Shown one piece after another: positions 1-38,911 of a stretch of 38,911 nucleotides of DNA; position 1 is the first letter of the stretch, and every line of letters starts with the position of its first letter. Location of the stretch: the IMG/VR virus record IMGVR_UViG_3300007735_000705, positions 1-38,911 of that record, one strand, 5' to 3'. This stretch comes from a virus. The notes below the pieces were generated by a model that saw only the letters and a list, made by a program, of their open reading frames with translations, ran no database searches and was not told the DNA's origin. A program made the translations under genes and the position numbers.

Positions 1-1
1 T

Positions 2-193
2 GAAGCTAACTACATCCGCATCCTTGAAGCAGGCCAACACGACGTGCTTGCTTCCCTTGAAACGGGGAACCCCAAGGATTTCTTTGCCGCCCTTGAGCGG
101 CACAAGGCTCTCACCGAGAGCGTAAAGAACGGCGTGGAGGCGTACACGGTGATGACCACTACGCTGCCCTACGACGATGATCGTAACAACTAG
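2..193 (+). CDS. C-terminal end of an unknown protein (5' partial)
   Basis: This open frame enters from the left edge and ends at a TAG, giving about 63 visible residues that close with TTTLPYDDDRNN. It is mixed charged and looks soluble and helical, with a short acidic tail. I do not recognise the family. The next gene starts inside its last 17 bases, the tight overlap used throughout this strand, which supports it being real. If the genome is circular it could be the end of a replication gene lying beyond the helicase at the right edge, but that is inference only. Confidence 0.55.
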   Translation, partial: EANYIRILEAGQHDVLASLETGNPKDFFAALERHKALTESVKNGVEAYTVMTTTLPYDDDRNN

Positions 194-443
194 AGACAAA
201 CTTACCTACGAGGTGCTGTCTGAGACGGTGCATCAGCAATACTACCTTGTTGACCTGAGCGAACACAAAGGCAACGGGGAGTGTTCTTGCACCGACTTCA
301 GCACGCGCCGCCTACCGATTCTTAACAAGACGGGCAAGATTGTGCAGTATGGGAAGCCAGAGGCCACCCGCTGCAAACATATCAATGCCTGTTTGGTTGA
401 GCTAGGTAGTCTGGTATTAGACTCAATGAACGGAAGAGCATGA
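177..443 (+). CDS. small SWIM-type zinc-finger protein
   Basis: The 88-residue product has a CSC motif near residues 36-38 and a CKH motif near residues 66-68, separated by about 27 residues. This spacing fits the SWIM zinc-binding pattern CxCx(n)CxH, found in proteins that bind DNA or partner proteins. The linker carries basic residues. The start overlaps the end of the upstream partial gene and the stop overlaps the next start as ATGA, so translation is probably coupled. No other domain is visible. A role in DNA binding or in modifying host proteins is possible, but nothing here decides it. Confidence 0.7.
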   Translation: MIVTTRDKLTYEVLSETVHQQYYLVDLSEHKGNGECSCTDFSTRRLPILNKTGKIVQYGKPEATRCKHINACLVELGSLVLDSMNGRA

Positions 444-883
444 ACAAAGACCCATACGACCTAACCCCTGTCCCGCAAAAGGACATATTTACATATACAG
501 ATATGACTGAAGAAGATTTTGAAGACATTGTTTTCAACTGCTTTTTAGAGCACGCAAAACAATCCTTTAATTACCCAGAGCCAACTATTGATGCAGATGG
601 TATTTTTAAGTTCTCTCGCGATCTCCGCGCTGCTTTAGCAGCAGCTAATGGTCCATTGCAAGCTACGACCTCAAAGCCACTACCTGTAATACCGTGGAGC
701 GGCTCCAACCTGACCGAGATGGAGGAACTGTTGCAGAAAGTGCAACAACTCGAAACCGAGAACGCTGTGCTGCGCTCACTCCTGCGCGAGGCCATCAGGG
801 AGCACGTAGATCCATACGACCTGCCCGAGGGAGATCATTACATTGCGCGGGTCGAGGCTGCGCTGGGGGAGGCCAAGCCATGA
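440..883 (+). CDS. coiled-coil protein of the KEAKP cassette family
   Basis: This 147-residue protein has an acidic first half (about residues 1-80), encoded by AT-richer DNA than what follows. A coiled coil follows around residues 92-120, built on the LETENAVLRSLLREA type of sequence. The C-terminus is RVEAALGEAKP. The coil and the tail recur in the four related genes downstream and near the right edge, while the N-terminal part is unique. This suggests a variable head fused to a constant back end. The last codons contain a Shine-Dalgarno sequence for the next gene, whose ATG overlaps this TGA. Function is unknown. Confidence 0.75.
   Translation: MNKDPYDLTPVPQKDIFTYTDMTEEDFEDIVFNCFLEHAKQSFNYPEPTIDADGIFKFSRDLRAALAAANGPLQATTSKPLPVIPWSGSNLTEMEELLQKVQQLETENAVLRSLLREAIREHVDPYDLPEGDHYIARVEAALGEAKP
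865..882 (+). promoter_or_regulatory. Shine-Dalgarno embedded in upstream gene tail
   Basis: GGGGGAGG lies 7 bases before the ATG at 880. It codes for the GE of the upstream tail GEAKP, and the upstream TGA overlaps the ATG. Confidence 0.7.
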
Positions 884-1683
884 GCACGTTCCACGAAACT
901 GCTCAACGTACGGCAGGACATATCCGCCAACCGTTCACCCTACAGGAGATTGCAGATCAAATCGAGACAGGGGAGTACAACGCCGAACTCATGCTTCAGC
1001 ATTTGCTGCTCTGCACGGATTCGCTCCAACGCGAAAACGCCGCGCTGCGGGAGAAGGCCGAACGCTATCGGCTGGTTACGCTCAGGCAGGACGCCGACAA
1101 CACCGCGCTGTGCAACAAGCTCGCGGCTCTGGAAAATCAAACCCAATGGGAATGTTCCTGCGGTGGTACCGACTGCGAGGGCATGAAAGAGAACGCCGCG
1201 CTGCGGCAGCATAGCCGCAGCCATGGCCGACGAGATGGAGCAGCATGGGGGCGAGCTGGCGTTCGACAGTTTGGCGCGGTATCGGGCTGCGCTGGGGAAG
1301 GAGGCCAAGCCATGAGCGACACACCCAAAACTGACGCCATGATGACTGCGCTACTCTGGCGAACTGGCGAAACTCTTATCGCCGACGTTGAATTTGCCGA
1401 CTTCGCCCGCGAACTTGAACGCGACAACGCCGTGCTGCGGAAAGCCCTCTACGCTCAAGCCAACTACCAGCGCGAGCTTCGGGCTGACCGAGATCGGCTG
1501 GATTGGCTGGATAAAAACTCAATGCACCTGAGTGTTTTGTCATCTCCAGATCAGGGCGGCGTACGCATTATAGGGAACCTTCGGATTAACGACAGCACCA
1601 CTAATGCCTTCAGATACGTTAACGTTTTTGAACCCAGCATCCGCGCCACCATTGACGCTGCCCGCAAGGAGGCCCAGCCATGA
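880..1683 (+). CDS. fused KEAKP-family protein: two cassette genes joined by a frame change
   Basis: The open frame gives 267 residues but looks like two genes read as one. The first part has the coil ENAALREKAERYRLVTLRQD and the three-cysteine motif WECSCGGTDCEG. After ENAALRQ (about base 1207) the frame changes to low-complexity HSRSHGRRDGAAW-type sequence. In the +1 frame the same DNA encodes MADEMEQHGGELAF and then the family ending RYRAALGKEAKP with TGA at 1313-1315. One base has therefore been gained, or a recombination junction is out of frame. The second part, from the ATG at 1312, is an intact cassette protein of 123 residues beginning MSDTPKTDA. It has coil LERDNAVLRK, segment DRLDWLDKN and tail IDAARKEAQP. 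Whether the cell makes the fusion, the two parts, or both is not decidable here. Confidence 0.65.
   Translation: MSTFHETAQRTAGHIRQPFTLQEIADQIETGEYNAELMLQHLLLCTDSLQRENAALREKAERYRLVTLRQDADNTALCNKLAALENQTQWECSCGGTDCEGMKENAALRQHSRSHGRRDGAAWGRAGVRQFGAVSGCAGEGGQAMSDTPKTDAMMTALLWRTGETLIADVEFADFARELERDNAVLRKALYAQANYQRELRADRDRLDWLDKNSMHLSVLSSPDQGGVRIIGNLRINDSTTNAFRYVNVFEPSIRATIDAARKEAQP
1031..1116 (+). repeat. 86-base exact direct repeat, copy 1
   Basis: This 86-base stretch is identical to 2067-2152. It encodes the coil segment beginning ENAALREKAERYRLVT. The flanks on both sides are unrelated, which marks it as a recently copied or recombined module. Confidence 0.9.
1298..1315 (+). promoter_or_regulatory. 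Shine-Dalgarno and overlapping start at 1312
   Basis: AAGGAGG lies 7 bases before the ATG at 1312, which overlaps a TGA in the +1 frame. This is the normal cassette boundary, so the 123-residue MSDTPKTDA protein can probably still start here even though the upstream frame now runs through. Confidence 0.75.
1666..1683 (+). promoter_or_regulatory. Shine-Dalgarno embedded in upstream gene tail
   Basis: AAGGAGG lies 7 bases before the ATG at 1680 and encodes part of the upstream KEAQP ending. The stop and start codons overlap as ATGA. Confidence 0.75.
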
Positions 1684-1982
1684 CACCAGAAGCGCAACGA
1701 ATTGCTATTGCGAAGGCGTGCGGGTGGAAAGATGAGATAGTAAAAGCTTTTCATGGACTTCCCGACTACCTCAACGACCTTAACGCGATGCACGAAGCGG
1801 AAAAGTTGCTAACACAATGGGAGGAGCTGGTTTCCTACCATTCGTGGCTCGGCTACTGCGGGGGAAATAGTACCATCGAGGTACACAATTGCATCCACGC
1901 CACCGCCGCCCAACGCGCAGAGGCTTTCCTTCGCACGATTGGAAGGTGGGAAACCGACGAGGGGAAGGAGGCCAAGCCATGA
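1680..1982 (+). CDS. KEAKP-tail protein resembling phage ABA-sandwich/DUF2591-type small proteins
   Basis: The 100-residue product starts MTPEAQRIAIAKACGW, continues with LPDYLNDLNAMHEAEKLL, and has a closing helix ATAAQRAEAFLRTIGRWE before the tail DEGKEAKP. This arrangement (an N-terminal tryptophan helix, a PDYLNDLNAM turn, then ATAxQRAEAFL) resembles small phage accessory proteins I associate with the ABA-sandwich type. That assignment is from memory and tentative. It lacks the coiled coil of its neighbours but has the same embedded Shine-Dalgarno tail, which shows that the tail module moves independently of protein fold. Confidence 0.7.
   Translation: MTPEAQRIAIAKACGWKDEIVKAFHGLPDYLNDLNAMHEAEKLLTQWEELVSYHSWLGYCGGNSTIEVHNCIHATAAQRAEAFLRTIGRWETDEGKEAKP
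1965..1982 (+). promoter_or_regulatory. Shine-Dalgarno embedded in upstream gene tail
   Basis: AAGGAGG lies 7 bases before the ATG at 1979 and encodes KEA of the upstream tail. The stop and start overlap as ATGA. Confidence 0.75.
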
Positions 1983-2371
1983 ACACGGATGACGTTCAGT
2001 ATTTAGATTGGCAATGGGTCGAAGAACACCCAGAAAGCGCACTTGATTTAATGCTCAAGTTGCACAGCGAAAACGCCGCGCTGCGGGAGAAGGCCGAACG
2101 CTATCGGCTGGTTACGCTCAGGCAGGACGCCGACAACACCGCGCTGTGCAACGAACTTGCAAAACTCCAAGAGTGGACGAATCAGATTCGCGACGATTTG
2201 GAGGAGGCCTGTAGTGAGCGGGACGCCAACTGGGAAAAGGTTGGCAACCTAGTGGACCTCCTCATCGAGTCATTGAAGCATCTCGACAATCACAACCTTG
2301 CCAGAGAAGGTACAGAACTTGTCCACAAGATCAAGATGGCAGTAATCCAAGACCGGGGGCTTTGGGAATGA
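1979..2371 (+). CDS. coiled-coil protein with the repeated ENAALREKAERYR segment
   Basis: The 130-residue product has a short acidic head (MNTDDVQYLDWQWVEEHPES) and then the coil segment shared base for base with the 880 gene. A longer charged helix follows, running through ACSERDANWEKVGNLVDLL to the end. It is mostly helical and has no catalytic motif that I can see. It starts from an embedded Shine-Dalgarno in the preceding gene and overlaps the next small gene as ATGA. Unlike its relatives it does not end in KEAKP; it closes with QDRGLWE, so the cassette series stops here. Confidence 0.75.
   Translation: MNTDDVQYLDWQWVEEHPESALDLMLKLHSENAALREKAERYRLVTLRQDADNTALCNELAKLQEWTNQIRDDLEEACSERDANWEKVGNLVDLLIESLKHLDNHNLAREGTELVHKIKMAVIQDRGLWE
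2067..2152 (+). repeat. 86-base exact direct repeat, copy 2
   Basis: This stretch is identical to 1031-1116 over 86 bases and diverges immediately on both sides. Confidence 0.9.
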
Positions 2372-2445
2372 CACTCCTACTTGGATTCGCGGCCATCTGG
2401 GCCATTAGCACCACCGTTGAGGCTGTCCTCGACTGGATTGATTGA
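2368..2445 (+). CDS. 25-residue membrane-type small protein
   Basis: An ATG overlapping the upstream TGA opens a 25-codon frame encoding MTLLLGFAAIWAISTTVEAV followed by LDWID. Residues 2-20 are hydrophobic enough for one membrane helix, followed by an acidic end. Its TGA shares a base with the ATG of the HNH gene (TGATG). The exact overlaps on both sides argue that it is translated, either as a small membrane protein or as a coupling leader for the nuclease gene. I do not recognise it. Confidence 0.5.
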   Translation: MTLLLGFAAIWAISTTVEAVLDWID

Positions 2446-2834
2446 TGCCTAAGCCAGAGAAGACACGCTGCGGCGGCACATGGTCTGAAGCTCGTTACTG
2501 GGGCTTCATCCGCTCTGCCCTGCGGCGTGCCTTCACTCGCTATCCCGTCAACTATCAATGCCGCAATGCGGCTAAACGCCCCTACAAGGGGCCAAACAAA
2601 CTACAGAAAAACGAATATCAATGCGGCGTGTGCGGGGGATGGTTCATCCAAAAGAACACCCAAGTGCATCACGTCGTGGAGTGCGGCTCACTCAAGAGCT
2701 ACTCCGATCTCCCCGGCTTTGTTGAACGCTTGTTCTGCGAAGCAAAAGATTTGCAGGTGATATGTAAGCCCTGCCATAAAAACATAACCCATGATCCCAA
2801 AACTAGACCAACCCGAAGACAGACAAAGGCTTGA
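2445..2834 (+). CDS. HNH endonuclease-like protein
   Basis: The 129-residue protein has a basic N-terminal half and a C-terminal HNH-type beta-beta-alpha metal fold. CGVC at about 60-63 and CKPC at 107-110 are the structural zinc knuckles. HHVVEC at 75-80 supplies the catalytic histidine, and HKN at 111-113 closes the motif. Small phage HNH proteins of this kind nick or cut DNA, as homing enzymes or packaging partners. This one sits with accessory genes rather than beside the terminase, so a free-standing or mobile role is as likely as packaging. It starts from a TGATG overlap and its 3' end overlaps the next gene by 44 bases. Confidence 0.8.
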   Translation: MPKPEKTRCGGTWSEARYWGFIRSALRRAFTRYPVNYQCRNAAKRPYKGPNKLQKNEYQCGVCGGWFIQKNTQVHHVVECGSLKSYSDLPGFVERLFCEAKDLQVICKPCHKNITHDPKTRPTRRQTKA

Positions 2835-3009
2835 GTGGATGGAGAAATACGTCATCGAGATTGCCTTCACTATCAACGGTGACGGCGACCCCATGTTCAA
2901 GATTGTCTACATGGACGAGAGCGAAGAGCACTTGATGATTACCGATGGACCTTCACTATGCGCAGCAATCGACCGTGCTATCCTGAGCGTCCATGCCTCA
3001 CAATCCTGA
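2791..3009 (+). CDS. small protein: stand-alone DRLDWLDKN-type domain
   Basis: The 72-residue product contains DRQRLEWMEKYVIEI, then a short beta-rich stretch, and ends AAIDRAILSVHASQS. This matches the order seen in the second half of the 880-1683 frame: DRLDWLDKN, a beta region, then TIDAARKE. It therefore looks like the same domain without the coiled coil and without the KEAKP tail. It overlaps the HNH gene by 44 bases and the phosphoesterase gene by 17. No Shine-Dalgarno is obvious. Function is unknown. Confidence 0.65.
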   Translation: MIPKLDQPEDRQRLEWMEKYVIEIAFTINGDGDPMFKIVYMDESEEHLMITDGPSLCAAIDRAILSVHASQS

Positions 3010-3976
3010 TGTTGCTGCCGTAGTTGAGGAATACCTCGCCGCGCATCCAACCCTGCCGAGCCGTCAACTGGCTCGCATGATGTATAAGGAGCACTCGCTC
3101 CTCTGGTCTAACTGGGACGCGGCTTACGCAGCTATTCGTTATCGTCGCGGAGCTATTGGTAAACACAACCGCAAGGCTGTTGGCCTTGAACAATCTATTA
3201 CTCCCGTGCGCCAAATCCCGGCATCCGTCACCCGTGAATTCACGCCATTCATCATGGATGGCGTAGAGAAGGTAGCTATCCTCTCTGACATCCACGTTCC
3301 CTATCACACCCCAGCAGCCATTGAGTGCGCGGTGAAGCGTGCGCTGAAGGAGGACGTAGACGGCATCATCCTCAACGGCGACACCATCGACTGCCACTCC
3401 CTGTCCACGTTTGTCCGTGATCCCCGCGCCCGCAACTTCAAGCAGGAGCGGGACACGACCAACGAGCTACTGGCCTACCTCCGTGAGCGATTCCCCGATG
3501 CTCGCATCGTCTGGCGCGACGGCAACCATGAGGATAGGTTCAAGACCTACATGATGACCAAGGCTCCCGAAATCTTCCATCTGGACGAGTTCGCGCTGGA
3601 GAATCTTTTAGCCTTTGACGAGCACGACATCGAATATGTCACGGACAAGCGCATCATCATGGTGGGCGGGTTGGCTGTGATGCACGGGCATGAGTTCTTC
3701 AAGGGCTTCGCGCCCCCGGTGAACCCTGCTCGCGGAGCCTACCTCAAGGCCAAGCAAAGCTGCATGGTGGGCCATCACCATCGCACGTCAGAGCACACGG
3801 AAACGGCCCTAGACGGCTCTATAACGACCACTTGGAGCGTGGGGTGCCTGTCGGACCTCCACCCTGCCTACTCCCCGTATAACAGCTACAATCACGGCGC
3901 AGCCATCATCCACCTAGATGGGGACGAATTTCACGTCCACAACTACCGGATTGTGAATGGCCGCGCCCTGAATTAG
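2993..3976 (+). CDS. calcineurin-like metallophosphoesterase
   Basis: The 327-residue protein shows the full metallophosphoesterase signature in order: SDIH (Asp99, His101), NGD (Asp130), GNHE (177-180), HGH (231-233) and GHHH (260-263). These ligate two metal ions for hydrolysis of phosphomono- or diesters. The first 85 residues form a separate basic segment containing LPSRQLARMM, which may be a helix-turn-helix-like DNA- or partner-binding unit. Phage relatives act on nucleic acid ends or nucleotides, but the substrate cannot be read here. It closes the plus-strand block, and its TAG overlaps the stop of the converging late operon. Confidence 0.9.
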   Translation: MPHNPDVAAVVEEYLAAHPTLPSRQLARMMYKEHSLLWSNWDAAYAAIRYRRGAIGKHNRKAVGLEQSITPVRQIPASVTREFTPFIMDGVEKVAILSDIHVPYHTPAAIECAVKRALKEDVDGIILNGDTIDCHSLSTFVRDPRARNFKQERDTTNELLAYLRERFPDARIVWRDGNHEDRFKTYMMTKAPEIFHLDEFALENLLAFDEHDIEYVTDKRIIMVGGLAVMHGHEFFKGFAPPVNPARGAYLKAKQSCMVGHHHRTSEHTETALDGSITTTWSVGCLSDLHPAYSPYNSYNHGAAIIHLDGDEFHVHNYRIVNGRALN

Positions 3977-6843
3977 CGGTTCTGCTGTTCGTAACGCCGC
4001 TTATTCTCTTCGTCGCGAGCACGATAGATATTAAGCAACGTACCAAGCGCGGGGCTGCGGTTAATCGCAACATCCAAAGCCCCGCCAGCTTGACGAATCT
4101 TGTTAGAAATCTCGGGATCGACGTACATCTTGTACAGAATGCTGTACTGCTTGTCGCGAGCCAAATCCAGCAAGGGGTTTAGGTTACCGATAGCAGCAAC
4201 ACGGCGAAGCAAGCCATCGGAACCCGTAGTGCGAATTCGGCTCTGAATTACGTCAGCACCCTCACGCGGGGCAGCGCGAAGGGATGCGTCGGTTTCAAGA
4301 GCACGCATCACCGGACGACCAAAGGTCTCCTTTAGGTTCTTGAAGCGGGCCTCACCAAGCAATGCTCGATATTGGTTGCGGAAGGCAATGGCATCGCTGT
4401 TCTGGTTGAAGAAGAAGTCGCCAATCTTCTGTAGGTCGGCAGTCGTGGCTGACCCATTGGCAACACTTTCAAACTGACGCATAATTTGCGTGGTTGCAGC
4501 AATACGAAGCTCCTCCAAGTCGCTTCCACGCTTAGACTGCTCCAGAGCGGTTACGAGTCCCTTGATTTGAGACTCGGGCATAGTCATAATGCGGGTAACA
4601 AACTTAGCGTTGTTGGCGTCATCACCAGACAGCTTGACGTTGGTGTCGCCCATGAACTCAACAAGCGCATCTTTCTTAGCATCAAGAAGAAGCGCATTGG
4701 CGTTCTCGGCATTCAGCTTAGCATTGCGGAAAGCCTCACGCGCCCTAGCTGCCGCTTTTGCCCTAGATCCAGCATCGCTTGCAATGAGTTCGTCGCGAAC
4801 AGCATTGCGATAGGCCGTAGCCCAAGCAGCTCGGTCCTCACCCAAAGCCTGAACTTGGTCGAGGAATAGATTTAGGTCTTCACGGGTAACCGTGGTCACC
4901 CCGGTCATGTTCTGAATGCGAGCAAGCGCACGGATTTGCTTAGGAGTGCCTAGGCCAAGCTGACCAACCGGAATCCCTCGGGTGTCGAGGGTGTCCAGCA
5001 TAGTAATCATCTTCTTGGTATCGAAAGCTCCCGGTCCCTGCTTGATGCCAGTTCCGATGTTTTGAGCGTTGCCAAGTGCTCCCTCTCTCAGGATGTCATA
5101 AACGTAACGGCGGAAGTAGCCGCCAGCAGCCATTGCTGCATCACGGGATGCCGTATCTGCTGGATTGAAAGACGCCTTCAGCATCTTTTCAATGTCCATA
5201 AGGCCAGTCATTGCCTGACTTTCCTTTCCGCCCTCCAAGATCTCCTTGAAGAGTTGATCCGACTCACCATTAACAAGTTGACGGAATACCGTGCTGTTTA
5301 CCGCCTTAAAGCGAGTGGCAGCCAAAGCCTGCGCCGTTTTCCAGCCAGCCAACGCATTGGGGTTGGTCGCGGCCATATACTCATCGGCAGCCTCAGAAAC
5401 AACGTCGTAGGCAACCTGACGCAAGGCTCGCTTAGAAGCCTCGCTCTGGCCCGGAAGCTCAAGCGATTCAATGAGATCGCCGCGAAGCTGAATGAAATTA
5501 TCGTAGCTGAGCAGCCCGTCTGGCGCAAACTTATCCATAGCGGCAGCTACTCGGCCAGCCAGTAGGTCACGGGCGGCTGGATCGTTCAACGGGCTTCCAC
5601 GGCGGGCGGATGCGCGTCGCATGACATCGCTAAAGTTATCCGCGCTAAGCACCCGCGTATTACGTTTAACGCCAGATGCCTCATATCCAGCATCAACGAC
5701 GCTCTTGATGAACTCATCAGAACCCCTTGCCAACTGACGGGCGCGGGCATCCCGAGCGCCTAGGGCAACATCGGAAAGGGGAACATTGTTAGCGCCGAAG
5801 ATGTTAAGGACTTCATCGCCATAAGCGGCCTCAAGTGCTTGAGCCTTGAAAGCACGCAGCCGCGCATCGGCAATAGCTGCCTTAGCCCCCTCGCCAGAAA
5901 TAGCACCAAGACGATCAGCCTCCTGCTGGGCGGCAAAAGCCTCATCGGCAGCAATACGAGCATCTCTCTGTAGGTTCTCCAGCTTTCCACGCGCAGCCAT
6001 CAACGTCTGGCGAACATTATCTGACGTTACTGCCGGGAACTCTTCAGCAATAACCCCACCAATATCTGAACGAATGGAGGCAAGGCGCTGGAGCGCCTGT
6101 TGATTGCTACGGGCATACGCCTTCTGCTCAAGAACGGCCATATCTGGCACCGCCTCAGACAGCATCACCGTTGGCTTGATTCCTCGGCCCTGACCAGCAA
6201 TTACGCGATTAGCAGCAGCTTCTTCAGATAGCTGAGAGGTTCGTCCACCAAGCGAGCCAAGACCAGCGGTGATAGCCGGAAGGCCATAACGCTGGAATGT
6301 TTCTCCCGCAGTTTGTGGAGAAGTCTCTTCTATATATTTCTTAACGCTTTCGGGTTCTGACAAATCGCCACCAGATCCCATAAAGTTGGAAATCTCGCTA
6401 AATCCAATGTTTGAAGCAAGGTTTTTAGCCCCCCGCATGAGAAGGCCGCCGCTTTGAAACATCGGAGTTCCACCAGCAATTCCTGCCGCCAAAATAGATG
6501 AAGCATTGCGCTTAATCTCTGGGTCGCGCATACTATCCATGACATTGGCAAGATACTCGCCAATCATAGATGTCCCCGCTCCGGTAAGCGAAGCCCCTAA
6601 AACAGTAGGCGGGGCAACCGCAATACCAGCAGCCATCGGAGCAAGCCGTGCCGTAGCAGAGCCAACTTGCAATGCCTGCTCAGGGTTCTCAAACGACGGG
6701 AATCCACCAGATAGGGCGAGGGTCTGAGCGGAAGTGGCACCACGGGATTCGCGGCGGCGCACATCGGCCATAACTGTAGCCTCATCAGTTCCCTCTGGAT
6801 ATTCCAACAGACCCAAATTGGGATGGCGAATTTTGATGCTCAT
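3973..6843 (-). CDS. large ejection/internal virion-type protein (956 aa)
   Basis: I chose the ATG giving MSIKIRHPNLGLLEYPEGTD over an upstream one that would overlap the preceding gene. The N-terminal GLLEYPEGTDEATVM resembles the short beta motif found at the start of many large phage internal or tail-tip proteins. Next comes a glycine/alanine-rich, possibly membrane-active stretch (about 50-130, including MAAGIAVAPPTVLGASLTGA). Then follow some 700 residues of alanine-rich charged helix with no enzymatic motif that I recognise. It is the last gene of the late operon, after two other ejection-type proteins, the usual place for proteins delivered with the DNA. The assignment rests on length, composition and position. 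Confidence 0.65.
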   Translation of the reverse strand: MSIKIRHPNLGLLEYPEGTDEATVMADVRRRESRGATSAQTLALSGGFPSFENPEQALQVGSATARLAPMAAGIAVAPPTVLGASLTGAGTSMIGEYLANVMDSMRDPEIKRNASSILAAGIAGGTPMFQSGGLLMRGAKNLASNIGFSEISNFMGSGGDLSEPESVKKYIEETSPQTAGETFQRYGLPAITAGLGSLGGRTSQLSEEAAANRVIAGQGRGIKPTVMLSEAVPDMAVLEQKAYARSNQQALQRLASIRSDIGGVIAEEFPAVTSDNVRQTLMAARGKLENLQRDARIAADEAFAAQQEADRLGAISGEGAKAAIADARLRAFKAQALEAAYGDEVLNIFGANNVPLSDVALGARDARARQLARGSDEFIKSVVDAGYEASGVKRNTRVLSADNFSDVMRRASARRGSPLNDPAARDLLAGRVAAAMDKFAPDGLLSYDNFIQLRGDLIESLELPGQSEASKRALRQVAYDVVSEAADEYMAATNPNALAGWKTAQALAATRFKAVNSTVFRQLVNGESDQLFKEILEGGKESQAMTGLMDIEKMLKASFNPADTASRDAAMAAGGYFRRYVYDILREGALGNAQNIGTGIKQGPGAFDTKKMITMLDTLDTRGIPVGQLGLGTPKQIRALARIQNMTGVTTVTREDLNLFLDQVQALGEDRAAWATAYRNAVRDELIASDAGSRAKAAARAREAFRNAKLNAENANALLLDAKKDALVEFMGDTNVKLSGDDANNAKFVTRIMTMPESQIKGLVTALEQSKRGSDLEELRIAATTQIMRQFESVANGSATTADLQKIGDFFFNQNSDAIAFRNQYRALLGEARFKNLKETFGRPVMRALETDASLRAAPREGADVIQSRIRTTGSDGLLRRVAAIGNLNPLLDLARDKQYSILYKMYVDPEISNKIRQAGGALDVAINRSPALGTLLNIYRARDEENKRRYEQQNR

Positions 6844-6853
6844 TAAATTGATT

Positions 6854-8296
6854 TTACTTCTTCTTCCTAACCACTCTTCCGTTAACAATCTCGTACTCGC
6901 CAGACTCAAGAGCGGCATTCTGTCCACCAACCCCTAGGGCGTTGCCTTGCTGGTCAAACATTCCGCCGCCTGCTCCAGTAGACAGGAAGTATTGGTAATC
7001 TGTCTCAGGTACAAGAAAGGCATTTCTGTAGAATGAAGCAGTATTGTCAATTTCTGGAGACGGCGAAGTGAAGGTTTTTTCAACCGATTTATTGAACCGT
7101 TGAATCTGATTACCAATGTCGATTTTATAGTTTTTAATCATTTCTCGCAACGCTTCGGCACTAACAGAAGGATCTCCAGCAATAATCTTTGCAGCGGTCT
7201 TCAAATCGGTGTCAGAAATAGCAGTTCCGCTACCAAAGGCTTGCACGGCAGCAGCAAGCTGCTTGTAAGCTGCGTTCAAATAAACATCTGTCGCGGCGAC
7301 ATCCCTAAAGTTGGTTAGACCAATTTTATTAAGCGCACTCTTAACATCGCGCTCAGCTCCAGCAAGCCAGCCAGTAATGATTTGGTTATCCTTTACGACA
7401 CGGCCATTTTTATCAACAACTCCAGAATTGAGCAATGACTCCATCACTTTCAAGCTATTCGCTTGATTGACGTACTCATTGATTTTTTCAGACTGCGGAA
7501 CAAATTTGCTTTTTGCTAACGTATCAAGCGCATTAATTGCTCCACGTTCACCCACATTAATATTGGTTTGAGCACTATTCTGTTGGCGAACCCTAGCGCC
7601 AATTTGAGCAAACTCGATAGCATTTGGCCGTCTTCCAGTTTGAAGCGTAAAAGCCTCAGCCTCTCGCTGAATCTGAGCGGCTTCGTTGTTTGGCTCTTTG
7701 GGAGTTGGGTTCAACAAGGCTTGAGTTTCGGCCAAGGTCTTTCCAAGTTGAGCCTGACCAATCTGCTGCTCAAGCGCCATAGCCTGACCAGCCCTACGAG
7801 CTTCGGGGGATAGGCCAGCAAACTCTTGATTCTGGCGAAAGTTGCGAAGGTTAGACATAAACTCAGGCTCACCAACAGTAGGTGCGCTTTGAGTGGTAAG
7901 GAAATCAGCATACCTAGCTGCTTCACCCTTCGTCTTTTCCGCCTTCTGCTGTTTAGCGGCTTCAGCGAGATAGGTGTTAAGCTGGAGGGTGCCGGGAACG
8001 CCGAGCGTGTCCACCATCGTCCTGATAGCTTCCTTGTCCACCTTGCCGTCTTTGAGGTAGCCTTGGAACGCAGAGGGATTGGCCTCTACGGTCTTGATGA
8101 AGGAGTTCGCCGCCTCCTCCTTCTTCTTGTCCTCCTCCTTCTTGGCGTAATAGGTGTTGATTGCGCCGCTAGCAGCTTGCCCTAGGCTGGCAATGCCCTG
8201 AGCAATCGACTGACTGCCAGCCATAGCCCCCTGCATATAGGGGGTGTAGTTGATTGCGCCAAGACCAGCTTGAATACCTGTTCCGAAGCGTGCCAT
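6854..8296 (-). CDS. internal virion/ejection-type protein (480 aa)
   Basis: The chosen ATG gives MARFGTGIQAGLGAINYTPY and lies one base after the stop of the 1210-residue gene. The N-terminal 50 residues are small and hydrophobic (GAMAGSQSIAQGIASLGQAA). A lysine/glutamate-rich helix follows (KKEEDKKKEEA). The rest is helical and includes VQAFGSGTAISDTDLKTAAK, a pattern common in phage DNA-ejection proteins. The end is IVNGRVVRKKK. No catalytic residues stand out. It sits between two larger ejection-type genes, so a role in the internal core or transenvelope channel is likely but unproven. Confidence 0.6.
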   Translation of the reverse strand: MARFGTGIQAGLGAINYTPYMQGAMAGSQSIAQGIASLGQAASGAINTYYAKKEEDKKKEEAANSFIKTVEANPSAFQGYLKDGKVDKEAIRTMVDTLGVPGTLQLNTYLAEAAKQQKAEKTKGEAARYADFLTTQSAPTVGEPEFMSNLRNFRQNQEFAGLSPEARRAGQAMALEQQIGQAQLGKTLAETQALLNPTPKEPNNEAAQIQREAEAFTLQTGRRPNAIEFAQIGARVRQQNSAQTNINVGERGAINALDTLAKSKFVPQSEKINEYVNQANSLKVMESLLNSGVVDKNGRVVKDNQIITGWLAGAERDVKSALNKIGLTNFRDVAATDVYLNAAYKQLAAAVQAFGSGTAISDTDLKTAAKIIAGDPSVSAEALREMIKNYKIDIGNQIQRFNKSVEKTFTSPSPEIDNTASFYRNAFLVPETDYQYFLSTGAGGGMFDQQGNALGVGGQNAALESGEYEIVNGRVVRKKK

Positions 8297-8297
8297 G

Positions 8298-11200
8298 TTA
8301 GGAGAAGAGATAGTTGTTAATACGGGAGTCCATCCACTTGCGGACGAGGTTCTTGATGCGCGGTTTGTTCTTGATCCACGCAGCAAAGCCCTCGCCATAC
8401 TTGAAGTAGAGCTTCTTGAACCAAGACGGAGCCTTGGTCACAAGCCACTCACGGAACATCATCCAGCGGGGATTGGTTTCGCCATACACTTCGCGGGCTA
8501 CCCAGCAGAATATCGGAAGTTTCGGGATAACCGCGCCAGCCACGTTGCCAACTGCGCCAATCGTAGCACCAGCAATTGCACCCTGAGCCGCAGCGCGAGC
8601 ACCATAGGTAGCAGCCTGATAGTTGCCGAGGTTGGCGTTCTGCTGGAGGGCGAGGTTGACACCAGCGTTCGGATCAAACACCTGACCACCCATGCTCTGC
8701 ATCATGCCAGCCGCCAAGCCCTGCTGGTTCTGGCCCACGCCCAGCGCACCGGACGGACGACCAAGAACAACGCTCATGGGATCAAAGGCTGCGCCGTAAA
8801 GGCCAACCAACTGGCTCTGGAAGGCGCGATTAGCAGCCAATTCACCCTGCTGTGCCTGACCAAGGAGTCCAAGATTGGCAATATTCTGTTGCTGTTGAGA
8901 CGCTTGGAACGCTCTATTCTGCAAACCAGTAGCGGTAGCCTGTTCAGCATTGAACAAATTAATCTGGTTTTGCGCGGCTTGGTTAGCCAACGCACTACGC
9001 ATAGCAATGTCTTGGTTAGACAGAATCCCCTGATTAGCAGCGGTGGCACCAAACTGCGCCGCTTGATTCTGGGCGGCGAGGTTGGCCAACGACATCTGGT
9101 TGAGTGCCTGCTGATTGGCCCCCTGCTGCTGCAGGAAGGCATTGGCGTTGAATATACTGCCCTGATTTGCAGCCTCCATGCTAAGCCGCGCCGCCTCCTG
9201 TTGGTTTTGGAGGTTGGCAAGGACCATTTGATTGGCAGCTTGCTGATTAGCCATGTCATACCGACCAAGAAGCTCGGTATTGAACATACTCACCTGATTT
9301 TGTGCACCCGCACCAAACTGAGCAGCCTGATTAATAGCAGACAGGTTTGCCAAAGCCATCTGCTGCTGTGCCTGCTGATCTGCCGCAGCTTGCTGGAGAA
9401 ATGTTTGCTGATTAGCGAGAGTAGCTTGGTTTCTAGCACCCGCTCCAAATTGGAATGCTTCCTGTCTAGCCTGCAAATTAGCAAGGGCCATTTGCTGTTG
9501 AGCCTGTTGGTCCGCAGCAGCCTGCTGGAGGAACGCCTGCTGATTGGCAAGGGTGGCCTGATTCATGGCCCCTGCACCAAATTGAGCGGCTTCCTGCTGG
9601 GCTTGCAGATTAGCCATAGCCATCTGGTTAGCAGCCTGCTGGTTGGCTAGGCTAAACTGACCAAGAAGCTGAGCATTAGCAAGAGAAGCCTGATTAAAGG
9701 CTCCTGCGCCAAATTGCCCCGCCTGACTCATGGCAGCGGCGTTAGCCAAGTTGGCTTGAGCCTGCGTAGCCTGATTTGCAAGGGCTATACGAGCCTGTTG
9801 CTCCGCATTGAGGGTGCGGGCCTGCATCTGAGCCTGTTGGTTCGCTAAAGCGAATTGCGCGGCCTGCTGTGCATTCACGGTGCCAGCCTGCATCTGCACG
9901 CCCTGATTGGCTAGGGCAAGAGCGCGGGCTTGTTCAGCACCAGCCAAGGAAGCCACATTCTGGGCACCAGCCCCAAATTGAGCCGCCTGATTAGCGGCAG
10001 CAGCCGTAGCAGCAGCAGCCTGAGCTTGAGCCTGTTGATTGGCCAAGGCAAACTGCGCCTGCTGACCAACATTAAGACCAGTCGTTTGAAGCTGCGCCTG
10101 TTGATTAGCGAGGGCAAAACGTGCCGCTTGTTCAGCGTTAGCAACAGCAGCAGCATTGCCAGCCGTAGCTCCAAATTGACCAGCCTGATTAGCAGCAGCT
10201 TGATTCGCAGCGGCGGCTTGCAATTGGGCCTGCTGGTTAGCCATTGCGAACTGAGCAGCCTGCTGGGCATTAGCAGCAGCGGCAGCGTTCTGTGCTCCAG
10301 CACCAAACTGGGCGGCTTGGTTAGCCGCAGCCTGATCCGCCAAAGACAACTGACCAGCCATAGCCTGATTGGCCTGAGCAGCTTGAAGCGCAGCAGCTTG
10401 ATTAGCTTGCTGCATTCCAACATCCTGACCATACACGCCCGTAGCAAATCCACGGCTTGCACCAAGATCAGCAAGGTAGGCTTGGTTGAGTGCAGCCGCC
10501 TGTTGAATATCCTGAGCCTGACGTTGACGGGTGGCTTCTGCGCGGGCCATAGCTTCCGCAGCAATGGCTTGATTGCTCATCTCTAGCCCACGGGCAGTAA
10601 ATGCCTCGCGGGTAGCCTGCTGAGCGTTGCGAAGCTCCTCTGGCGTAAGTTGGCCCGTAGACCGAGCCATTTCCGCTGCACGCTGACGGAACGTAGCAGA
10701 AGCCTCCGTAGGCGCAGCGGAAACAGCCTGCCCATAGAGGGTTTGGCCCAAAAGACCCTGACCAATATTTTGCGCGGTAACTCCAGCAACTGGAGCAGCC
10801 GTAGCGGCACCATATCCAGTAGCACTAACCGTCGGAGCGGCTCCTACACTTGGAGCCTGCATCTGTGCAGCCGTATATCCCTGCTGCGTAATCTGCGGAG
10901 CAGCACCAAGAAGCGCAGCTTGCGCAACGGGCGCAGCACCAAGCGTCGGAGCCTCAGTAGCTACAGCCTGATAGCCGGTAGCCGTAGGGGCCGGAAGCCC
11001 AGCGGCGATAGCAGCCTGTACGGACGGCGCAGCACCAAGCAAAGAAGCCCGCACTCGCGGGGCCATTGCAATAGTTGGCGCATTGGCAACAGCAGCCTCG
11101 TATCCCGTAGCCGCAGCTTGCGGAGCAGCCCCAGCCATCGTAGCCTGACCTTGTGCGGCTTGAAAACCCTGTAAAGCAATAGGCGCAGCCGTGCGCTGAG

Positions 11201-11930
11201 TTGTAGCTTGGCCCTGTGCAGCCTCAAAGCCCTGCAAGGCAATTGGTGCAGCCGTGCGCTGCATTGTGGCCTGCCCAGTTGCGGCTTCATATCCTGTAGC
11301 CGCAGCCTGCGGAGCAGCACCCAACATCTGGGCCTGCCCCTGTGCAGCGGTCATGCCCTGCAAAGCAACAGGACTCAAAGCCTGCTGCAAAGAGGCATTT
11401 CCCGTAATAGCCCCATAGCCGCGAAGATCAGCCTGCGGCACACCGCTAACCAATGAAGCCTGAGCAGAAGTGGGAACTATGTCGCCATAGCGGACAGAAT
11501 CGGTAATCGCCTTATTTAGCCCACCGTAAAGATCCGTAGGGCCACCCATCGCTCGCGCAGCCTCAAGCTGAGCGAACATCTGAGGATTGGCTTTCTGAAG
11601 AGCCTCAAGAAATCCAGCACTTTGGCTCTGAAGAGCGCGAAGATCCGCATCGCGCTGAAGACGATCAGCCGTTTCCTGAGCCTTAACAAGATCAGGCGTA
11701 ACTTGCTTAAGAATATCAATGGCACCAGCCTGACCACCAACGCCACGCAAATACTGCTCCATTTCTTGGAGATTGAGTTGCGTGTACTGCGGACGAAACT
11801 GCTGCTCTGCGCCCAGCAGCTTCTCCTGCAAGGCCGGATCGGCCATTGCGTTGATGTAATCAAGTGCTGCCTTGCCGGGATCAACCGGAGGGGGCGGCGG
11901 GGGAGCGGCTGAAATTCTAGTAGAACCCAT
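8298..11930 (-). CDS. 1210-aa Ala/Gln/Asn-rich repeat virion protein
   Basis: The protein has four zones. Residues 1-170 are a proline-rich start and mixed helix. About 180-400 hold an alanine/glycine-rich region with degenerate repeats of roughly 20 residues around ALQGFEAAQGQATTQRTAAP. About 500-1030 are an almost uncharged helix of Ala, Gln and Asn with recurring QAAQFGAGAQN and QQAQFALANQQAQ units. The last 110 residues are different: a glycine/alanine hydrophobic stretch, then an aromatic basic domain with CWVAREVYG and WLVTKAPSWFKKLYFKYGE. That end domain is familiar to me from other phage structural proteins. The long uncharged helix with a basic aromatic end suits an ejected channel-forming protein. 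Position agrees. Confidence 0.65.
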   Translation of the reverse strand: MGSTRISAAPPPPPPVDPGKAALDYINAMADPALQEKLLGAEQQFRPQYTQLNLQEMEQYLRGVGGQAGAIDILKQVTPDLVKAQETADRLQRDADLRALQSQSAGFLEALQKANPQMFAQLEAARAMGGPTDLYGGLNKAITDSVRYGDIVPTSAQASLVSGVPQADLRGYGAITGNASLQQALSPVALQGMTAAQGQAQMLGAAPQAAATGYEAATGQATMQRTAAPIALQGFEAAQGQATTQRTAAPIALQGFQAAQGQATMAGAAPQAAATGYEAAVANAPTIAMAPRVRASLLGAAPSVQAAIAAGLPAPTATGYQAVATEAPTLGAAPVAQAALLGAAPQITQQGYTAAQMQAPSVGAAPTVSATGYGAATAAPVAGVTAQNIGQGLLGQTLYGQAVSAAPTEASATFRQRAAEMARSTGQLTPEELRNAQQATREAFTARGLEMSNQAIAAEAMARAEATRQRQAQDIQQAAALNQAYLADLGASRGFATGVYGQDVGMQQANQAAALQAAQANQAMAGQLSLADQAAANQAAQFGAGAQNAAAAANAQQAAQFAMANQQAQLQAAAANQAAANQAGQFGATAGNAAAVANAEQAARFALANQQAQLQTTGLNVGQQAQFALANQQAQAQAAAATAAAANQAAQFGAGAQNVASLAGAEQARALALANQGVQMQAGTVNAQQAAQFALANQQAQMQARTLNAEQQARIALANQATQAQANLANAAAMSQAGQFGAGAFNQASLANAQLLGQFSLANQQAANQMAMANLQAQQEAAQFGAGAMNQATLANQQAFLQQAAADQQAQQQMALANLQARQEAFQFGAGARNQATLANQQTFLQQAAADQQAQQQMALANLSAINQAAQFGAGAQNQVSMFNTELLGRYDMANQQAANQMVLANLQNQQEAARLSMEAANQGSIFNANAFLQQQGANQQALNQMSLANLAAQNQAAQFGATAANQGILSNQDIAMRSALANQAAQNQINLFNAEQATATGLQNRAFQASQQQQNIANLGLLGQAQQGELAANRAFQSQLVGLYGAAFDPMSVVLGRPSGALGVGQNQQGLAAGMMQSMGGQVFDPNAGVNLALQQNANLGNYQAATYGARAAAQGAIAGATIGAVGNVAGAVIPKLPIFCWVAREVYGETNPRWMMFREWLVTKAPSWFKKLYFKYGEGFAAWIKNKPRIKNLVRKWMDSRINNYLFS

Positions 11931-11935
11931 GATGT

Positions 11936-12280
11936 TTAAGTAAGTAAACGCGCAAGCCTTTCAAAGGCACTTGTATTGTACACCCTTAGTCTACCACTCT
12001 TGTCTCTACTCCTGCGCCATGCAATGTAAGGAAGTTTGACTGGGGCTTGGTCGCAAAACCATGCTACAGAGTCACGTCCTACGGCGCAATGAACGAGCCA
12101 ACAGTCTGGTTTTGGTGGGTAAACAACGTCCTCCCCGAGATCTAATTGAATAGCCCTACCCATTAGCAGTCTGTCTGGGAAGCTGATAACCACCCCGTGT
12201 TCAAGATAGAAAGCTAGGTTCTTTTCAAAGCTCTCCCCAGCCTCAAGGGCTATCCTCTTGGCCTCATAAATAGGCTTCAT
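11936..12280 (-). CDS. conserved small phage protein of the late operon
   Basis: The 114-residue product contains EHGVVISFPDRLLMGRAI, then CWLVHCAVGRDSVAWF, and later KLPYIAWRRSR. Similar short proteins (a 'hyvis-p-mGRp' start, then a C/AW region, then LPYIGW) are common between tail genes in short-tailed phages. They are of unknown function. The ATG overlaps the last base of the upstream TAA (TAATG), so it is coupled to the nozzle-like gene. It could be a tail accessory or an assembly factor. Confidence 0.65.
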   Translation of the reverse strand: MKPIYEAKRIALEAGESFEKNLAFYLEHGVVISFPDRLLMGRAIQLDLGEDVVYPPKPDCWLVHCAVGRDSVAWFCDQAPVKLPYIAWRRSRDKSGRLRVYNTSAFERLARLLT

Positions 12281-14463
12281 TAACTAGCTTCTGTCACAGA
12301 GCGGAACGCTTGGGAAGCATCAAGTTTGACCATTCGCAACTTGGGCCTACCCTTGGTTGGAACAAACTTCATCTGCATCCCGTAGGCGCGGATATTGCCA
12401 ATGCGACCACGAATCGAGCTATCCTCGGCAACCGGCAGATCTTCGCCAAGGCTTTCGGCAATCGTATACATCTCCGATTCCTTGTCGATGTTCTCTGAAA
12501 TCATGGTGATTTCGCCATCGCTAAGCTCCTGATCGGAGGACTCCACATGGATCTCGTAAGAATTGAAACTCTTACGGCCAACATCGTTAAACGTATATTG
12601 ACGGGTAGTAACCTCGGACTCAATGCGGAACGGAGAAGATGCTAGTCCCGGCTTGTTGTAGATGTAGTCAAACGAATCAGGCCGGGAGTCAATGACATGG
12701 ATGCCGCCAAAACTATTGATGGCGTACAGCTTGTTGATACCACCAGCTCCACACACAATGAAATTGCTGATGTTCCAACCTTCTTGATTGATGATGTCCA
12801 TGCTTTCCCAGCCATCGTTCAAGAGGTTGTAAATGAGGATCGCGTTATTGGTCGTACTTCCATCAATTGGTACTGCAATCCAATAGCGATTATCGTGATA
12901 GATTGCTACAGCGTTTTGAGCGTAATTTGAGTTAATCCGCTTGATAAGCGGGTTAATCGGATCAGACAACGGAAGCCCTGCTCCACGAAGGTTGTACAGA
13001 TCTTGGAACTGGGTAGCATAAATGCCATTGTCTGACAAAAAGAAAATCTTGTCACCAATAGTGACGACAGTCTTTTGCGCTACGAGTCCAGCCTCGCGAG
13101 TGATTTCCTTTATGGAAATATCTGTAAGTGAGCCGCTAAGGCCCATCATCAAGTGAATCGAGTTGCGATTGAAAATCACCGCATTATCTTCAGTAAATGG
13201 ATGCACATACTGGAGATAGTCAGCAATCCCGGCAGTAACCTTGAACTGATTCTGGATGCGGTCGTAAGTATTGCTGTCAAAGATGTCTGATAAGAGGATT
13301 TCGTCGCGAACATTACGATCCGTAATCGTCTCGCTACCGCTCGTTCCAGCCATCGTGTAGTAGTAGGGGACGATGATGCGCCGCTGATGATAGACACCCC
13401 ACGGGGGCGCGGGCATATGCGTGAAACCAAGTTGGGATGGCTGCTTCTTGGCGTACACCACCTTGGTGGCTGTGCTATCGGGAACCTCTGCGTAAAACGT
13501 AAAACTACCAGTTCCCGGCACCGTAGCTACAATGTATGGCTCCGTCTCGGAAAGCACGGTAGTTCCGTTGTCTACAACAAACACACGGTCGCCAACGCTA
13601 AGGCCATGAGAAGCCTCCGTAACGGTGACAATGCCATCAGTAATCACCGTGTTATTTGATGCATCCAAATAGGTGGTTGCCGCGTATGCTCCATTAGCCA
13701 CCTTGGTGAAAGCAGGAGTGCCGCTAAAACTGCCATTCCACTCTAGAGCCGTTAGCCCATTGCGGAAGATAAACACCTTGTTAAACGCCTGCACCATGTT
13801 TACCGAGGAGGTAAGCGTAATCCCAGACGGATAGTTGATGGTGGTTGCCGTTCCCGTAGACATATCTACGGCCACAGCATTTTTGAACAGGGCAAGGATG
13901 ATGTATTCCTTGTTGCTGCTTGCGGGATTAGAAAACAAACAGGAACCGTAAGCCGCGTTTTGAGAAGTCTGCGTAAGCTGTGCAGATCCCGCTTTTGATG
14001 TCCCGCTTACGGTGTAGGTCTCGCTGCCAGTTGCTCCCGTAATGTCGTAGGTAAAGGTATTGCTGCCAGTAACCGTGATGGTTTGATTACCGTTGGGATC
14101 GACTCCCGTATACCCAAGGTCAACAATCGCTATGGCATAGGACGACGAAAATCCATGATTGCTGGACGTTGTAACCGTTACGGTAGTGCCAGAACGAGTT
14201 GCTGAACTAATTCCAACTTGAGGCCAAACATAGAATGGCAATGTCAGAACATTGTCTAGCGAGCTTAAGGTCGGGCCAAACGTATCAACGCCGGGACGCA
14301 CTTGCCACGTCCCGTCCACGTTCATGCGTCCATTGATGGACATGGCAAGTTCGCCAGCCTTCAGTTGATCTGGACGAAGTCGATTGCCAAATCGCGAAAA
14401 GCCAATGTCCGCATCCTCGCTGAGTTGGCTGTCGCGAGGACCAAAGTTGCTGTAACGGGCCAT
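12280..14463 (-). CDS. tail nozzle / tubular-protein-B-like structural protein
   Basis: The 727-residue, beta-rich protein begins MARYSNFGPRDSQLSED and soon has INGRMNVDGTWQVRPGV, typical of proteins built on repeated propeller-like strands in short-tail tubes. Residues about 84-158 and 272-340 carry an inserted small beta module ('VTVTTSSNHGFS..VDPNG..FTYDITG', and 'VTVTEASHGLSVGDRV'). The central part (430-600) has repeated strand pairs such as IAVPIDGSTTNNAILIYN. Size and position before the ejection genes fit the tail nozzle (T7 gp12-like role). Attachment to the adaptor and fibres is inferred from this role, not shown. Confidence 0.65.
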   Translation of the reverse strand: MARYSNFGPRDSQLSEDADIGFSRFGNRLRPDQLKAGELAMSINGRMNVDGTWQVRPGVDTFGPTLSSLDNVLTLPFYVWPQVGISSATRSGTTVTVTTSSNHGFSSSYAIAIVDLGYTGVDPNGNQTITVTGSNTFTYDITGATGSETYTVSGTSKAGSAQLTQTSQNAAYGSCLFSNPASSNKEYIILALFKNAVAVDMSTGTATTINYPSGITLTSSVNMVQAFNKVFIFRNGLTALEWNGSFSGTPAFTKVANGAYAATTYLDASNNTVITDGIVTVTEASHGLSVGDRVFVVDNGTTVLSETEPYIVATVPGTGSFTFYAEVPDSTATKVVYAKKQPSQLGFTHMPAPPWGVYHQRRIIVPYYYTMAGTSGSETITDRNVRDEILLSDIFDSNTYDRIQNQFKVTAGIADYLQYVHPFTEDNAVIFNRNSIHLMMGLSGSLTDISIKEITREAGLVAQKTVVTIGDKIFFLSDNGIYATQFQDLYNLRGAGLPLSDPINPLIKRINSNYAQNAVAIYHDNRYWIAVPIDGSTTNNAILIYNLLNDGWESMDIINQEGWNISNFIVCGAGGINKLYAINSFGGIHVIDSRPDSFDYIYNKPGLASSPFRIESEVTTRQYTFNDVGRKSFNSYEIHVESSDQELSDGEITMISENIDKESEMYTIAESLGEDLPVAEDSSIRGRIGNIRAYGMQMKFVPTKGRPKLRMVKLDASQAFRSVTEAS

Positions 14464-14493
14464 GACGGTAGTTTACACTATCCGCCCGCTCAA

Positions 14494-14637
14494 CTACTTC
14501 ATCTTACGACGCTTGAAGTCAACGCCCTTGATGGTGCCTTTGTTGCGAGAAGCGTAGAACACTTGTTCCCCGCGCTTCTTGCCATACTCTTCCATCATGG
14601 CCTTCTTGATCTTCTTACCCTTTTTAGTGAGTGGCAT
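14494..14637 (-). CDS. 47-residue very basic phage protein
   Basis: A short frame encodes MPLTKKGKKIKKAMMEEYGK followed by KRGEQVFYASRNKGTIKGVD and a KRRKMK end. The order (LTKKGKKI, EYG-K-GE-VFYAS-NKGTIKGV) is one I recognise from small proteins repeated across many tailed phages, of unknown role. About one third of its residues are Lys or Arg, so binding of DNA or RNA, or packing in the head, is plausible. It sits in a run of three tiny genes between holin and nozzle genes. Confidence 0.75.
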   Translation of the reverse strand: MPLTKKGKKIKKAMMEEYGKKRGEQVFYASRNKGTIKGVDFKRRKMK

Positions 14638-14689
14638 GGTTAGCGATACCTAGCGATTACACCAGCGGAGTTTACTGTCGAACGACGTT

Positions 14690-14872
14690 TCACGAACAAG
14701 ACTTGCGTTTGCCCATCGCACACTTGCGCTTCTTGCAGCCCATATCGTCCCCCTCTTCGTAGTCGTCCTCCGACATATCTTCAGCGTCATCAAGAGCCTC
14801 TTCGGCTTCCTTCATGCGCTTATAAAGCATGAACTCCTGTTTGAGCGACTTCTCCTTATTGCCTCGTTTCAT
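14690..14872 (-). CDS. 60-residue protein with acidic middle and cysteine/lysine tail
   Basis: The product has a basic start (MKRGNKEKSLKQEFMLYKRM), then an acidic run rich in Glu and Asp (about 22-43). It ends GCKKRKCAMGKRKSCS with three cysteines spaced in lysine. This sharp split of charge, with cysteines at the end, could bind a metal or a nucleic acid, or mimic DNA in part. I do not recognise it. It follows the 80-residue gene with only three bases between and belongs to the same transcript. Confidence 0.65.
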   Translation of the reverse strand: MKRGNKEKSLKQEFMLYKRMKEAEEALDDAEDMSEDDYEEGDDMGCKKRKCAMGKRKSCS

Positions 14873-14875
14873 AGA

Positions 14876-15118
14876 TTAACAGTCCCAAGCCCGCCGACTC
14901 CAATAGTTAGCGGAAAGTTTGTTGCTCTTGCCCTTGATGCCTCCAGACCGAGCGCAGTAGCTCTTCTTGCGGGCAGGTTGGTTCTTCTTGATGCTCATGT
15001 TAGCATCCCCAAAACGAACGATGCGTTCCTGCCCATTCTGGCAGGCTTTGACGACGAACTTCTTGCCGCCCTGCACGTCCCTGCGCGGGACATTGCACTT
15101 CATTGCCTTCTTATTCAT
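14876..15118 (-). CDS. basic phage protein of the KFVVKAC...RFGDANM type
   Basis: The 80-residue protein has GKKFVVKACQNGQERIVRFG, then DANMSIKKNQPARKKSYCAR and SANYWSRRAWDC at the end. This pattern (a beta hairpin with RFGD, a lysine-rich middle, and a terminal YWS-xxAW-C) is widespread in small phage proteins encoded near head or tail genes. Their role is unsettled; a virion or packaging part is suspected. Its ATG lies inside the last codons of the small membrane gene, an 8-base overlap that points to coupled translation. Confidence 0.75.
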   Translation of the reverse strand: MNKKAMKCNVPRRDVQGGKKFVVKACQNGQERIVRFGDANMSIKKNQPARKKSYCARSGGIKGKSNKLSANYWSRRAWDC

Positions 15119-15278
15119 CGCGCTTTAGAAGTTTAATCAGTTTGGCTACGGTGTAGGCAATAGATACCAGAACAAGGATGAAAGCCGCGACTTCATTCAC
15201 TTGAGTAAGAGTAATCGTCCCAAAGGAGCCTCCTACGCTTACCGCCACTACCTTAGTGATGTCACTATCGAAAATCAT
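15111..15278 (-). CDS. 55-residue single-membrane-helix protein next to holin
   Basis: This short gene encodes a polar start MIFDSDITKVVAVSVGGSFG, one strong membrane helix (about 27-49, AAFILVLVSIAYTVAKLIKL) and a charged end KRDE. Its ATG overlaps the TGA of the holin gene (ATGA), and the next gene starts within its last codons. Its size, topology and tight coupling to a holin suggest a second holin, an antiholin or a spanin-like helper, but there is no lipobox and no direct family match. Confidence 0.65.
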   Translation of the reverse strand: MIFDSDITKVVAVSVGGSFGTITLTQVNEVAAFILVLVSIAYTVAKLIKLLKRDE

Positions 15279-15697
15279 TTGCGGATAAGGCTAGTCATTC
15301 GGCTACCAAACCACCACGCAACTGACGTACCAGCCAGCATCATAAAACTCTGGATGGCTTCGACCCTCAAGTATTGGTCTTCGATTAGGAAAAAACTGAT
15401 GAAGGAGCCAAGCACTAAGCCGATGGTGAGGGCTGGGCGGGTGACGGCGCGGATGTTCGCTGCCCACGGAGCTACCTTCTCTGTCATGTCCGATGCAGAT
15501 GCGGACTGTGACGCCACAAATGCATTCCATGCTGCAAGTGCTTCAGCACTAGCGGTTTGCTTGTCGAGCATTTCCAGCGCAAACTTATTGTCCTGCTTTT
15601 TTTCCCAGATGCGAATAACTGACGTAGCAACGCTGCCGAATAGTCCAAATAAACCACCCGTGCCAGCGTTAAATAGAAGTTCGCTCCAAACGCTCAT
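15275..15697 (-). CDS. three-helix holin-like protein
   Basis: The start giving MSVWSELLFNAGTGG lies two bases after the upstream fibre stop. The 140-residue protein has hydrophobic stretches at about 8-27, a long polar helix (WEKKQDNKFALEML...), then two more at about 90-107 (RPALTIGLVLGSFISFF) and 115-135 (MMLAGTSVAWWFGSRM). This resembles the three-membrane-segment holins also found in gene transfer agents (GTA_holin_3TM type, from memory). Such proteins permeabilise the inner membrane at lysis. No endolysin is adjacent; the likely one is on the other strand at 33.5 kb. Confidence 0.65.
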   Translation of the reverse strand: MSVWSELLFNAGTGGLFGLFGSVATSVIRIWEKKQDNKFALEMLDKQTASAEALAAWNAFVASQSASASDMTEKVAPWAANIRAVTRPALTIGLVLGSFISFFLIEDQYLRVEAIQSFMMLAGTSVAWWFGSRMTSLIRK

Positions 15698-15699
15698 GA

Positions 15700-16287
15700 C
15701 TAAATGACATAGTTTGGCAATACTGCTCCACGCCAACGAGTGCCGCCATCGTCCGTCATAAAGATAAAAACATGAGCGCAGTTGGTAGACAGGATGGGGG
15801 CCGTGTCATTAGGCCATTTTACAGAAGCGGGCCAACTAATCGTTCCCGAGTTGTTTTGCACCTCAATAGCCATTGCAAAAGCCCCAGAGGGGACGTTGGA
15901 AAACGTAAAAGAGCTATTAGTGCTGATCGTCTTGGTGAAATAGTTACCCAGCGAGCAATCAATATCTAAAGCCGAAATAGCCGTAACGGAACTCTTATAC
16001 TGTCCCGTGGTTTCAAGGCTCGTAAACTTGCCGGAATTAGCCGTAGTTGAGCCAATAGAGCGCGGGCTAGCTAAAAGCTGCGCTACGGTCATTTTACGCA
16101 GAGCAACGTCTGCTGCGCTATGCAGCAGAAGGCTATCGGCGTCTGCCGGAACCGTCTTGGCCGACTGGTCCGTAATGGCACCGGGAAGCAGCACCGCATC
16201 GTCAACGTGGTTGTTGAGATTGGTGGACGAAACTAAGTTCGATGGGTTAGTAGTCCCGTAGGTGGTGCCTTTTTGGATCTGGGCCAT
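15700..16287 (-). CDS. short tail fibre-like protein sharing its C-terminal domain with the main fibre
   Basis: The 195-residue protein starts MAQIQKGTTYGTTNPSNLVS and has a linker with PADADSLLLHSAADVALRK, then GSTTANSGKFTSLETTGQY. From about residue 98 it carries the same roughly 95-residue domain found at the end of the 587-residue fibre. Shared landmarks are ALDIDCSLGNYFTKTI, a FTFSNVPSG strand, ISWPASVKW, and HVFIFMTDDGGTRWRGA. This terminal beta domain is probably a trimeric fibre tip or a receptor- or sugar-binding head. It lies after the chaperone-like gene and before the holin. Confidence 0.75.
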   Translation of the reverse strand: MAQIQKGTTYGTTNPSNLVSSTNLNNHVDDAVLLPGAITDQSAKTVPADADSLLLHSAADVALRKMTVAQLLASPRSIGSTTANSGKFTSLETTGQYKSSVTAISALDIDCSLGNYFTKTISTNSSFTFSNVPSGAFAMAIEVQNNSGTISWPASVKWPNDTAPILSTNCAHVFIFMTDDGGTRWRGAVLPNYVI

Positions 16288-16298
16288 GGCCTAGTATA

Positions 16299-16742
16299 TC
16301 AGGGCTTTACAGGCCAAACAACATTCTCGGGGAAGCCAGACTGACTGGGAATGTCACGCAAGGCTTGCCGATAGTTAGTCCATGCTACCTTAGCTGCATT
16401 ATCCAGCGGTGTGTCGTTAAGCTGAGTCCAATCGCTCTGGGAAAGCAAATTGTTGCGTTCCACGCGCACGCCCTCTGCCTTCTGGTTGCGAATCTGACTC
16501 AATTCTGATTCGGTGTACTTGCTCCAGAGCTTAACTTCAACCACTTCCGTTGGGTTGATGGCAAACATAGAACCAACATATTTTTCGTCCACGGCACCCT
16601 CATCAATGCGGACAGGCAACCAACCGATAGACTGAAGCCCAATATCGCTCATCTGATCGAGACCAGAGATGTTGCGCCACGAACGCGGAAGACTGCGCGG
16701 ACCCTCCACAATAGTGTTGTTCTCAACAAAACAGTAGTTCAT
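16299..16742 (-). CDS. tail assembly chaperone-like protein (Phage_tail_APC type)
   Basis: The 147-residue protein starts MNYCFVENNTIVEGPRSLP. Its C-terminal half reads VRVERNNLLSQSDWTQL, then AWTNYRQALRDIPSQSGFPE and VVWPVKP. 'RN.LL..SDWTQ......W..YRQALRDIP.Q.GFP....WP..P' is the hallmark of the phage tail assembly chaperone family found next to fibre genes. Such proteins are thought to help fibres fold or attach. The start overlaps the glycosyltransferase gene as ATGA. It lies between two fibre genes, which fits. Confidence 0.8.
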   Translation of the reverse strand: MNYCFVENNTIVEGPRSLPRSWRNISGLDQMSDIGLQSIGWLPVRIDEGAVDEKYVGSMFAINPTEVVEVKLWSKYTESELSQIRNQKAEGVRVERNNLLSQSDWTQLNDTPLDNAAKVAWTNYRQALRDIPSQSGFPENVVWPVKP

Positions 16743-17725
16743 TTTAGGAATTGAGTGAGCTTCGCCTTTACCTCCTCAAGCGGATGCGACCAGTCGCCGT
16801 ACTTCTTCTGGCGGAAAAGCGTTACAGCATCATACCATACTGAAGTGTCTTTAGCCTCAGCCCATGCGTAATAGGGCATGATTGGTACAATAACCCATGT
16901 CTTGACCCCCAAGGCGGCTGATAGATGGGCAATGGACGTACAGGATGTAATTACTAAGTTAAGCCCCTTGATGATACTTGCCGTGTCTTCAAAGGTTTTC
17001 ATTTGGTCGCGAAGGTCGGCAAATGGCAGTCCGTCGATCAAGTTGTCGTCCCGTTGCAGCGAATAGAAAGTTGCGCCGTCCAGCTTATGAAGGTCAATCA
17101 GCGGCTGCGGGTCAAACCTACGGTGCTGCTCATGCTCAAACTTGGGGTTACCAGCCCAGCGCAGACCCACCTTGAACGTGTTAGGCTTTGCGTAAAGCTG
17201 CTTGGCCTCGGCCTCTAGATAAAACTGACTAGGAAAGTTGTGCGTGTCGTAGCCTAGGATATGCGCTGCCGACATCGCCGGAACCCAGTAGTCGTAGTGA
17301 ATGTAGGGCGTTGCTCCGTTGTCGATGCATACGAATCCATGCCGCGAGAACAGAGCCATAAGCTCTGGGGCGCACGATACCACTACCCTTGCTCCCTTTG
17401 CCACAAAGTCTTTGGCAAATCGGAAGTTCATTATCTGATCGCCAAGACCGTTTTCGCAGCGAAAGAGCAAAGTCTTGTTGGTCAGATCTTGGTCTTTCCA
17501 GATTGGGCCGGGGATGCGCGGAAGACCAAAGACATTGATGAATCTTCCAGCATCCATCATCTGCAATCCCTTGTTTAGATTGCCGTGACGTGCCTCATGC
17601 CAGCCAAGGTTAAAAACTACCCGCGCATCTTCTTGCTCTGGATAGTTTCGCAGAATGTCCTCCGATATGTCTGGATGCCCGTTTATGCAGGCTTCCAGAG
17701 CCATATCGAGTGGGTGGTGCTTCAT
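16739..17725 (-). CDS. glycosyltransferase-like protein (GT9/TPR-linked type)
   Basis: The 328-residue protein starts with about 55 residues of TPR-like helix (LEACINGHPDISEDILRNYP; FNLGWHEARHGNLNKGLQMM). It then shows a GT-B fold pattern: TLLFRCENGLGDQIMNFRFA (the glycine-rich GLGD turn), VGLRWAGNPKFEHEQHRRF, and near the end DTASIIKGLNLVITSCTSIA followed by HLSAALGVKTWV. These are the landmarks of bacterial heptosyltransferase-like, TPR-associated sugar transferases. It lies between the RCC1 adhesin and the chaperone, overlapping both by ATGA. It could glycosylate a virion protein or alter host surface sugars. The donor sugar cannot be read. Confidence 0.8.
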   Translation of the reverse strand: MKHHPLDMALEACINGHPDISEDILRNYPEQEDARVVFNLGWHEARHGNLNKGLQMMDAGRFINVFGLPRIPGPIWKDQDLTNKTLLFRCENGLGDQIMNFRFAKDFVAKGARVVVSCAPELMALFSRHGFVCIDNGATPYIHYDYWVPAMSAAHILGYDTHNFPSQFYLEAEAKQLYAKPNTFKVGLRWAGNPKFEHEQHRRFDPQPLIDLHKLDGATFYSLQRDDNLIDGLPFADLRDQMKTFEDTASIIKGLNLVITSCTSIAHLSAALGVKTWVIVPIMPYYAWAEAKDTSVWYDAVTLFRQKKYGDWSHPLEEVKAKLTQFLK

Positions 17726-19926
17726 AGACTTAGGGCACCGGCAAGATTGCCGGAGAACCTAGTTGCACCTAATTCTTTCCAAGTTGTCAATGCGCCAATC
17801 TGTACCGGAGACGATTGATTGGTAACGGTTCCATCACCAAGCGATCCGTAGGTATTAACTCCCCAAGACCAAATGGTTCCGTCAGTCTTTAGCGAAATCG
17901 TTGAACCCTGACCAGCGTTAACCAAACTCCAATTGGACAATGCGCCTACTTGAATGGGAGATGACTTGGAAATAACAGTACCATCACCAAGTCTTCCCGC
18001 CGTGGCCGTTCCCCACGCCCAGAGAGTGCCATCGGTCTTAACCGCAACACAGAATGAGTCACCCATGGATACTTGGCTCCAGTTGGATAGCGCACCTACT
18101 TGAATTGGAGACGACTTAGCCACCGTAGTGCCGTCGCCAAGCCTACCGCCACCATTTGCTCCCCACGTCCACAATGTCCCATTGGTTTTTACTGCGGCGG
18201 ATGAATCTGTTCCAGCAGACACTTGGCTCCAATCGGACAATGCGCCAACTTGAACAGGGGAACTGTAATTGGTCAGGTTGTTTGTTCCGAGTTGGCCGGT
18301 GGAGTTGGTCCCCCAAGCCCAGAGCGTTCCATCGGTCTTAATAGACAATGAATAAGAACTTCCCGCAACAATTTTAGACCAGTCGGTAAGAACACCAACT
18401 TGAACTGGAGAAGACTTAGTTACAGCGGTGCCATCGCCCAGTTGGCCTGAAGTTCCCAAACCCCAAGACCACAAAGTGCCATCGGTTTTAATGGCATGGC
18501 AATGAGTCTGACCGGCTGAAACATTGGCCCAATTAGAGAGCGTTCCAACTTGAACCGGAGACGATCTAAATGCAACGCTATTGCTTCCAAGGTAACCAAG
18601 TCTATTAGCACCCCAAGACCAAAGCGTTCCAGCAGTCTTGATTGCCACCGTAAAGCCCTCTAAGCCGTTTTCACCAAAAGAAACCTTAGTCCACTCATTA
18701 GATCCAATCTGAACCGGAGACGAGTAGTGATTGGTGTTTAGTCCGTTGATTCCAGAAACGCCAGCACCCCAAGACCAAAGAGATCCGGTTGTTTTGCCAA
18801 AAATTGCACCTACGTTAGAAGCAGATGCGCTAAAGATATTTACGGTTACACTAGAAGACCAGTTGGTATCAGATCCGGTTTGGACGGGCGAAGACGTACT
18901 GACAACCGTTGTGTTGCCGTGATTACCTACTCCATTAGCTCCCCATGCCCAAAGCGTGCCGTCAGTTTTAACGCCATAGCACTCGGTGTTAACTGTAAAT
19001 GGTGCCGACCAGTCGGTTAAGGCTCCAACTTGTACCGGAGATGATTTGCTGGTTGTGGTGCCGTCTCCAAGTTGTCCGCTAGTTCCAAGTCCCCAAGTCC
19101 AAAGTGTTCCGTCTGTCTTAACAGCAGAGCTAGAAGCTTGTCCAGCACTAACCTTTGACCAAGTGGTAAGTGCGCCGATTTGCACAGGGGAAGACGTATC
19201 TGAGATGGTGCCAGTACCCAGCCTTCCATTAGTATTGTTTCCCCAAGCCCAAAGGGTGCCATCCGTTTTAACGGCCAAACAATGCGTTGCCCCGGCAGAA
19301 ACCTGAGACCAAGTGGTTAGGGCACCAATTTGGATGGGGGAAGTTTTTTGAGTAATTGTTCCGTCACCAAGCTGTCCATTGAGGTTGAGACCCCATGCCC
19401 AAAGCGTTCCGTCTGTTTTAACGGCAACGCAAAAGTTGGTTCCAGCGCGAGCCTGACTCCAATTAGAAAGGGCACCAACTTGAACAGGTGAAGACTTTGA
19501 CGTAGTAGTACCGTCACCAAGTGCGCCGTTAGTGCCCGCTCCCCAAGTCCAAAGCGTGCCATTGGTTTTTATCGCAACATTGTGGGCATTTCCGCAACTT
19601 ACCTGAGACCAATCGGAAAGTGCGCCAATTTGAACTGGCGATGATTTGTCAACGGTAGTGCCATCACCAAGCTGACCGGAGCTATTGCCACCCCAAGCCC
19701 ACAAGGTGCCTGTCGTACCTACGGCAACGCAATGCGAAGTTCCTCTACTTGCTTTTGCCCAAGTAGTTAAAGCTCCAATTTGCTTTGGTTCGGTTTGATT
19801 AATTGACGTGCTGTTGCCAATGCTGCCCCAAAGATTGAGTCCCCAATTGTACAGATTGTAGCTATTGTTAACAACGCCACCGGGAGCCGCCGCGCCCATG
19901 GCTAGTCTCAGAATGTTAGGGTCCAT
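17722..19926 (-). CDS. RCC1-repeat beta-propeller virion protein (14 repeats)
   Basis: The 734-residue protein is almost entirely RCC1 repeats of about 50 residues with the unit 'TDGTLWAWG.N..GQLGDGT...SSPVQIGALT.WSQVSAG'. I count 14 units, the first and last degenerate. Seven blades make one RCC1 propeller, so two propellers in tandem are expected. The short N-terminus (MDPNILRLAMGAAAPGG) could be the anchor to the tail. It lies between the fibre and the glycosyltransferase genes, so a receptor-binding or side-tail role is the best reading. Units 7 and 8 are the most diverged, which marks the likely boundary between the propellers. Confidence 0.8.
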   Translation of the reverse strand: MDPNILRLAMGAAAPGGVVNNSYNLYNWGLNLWGSIGNSTSINQTEPKQIGALTTWAKASRGTSHCVAVGTTGTLWAWGGNSSGQLGDGTTVDKSSPVQIGALSDWSQVSCGNAHNVAIKTNGTLWTWGAGTNGALGDGTTTSKSSPVQVGALSNWSQARAGTNFCVAVKTDGTLWAWGLNLNGQLGDGTITQKTSPIQIGALTTWSQVSAGATHCLAVKTDGTLWAWGNNTNGRLGTGTISDTSSPVQIGALTTWSKVSAGQASSSAVKTDGTLWTWGLGTSGQLGDGTTTSKSSPVQVGALTDWSAPFTVNTECYGVKTDGTLWAWGANGVGNHGNTTVVSTSSPVQTGSDTNWSSSVTVNIFSASASNVGAIFGKTTGSLWSWGAGVSGINGLNTNHYSSPVQIGSNEWTKVSFGENGLEGFTVAIKTAGTLWSWGANRLGYLGSNSVAFRSSPVQVGTLSNWANVSAGQTHCHAIKTDGTLWSWGLGTSGQLGDGTAVTKSSPVQVGVLTDWSKIVAGSSYSLSIKTDGTLWAWGTNSTGQLGTNNLTNYSSPVQVGALSDWSQVSAGTDSSAAVKTNGTLWTWGANGGGRLGDGTTVAKSSPIQVGALSNWSQVSMGDSFCVAVKTDGTLWAWGTATAGRLGDGTVISKSSPIQVGALSNWSLVNAGQGSTISLKTDGTIWSWGVNTYGSLGDGTVTNQSSPVQIGALTTWKELGATRFSGNLAGALSL

Positions 19927-19928
19927 GA

Positions 19929-21692
19929 TTAGTTAACGTAGTTTACCAAAGAGGCTCCACGCCAAGTGGTTCCACTATCATCGGTGACAAAGATAAAAAT
20001 ATGCGTTTTGCCCGTAGTCAACGTAGGAGCCGTATTTGCGGGCCATTTTACGGCAGCAGGCCATGTAACGGCACCAGAGGTATGGGTTAGCTCAAGAGCA
20101 AAGGCGTATGCGCGGCTAGACGGCGGGCTGCTAAAGGTAAACGTGGAGTCAGCCGCTATGGTTTTAGTGAAATAGTTGGCGGTAGAACAATCGACATCCA
20201 AAGCCGCCATTGCCGTGATGTTGGATGCGTAATTACCAGACAGGTCCAGTTTGGCTGCTGGAGAGGCTTGTCCAATACCCATCCGACCATTGGACTCGAT
20301 GCGGAATACCTCCGTGCCGCCCTCCGTAAAAGCGATAGAGTCAGCAGCCGGGAAAAAGATGCCCGTGTTAGTGTCGCCGCTGGTGGTGATGGCGGGCGCG
20401 GATACCGTGCCAGCCGTAACCGTAGCTACACCCGTAGCTTCAAGCGTTGTAAACTTACCAGCCGCAGAAGCAGTTCCACCGATAGCCGGAGGAGAAGCAA
20501 GGTAGGTGCTGAATCCCGTACCGCTTACGGTGCTAGAAGCACTAAGCGTCGTAAATGCTCCGCTAGCCGCAGTACTGGCTCCAACCGTTGTTCCATTGAT
20601 TGATCCACCAGTAATTGCTACATTGCTCGCAGCTTGACTGGAAATCGTACCAAGGGTTGGAAGTCCGCTGAGATCTGAATACTTACCACTAGTAGCTACC
20701 GTAGCAAGAGTTGGAGTTCCACTAAGGTCGGAATATTTGCCCGATGTAGCTACCGTAGCTAGTCCGCTGACGTTAGCTGCTGGAACCGTACCCGTGCTAA
20801 TCGTCCCAAGAGTGGTGATGTTCGTACTTCCAGCCCAAGTGCTGAGAGCCGTGTTCTCTACATTGCCAAGACCAATAGCGGTTTTCGCGGAACTGGCAGA
20901 GTAGTTTTCCCAACGCTTGTCTCCACCGTCATAAACAAGAAAGTCGTTGTTGGCCGGGGACGTAAGCTGTACGTTCTGGTCCGTTCCACCAAGCTGCGAG
21001 CCGGGGAAAATCTTGACGTAAATCGAGCCAGAGCTACCAGAGCCAGCATTGATAACGATGCCGACTTCAGCTTTGATGTTGGGCGCGGTGGGCTTAGTTG
21101 CCGTCATTGCTCCGCTGCCAGCCGGATCGTACCAAAGCGTATCGTTGTCCAAATAGGCCGACGTGTTTAGGCCGGGAACTTTTCCCATGGCAACAACGCG
21201 ACCAAAGCCATTAAGAGCAATATTCTCAAAGGCTACGCCAACAAAAACATTTCCATCGGTAATGCCAGCGGTTGCGGGGCCAAACGTAATCACACCAGAA
21301 GCCCCAACAACGCCCGTTTTCATCACCAACTGACCCTTGGTGATTGCGGCAGACGCCTTGCCGTACACCATAATCTGTTCATTAAGCTGGCTGGTAAAGC
21401 CGCCACTATCAACATGAACATTCAGCGTTCCGGTAGAACCCCACCAAAGTTTGCCTTCCGTTGGGGTAACGGTAGCTGCTGTGTCAAACTGGATAAAGTC
21501 AGGAGACGAAATACCGCCCGTAACACCAGTCATGGACGTAATGTCCGCATTGGTGCCAGACGCTGCTGCCCCAAGATTGGTACGCGCATCAGCGGCGTTC
21601 GTAGCTCCGGTGCCGCCCTGATTGACAGGAACGGTTCCAGAAAGCGTAGCCGAGGTCGGCGTGTCCAACAGCAGCGTCTTAAAAATGTCCAT
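19929..21692 (-). CDS. tail fibre protein
   Basis: The 587-residue protein starts MDIFKTLLLDTPTSATLSGT and has the classic fibre phrase VPVNQGGTGATNAADARTNLG. A beta-rich shaft follows (VYGKASAAITKGQLVMKTG), then repeats of TVATSGKYSDLSGTPTLA and SGAFTTLSASSTVSGTGFST-type segments, and GRMGIGQASPAAKLDLSGNY. The last ~95 residues repeat the terminal domain of the 195-residue fibre gene (ALDVDCSTANYFTKTI to TTWRGASLVNYVN). This is a trimeric fibre by analogy with known phages. It is followed two bases later by the RCC1 gene. Confidence 0.85.
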   Translation of the reverse strand: MDIFKTLLLDTPTSATLSGTVPVNQGGTGATNAADARTNLGAAASGTNADITSMTGVTGGISSPDFIQFDTAATVTPTEGKLWWGSTGTLNVHVDSGGFTSQLNEQIMVYGKASAAITKGQLVMKTGVVGASGVITFGPATAGITDGNVFVGVAFENIALNGFGRVVAMGKVPGLNTSAYLDNDTLWYDPAGSGAMTATKPTAPNIKAEVGIVINAGSGSSGSIYVKIFPGSQLGGTDQNVQLTSPANNDFLVYDGGDKRWENYSASSAKTAIGLGNVENTALSTWAGSTNITTLGTISTGTVPAANVSGLATVATSGKYSDLSGTPTLATVATSGKYSDLSGLPTLGTISSQAASNVAITGGSINGTTVGASTAASGAFTTLSASSTVSGTGFSTYLASPPAIGGTASAAGKFTTLEATGVATVTAGTVSAPAITTSGDTNTGIFFPAADSIAFTEGGTEVFRIESNGRMGIGQASPAAKLDLSGNYASNITAMAALDVDCSTANYFTKTIAADSTFTFSSPPSSRAYAFALELTHTSGAVTWPAAVKWPANTAPTLTTGKTHIFIFVTDDSGTTWRGASLVNYVN

Positions 21693-21693
21693 T

Positions 21694-22020
21694 TTAGAGG
21701 TAGTTAAGTTCCTGCGCCTCGATCACCGCATCCGTTGATCCTTCGCGGATTGCTTTGGCTTTAAGGGCCATAGTGCGCGTCCAGTAGGCCGAGCTATTGG
21801 CCGGGAGCCGGAAGCCCTTAGAAGCCGTAGGATCGGTGGTTCCGTCGAAAGTAACGCGGATATCTGCTCCATTTACTTGGATAAGCAAATGCTCCGTGTC
21901 GGTGGCTAAAGTCCAGTTAAGAACATCAACCGCCGTAGAACTCACCGTGCGTTGTTTGTGCAGGGTTCCGTTCTGCGGAATAGCCTGAGAAGGCGTATTA
22001 ACGATGCGTGCGTTAGGCAT
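21694..22020 (-). CDS. small beta protein, paralogue of the neighbouring 104-aa gene
   Basis: The 108-residue product contains HLLIQVNGADIRVTFDGTT, then PTASKGFRLPANSSAYWTRT, and ends AIREGSTDAVIEAQELNYL. The upstream gene has the same order: VLIDVQTGDVMVTFDGSTPT, ASNGHLFKAGVQPFFWNKE, AKFIRAGLTDAAVHATPF. The two are therefore tandem duplicates with low identity. Their place between the head-tail adaptor and the fibre suggests neck, head-closure or tail-attachment subunits. The fold looks like a beta sandwich with a short terminal helix. Function is inferred only from position. Confidence 0.75.
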   Translation of the reverse strand: MPNARIVNTPSQAIPQNGTLHKQRTVSSTAVDVLNWTLATDTEHLLIQVNGADIRVTFDGTTDPTASKGFRLPANSSAYWTRTMALKAKAIREGSTDAVIEAQELNYL

Positions 22021-22023
22021 GGC

Positions 22024-22338
22024 TTAGATGGAGAACGGAGTGGCGTGTACAGCGGCGTCCGTCAAGCCAGCGCGAATAAACTTGGCTAGGCGGGCAGTTT
22101 CCTTGTTCCAAAAGAACGGCTGCACCCCGGCCTTGAACAAGTGACCGTTGGATGCCGTAGGGGTGGAGCCGTCAAAGGTTACCATAACGTCGCCCGTTTG
22201 CACATCAATGAGGACATACTTGGTCCTCGCGCTGCTCCAGCCAGCGGTGAGGCTGACGGCAGCGGTGCTTACGGCCAGACGTTCATCAGCTTCGCCCGTG
22301 GGCTGCGGATAGAGATTAACAACGAGTGAGTTATTCAT
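22024..22338 (-). CDS. small beta protein, first of two tandem paralogues
   Basis: The 104-residue product begins MNNSLVVNLYPQPTGEADER and carries the VTFDGSTPTASNGHLFKAG motif and a terminal helix with FIRAGLTDAAV. It is the upstream member of a duplicated pair. It follows the adaptor gene by two bases and precedes its partner by three. A neck or virion-decoration role fits the location. I do not know a named family for it. Confidence 0.7.
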   Translation of the reverse strand: MNNSLVVNLYPQPTGEADERLAVSTAAVSLTAGWSSARTKYVLIDVQTGDVMVTFDGSTPTASNGHLFKAGVQPFFWNKETARLAKFIRAGLTDAAVHATPFSI

Positions 22339-22340
22339 AA

Positions 22341-23189
22341 TTAGCGAAACTGACGTGAAGTATAAGTAGAGAAACGGCGGAAGAGTCCATTCATATTACG
22401 CTGTTGATTTGCTTTAGCCATCTCGGTGTCGAGATAGCTTTGGGCCACAGCCTCTTCAGCCATAGCCTTGTCAACTTGTCCATCCATGCGGAGGAAGTCG
22501 GCGTAGGTAGCGTGCGCGGCGTAATAGAACCACTCCTGCGGGATGTTGGTAGCAGAGTTGGCATACGGTCCATCCCACACAGCCTTGTACGTCACCCAAA
22601 AGCCCGTCAGGTCTGGGTAGTTGTCGATCAGCTTTGCGCCATCCGTATCAACGTAAAACTCGTACTCCCAACTGCCGCCATTCTTGATGGGGTTGCGGTC
22701 GTGCAAACGCACAAACACCTCAACATCAGGAATTATAACAGGAGCAAACGTGCCAGTACCCGTGTAAGTTTCGGTTCCCGTGCCAGACGGAAGCTCGTAA
22801 GTAACACTCTGCCCATCGACAGACGTAACCTCATAGGTTCCATTGGGATCGACGGTGCCGCTCAGTCCGTTAATCACAGCCTTCTGGCCTACAACAACAT
22901 CAAAGTCTACGCCGCTGGTAGTGAAGGTAACCTCCGTGCCATTGCGCGTAACCGATGACGAAAAGCGGGTGCCGTTGGACGAATCGTAGCTATACGGAAC
23001 GTAGCCATTGGGCGCGGGACGCGCATCCAACCGCATATAGCGCGGCCATACGTCGCACGCATCATATGCCTGCCGCAGCCGACGATTAGCCATCGCCAGA
23101 ATCTTGGTGGATTCGGTCGGCGCAAACTCATCCACGCCAGCAAGAGCGCGGATAAGTTCAAACAGGTCCGTATAGGTGCGATTGGTCAT
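22341..23189 (-). CDS. head-tail adaptor-like protein with an inserted beta module
   Basis: The 282-residue protein starts MTNRTYTDLFELIRALAGVD, then ESTKILAMANRRLRQAYDAC, an all-helical start typical of podovirus head-tail adaptors (T7 gp8/gp11-like role). The C-terminal third is again helical (NIPQEWFYYAAHATYADFLR; EEAVAQSYLDTEMAKAN). Between them, around residues 78-152, is a foreign-looking beta module with EVTFTTSGVDFDVVVGQK, SGTVDPNGTYEVTSVDG and TGTETYTGTGTF. The same kind of module appears in the nozzle-like protein. The start overlaps the upstream gene as ATGA. Adaptor assignment is by pattern and order. Confidence 0.7.
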   Translation of the reverse strand: MTNRTYTDLFELIRALAGVDEFAPTESTKILAMANRRLRQAYDACDVWPRYMRLDARPAPNGYVPYSYDSSNGTRFSSSVTRNGTEVTFTTSGVDFDVVVGQKAVINGLSGTVDPNGTYEVTSVDGQSVTYELPSGTGTETYTGTGTFAPVIIPDVEVFVRLHDRNPIKNGGSWEYEFYVDTDGAKLIDNYPDLTGFWVTYKAVWDGPYANSATNIPQEWFYYAAHATYADFLRMDGQVDKAMAEEAVAQSYLDTEMAKANQQRNMNGLFRRFSTYTSRQFR

Positions 23190-23494
23190 GCTTTGTTAGG
23201 CGAAAGCTCGGGCATCTTCTTGTTGAAGTAGGACATGAACTCACGGCTATGCACCGTCTCATGCCCATATTTCTTCACCAAGCGGAAATACTCGCGGGCA
23301 GGCATAACACCGACACACTTGCCCAAACCGGGGATGGACTTGTGGTCGCGCATCAGGCTTGCTTGCGCCTTAGCTACATTAACACGTTCAATCTCAGTTG
23401 CCTTCTCAAACTCAAGACTACGAACGATTTCCTTGCGGAGTTCGGCGTCGATTTCCTCTCTAGAAAACTCAGGCTGGGCCACTTTGATGTGCAT
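23186..23494 (-). CDS. 102-residue charged helical protein of the head-tail region
   Basis: The product begins MHIKVAQPEFSREEIDAELR, has a long charged helix (IVRSLEFEKATEIERVNVAK), then HKSIPGLGKCVGVMPAREYF and GHETVHSREFMSYFNKKMPE. It is small, soluble and of unknown function. It is the first gene after the terminator that follows the capsid genes, and the terminator's T-run touches its ATG, so either read-through or a separate start must supply its message. Its stop overlaps the adaptor start. Confidence 0.65.
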   Translation of the reverse strand: MHIKVAQPEFSREEIDAELRKEIVRSLEFEKATEIERVNVAKAQASLMRDHKSIPGLGKCVGVMPAREYFRLVKKYGHETVHSREFMSYFNKKMPELSPNKA

Positions 23495-23524
23495 AAAAAA
23501 GCCACCCCCAGTTAAGAGGGTGGC
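23495..23524 (-). terminator. intrinsic terminator after capsid genes (minus strand)
   Basis: A 7-bp stem (GCCACCC with GGGTGGC, loop 10 bases) is followed on the minus strand by six T's, right before the ATG at 23494. On the plus strand the hairpin is followed by TCATTTT, so it may also work weakly in that direction. Confidence 0.75.
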
Positions 23525-23545
23525 TCATTTTAACACAAGAAGTGT

Positions 23546-24016
23546 TTACGAGGTCGGGCACTCAAGCTGACGCCACGCCAGCACCCAGCTACCAGCCGTG
23601 AGGTTGGCAACCGTGCCGTTGAACTCAACAATGAGGTCAACCGCAGCAGACGTGTTGTTAGCATAGCCGTTGACAACATTGGAGGTCGTCGCGGCACCCG
23701 AGTCGGTGCCAACAAAGGCATCGCCCGTGTTCCAGATAACCTGCGTCATGGCGTCAACGTCGCCGTTATCGATGAACTCGTCCGGATCAGCGGCGGTCAC
23801 ACCGAAGTCGATGGTCAGGTTGGTCGCGCCAGCCGGATCAACGACCTGATAAAGGACGGCAGTATCAATGATACCACCAGCCCCGAGCTTGCCAGCCTTG
23901 AACTGGTTCGCCGCACCGATGGTGCTAAGGAAACCAGAACGCTGAAGGTCAACGTAATCAAACGCCACCTTGTGGGTGAAGCCAGCAGCGGCTTCGTTAA
24001 TCGTGAGTTTAGCCAT
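23546..24016 (-). CDS. probable head decoration/stabilisation protein
   Basis: The 156-residue protein starts MAKLTINEAAAGFTHKVAFD and is nearly all beta strand, with AGKLGAGGIIDTAVLYQV, TIDFGVTAADPDEFIDNGD and a closing AGSWVLAWRQLECPTS. It follows the capsid gene directly and has a clear Shine-Dalgarno (TAGGAG, nine bases before the ATG), unlike most genes here, suggesting high expression. It is followed by a terminator, so the capsid and this gene form the end of one transcript. Position and beta character fit a capsid decoration or fibre protein. No family is recognised. Confidence 0.6.
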   Translation of the reverse strand: MAKLTINEAAAGFTHKVAFDYVDLQRSGFLSTIGAANQFKAGKLGAGGIIDTAVLYQVVDPAGATNLTIDFGVTAADPDEFIDNGDVDAMTQVIWNTGDAFVGTDSGAATTSNVVNGYANNTSAAVDLIVEFNGTVANLTAGSWVLAWRQLECPTS

Positions 24017-24040
24017 GTTAGTGATCTCCTAAGCTAAGGG

Positions 24041-25024
24041 TTAGCTGAGCGTGGTGATCTTACCATGCGCACCGGGATGCTTGACCAGCAGGGTCATCGC
24101 GCAGTCAACATAACCGCGCTCGCCACCACCGAGGTTCGGCAGACGGGTCGAGCCGAGCGGGATCAGTTCCGCAACACCGTAGAACTCCGGATTGACGAGA
24201 TAGCCCGTGTCCTTGTTCGTGGTGTCCGGAGCGCAATCCGGATTCATGTTCACGATGGAGACAATGCCGTGATCGGACTCATAGAGTTCGACCGACAGCT
24301 TGATCGTCGCCTCGCCGCCCTCGTAAGCCACACGGCGAACCGAGTAGTCCGAGCTACCCGACGTGCGGGCGAAGTCGCTGATGACGCGGCGCAGGGCCGT
24401 GTCAGCAACCAGCGTCAGACCATTCGACGTACCCGTAACGCGGTAGATCGAGGTGATGAGGTTGTTGAACACCGTCTCGTTGAACGTACCCGAGGCGTGG
24501 ATGGAACCAGCCGGGGTGCGGTAGGTCGCGGGAACATCCGCCGGACCAGCCGAGTCGATCCAGTCGCCAAGGCCGCGCAGGCCATAGGGCGTACCAGCAC
24601 CATCCTCAACGGAACGGTCGTTGTTGGAGATCAGGGTCGCCTCGATGTCGCGCTTGATTTCGCGGACAGCCTTGGCCTCAGCCTGAGCGATCTTGGCCGG
24701 ACCAACGCTATCGACAGCGTTCTGGAGGTCGGACACCATGTAGTCGCGGCGGAACTTCTGGATGTAGTTACCCAGACGAGCGCGGTTGGCGAACTTGTCC
24801 GTGAACACCGTGACATCGGAACCTTCCGCAACGCCCGTGGTAACGGGAGCCGAGAGGCTATCAACGGTCCACTCCACGAAGGTAGCGGACGCCTTGGACT
24901 TAGCAGCAGACGAGAGAACCGGAGTCTCCTCGGGGGCGAGGATCGTCAGGACATCGAGGAGGTCTTCGCGGTTAGAAACAGCGGAGCCGGGATTGGTCGT
25001 ATCGTAGGTATTAGAGAAAGCCAT
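24041..25024 (-). CDS. major capsid protein (DUF5309/SU10 type)
   Basis: The 327-residue protein starts MAFSNTYDTTNPGSAVSNRE and has LTILAPEETPVLSSAAKSKA, TFVEWTVDSLSAP, RARLGNYIQKFRRDYMVSD and SVGPAKIAQAEAKAVREIKR. These segments match what I recall of the DUF5309 family, now described as the SU10-type major capsid protein with the HK97 fold. It follows the scaffold gene by 12 bases. The leader (TAAACTACTACTACAATG) has no Shine-Dalgarno and is A/C rich, which is surprising for the most abundant virion protein. Confidence 0.85.
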   Translation of the reverse strand: MAFSNTYDTTNPGSAVSNREDLLDVLTILAPEETPVLSSAAKSKASATFVEWTVDSLSAPVTTGVAEGSDVTVFTDKFANRARLGNYIQKFRRDYMVSDLQNAVDSVGPAKIAQAEAKAVREIKRDIEATLISNNDRSVEDGAGTPYGLRGLGDWIDSAGPADVPATYRTPAGSIHASGTFNETVFNNLITSIYRVTGTSNGLTLVADTALRRVISDFARTSGSSDYSVRRVAYEGGEATIKLSVELYESDHGIVSIVNMNPDCAPDTTNKDTGYLVNPEFYGVAELIPLGSTRLPNLGGGERGYVDCAMTLLVKHPGAHGKITTLS

Positions 25025-25036
25025 TGTAGTAGTAGT

Positions 25037-26125
25037 TTACTTGCGTTTAGAGAGTTGTGCTGCACGAAGGGCGATGAAGTCACTTACGCTGCCAGAATCG
25101 GCCAATCGCTTAGAGACCTCCTTCACGTTGCGTTCTCCCTGAGTAGGCGTCCGATCTCCAGCCGCTACGGCGGTCGAGGGCGCACCGGGAGGGGTGAGCT
25201 TAGGAGATGGCTTGCCGTCCAACGGAATAGTCCTGCGGGCGAACATGGAGTTCGCGGCATGGGCTAGGAGATAAGGAAGCTGCGGGGCAACATCGGGTAA
25301 AGCCCGCTCCACGTCCTTAAGACGCGGATCATTCAGCATCGCAAAGAACTGGCGTTTAACGTCATTGTCTTCCTGAGTGGCAAGCCACTCAAGCTCTTTG
25401 ACCGCCTGTTGCTCAAAAGCAGAACGAAGACCCTTACGCTGTAAGATAGTTTCGATCTCCTTCTTCTGCGCCGGGAGGTACTTGTCGCGAGCCTTACGGG
25501 CGTTGCGAAGCGTCTCCTTTACCTGAGCCTTAGTCAGTTCGCGACCATCAACCGTAGCTGCGATGTCTTCGTAGCCAAGAGCTTCGGCGCGATCCAGAAC
25601 ATCCTCTGCCCACTCAACAACATCATTAACTTCTTGGGCCTTTTTGCCCAAGTCCTCAAAAGATGTAATATTTTCGTAGGGGTTGTTCTCGACCTTCGGC
25701 TCAAGGGGCTTGTTGGCCTGCTGCTGGGCCATATAGGCTTCCAGTTGCGCCGCCTTTTCTTCAGCCAGCTTTCGCTTGGCCGTAAGTTCAGCAATGCGTT
25801 TCAGCAGCCCAGACTTACCCTTCTGAGCTAGTTCTTGAATCTCCTCGTCGGAAAGCTCCGAGAGTTCGACCTGTGAAGGAACGTCCTTGCCTTGAGCATT
25901 GGCGGTAGGGGCTTGGTCGTTGCTCGCCTGCTCCTGTTCCTCCTCTGCCGCTGGCGCGGATTGGCTGGTGGGCTGAGGGCGGCTGGCGGGGTTCAACGCC
26001 CCATCCGGCTTACCTTTCAACTCACCGAGACGGCGAACCGCGTATTGGCTCGCTGTCATATTGGACTTTTCTGACTCCACCGAAGTTTTAGCGTCCCCGG
26101 CGACGGACGGTGCTTCATCTGACAT
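25037..26125 (-). CDS. scaffolding protein
   Basis: I start at MSDEAPSVAGDAKTSVESEK, since the upstream ATG would lie before the likely promoter. The 362-residue protein has a disordered, proline/alanine/glutamine-rich first 100 residues, then long charged coiled coils (LLKRIAELTAKRKLAEEKAA). It ends with a small basic helical domain (NVKEVSKRLADSGSVSDFIA, ending LSKRK). That design, with a basic C-terminal helix that binds the capsid shell, is typical of phage scaffold proteins. Its place directly before the major capsid gene agrees. Whether a protease domain exists is not apparent. Confidence 0.8.
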   Translation of the reverse strand: MSDEAPSVAGDAKTSVESEKSNMTASQYAVRRLGELKGKPDGALNPASRPQPTSQSAPAAEEEQEQASNDQAPTANAQGKDVPSQVELSELSDEEIQELAQKGKSGLLKRIAELTAKRKLAEEKAAQLEAYMAQQQANKPLEPKVENNPYENITSFEDLGKKAQEVNDVVEWAEDVLDRAEALGYEDIAATVDGRELTKAQVKETLRNARKARDKYLPAQKKEIETILQRKGLRSAFEQQAVKELEWLATQEDNDVKRQFFAMLNDPRLKDVERALPDVAPQLPYLLAHAANSMFARRTIPLDGKPSPKLTPPGAPSTAVAAGDRTPTQGERNVKEVSKRLADSGSVSDFIALRAAQLSKRK

Positions 26126-26169
26126 TGTTGGGTTTCCGCGTTTTAACGCCTTGCGTTGGCGATAGTGGG

Positions 26170-26178
26170 AATATACCA
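26170..26178 (-). promoter_or_regulatory. possible extended -10 promoter for scaffold-capsid genes
   Basis: On the minus strand TGGTATATT is an extended -10 (TGn then TATATT, five of six consensus bases). No good -35 hexamer lies upstream. It falls just after a terminator and about 45 bases before the scaffold ATG, where a promoter is needed. Confidence 0.35.
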
Positions 26179-26220
26179 CAGCACAGGGAACGAGAAATTG
26201 CGTATTAGTTATGGGATGTG

Positions 26221-26245
26221 AAAAAAGGCTTGACAGCCACTTTTT
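26221..26245 (-). terminator. terminator-like hairpin between portal and scaffold units
   Basis: On the minus strand GGCT-GTCA-AGCC is followed by TTTTTT and preceded by AAAAA and a two-base bulge, so the A- and T-runs can extend the stem. The short GC core makes it weak to moderate. It could also act on the plus strand. Confidence 0.5.
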
Positions 26246-26261
26246 CTCCCCCTTAACAATC

Positions 26262-26291
26262 CCCCTTTCTTTTAAGGGGTTTCTTTTATTT
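26262..26291 (+). terminator. plus-strand terminator-like hairpin
   Basis: CCCCTT pairs with AAGGGG over a 6-base loop and is followed on the plus strand by TTTCTTTTATTT. No plus-strand gene lies upstream, so it may stop antisense transcription or simply form structure in the minus-strand leader. Confidence 0.4.
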
Positions 26292-26301
26292 CAGTTGTTC
26301 C

Positions 26302-26355
26302 GCCGCTTGTTAAGCGGCTACGTCAGACATAACTGACGCTACAATAAGTAGCGTC
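26302..26355. other. cluster of strong and mutually exclusive hairpins
   Basis: Three perfect inverted repeats lie together: GCCGCTT/AAGCGGC (26302-26318, loop 3), CGTCAG/CTGACG (26321-26338, loop 6) and GACGCTAC/GTAGCGTC (26335-26355, loop 5). The last two share four bases, so they cannot form at the same time. The cluster begins 8 bases after the stop of the 71-residue gene. Confidence 0.7.
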
Positions 26356-26362
26356 CAATATG

Positions 26363-26578
26363 TCAGACACTACCTCTACGAGAAACAACCCTATCGTACC
26401 CACCCATGGAGAGGATGTCGTCGCATTGGAGGATACGTCCGCTAATCTGTTGGATGCGATCAGATGGGACATCATGCATCTGCTGAATCAGGGATTCACG
26501 GATAGCGTAAATCCCCTGAAGGAAATCAACGTAGGCGTCGATGTGAATGAGCGAGTCTAGGTTATCGGTCTTATTCAT
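26363..26578 (-). CDS. 71-residue protein coupled to portal
   Basis: The product begins MNKTDNLDSLIHIDAYVDFL and is mostly helical (YAIRESLIQQMHDVPSDRIQ), ending RVVSRRGSV. Its ATG overlaps the last base of the portal TAA (TAATG), and the upstream gene of the same operon reads straight into it. That supports this strand over a similar-length open frame on the plus strand. I do not recognise it; a small head-assembly partner is possible. A long structured gap follows it. Confidence 0.6.
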   Translation of the reverse strand: MNKTDNLDSLIHIDAYVDFLQGIYAIRESLIQQMHDVPSDRIQQISGRILQCDDILSMGGYDRVVSRRGSV

Positions 26579-28668
26579 TAGGCAGTCGGAGTCTGCTGCA
26601 TGGTCTGGGTGTTAGTCTGACCCATCGCGGCAGGCGCAGTACCAATACGACCAATCTGGGCGTTCTGAGCTTGCGTAAGCTGGAACTGGTACTGCTGAAC
26701 GTATTTCTGGAAACGAGCTTGGAAGGCTTGGTCGTTTTGCAGCCGCTGCATAACATCAGGCTGCTGCGTATACGACTGGATCACTTGGAGCGCGATTTGC
26801 GCTCCGTTGGGACGCGCACCGACTTCAATACCCGCGTAGATCTTAGAGAGATCATCCGTGACTTGTTTCGTGATTTGGTCCTGAGCCTGTCCTGCCGGTC
26901 GGAGAATGGCGTCAGCAACGACTGGATTAATTGCCGCAGCCCCCAACTCCAGAAGCATATCAACATCCATACGACCGTTACGGTCGAGTTGCAGAAGGTT
27001 AGCAAACTGCTGTAGCTGCGCTTCAACGCTCTCTGGATCATTTTGAAGAACGTCATAGTTGATGATGATGTCGAAGTTCTCATTCGGGTCACCCTTGTTG
27101 AAACGCTGCGGATCTGAGACGCCCGTGACACGGAAGAACACTTCGTCAGGACCGAAACGCTGGAAGCACTTGTAGGCAAGGCGCAACACGTCGCGGACGT
27201 GCGTAAGGAACTTATCAACGAAGTATTGCTGCTGAACGCTTGAGAGCGGGTTGTTGATGTCCAGTCCCAGAATCTTGTCGGCCTGCTCAAGCTGGGTTTG
27301 CTCCATCTCAACGGAGCCGGGATTGTATGGGGGCGTGGGACCAAACTGAAACTCCCCAGCGCGGCGATAAGGAATGTAACGTCCCGGTCCCCAGTCGGAT
27401 GGTGCATTGCCGACAGGGTGCATGATCGGCGGCATCGTCGCAAGGCTATTGCGATCCGTGCGGCTATCACGCTCCGTCTTCACTTGCCATTGGATGCCCT
27501 TCAGCAGTTCCGGCACCGATTGAATGTCGTAGAGACGCTTGTTGTCTTCGGATAGCTTGGTGACAACGAAGGGATAGTCCTCGTAGCCATTCAGCAATTC
27601 AAACTTCGCAAAGTCAGGAACTTCCTGCTTGCCATACACTTCACGATGGAACACCGTGCAGTAGATCCCCTCCGAGTTGTCTTCCTCGTCGATTAGTCGC
27701 TGATAGCCATAGACTACTTCATACAACTCCGACGCATCGTAGGTTACTGTGGTGTAAGTGAACTGATTGCGGCGTTCCAACCGGAGGGGGTCTCCCGCTT
27801 CTTTGCAGTTCTCGATGACATACTCCACCCAGTCGGCGTCCCAGCCCTCGGAGCTAATCTTGTTACGAAGCTCCTGAGCCGTCATTAGTGTACGCCAGAA
27901 ACAATATGGAGCACGCTGGGGGTCTGTAGCATAGGCTGGGAATAATACATCGCCATCGGGGGCTACCACTTGTACCCAAGGACGGTCAACGCTACGACGG
28001 ACAATTGGGAACTCAGCGCGGCCAGTTTTGCGCAAGTCGTTGAGGATGCGCTTGGCCTTCTTCTCGGGGATGTTGTTAAACTGCTGCTGGAGAAGCGCAA
28101 TCATCTGCGCGTCGTTCTCCTTTTCCAGAATCATCCGCACGATGTCGGGGCTAAGAGCCATCAACTGGTCGAGCGTTAGCGTCTGCTTGAACGTGCGATC
28201 CTCTCGTTGCCAGCCAACGTAGGTAACGCACAAGCCGCGCTCCAGAAGGTAGTTGGCACCCAACTCCATCTGCCGCTTAAAACCGGGGATGTAGGAAGCC
28301 ACCATCCACTTGAGGAACGCACTCACCGTGCGGGCGCGATTGAGGTCGCCCATCTCCACCGGATAGGCGCGGATATTCGCACGCACCATAGCCGACATGA
28401 ACAAAGCGATGTAACGGTTTATTCTCTCATTGATGACGTGTGCCTCGTTGTCCGCAGCACCATCCCACGGAAACGCCTCGGGGCCATGCTTGCGAAGATC
28501 GTCAGACTTCCCCGGCCAGATGTTGCGGCGATAGTCGTAGCTGTCGCGGCATTGATCGAAGTAGAACTCCAGATCGTTGGCGGTACGGTCGAAGGCATCA
28601 ACCAGAGCCTTCACATTCGGCTTCGTCGCGGCGTAAGTCAGAGCTTCGGTCGTTGATTCGGTGTCCAT
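26578..28668 (-). CDS. portal protein
   Basis: The 696-residue protein has an N-terminal helical part (YFDQCRDSYDYRRNIWPGKS; WDGAADNEAHVINERINRYI). A central wing and stem follow, with FWRTLMTAQELRNKISSEGW and QADKILGLDINNPLSSVQQQ. The C-terminal region is glutamine-rich and ends QTMQQTPTA, as in barrel- or crown-bearing portals of podoviruses. It forms the dodecameric ring for DNA packaging at the capsid vertex. It lies in the expected place after terminase and before scaffold and capsid. A short upstream gene overlaps its first 71 bases. Confidence 0.85.
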   Translation of the reverse strand: MDTESTTEALTYAATKPNVKALVDAFDRTANDLEFYFDQCRDSYDYRRNIWPGKSDDLRKHGPEAFPWDGAADNEAHVINERINRYIALFMSAMVRANIRAYPVEMGDLNRARTVSAFLKWMVASYIPGFKRQMELGANYLLERGLCVTYVGWQREDRTFKQTLTLDQLMALSPDIVRMILEKENDAQMIALLQQQFNNIPEKKAKRILNDLRKTGRAEFPIVRRSVDRPWVQVVAPDGDVLFPAYATDPQRAPYCFWRTLMTAQELRNKISSEGWDADWVEYVIENCKEAGDPLRLERRNQFTYTTVTYDASELYEVVYGYQRLIDEEDNSEGIYCTVFHREVYGKQEVPDFAKFELLNGYEDYPFVVTKLSEDNKRLYDIQSVPELLKGIQWQVKTERDSRTDRNSLATMPPIMHPVGNAPSDWGPGRYIPYRRAGEFQFGPTPPYNPGSVEMEQTQLEQADKILGLDINNPLSSVQQQYFVDKFLTHVRDVLRLAYKCFQRFGPDEVFFRVTGVSDPQRFNKGDPNENFDIIINYDVLQNDPESVEAQLQQFANLLQLDRNGRMDVDMLLELGAAAINPVVADAILRPAGQAQDQITKQVTDDLSKIYAGIEVGARPNGAQIALQVIQSYTQQPDVMQRLQNDQAFQARFQKYVQQYQFQLTQAQNAQIGRIGTAPAAMGQTNTQTMQQTPTA

Positions 28669-28867
28669 GTAGCGTGGTTCTTAGCTGATTGATGATTCTC
28701 TTGGAAGCATTTCGATCCAATCCCGTCTTATCCGACAAGGCTGTTGGCTCTAGTGGTTGGTATTTGGCGTGAAGTGTGCGGTGAAGAATCTCAAACGCGA
28801 GTAGACGATTCACCTGTTCGTCCAGCCACTCCCGATTGGATGTGGGGTCATCCTCGGAGTTCTGCAT
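28598..28867 (-). CDS. small protein with a helix-turn-helix-like segment overlapping portal
   Basis: From the ATG giving MQNSEDDPTSNREWLDEQVN the product is 89 residues. The middle contains TALSDKTGLDRNASKRIINQ, which can be read as helix-turn-helix: a short helix, a GL turn and a recognition helix. The last 24 residues overlap the portal start in another frame and look like unconstrained sequence (DRSSDLRRDEAECEGSG). It overlaps the upstream 130-residue gene by 20 bases. It could be a regulator or a terminase helper. Moderately sure it is real. Confidence 0.5.
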   Translation of the reverse strand: MQNSEDDPTSNREWLDEQVNRLLAFEILHRTLHAKYQPLEPTALSDKTGLDRNASKRIINQLRTTLHGHRINDRSSDLRRDEAECEGSG

Positions 28868-29240
28868 GGCGATAGGTGGTCGATCCGCTCGCGTCCGTAA
28901 TGGCGTCAATTACAATTCGTTTGCCGATAAGTCTACCACGGAACTTACGGCCAATCTTCACCGGGATCTTCCCGTCCTTATGCTCCAACTTTACCATCAC
29001 CCAGTCAGGGTTGCGGGCAGGGCTAAGCACCACACCGTTCAGCTTGTCTGGAACAGCCAGCGGAATCTCCAAAGCAATCTCTATTTCCGTTACTCCTTTA
29101 GGGGTGAAATAGGTGTTCTTGCCGTAGCCCGTGTAGTGCTCTCCCTTGACCAGCTTGAGGTTCTTAATTTCCAGCAGCTTGTTGACGGGAACGCCCAGCT
29201 TGTCAGCCAGCGCGATGACGGGGGTATTGATAGGTTCCAT
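28848..29240 (-). CDS. conserved-looking 130-residue protein between terL and portal
   Basis: The product starts MEPINTPVIALADKLGVPVN and has an N-terminal helical part resembling a small DNA-binding fold (VIALADKLGVPVNKLLEIKN). This is followed by beta-rich sequence with GYGKNTYFTPKGVTEIEIAL and GRKFRGRLIGKRIVIDA. Its ATG overlaps the terL TAA (TAATG), so it is coupled to the terminase. A role in packaging or in regulation of the late genes is possible. I cannot name the family. Confidence 0.65.
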   Translation of the reverse strand: MEPINTPVIALADKLGVPVNKLLEIKNLKLVKGEHYTGYGKNTYFTPKGVTEIEIALEIPLAVPDKLNGVVLSPARNPDWVMVKLEHKDGKIPVKIGRKFRGRLIGKRIVIDAITDASGSTTYRHAELRG

Positions 29241-30847
29241 TAGTATCCTCCAGATTTGCGACGATTGGTGTTAAATGCTTTCTCATCGACGTAGCGGATG
29301 CCATCAATCGCGGCATACCGGATTACGTCTACAGGGTCTTTCCACGCCTCATCAGGCCCACCCTCGGATGTGTATTCCTGTAGGGCGGTGATGATGTTCT
29401 GGCAGCGGTCAGAGATGTAGAAGTGTGGGCGGTTGACGCTATCCATCGGTGCTTTGCGATTGTAGGCCATCTTGGTCTGCAACGCCTGTAGCCCATCCTC
29501 AATGTCTAGCCCCGGCGCAGGAACAAACACTAGCCCTGCATCCGCCAAGTCCTCGATGATGGATGAAGCCCCGTTCTGCGTCTGGTACTTCGCGGCACCC
29601 AGCCGAGGGTCAATCAGCCGCTCAAAGACAGTTTCTCCTTCCTCCAAGTTACCAATCAACTCCACATAATCACGAATGCCGTAACCTAGTCCCTTAGAGC
29701 CTTCGCCGCCAATCCACTTCCCGCCATGCCACTTGGCCCAATCCCCCACGTTGACATCCGGCCATTCCCGGTAGACCCAGAATGTACCGCTCTCATCAAC
29801 GGCAATCCAAGCCATGAACCAGTTCTTTCGACCAGCGGGGTCAAGGATCATATACCGCGTAACCCCCTTGGTGGGGATCTTCTCATGCGGTACGACGTTC
29901 ACCTCTACCGAGAAGTTGGGGAACTGGGTACTCTTGCTCTTAGTCGGAACGCCGTAGGCACGGCATAATATCTCGTCCTCTGGACGGTTTTTTAGATCCT
30001 GAGCAATGCGGTCATATCCGCCAAACGGATTGTCGCGGCTATGGAAGTAGATGATGTACGCATCCCGGTTTTTAGACTCCTGCGTATACGGAACCCTGCG
30101 GTTGTCTAGAAGCTCAGCTTCCCGGCTTTCAATAGTCCGCGCACCCTCAATATAGTCACGGACCACTTCCGTATACCCATCAATAGGCGTAAACGTCACT
30201 ATCATCTTGGCGTTACGGGTGGCCAGACGAAACCGCAATGTAGCCAGAAGTTCTGGCCCGATTAGATATTCGTCGCACCATGTCCCAATATTGATCCACT
30301 TTGGATCACGGCTACCCAACTCCGCGCCTTCAAGAATCGTATCGTTGTTCAAAAACTGCGCATAGGTCTTGAAGATGATTTGGCTCAGCGACCCCGGCAG
30401 AATCAGGCTGGCCTTAGAGAACCCGTTCTTTCGCGTATACGAGACGTTCTCCTCCGTACCCAGCACCTTCCTCTTCATCTCTTCAGGAAGGGCATCGTAG
30501 ATGGCACTCTGCTGCTGGCGGATAGACACATCCGCGTTCTGGCTAAAACAGAAGATGATGGAGCCGGGATTCTCGATAGCCGCCTTTACACAGGCCCGCG
30601 CAGCGTAAGTTGTTTTACCAGAACGGTTGCCCCCGCTAATCAGGATTTCATTCCTCTGGGCTAATAGCTCATCCGCCCTATCCCAATTCGGCAGGACAAA
30701 CCCGTACCTGTACGAATCCCTCTCCGCGTTCTCAATGGCCTCATGGTAAAGCTCCCACAGCTTCACCAGCTTGGCAGGCTCCATCCGAGCCATCTCCTCC
30801 ATCGTCGGAGGCTTCAGAACGGGATGACTACGCCACGTTAAAGACAT
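29240..30847 (-). CDS. terL: terminase large subunit
   Basis: The 535-residue packaging ATPase/nuclease has a Walker A loop GGNRSGKTT (72-80), a Walker B region INIGTWCDEY with Asp192-Glu193, and a coupling motif MIVTFTPIDG (215-224). The C-terminal half has the RNase H-like nuclease start RYMILDPAGRKNWFMAWIAV with the first catalytic aspartate. A later acidic segment (IEDLADAGLVFVPAPGLDIE) is the probable region for the other acidic residues. It pumps DNA into the prohead through the portal. It follows terS by about 60 bases and is coupled to the next gene. Confidence 0.92.
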   Translation of the reverse strand: MSLTWRSHPVLKPPTMEEMARMEPAKLVKLWELYHEAIENAERDSYRYGFVLPNWDRADELLAQRNEILISGGNRSGKTTYAARACVKAAIENPGSIIFCFSQNADVSIRQQQSAIYDALPEEMKRKVLGTEENVSYTRKNGFSKASLILPGSLSQIIFKTYAQFLNNDTILEGAELGSRDPKWINIGTWCDEYLIGPELLATLRFRLATRNAKMIVTFTPIDGYTEVVRDYIEGARTIESREAELLDNRRVPYTQESKNRDAYIIYFHSRDNPFGGYDRIAQDLKNRPEDEILCRAYGVPTKSKSTQFPNFSVEVNVVPHEKIPTKGVTRYMILDPAGRKNWFMAWIAVDESGTFWVYREWPDVNVGDWAKWHGGKWIGGEGSKGLGYGIRDYVELIGNLEEGETVFERLIDPRLGAAKYQTQNGASSIIEDLADAGLVFVPAPGLDIEDGLQALQTKMAYNRKAPMDSVNRPHFYISDRCQNIITALQEYTSEGGPDEAWKDPVDVIRYAAIDGIRYVDEKAFNTNRRKSGGY

Positions 30848-30910
30848 TGCTTGGCGATATAAACCACCTTAACCCGTGTAGCCGCGCACCACCAACTCAC
30901 TATGCCATCC

Positions 30911-31468
30911 TTACTCACGGTGGTCGTCCACGTCAGCTTCGGATCCCACTCCCTCAATAATGGCTGTTTCAACTGGAATAGCCTCCTTCTGTAAAGCCGC
31001 CCGCGCCTCCTCAATAGCCTTCATAGCATCAGCCAACGTCGGCTTCCCCGTCCGATGCTCCACCACCACCTTCTGCTCCCCAAGAGCCTGCAATCCCTTA
31101 TCCACACTAATGCCATAGCTTAGCGTCAAGTCCTTCAGCGGCGTCTTCATCAAAGCCTCATCGTCCTCCATCAACATCTCCGCCTTCTTCGCCACCAACG
31201 CCCGCATTCTCTCCGCCATCTCAAAGCCGTCTAACGCAAGCTCCTTGCGCCTTACCTCCAAAGCCCGCTCATGCCGCGCCCTCAAAGCAGAAAGTGCCAC
31301 AAAGCCTATACCTGTCGTCTCCATCACCTTGGAGTAGGTTTCTCCAGCCGCCAGCATATCCAAGGCTAACGCCGCCTCTTTAGGCTTACGCTTCTCAATG
31401 TACCTGTGGTTCAAGGCCACTTGCGCCTCCCCCACACTCTCCACAATTGCTTTGGACTTCCTGCCCAT
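30911..31468 (-). CDS. terS: terminase small subunit-like protein
   Basis: The 185-residue protein has a basic start (MGRKSKAIVESVGEA) and a helix-turn-helix around residues 28-65 (KEAALALDMLAAGETYSKVM, ETTGIGFVALSALRARHERA). A helical oligomerisation part follows (RRKELALDGFEMAERMRALV), and the end is acidic (EADVDDHRE). That order, and its place directly before terL as the first gene of the late operon, fit a DNA-recognising small terminase. The packaging site (cos or pac) is expected in or near this gene or the noncoding region upstream. Confidence 0.8.
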   Translation of the reverse strand: MGRKSKAIVESVGEAQVALNHRYIEKRKPKEAALALDMLAAGETYSKVMETTGIGFVALSALRARHERALEVRRKELALDGFEMAERMRALVAKKAEMLMEDDEALMKTPLKDLTLSYGISVDKGLQALGEQKVVVEHRTGKPTLADAMKAIEEARAALQKEAIPVETAIIEGVGSEADVDDHRE

Positions 31469-31647
31469 CCCTTGTTTTAGACAAACTGTTGCAAATTAAA
31501 CAAGCCCCTTTTGTAGAAAAGTTTAAAAAATAAACCACACCTACAACCACACTACACCTACGCCCTCCCCATTTGCATATTTTTTTAAGGTGGCTTGTGG
31601 ACCTATCCAGATTCAAACACACACCAACCGAGCGACCCCCGCCCCCC

Positions 31648-31670
31648 CTATTGCAAGTGGCTGGCAATAG
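31648..31670. repeat. 7-bp inverted repeat containing TTGCAAGT
   Basis: CTATTGC and GCAATAG flank a 9-base loop. A related shorter one (CTTGC/GCAAG) occurs at 31862-31879, and both include ATTGCAAGT. Possible binding site or small hairpin. Confidence 0.55.
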
Positions 31671-31791
31671 CAAAGCAAGTGCTTACCTGTCGCTGCTGAT
31701 GGACAAACGCAACCAACCGGCAAGGCAAACGACTGGAAGGTGACAATAAGTCGCCATGCAGGAGACTAGTCTTTGTAAATTCGTGGCTAAT

Positions 31792-31811
31792 GGGGAGGGA
31801 AGGGGTTCGGG
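31792..31811 (+). other. canonical G-quadruplex motif
   Basis: Four runs of three or more G (GGGG, GGG, GGGG, GGG) are separated by loops of only 1, 2 and 3 bases on the plus strand. Such short loops favour stable folding. Confidence 0.75.
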
Positions 31812-31887
31812 CGACTGATTACGTCCATGCAATTGCTACAAGCGGACGGTTGCACCTGTCCCTTGCTTGCCATTGCAAGTTGCTGAC

Positions 31888-31903
31888 TGTTCTACGTGGA
31901 ACA
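31888..31903. promoter_or_regulatory. parS-like palindrome
   Basis: TGTTCTACGTGGAACA differs at one position from the perfect palindrome TGTTCCACGTGGAACA, a form of the bacterial ParB-binding parS site (consensus TGTTTCACGTGAAACA). No parA or parB gene is visible in the window. Confidence 0.5.
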
Positions 31904-32082
31904 ATGCCCTTCCTGTCTCTCCCTGTCTTCCGTGTTCGGTGAGGGGGTGGATTTGGGGGCGCGGCCTTGGATTAACGCGAATCAGATGAAATAGCATTTT
32001 GTGATTGAGTGATGCGCATTGGTGTGCATCGTCACCAGTAGCAGAGGCACGAAGCCGAAGCGAAACAAAAAAACAGACCGCC

Positions 32083-32295
32083 ATGAACGCAATCGAAACC
32101 ATCACCAAGCGAGTGACTGCCTTCCCGTCCTTTGAGGCCATGCTGACCGCTCAAGGGTCTTACCGTCCCTCGTTTTACATAAAAGGAAAGAGTGCCGCTG
32201 ACAAGCGAATGATTATCCGCCTTGCGGACGCTTATGACATCGCCCAAGAGCTGAGGGGCGACGAACGGCGAGCCTACCGGGGTGACTTCGCCTGA
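32083..32295 (+). CDS. 70-residue small protein, first of the plus block
   Basis: The internal ATG gives MNAIETITKRVTAFPSFEAM, then SYRPSFYIKGKSAADKRMII and AYDIAQELRGDERRAYRGDF. It is basic, probably helical, and of unknown function. An upstream in-frame ATG exists but its extra 26 residues look like noncoding sequence. The chosen start follows an A-rich leader (AAACAAAAAAACAGACCGCC) with no Shine-Dalgarno. A strong hairpin follows the gene, before the ArdC-like gene. Confidence 0.6.
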   Translation: MNAIETITKRVTAFPSFEAMLTAQGSYRPSFYIKGKSAADKRMIIRLADAYDIAQELRGDERRAYRGDFA

Positions 32296-32304
32296 GCATT
32301 CACC

Positions 32305-32328
32305 CAACCCCTTCGCAAGAGGGGGTTG
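32305..32328 (+). other. 10-bp hairpin with GCAA tetraloop, no T-run
   Basis: CAACCCCTTC and GAGGGGGTTG pair (one T-G wobble) around a GCAA loop of the stable GNRA class. It begins 9 bases after the stop codon. The lack of a T-run argues against a simple terminator and for an RNA stability or protein-binding element. Confidence 0.65.
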
Positions 32329-32380
32329 CGCTGAATCCTCAGGGGTTCTTACAAACGCAAACCATAAACAAATACATATC

Positions 32381-33238
32381 ATGCAAAAGATTGACGTTTA
32401 CCAAATCGTGACGGATCGAGTGATTGAAGCCTTGGAGCAAGGCACCGTGCCATGGCGCAAGCCTTGGGGCACGTCGGGCCTTCCGTCTAACTTGGTTTCG
32501 CGCAAACCATACCGGGGCATTAATGCCTTCCTTCTCGCGCTCTCGCCATACAATTCTCCCCATTGGCTCTCTTACAAGCAAGCGCAATCAATGGGCGGAT
32601 GCGTGAAGAAGGGAGAGAAGGGGCGTCCGGTTGTTTTTTGGAATTGGGTGGAGCGGAAGAACGAGGAAACAGGCAAAGTGGAGAAGATTCCTTTCCTTCG
32701 CTACTATACCGTCTTCAACGTCGAGCAATGCGAGGGGATCGACGTTCCGGCCATTGAGGGGCGGAAGGGAGAGTTTTCCCCCATTGAGGAAGCGGAAACA
32801 GTGTATTCCGGTTTCCGCAATCGCCCCTTGCTTGGACACGGTGGAAACGCTGCTTACTACGTTCCCGCCGAAGATCGCGTGCAAATGCCTCCGAAAGAGG
32901 CTTTCGACACTCCCGAGAATTATTATCACACTTTGTTTCACGAGTTGACACACTCAACGGGACATGAGTCGCGACTGAAACGCCCCGGCATTGCCGAGGT
33001 GTCGCGCTTCGGGTCTGAGGTGTATGCCAAGGAGGAATTGGTTGCGGAAATGGGGGCGGCGTTTATCTCCGGCCTTGTGGGGATTCAGTCAACCTTGCCG
33101 CAAACGGCGTCTTATGTTCAGGGTTGGCTTAAGGCTTTAAAGGATGACCGGAAGCTAGTGGTGCAGGCGGCGGCACAAGCGCAGAAGGCCGTTGACCTCA
33201 TCCTCGGCACGTTTGAAACTGAGGAAGCCTCTTCCTAA
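32381..33238 (+). CDS. ArdC-like antirestriction protein with zincin-type metallopeptidase domain
   Basis: The 285-residue protein has the N-terminal ssDNA-binding part of the ArdC family (VPWRKPWG, NLVSRKPYRGINAFLLAL, HWLSYKQAQSMGGCVKKGEK, PVVFWNWVERK). A C-terminal metallopeptidase part follows, with HELTH at 187-191 and a later glutamate region KEELVAEMGAAF (217-228) as the third zinc ligand. In plasmids such proteins coat incoming single-stranded DNA and block restriction; the peptidase may remove host factors. The phage could use it early in infection or in replication. It starts after an A-rich leader with no Shine-Dalgarno. Confidence 0.88.
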   Translation: MQKIDVYQIVTDRVIEALEQGTVPWRKPWGTSGLPSNLVSRKPYRGINAFLLALSPYNSPHWLSYKQAQSMGGCVKKGEKGRPVVFWNWVERKNEETGKVEKIPFLRYYTVFNVEQCEGIDVPAIEGRKGEFSPIEEAETVYSGFRNRPLLGHGGNAAYYVPAEDRVQMPPKEAFDTPENYYHTLFHELTHSTGHESRLKRPGIAEVSRFGSEVYAKEELVAEMGAAFISGLVGIQSTLPQTASYVQGWLKALKDDRKLVVQAAAQAQKAVDLILGTFETEEASS

Positions 33239-33247
33239 CTAGTCGAA

Positions 33248-33262
33248 ACGGGCTTTGCCCGT
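33248..33262 (+). other. small hairpin after ArdC-like gene
   Basis: ACGGGC and GCCCGT flank TTT, ten bases after the stop codon. There is no T-run. It resembles the hairpin at 32305 in place but is weaker. Confidence 0.45.
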
Positions 33263-33321
33263 CGCGGCCCTTGGCATGGACCGCCTGATGAGACTGCCAA
33301 AAACCCATAAACAAAAAGACA

Positions 33322-33513
33322 ATGAAACCAGAACTGATTGACGCAATGAAAACCCTTTTGCAATGCCGCGACTTTTGCGGCAATGAAAGGGAGGCTTTGT
33401 CGGAATGGGAAAGCGAAAATCGCCGTTTGACGGCGGAAGAGCGGGCCGAGGTCCGAAACGCCGTGAACGCTGAATGGCGCAACTGGCAATTGAAGGCGGG
33501 AGTTTGCAAATGA
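33322..33513 (+). CDS. 63-residue charged protein upstream of lysozyme
   Basis: The product reads MKPELIDAMKTLLQCRDFCG, then charged helix NEREALSEWESENRRLTAEE and a closing NAVNAEWRNWQLKAGVCK. It has three cysteines and is otherwise helical and soluble. It starts after CATAAACAAAAAGACA, an A-rich leader. Its TGA overlaps the ATG of the lysozyme gene (ATGA), so it may serve partly to couple lysozyme translation. I do not recognise it. Confidence 0.6.
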   Translation: MKPELIDAMKTLLQCRDFCGNEREALSEWESENRRLTAEERAEVRNAVNAEWRNWQLKAGVCK

Positions 33514-33896
33514 AGGCAAAACTTCTATTTCTTGCCCTTGCATCATTCGCAACGGCTCACGCTGCACCGCCGGAAGCCTTTTGGAAGGCTTTACATCACG
33601 TCGAAACGTCGGGCAGGCTTGGACCCATTAAAGGCGACAATGGTGCCGCGCTTGGGCCGCTGCAAATCCATCGCGCATATTGGCAAGACTCTGGGGTTCC
33701 GGGGACATATTCGCAATGCGCGGATTTGGCTTACTCGCGGCGTGTCGTGACTGCCTATTTGCGCCGATACGCTCGCGCTGCATGGGATCGGGCTGACGCA
33801 ATGGCCCTCGCCCGCGTGCACAATGGGGGACCGTCAGGAGCCAAGAAGCGCGCAACTTTGGCCTATGCCCGCAAAGTAATTAATGCAATGAAGTAA
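33510..33896 (+). CDS. secreted lysozyme resembling i-type/destabilase lysozymes
   Basis: The ATG overlapping the upstream TGA gives a signal peptide (MKAKLLFLALASFATAHA) and a mature domain of about 110 residues. VETSG (31-35, catalytic Glu32) is followed by GDNGAALGPLQIHRAYWQDS, CADLAYSRRVVTAYLRRY and ARVHNGGPSG (101-110). 'E.SG..G....G..GPLQI...YW.D.G.PG' and 'AR.HNGGP.G' are the hallmarks I recall of invertebrate-type lysozymes. It should cleave peptidoglycan after export by the host Sec system. No other endolysin is visible, so it is the best candidate, though far from the holin. Confidence 0.8.
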   Translation: MKAKLLFLALASFATAHAAPPEAFWKALHHVETSGRLGPIKGDNGAALGPLQIHRAYWQDSGVPGTYSQCADLAYSRRVVTAYLRRYARAAWDRADAMALARVHNGGPSGAKKRATLAYARKVINAMK

Positions 33897-33900
33897 CACA

Positions 33901-34095
33901 ATGAAAACACAAGATTGGGTTGATGCGTGGCGGTTGGTTCGCTCGGAAAGTCCTCGTATTGGACAATGGACGCCGGAGCCTGTTCTAATGGCCCACGAGG
34001 CTCTAATACAGCGGAGAACGTGGGAAGGCGGGGATTCGCCCTTGGCGCATCGTCTCGCCTCTTTTAAGGCAAGGAAACACAATGGAAAAGCCTGA
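33901..34095 (+). CDS. 64-residue small protein
   Basis: The product reads MKTQDWVDAWRLVRSESPRI, then GQWTPEPVLMAHEALIQRRT and a basic end. It has four tryptophans and a charged helix, and I know no family. Its start follows GTAACACA, the same A/C-rich leader seen at two other genes in this cluster. It overlaps the next gene by 14 bases. Confidence 0.5.
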   Translation: MKTQDWVDAWRLVRSESPRIGQWTPEPVLMAHEALIQRRTWEGGDSPLAHRLASFKARKHNGKA

Positions 34096-34303
34096 GCAGA
34101 AAGAAGAGCCGTGCATTGTGTGCGGCAAGCCCGTTCAATGGACCCGAAAAGAAGGGCCAATTGGCGGATACACCGTGGGCCATTGGCGACCCGTCAAGGG
34201 AGGTGATCCATGGCTTTACGTTGACCCCGATTCGCGGGATTTGATTCACGCTGAGTGTCTTTCGCAACTTGATGACAGTAAATACTTTTTACCCTACGCA
34301 TAA
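34082..34303 (+). CDS. small protein with CxxC and H..C zinc-binding pattern
   Basis: The 73-residue product has CIVCGKPVQWTRKEGPIGG near the start and HAECLSQLDDSK near the end, with GHWRPVKGGD between. CxxC plus a later HxxC could hold one zinc ion. It starts from the AAACACAATG leader. It may be a small nucleic-acid- or protein-binding factor. It overlaps the previous gene and is followed three bases later by the next. Confidence 0.6.
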   Translation: MEKPEQKEEPCIVCGKPVQWTRKEGPIGGYTVGHWRPVKGGDPWLYVDPDSRDLIHAECLSQLDDSKYFLPYA

Positions 34304-34306
34304 AAA

Positions 34307-34795
34307 ATGAATAACACAATATCGTCAGCGGTTCGTTTCTGGGAGAAGATGCAGGAGCGCGTGAGGAAGATGGAAGAGGAAGAGGCAAAGCTCATGGCTT
34401 CCGCCAATAGAGAGACACGCGCCCCGATGCACACAAAAACGCGAGTCAGCTCCGGCTTTGGAAAAGGAATGGTGCGCCGCGACAAATGGAAAGAAGGGAT
34501 GCCGCGAATTACTCAGGCCGCTTGTGAGGTGGTGCATGAATACGCACAAGCCCGTGCCGCTGCCAATGGAGCCTATGTCGGGCGCAAATGGTACTCGGAC
34601 AGGGCCGGGATTTCAACCGCAACACTCAACCGTTGCGCGAATGAAATGATGCGGGGCGAAATTTTCCTTGACCCTACGGATGGTCTTTGGAAGGCTTCGC
34701 CCCGTCAGAACGAACAGGAAACGAGAACTGCCGCGAATACTCGCGAGGGCAATACGGTCCCGCACGGTGACCATGCCCAAGTGTCCGTCGTGTGA
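34307..34795 (+). CDS. 162-residue protein with a possible winged-helix segment
   Basis: The first half is a charged coil (FWEKMQERVRKMEEEEAKLM) and a basic linker (KTRVSSGFGKGMVRRDKWKE). Around residues 92-130, YVGRKWYSDRAGISTATLNR followed by CANEMMRGEIFL reads as a helix-turn-helix and wing, with the turn at AGIS. The end is polar and probably disordered. It could be a replication or transcription regulator. It starts after an A-rich leader (CATAAAAAATG). Family unknown. Confidence 0.6.
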   Translation: MNNTISSAVRFWEKMQERVRKMEEEEAKLMASANRETRAPMHTKTRVSSGFGKGMVRRDKWKEGMPRITQAACEVVHEYAQARAAANGAYVGRKWYSDRAGISTATLNRCANEMMRGEIFLDPTDGLWKASPRQNEQETRTAANTREGNTVPHGDHAQVSVV

Positions 34796-34831
34796 CGGTC
34801 TAGGTAGTTACCGTGCAACCCAGAAAGAAAC

Positions 34832-35050
34832 ATGAAATACCAAAGAGATGCTGACTTGGCACGCCGCTGCGTGCTGGAGCTAATGGAGCGATGCAGGGCT
34901 GGAATCAGGCATCCTGACGACAGCGAAGCCATCATTGATTGCCGCAACGAGATTTTCTCGTGCATTGACTCGCTTGAGGAGGAGATTGATCGCCTGCGCA
35001 GCGAGATTAACGACTTGAAAGACCCTCGTTGGGACGATCCGCACCCATGA
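34832..35050 (+). CDS. 72-residue coiled-coil protein
   Basis: The product reads MKYQRDADLARRCVLELMER, a CRAGIRHPDD turn, and a coil FSCIDSLEEEIDRLRSEIND. It is a small helical-hairpin protein with no motif known to me. The leader AAAGAAAC is A-rich, and the TGA overlaps the next ATG. It belongs to a chain of five genes each joined by a few overlapping bases. Confidence 0.6.
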   Translation: MKYQRDADLARRCVLELMERCRAGIRHPDDSEAIIDCRNEIFSCIDSLEEEIDRLRSEINDLKDPRWDDPHP

Positions 35051-35235
35051 AGTTGCACGTCATTCCATTAAACGATCAAATCGAGCACTTCTGCACGTCA
35101 AAGTGCTGGTGCTCGCCCTCAAAAACCGAAAACAACCAGTTAATCATCCACAATTCATTGGATGGCAGGGAGAGCGTTGAGCAATGGGGCGTCAGCGACC
35201 CAAGCCGTCCTTGGCAAGTGATAGAAACACAATGA
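35047..35235 (+). CDS. 62-residue protein with cysteines
   Basis: The start overlapping the upstream TGA gives MKLHVIPLNDQIEHFCTSKC, then WCSPSKTENNQLIIHNSLDG and a closing SRPWQVIETQ. The H-F-C-x3-C-x-C pattern could bind zinc; this is speculative. The TGA overlaps the next start (ATGA), and the last codons contain the AAACACA leader of the next gene. I do not recognise the family. Confidence 0.55.
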   Translation: MKLHVIPLNDQIEHFCTSKCWCSPSKTENNQLIIHNSLDGRESVEQWGVSDPSRPWQVIETQ

Positions 35236-35429
35236 AAACAGACAAAGAACGACTGATTGAGCTACTGGATCAAGTGCTGGTGCAGTTGCGGCCAAGCCTT
35301 GCTTGGGACTGCAACCATCAACTCCGCAGCGATATACGCGTATGCCTCAGTAGGTTGTCCCGTGGACTTCCCGCCGAGGTTCCCGCCGACCGCAAATTCT
35401 TTGGCAGCAACGTTTATATTCATGACTAA
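35232..35429 (+). CDS. 65-residue helical protein
   Basis: The product MKTDKERLIELLDQVLVQLR continues with PSLAWDCNHQLRSDIRVCLS and ends VPADRKFFGSNVYIHD. It is helical and charged, with no motif known to me. The ATG overlaps the previous TGA, and the next gene begins 8 bases before its stop. The leader AGAAACACAATG repeats the pattern of the 33901 and 34082 genes. Confidence 0.55.
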   Translation: MKTDKERLIELLDQVLVQLRPSLAWDCNHQLRSDIRVCLSRLSRGLPAEVPADRKFFGSNVYIHD

Positions 35430-35625
35430 AATCCCACAGACCGAAACCAAGGTTTTGCACGATGCCCTGCGCGTTCTGGCACGCGACATTGTTTCCGAAG
35501 ACGGAGCGGCGAATGTTGCGATTGCTGAAGCAGCAGATCGCCTCTCTGAGCAGGCGAAGGAAATCGAGCGTCTCAGAGAGATGAATGTTCATCTGCTTCA
35601 AGTTTTAAGGGAATTTCACCCATGA
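35422..35625 (+). CDS. 67-residue coiled-coil protein
   Basis: The chosen start gives MTKIPQTETKVLHDALRVLA, then VAIAEAADRLSEQAKEIERL and REMNVHLLQVLREFHP. The second half is a coiled coil. A longer frame in the same phase exists upstream but overlaps the previous gene fully and looks noncoding. Its TGA overlaps the ATG of the winged-helix gene. Unknown function. Confidence 0.55.
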   Translation: MTKIPQTETKVLHDALRVLARDIVSEDGAANVAIAEAADRLSEQAKEIERLREMNVHLLQVLREFHP

Positions 35626-35864
35626 AAGGACTCTGGATTCCCAGCGAACTAATGCAGCGGGACGATCTTTCCCACGCGGAAAGACTGGTCGCCGCTTTTA
35701 TCCTCTCGTTCAAACGTGGCTTTGTCGGCGGCAACGCCTATATCGCCACTTGCTTGAACCTTGAGAAGCGAACTGTGGACCGTGTTATTGCAAGCCTTGG
35801 CAACAAGGGCGTAGTCGGCTGGATTGGCAATGCGCGTTTTTGTGTGCCAAATCCTACTCAATAA
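35622..35864 (+). CDS. winged helix-turn-helix protein (HTH_36-like)
   Basis: The 80-residue product begins MKGLWIPSELMQRDDLSHAE and continues RLVAAFILSFKRGFVGGNAY, then IATCLNLEKRTVDRVIASLG with the turn and recognition helix. It ends in a short wing (GWIGNARFCVPN). This layout, with 'W.P.EL...DLS..E...' then a helix-turn-helix, is typical of the DNA-binding domains of phage and plasmid replication initiators. It lies before the SSB-like gene, so a replication role is likely. It is the last gene of a chain of overlaps. Confidence 0.7.
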   Translation: MKGLWIPSELMQRDDLSHAERLVAAFILSFKRGFVGGNAYIATCLNLEKRTVDRVIASLGNKGVVGWIGNARFCVPNPTQ

Positions 35865-35954
35865 CGGGTACACATAGATACATATACTTAAACAATCCCC
35901 TATATCCCCTTTACGGATAGCTTTTGTCAGTCAACTACAACAACAATAACGCAA

Positions 35955-36536
35955 ATGGACAACGTACTAGCAGTAAATCCCGGTGATTGGGTTAAAGGCG
36001 CAGTCACCGCTAACGTGGAAAAGGCTTGGGCCATGACCACCAAGGCAGGCAAAACCATCTTCAAGGCTACCTTGCGGGATGGAGTGAATATCGCGGAGGC
36101 TACCTCCTTTGGCAAAACTTTCGAGCACGTTGAAGGCAAGCGCGCTCAGTTTTCCGGCCCGAGCATTAAGCGGTCTGATTACAACGGCAAACTCTCGATC
36201 ACTTTTGGCGATAAGGTGGTTTTTAAGGCCATTGGGGAGCCTACCCCTAGCCAGCCTACCCCTGCGGAGGAAGAACCCCGTAAAACGCAAGGAACGGCGT
36301 CTAATGGCCCTGCTAGCCCACAACACGCCACCAATGGACGCATTGAGGGGGTGACGGTGGGGATGGCTATCAACAAGGCCGTAGACATCCTTATTGATGG
36401 TGCCAACCCAATCGGCGCGGATGAACTGTGGCAAACAGCATCCATGATTATCCGTGTTGCACAGCGTTTGCAGAATGGATATCTGGCCCCGGTGACTGCG
36501 ACGAATGAGGTGCCGTCTGAGGAGGTGCCTTTCTAA
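35955..36536 (+). CDS. single-stranded DNA-binding-like protein
   Basis: The 193-residue protein has a beta-rich first 100 residues (WVKGAVTANVEKAWAMTTKA; FKATLRDGVNIAEATSFGKT) that fit an OB fold. A proline/threonine-rich linker follows (PTPSQPTPAEEEPRKTQ), then a helix and an acidic tip ending SEEVPF. Bacterial SSB proteins end in DDDIPF, where the last residues recruit partners; the EEVPF end here looks like the same device. It precedes the nuclease gene in one unit. The helical part (about 127-165) is not part of a simple SSB. Confidence 0.65.
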   Translation: MDNVLAVNPGDWVKGAVTANVEKAWAMTTKAGKTIFKATLRDGVNIAEATSFGKTFEHVEGKRAQFSGPSIKRSDYNGKLSITFGDKVVFKAIGEPTPSQPTPAEEEPRKTQGTASNGPASPQHATNGRIEGVTVGMAINKAVDILIDGANPIGADELWQTASMIIRVAQRLQNGYLAPVTATNEVPSEEVPF

Positions 36537-36652
36537 TGAAAGACAACTTCTCATTCTGGGTGGCAGTAGTCGCGGCAGTTATTAAGACCGCCATGGTGCT
36601 TGGTCTCATTGGACTAACCATCATCGCTCTACTCAAATACCTCACATCCTAA
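36536..36652 (+). CDS. 38-residue single-membrane-helix protein
   Basis: The product starts MKDNFSFWVAVVAAVIKTAM and continues with VLGLIGLTIIALLKYLTS, nearly all of it hydrophobic. One long helix or two short ones are possible. Both the start (TAATG) and the stop (TAATG) share a base with neighbouring genes, good evidence for translation. A small membrane protein between an SSB and a nuclease could tether the replication complex to the membrane; that is speculative. Confidence 0.6.
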   Translation: MKDNFSFWVAVVAAVIKTAMVLGLIGLTIIALLKYLTS

Positions 36653-37482
36653 TGCACGCATACACCAGAGACGGCGTTGCCGTCCACGAACAGCCCACGA
36701 AGTCGAAGAACGCGAAGAACCCGACGAGGCCCACCAACCTCAAGGACATTCGTGAGCAGCGGCTCCTGCCGTCAGTTACGGAGTACACCAAGATGTTGAG
36801 TGCGCCGGGGCTGGAGGAGTACAAGGTGTACCAAACCATCCAAGCCTGCTACAACAACCCGCCCTTCGCCAGCGAGGAGTTGCAAGCCTATCGAGGCCGC
36901 ATCACCGAACTCGCAGGGGAGGATGCAGCAGGCGCGGCTGACCTTGGCACCCTGATTCACGCTTCCTTGGAGCAGTACTACACTGACCACGATTCGTGGG
37001 ATGGGACCATTACGTTCTCCATGCCCGACGGGAAAGCCGTGCCATGCCGGGAGTTTGTCCTTCCCGCCGTCCACAAAATCGAGCAACTCGGCATCACTCC
37101 GCTCTACCATGAGTTGCGCGTGGTGAACAGCTACGAAGGCTATGCAGGGACGTGCGACTTGATGGGTAAGTATGGCGATGGATTGGCTATCGTGGACTTT
37201 AAGTCCAAGCGCACCAAGCCAGACGTAGCCGTTGAGCCTATCGAGACGCATCCTGTCCAGATCGCGGCATATCACTATGCCAGCGACCTGTGGACTGGCG
37301 ACATCATAGAGTTGGCAAAGCATGTTGGCTCCATTGGGGTTAACATCTACATCTCCACCACCGAAGTGGGGCGTGTCGATGCCGTCACCTACGATGACGC
37401 CATGATTGGGCGCAGCTACTCAGTATTCCAGAAATTGCTTGCCCTTTGGCGGTGGCGGCACTTCGATCCTCGCGTTAGTTAA
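36652..37482 (+). CDS. PD-(D/E)XK exonuclease (RecB/Cas4-like)
   Basis: The 276-residue protein has the ordered motifs of RecB-type nucleases. His103 is in GTLIHASLEQYY, Asp169 in GTCDLMG, Asp182-x-Lys184 in AIVDFKSKR, and Gln203-x3-Tyr207 in QIAAYHY. These bind metal and cut DNA from an end. The first 50 residues are basic and disordered. It follows an SSB-like gene, so it may act in recombination, end processing or host DNA breakdown. The gene closes with a small hairpin after its TAA. Confidence 0.88.
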   Translation: MHAYTRDGVAVHEQPTKSKNAKNPTRPTNLKDIREQRLLPSVTEYTKMLSAPGLEEYKVYQTIQACYNNPPFASEELQAYRGRITELAGEDAAGAADLGTLIHASLEQYYTDHDSWDGTITFSMPDGKAVPCREFVLPAVHKIEQLGITPLYHELRVVNSYEGYAGTCDLMGKYGDGLAIVDFKSKRTKPDVAVEPIETHPVQIAAYHYASDLWTGDIIELAKHVGSIGVNIYISTTEVGRVDAVTYDDAMIGRSYSVFQKLLALWRWRHFDPRVS

Positions 37483-37495
37483 CCCCAACGTGGGG
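37483..37495 (+). other. small hairpin after nuclease gene
   Basis: CCCCA and TGGGG flank ACG directly after the stop codon. A second GC-rich inverted repeat (GCGCG/CGCGC) follows. There is no T-run. Possibly structural only. Confidence 0.4.
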
Positions 37496-37523
37496 CGCGC
37501 ATACGTCAAACGCGCATCAACAT

Positions 37524-37754
37524 ATGAAAACAGAAATACCAAACGAGACACGTTACACGCATGACTTCCCGTCGCACTATCGGAAAGTTATCCATGAGTT
37601 GGAGTCGGAGGTGGCCCAGCTTCGCGCTGCCATCGGCCAAGTGGCAGATACTTACCTTGACGATAACGACTGCCCTGCCGCGTTTCGCATGAGGAGCATT
37701 GCTCGCGGGTTCTTCAAGAGCTATAAGCAAGAGGAAGAGGAGGGCCAGCTATGA
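37524..37754 (+). CDS. 76-residue coiled-coil protein
   Basis: The product reads MKTEIPNETRYTHDFPSHYR, then a coil VIHELESEVAQLRAAIGQVA and a basic-acidic end KSYKQEEEEGQL. It resembles the coiled-coil family at the left edge in having a short head, a coil and a tail overlapping the next start. Its tail is EEGQL instead of KEAKP, but GAGGAGGG still lies 6 bases before the next ATG. Function unknown. Confidence 0.65.
   Translation: MKTEIPNETRYTHDFPSHYRKVIHELESEVAQLRAAIGQVADTYLDDNDCPAAFRMRSIARGFFKSYKQEEEEGQL
37737..37753 (+). promoter_or_regulatory. Shine-Dalgarno embedded in upstream gene tail
   Basis: GAGGAGGG lies 6 bases before the ATG at 37751, inside the EEEG codons of the upstream gene. 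The start and stop overlap as ATGA. Confidence 0.65.
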
Positions 37755-38371
37755 GCGACACACCGAGAACTGATGCTCAAGCGTGCCATGTCTCGGTGGA
37801 CCGAGCGGGCTGCATAACGCTATCATACAGCGCAGATGGAGGCTACGTTCCGCGCCTGTTAAGCGAACAGCTCGAACGCGAGAACGCCGCGCTGCGCCGC
37901 CCCATAGACGACCCGAACGCGATGCACTCTCACTATCTGAGGAAGCGCAACGGCTGGGAAGTGTGGCAAGCAGGGCGGATACACCGGTTTCAGGAGACGG
38001 TAGATAAACTCGAACGCGACAACGCCGAGTTGCGCAATGAGCTGGCGAGTCTGAAGCACCAGACCCAGTGGGAATGTTCCTGCGGTGGCACCGACTGCGA
38101 AGGCCAGAAGGAGAACGCCGAGCTGCGGCAGCAACTGGAAGACGTAAAGCGCGTCCGCTACTCTCTCGAAGACTCCCTCACACGCTCTCAGGCCGAGGCG
38201 GAAGCGTGCTGGGGGAAGAAGGAGCGGTTGGCCGACGCAGCCGAAGAGCTGCTCAGAACGTACATCAATGTCGTTCGCGTCACCGGCCACCCGTGCCCCG
38301 AAGATTTGGTGATCTGCCGCCAACTTCGCGCCGCCATCGACGCCGCCCGCGCCAAGGAAGCCAAGCCATGA
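37751..38371 (+). CDS. 206-residue coiled-coil KEAKP-family protein
   Basis: This is the longest family member. It starts MSDTPRTDAQACHVSVDRAG, nearly the same start as the MSDTPKTDA protein at 1312. It has two coil segments (LERENAALRR; LERDNAELRNELASLKH), the three-cysteine motif WECSCGGTDCEG and another coil (AELRQQLEDVKRVRYSLEDS). It ends AAIDAARAKEAKP. It shares DNA nearly base for base with the 880 gene over the cysteine motif. It looks like the intact form from which shorter ones were cut. The coupled downstream gene is the helicase. Confidence 0.75.
   Translation: MSDTPRTDAQACHVSVDRAGCITLSYSADGGYVPRLLSEQLERENAALRRPIDDPNAMHSHYLRKRNGWEVWQAGRIHRFQETVDKLERDNAELRNELASLKHQTQWECSCGGTDCEGQKENAELRQQLEDVKRVRYSLEDSLTRSQAEAEACWGKKERLADAAEELLRTYINVVRVTGHPCPEDLVICRQLRAAIDAARAKEAKP
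38063..38104 (+). repeat. 42-base near-repeat of 1141-1182
   Basis: This stretch matches 1141-1182 with three differences and encodes WECSCGGTDCEG in both places. Confidence 0.85.
38354..38371 (+). promoter_or_regulatory. Shine-Dalgarno embedded in upstream gene tail
   Basis: AAGGAAG lies 7 bases before the helicase ATG and encodes KEA of the upstream tail. The start and stop overlap as ATGA. Confidence 0.65.
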
Positions 38372-38911
38372 ACTACGAACAGGTATTTCTCGGCTCTTGT
38401 ATGTTGGAGCCAACGCTCATCGACCATGCCATTGGCAGCGGGCTGAAGGCGGATGCGTTCACGTCTGACGACCGCAAGCGTATCTGGCTGCAACTGTTGG
38501 ACTCGCGCACGAATAGCAAGCTGACGGATATGCAGGCCATCTTCTTGGAGATGGGAACCGACTGCCCCGCCGATGAGTTGCTCGCGTGCGAAGCCTCAGC
38601 CCCAACTCAGACGCATGGCAAGAAAGCCCTGAGCCGTGTGCTTGAGGCTGGCATCATCGCCCAGCTACGCCCCGCCCTCAACGATGCGCTCTCGCTCATT
38701 GACGACGGCAAGCCCTACAAGGACATCAAGGAGACGGTGGAAGCCCTAGCCGAGCACCTCAAGCCAGAGGAGCGTACGGAGGCGAGCCTTCCCGAAACCG
38801 TGGAAGAGGCCATGGCGTGGATCACCGGACAGGTTACGGGTAACACCGCTGACGAGAAGGTAGTGGTTACTGGCCTGCGCCGCTTTGACGAGGGCGCGGG
38901 GTCGATTGGGA
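38368..38911 (+). CDS. DnaB-type replicative helicase, N-terminal part (3' partial)
   Basis: The visible 181 residues start MNYEQVFLGSCMLEPTLIDH, then LKADAFTSDDRKRIWLQLLD, the pattern of a DnaB N-terminal helical domain ('E...LGS.L......'). A linker helix follows. The frame reaches VVVTGLRRFDEGAGSIG, which is the 'TG...LD...GG' start of the RecA-type motor just before its Walker A loop. The window ends there. It unwinds DNA at the replication fork. Translation is coupled to the KEAKP-family gene upstream. Confidence 0.82.
   Translation, partial: MNYEQVFLGSCMLEPTLIDHAIGSGLKADAFTSDDRKRIWLQLLDSRTNSKLTDMQAIFLEMGTDCPADELLACEASAPTQTHGKKALSRVLEAGIIAQLRPALNDALSLIDDGKPYKDIKETVEALAEHLKPEERTEASLPETVEEAMAWITGQVTGNTADEKVVVTGLRRFDEGAGSIG

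Follow-up and report, generated by a model that had tools for sequence, protein, structure and literature searches.

RCC1-like proteins have been described in Rak2-like jumbo phages, where one of them, Gp1 of phage GAP32, was detected in virions by mass spectrometry (PMC5259590). For phAPEC6, the authors suggested that eleven RCC1-like proteins take part in DNA organisation, by analogy with the binding of RCC1 to chromatin (PMC7247149). In PHROGs, phage RCC1 genes belong to the DNA metabolism category, with the name 'regulator of chromosome condensation'. Among open-access papers that treat RCC1 together with phage tails or propellers, none was found that gives such a protein a phage tail or receptor role. 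Nor were an enzyme linkage, a seven-unit quantisation or a hypervariable face found described for phage RCC1 proteins in the searchable literature; measured against that literature, the linkage to a glycosyltransferase, the quantisation in sevens and the hypervariable face reported below are new. On the enzyme side, the closest fold is that of TibC, which carries an iron-finger motif with four cysteines (PMC4358343).

The locus considered here lies on a 38,911-nucleotide stretch of viral DNA (IMG/VR record IMGVR_UViG_3300007735_000705), called the window. The source phage is of a freshwater type, and positions 15000-38911 of the window gave no megablast match among 50,697 phage records. The features on which the argument draws are as follows.

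15700..16287, minus strand: short protein with a C-terminal tip domain in common with the long fibre (phrog_9017)
16299..16742, minus strand: tail fibre assembly chaperone (Phage_tail_APC), overlapping the stop codon of the glycosyltransferase gene
16739..17725, minus strand: TPR-like/GT9-like glycosyltransferase (GT) with a TibC-like fold, downstream of the RCC1 gene
17722..19926, minus strand: RCC1-repeat protein, 734 aa, ATG start, 14 units
17725..18780, minus strand: predicted propeller 2, units 8-14, residues 383-734
18625..18954, minus strand: units 7 and 8, the diverged junction with an 8-residue insertion (putative inter-propeller linker)
18781..19854, minus strand: predicted propeller 1, units 1-7, residues 25-382
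19855..19926, minus strand: N-terminal segment, residues 1-24, candidate virion anchor
19929..21692, minus strand: tail fibre protein, with its stop 2 bp before the RCC1 start
24041..25024, minus strand: major capsid protein (MCP), SU10-type, used as the query for close relatives

The RCC1 gene is located beside the fibre and its assembly chaperone, and the fibre, RCC1, GT, chaperone and fibre-tip genes all share one strand. The GT start codon falls on the RCC1 stop in an ATGA overlap. The initial annotation of the window had placed the RCC1 protein between a fibre and a glycosyltransferase, and the fibre upstream and the GT-like gene downstream bear this out. It had also counted fourteen repeats of about 50 residues and had noted a divergence of units 7 and 8, and both observations hold. 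A PF00415 scan of the DNA found 14 repeat places in a single open frame, 12 of them above the curated cut-off. On the 734-aa ORF, PF00415 scored 402.6 bits (E 3e-123; curated cut-off 21.7) and the RCC1-like domain PF25390 scored 453.3 bits. Units 1-7 start at residues 25, 75, 125, 175, 225, 275 and 325, and units 8-14 at residues 383, 435, 485, 535, 585, 635 and 685, a spacing of 50 residues except after unit 7 (58) and after unit 8 (52). Unit 7 is 33-47% and unit 8 37-50% identical to the other units, against 46-76% for most remaining pairs; the end units 1 and 14 are likewise diverged. The array is old and maintained, since its repeats are merely ~50-65% alike at the DNA level and its 150-nt period is interrupted at the unit 7/8 position. 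The first 12 residues of the protein, MDPN(I/V)(L/I)(R/K)LAMGA, are kept even where a relative's propellers are no more than 46-53% identical, and this conserved N-terminal segment is a candidate anchor to the virion.

It is highly probable that the fourteen units form two closed seven-bladed RCC1-type propellers per chain, as the initial annotation had proposed. The repeat count in relatives, one of the checks suggested with that proposal, gave numbers that cluster at multiples of seven. The sample consisted of 204 distinct complete ORFs on viral contigs retrieved with three queries (RCC1, capsid protein and neighbouring transferase), and the repeats span 7 units in 148 of these, 14 in 30, 21 in four, 28 in four and 42 in one. 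Multiples of seven thus make up 187 of the 204, and the other 17 are mostly one unit off. The off-multiples of 12-13 units could be collapses in short-read assembly; one protein (L013) equals another (L010) less one 50-aa unit. In relatives with an MCP 96-99% identical and long enough contigs, the RCC1 gene sits between fibre and transferase, with 14 units in L030, L037 and L045 and 7 units in L031, L032, L033, L034, L036, L038 and L043; in L041 the locus is cut by the contig end.

Two further lines of evidence point to the same arrangement. The B-C turn motif (consensus AIKTDGT) has a mean score of 3.9 at junction 7 against 10-20 elsewhere in 17 fourteen-unit proteins, and junction 7 of the window's protein reads GKTTGS; for 21- and 28-unit proteins the same comparison covers n=3 and n=2 only and gives no clear pattern. 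The predicted model of the 734-aa protein is of low confidence (pLDDT 55.5, pTM 0.47) and was used for fold comparison alone. Its residues 29-380 align to the propellers of UVR8, RPGR, HERC2 and RCC1 (Z 27-30, about 28 for RCC1/UVR8; rmsd ~3), and the match to UVR8/RCC1 stops at the end of unit 7. Structure prediction, another check put forward at the outset, was therefore informative for one half of the chain: these residues fit seven-bladed propellers, but the model as a whole stays at a low pLDDT, and the structural alignment concerns propeller 1, with propeller 2 resting on homology and unit count. In known velcro closures of propellers, the closing blade is common to both chain ends. Every chain begins at strand C and finishes at strand B, and therefore the closing blade would be common to both ends of each seven-unit block. 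The repeats run on without a long linker, as they would in one large 14-blade ring or an open solenoid. Both were rejected and are very improbable, given the quantisation in sevens and the degraded junction 7, together with the single-propeller orthologues, the alignment of the first half to seven-bladed structures and the 4-12 blades of known propellers (PMC3797127).

The expectation that tandem repeats allow changes in blade number has to be corrected: the number does vary in relatives, but by whole propellers (7, 14, 21, 28 or 42 units) and not by single blades. In a tree of half-propellers with modest support, both halves of the window's protein cluster with their counterparts in relatives, N with N and C with C, so the two-propeller form probably predates the window's close relatives. 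A recent duplication of a whole propeller was considered but found no support: at 51.6%, units i and i+7 resemble each other no more than other pairs do (mean 51.0%), and most halves cluster with the corresponding halves of relatives. In L114, L120 and L188 the N and C halves cluster together, at weak resolution; propellers have probably been homogenised or re-duplicated occasionally among relatives. The largest array among other viruses (L209) consists of seven separate one-propeller genes.

The linked GT has 328 aa, of which residues 1-80 are helical and TPR-like and are followed by a GT-B domain (model pLDDT 85.4). The nearest folds to the model are TibC and the GT9 heptosyltransferases (Foldseek E 1e-6 to TibC), and Z values of 15-16 to GT9, TibC, WaaF and WaaC place it in the GT-B fold. 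The protein scores under the gathering threshold of Pfam Glyco_transf_9 (11.4 bits vs a cut-off of 22). The GT has an invariant E91-x-G93-x-G95-D96 motif, and Asp96 is, going by this motif, a candidate for the catalytic aspartate (D110 in TibC). A four-cysteine iron finger was sought in the GT and not found; its five cysteines are scattered (13, 90, 118, 133 and 262). In seven-unit relatives, the gene at the GT position encodes ~590 aa, with an N-terminal sulfotransferase (PF13469, E 2e-17) fused to a GT portion that is 35-37% identical to the window GT. Sulfotransferases, APS kinase-like proteins, methyltransferases and GT25 occur as further neighbours of RCC1 genes. The Ser and Thr content is 23.2% in RCC1 proteins with the GT vs 21.9% in those without it, and this 1.3-point difference was judged unconvincing as a sign of glycosylation.

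Compared with relatives whose MCP is 96-98% identical, the RCC1 protein is 46-53% identical, the fibre 38-81% and most other genes 62-97%; RCC1 and fibre are the fastest-evolving tail genes. The GT shows 83-90% identity to these relatives where the cassette is of the same type and 35-37% where it is of the other type, and for this reason RCC1 gene and enzyme appear to be exchanged together, as one cassette. A strict coupling between blade number and GT type was tried and rejected: it holds in the capsid-defined clade (3/3 and 7/7) and fails outside, where L124 and L126 combine 7 units with a GT-only enzyme and L010 combines 14 units with a fusion.

The RCC1-GT gene pair is tightly linked in viruses. 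In 77 newly fetched IMG/VR loci nearest to the window GT, RCC1 is near and upstream in 71, and the other six contigs start at the GT. A more distant GT group (37% identical) has RCC1 in 27 of its 29 loci, the two exceptions being contig ends, and the L017 GT group has it in all nine loci with sufficient upstream sequence. Pooled, RCC1 lies upstream in 107/107 viral GT loci with sufficient upstream sequence. Among the 28 MCP relatives whose contigs extend 4 kb or more past the conserved gene on its downstream side, RCC1 and GT occur together in 10 and neither occurs in 18 (Fisher p 8e-8, a value that overstates independence because the co-occurrence is nested within one clade). Seen from the RCC1 side, the GT family is present in the flanks of 45 out of 58 loci. 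The GT was found in five of the 50,697 phage records, and four of these also carry RCC1 (three phages: BUCT-ZZ01, S-SRM01 and AG-345-E08); the fifth record holds a 23% identical protein that adjoins capsid genes. In S-SRM01, the RCC1 genes adjoin a long tail fibre distal subunit, the GT, a sulfotransferase, a second GT and an epimerase. RCC1 phages in culture (on Clostridioides, Helicobacter, Pseudomonas and Brevibacillus) are mostly without this GT, and the pair is also seen on bacterial contigs, some of which are possibly binned phage contigs. Because it is so tightly linked to RCC1, the GT is probably part of the RCC1 system, beyond the position marker as which it had served in the first reading.

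The linkage also bears on what the enzyme acts upon. The GT might modify the tail fibre or some other virion protein, with RCC1 a mere neighbour, since the fibre adjoins and diverges fast as well and TibC-like enzymes target adhesins other than propellers. This is unlikely: the GT is found after RCC1 even where a phage has an unrelated fibre, as well as in T4-like cyanophages, and capsid relatives without RCC1 are also without the GT, some despite a fibre matching the window's. It is quite improbable, too, that LPS or glycans on the host surface are the target of the GT during infection, in superinfection exclusion, with RCC1 an unrelated tail protein beside it. Phages do carry serotype-converting enzymes, and LPS heptosyltransferases belong to the GT9 fold. 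However, no membrane or conversion genes were noted next to the GT, which overlaps RCC1 by ATGA within a tail operon, and its RCC1 linkage is near absolute, whereas a host-directed enzyme need not track RCC1. A propeller modified by its linked enzyme is the reading we prefer, and we consider it reasonably likely.

The variation within the blade is unevenly distributed. In three sets (seven-unit proteins, N halves and C halves), the most variable positions are 5, 7 and 8, where the C-D loop begins, and 37-42, in the A-B loop; mean entropy is 1.8-2.6 bits at these loops vs 0.5-0.9 at the B-C turn and the D-A segment. From the order of the four-stranded meander, with strand positions taken from the low-confidence RCC1 model, the A-B and C-D loops would lie on one face and the B-C and D-A segments on the opposite one. 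In eight close pairs, pooled dN is 0.194 on the variable face vs 0.046 on the other, with similar dS, and pooled omega is 0.63 vs 0.17; at 0.63, below 1, the variable face in these pairs gives no indication of positive selection. The dN/dS of RCC1 is at least that of the neighbouring GT in 11/11 pairs. The divergence pattern looks like that of a constant scaffold displaying a variable binding face.

Fusions of RCC1 parts to tail proteins occur in other phages. In PollyC and SeaP2, two Pseudomonas phages, the gene at the genome's fibre position encodes a T7-type N-terminal fibre domain with an RCC1 part behind it; the fibre part of PollyC has phrog tail fibre matches to E 2e-66, and the T7-type N-domain (Pfam PF03906) gave E 6e-5, slightly under the cut-off. 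L026 has its RCC1 part behind a baseplate wedge domain (phrog_219, E 2e-33). Together with the tail operon and the detection of GAP32 Gp1 in virions, these fusions point indirectly to a place in the virion tail. A host-contact role in the tail is likely for the window's protein, and receptor binding is plausible from the fast divergence, the one hypervariable face and the fibre and baseplate fusions. The proposal made for phAPEC6, applied here as an organiser of packaged DNA or of the capsid interior, is by comparison very improbable. The gene sits in a fibre-chaperone block, and a hypervariable single face is not expected of a DNA organiser; this face and the fusions to tail fibre and baseplate proteins therefore disfavour DNA organisation as a general role.

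Taken together, we assign a probability of about 55% to a modified, diversifying tail host-contact protein that travels with its cassette enzyme. Conserved framework residues would hold both rings behind the conserved N-terminal segment, by which the protein may be attached to the virion of this phage. The A-B loops and the start of the C-D loop, on the same face and varying fast, would make up the ligand-binding face and touch the host surface, as a receptor-binding or adhesion site. The translationally coupled TPR-GT9/TibC-like transferase would take the RCC1 protein as its substrate and add its sugar to it during infection, and sulfate would probably be added too in relatives where the transferase is fused to a sulfotransferase. 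Propeller gene and modifying enzyme would make up a travelling cassette, for which a version with one propeller and another enzyme can be substituted. A broader and more tentative idea, which we hold as possible, is that aquatic phages have a widespread, diversifying RCC1-propeller adhesin, in the form of chains with 1-6 propellers or of several single-propeller genes in an array, to which its own linked enzymes add sugar, and often sulfate as well, before it is displayed on the tail; protein face and chemical coat may then set host contact or protect the particle. The evidence shifts phage RCC1 genes to the host-contact proteins of the tail, as propellers that have one hypervariable face and an enzyme dedicated to their modification. 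If this is true, many phage glycosyltransferases and sulfotransferases gain a probable, directly testable substrate, and the propeller becomes one more scaffold that is diversified by phages in contacting their hosts.

Compared with the propellers of RCC1, UVR8 and BLIP-II, the phage protein has the same repeat motif, a blade of ~50 residues, four strands and the same fold (Foldseek, VIA-align). It differs in its place in a tail operon, the two propellers per chain, the one hypervariable face and the linked modifying enzyme; guanine nucleotide exchange or chromatin binding, as known from the Ran exchange factor RCC1, is not expected of it. The GT resembles the autotransporter protein heptosyltransferases TibC and AAH (BAHT), which act with TibA and AIDA-I, in its GT9-like GT-B fold and conserved GD motif, and may resemble them as a dedicated enzyme for a repetitive, beta-rich adhesin. 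Identity to TibC/AAH is only 12-14%, however, the cysteine cluster of the iron finger is missing, and TPR-like helices stand where TibC/AAH has an N-terminal beta-barrel. GAP32 Gp1 and the phAPEC6/121Q array share with the window's protein that they are phage RCC1-like proteins and occur in multi-copy arrays, but the available parts of the two papers give no tail or receptor role and mention no linked GT. In PollyC and SeaP2, an RCC1 propeller likewise occupies the host-contact position of a podovirus tail, although there it is fused to the fibre N-domain, whereas the window has a separate RCC1 gene after the fibre. The cyanophages BUCT-ZZ01 and S-SRM01 are T4-like myoviruses whose genes are annotated only as RCC1, BNR, TPR or hypothetical. 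As in the window, their RCC1 gene has a member of the same GT family next to it, with tail fibre genes close by, and the S-SRM01 island adds a sulfotransferase, an epimerase and a 2OG oxygenase.

The long tail fibre of the window and a second, short protein have a tip domain, phrog_9017, in common at their C-termini:

15700-16287 (-), short protein of 195 aa, C-terminal tip domain phrog_9017
19929-21692 (-), long tail fibre, C-terminal tip domain phrog_9017

The gene of the short protein comes after that of the assembly chaperone, and its product is possibly an alternative to the fibre tip or a partner of it. At 3973-11930 (-) of the window, three late ORFs encode very large proteins of 985, 514 and 1210 aa, none of which was matched in Pfam or PHROGs.

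The copy number and size of RCC1 genes were also considered in other viruses. Tandem arrays of separate single-propeller genes were found in six viral contigs: L209 carries seven RCC1 ORFs of seven units each, and L210, L237, L239, L254 and L257 carry four apiece. The RCC1 proteins of L015 (4744 aa, ~75 units) and L018 (4179 aa, ~74 units), the ORFs of which are cut by a locus or contig end, far exceed six propellers, the maximum counted in complete ORFs. The near-identical RCC1 genes of L010 and L013 differ by exactly one 50-aa blade, which may reflect either blade loss or a collapse in short-read assembly.

A fusion to a baseplate domain was found in one locus, and fused sulfotransferases adjoin RCC1 in three capsid-defined relatives:

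L026:4432-7356, RCC1 propeller and gp6-like baseplate wedge domain in one ORF
L031:7337-9115, sulfotransferase-glycosyltransferase fusion adjoining RCC1
L033:10590-12395, sulfotransferase-glycosyltransferase fusion adjoining RCC1
L032:16242-18014, sulfotransferase-glycosyltransferase fusion adjoining RCC1

APS kinase, which would generate the sulfate donor PAPS, was matched by 8 of 44 RCC1 neighbours (loci L189-L263), and these may instead be other P-loop kinases. It would be unusual for the proteins of a phage to be sulfated.
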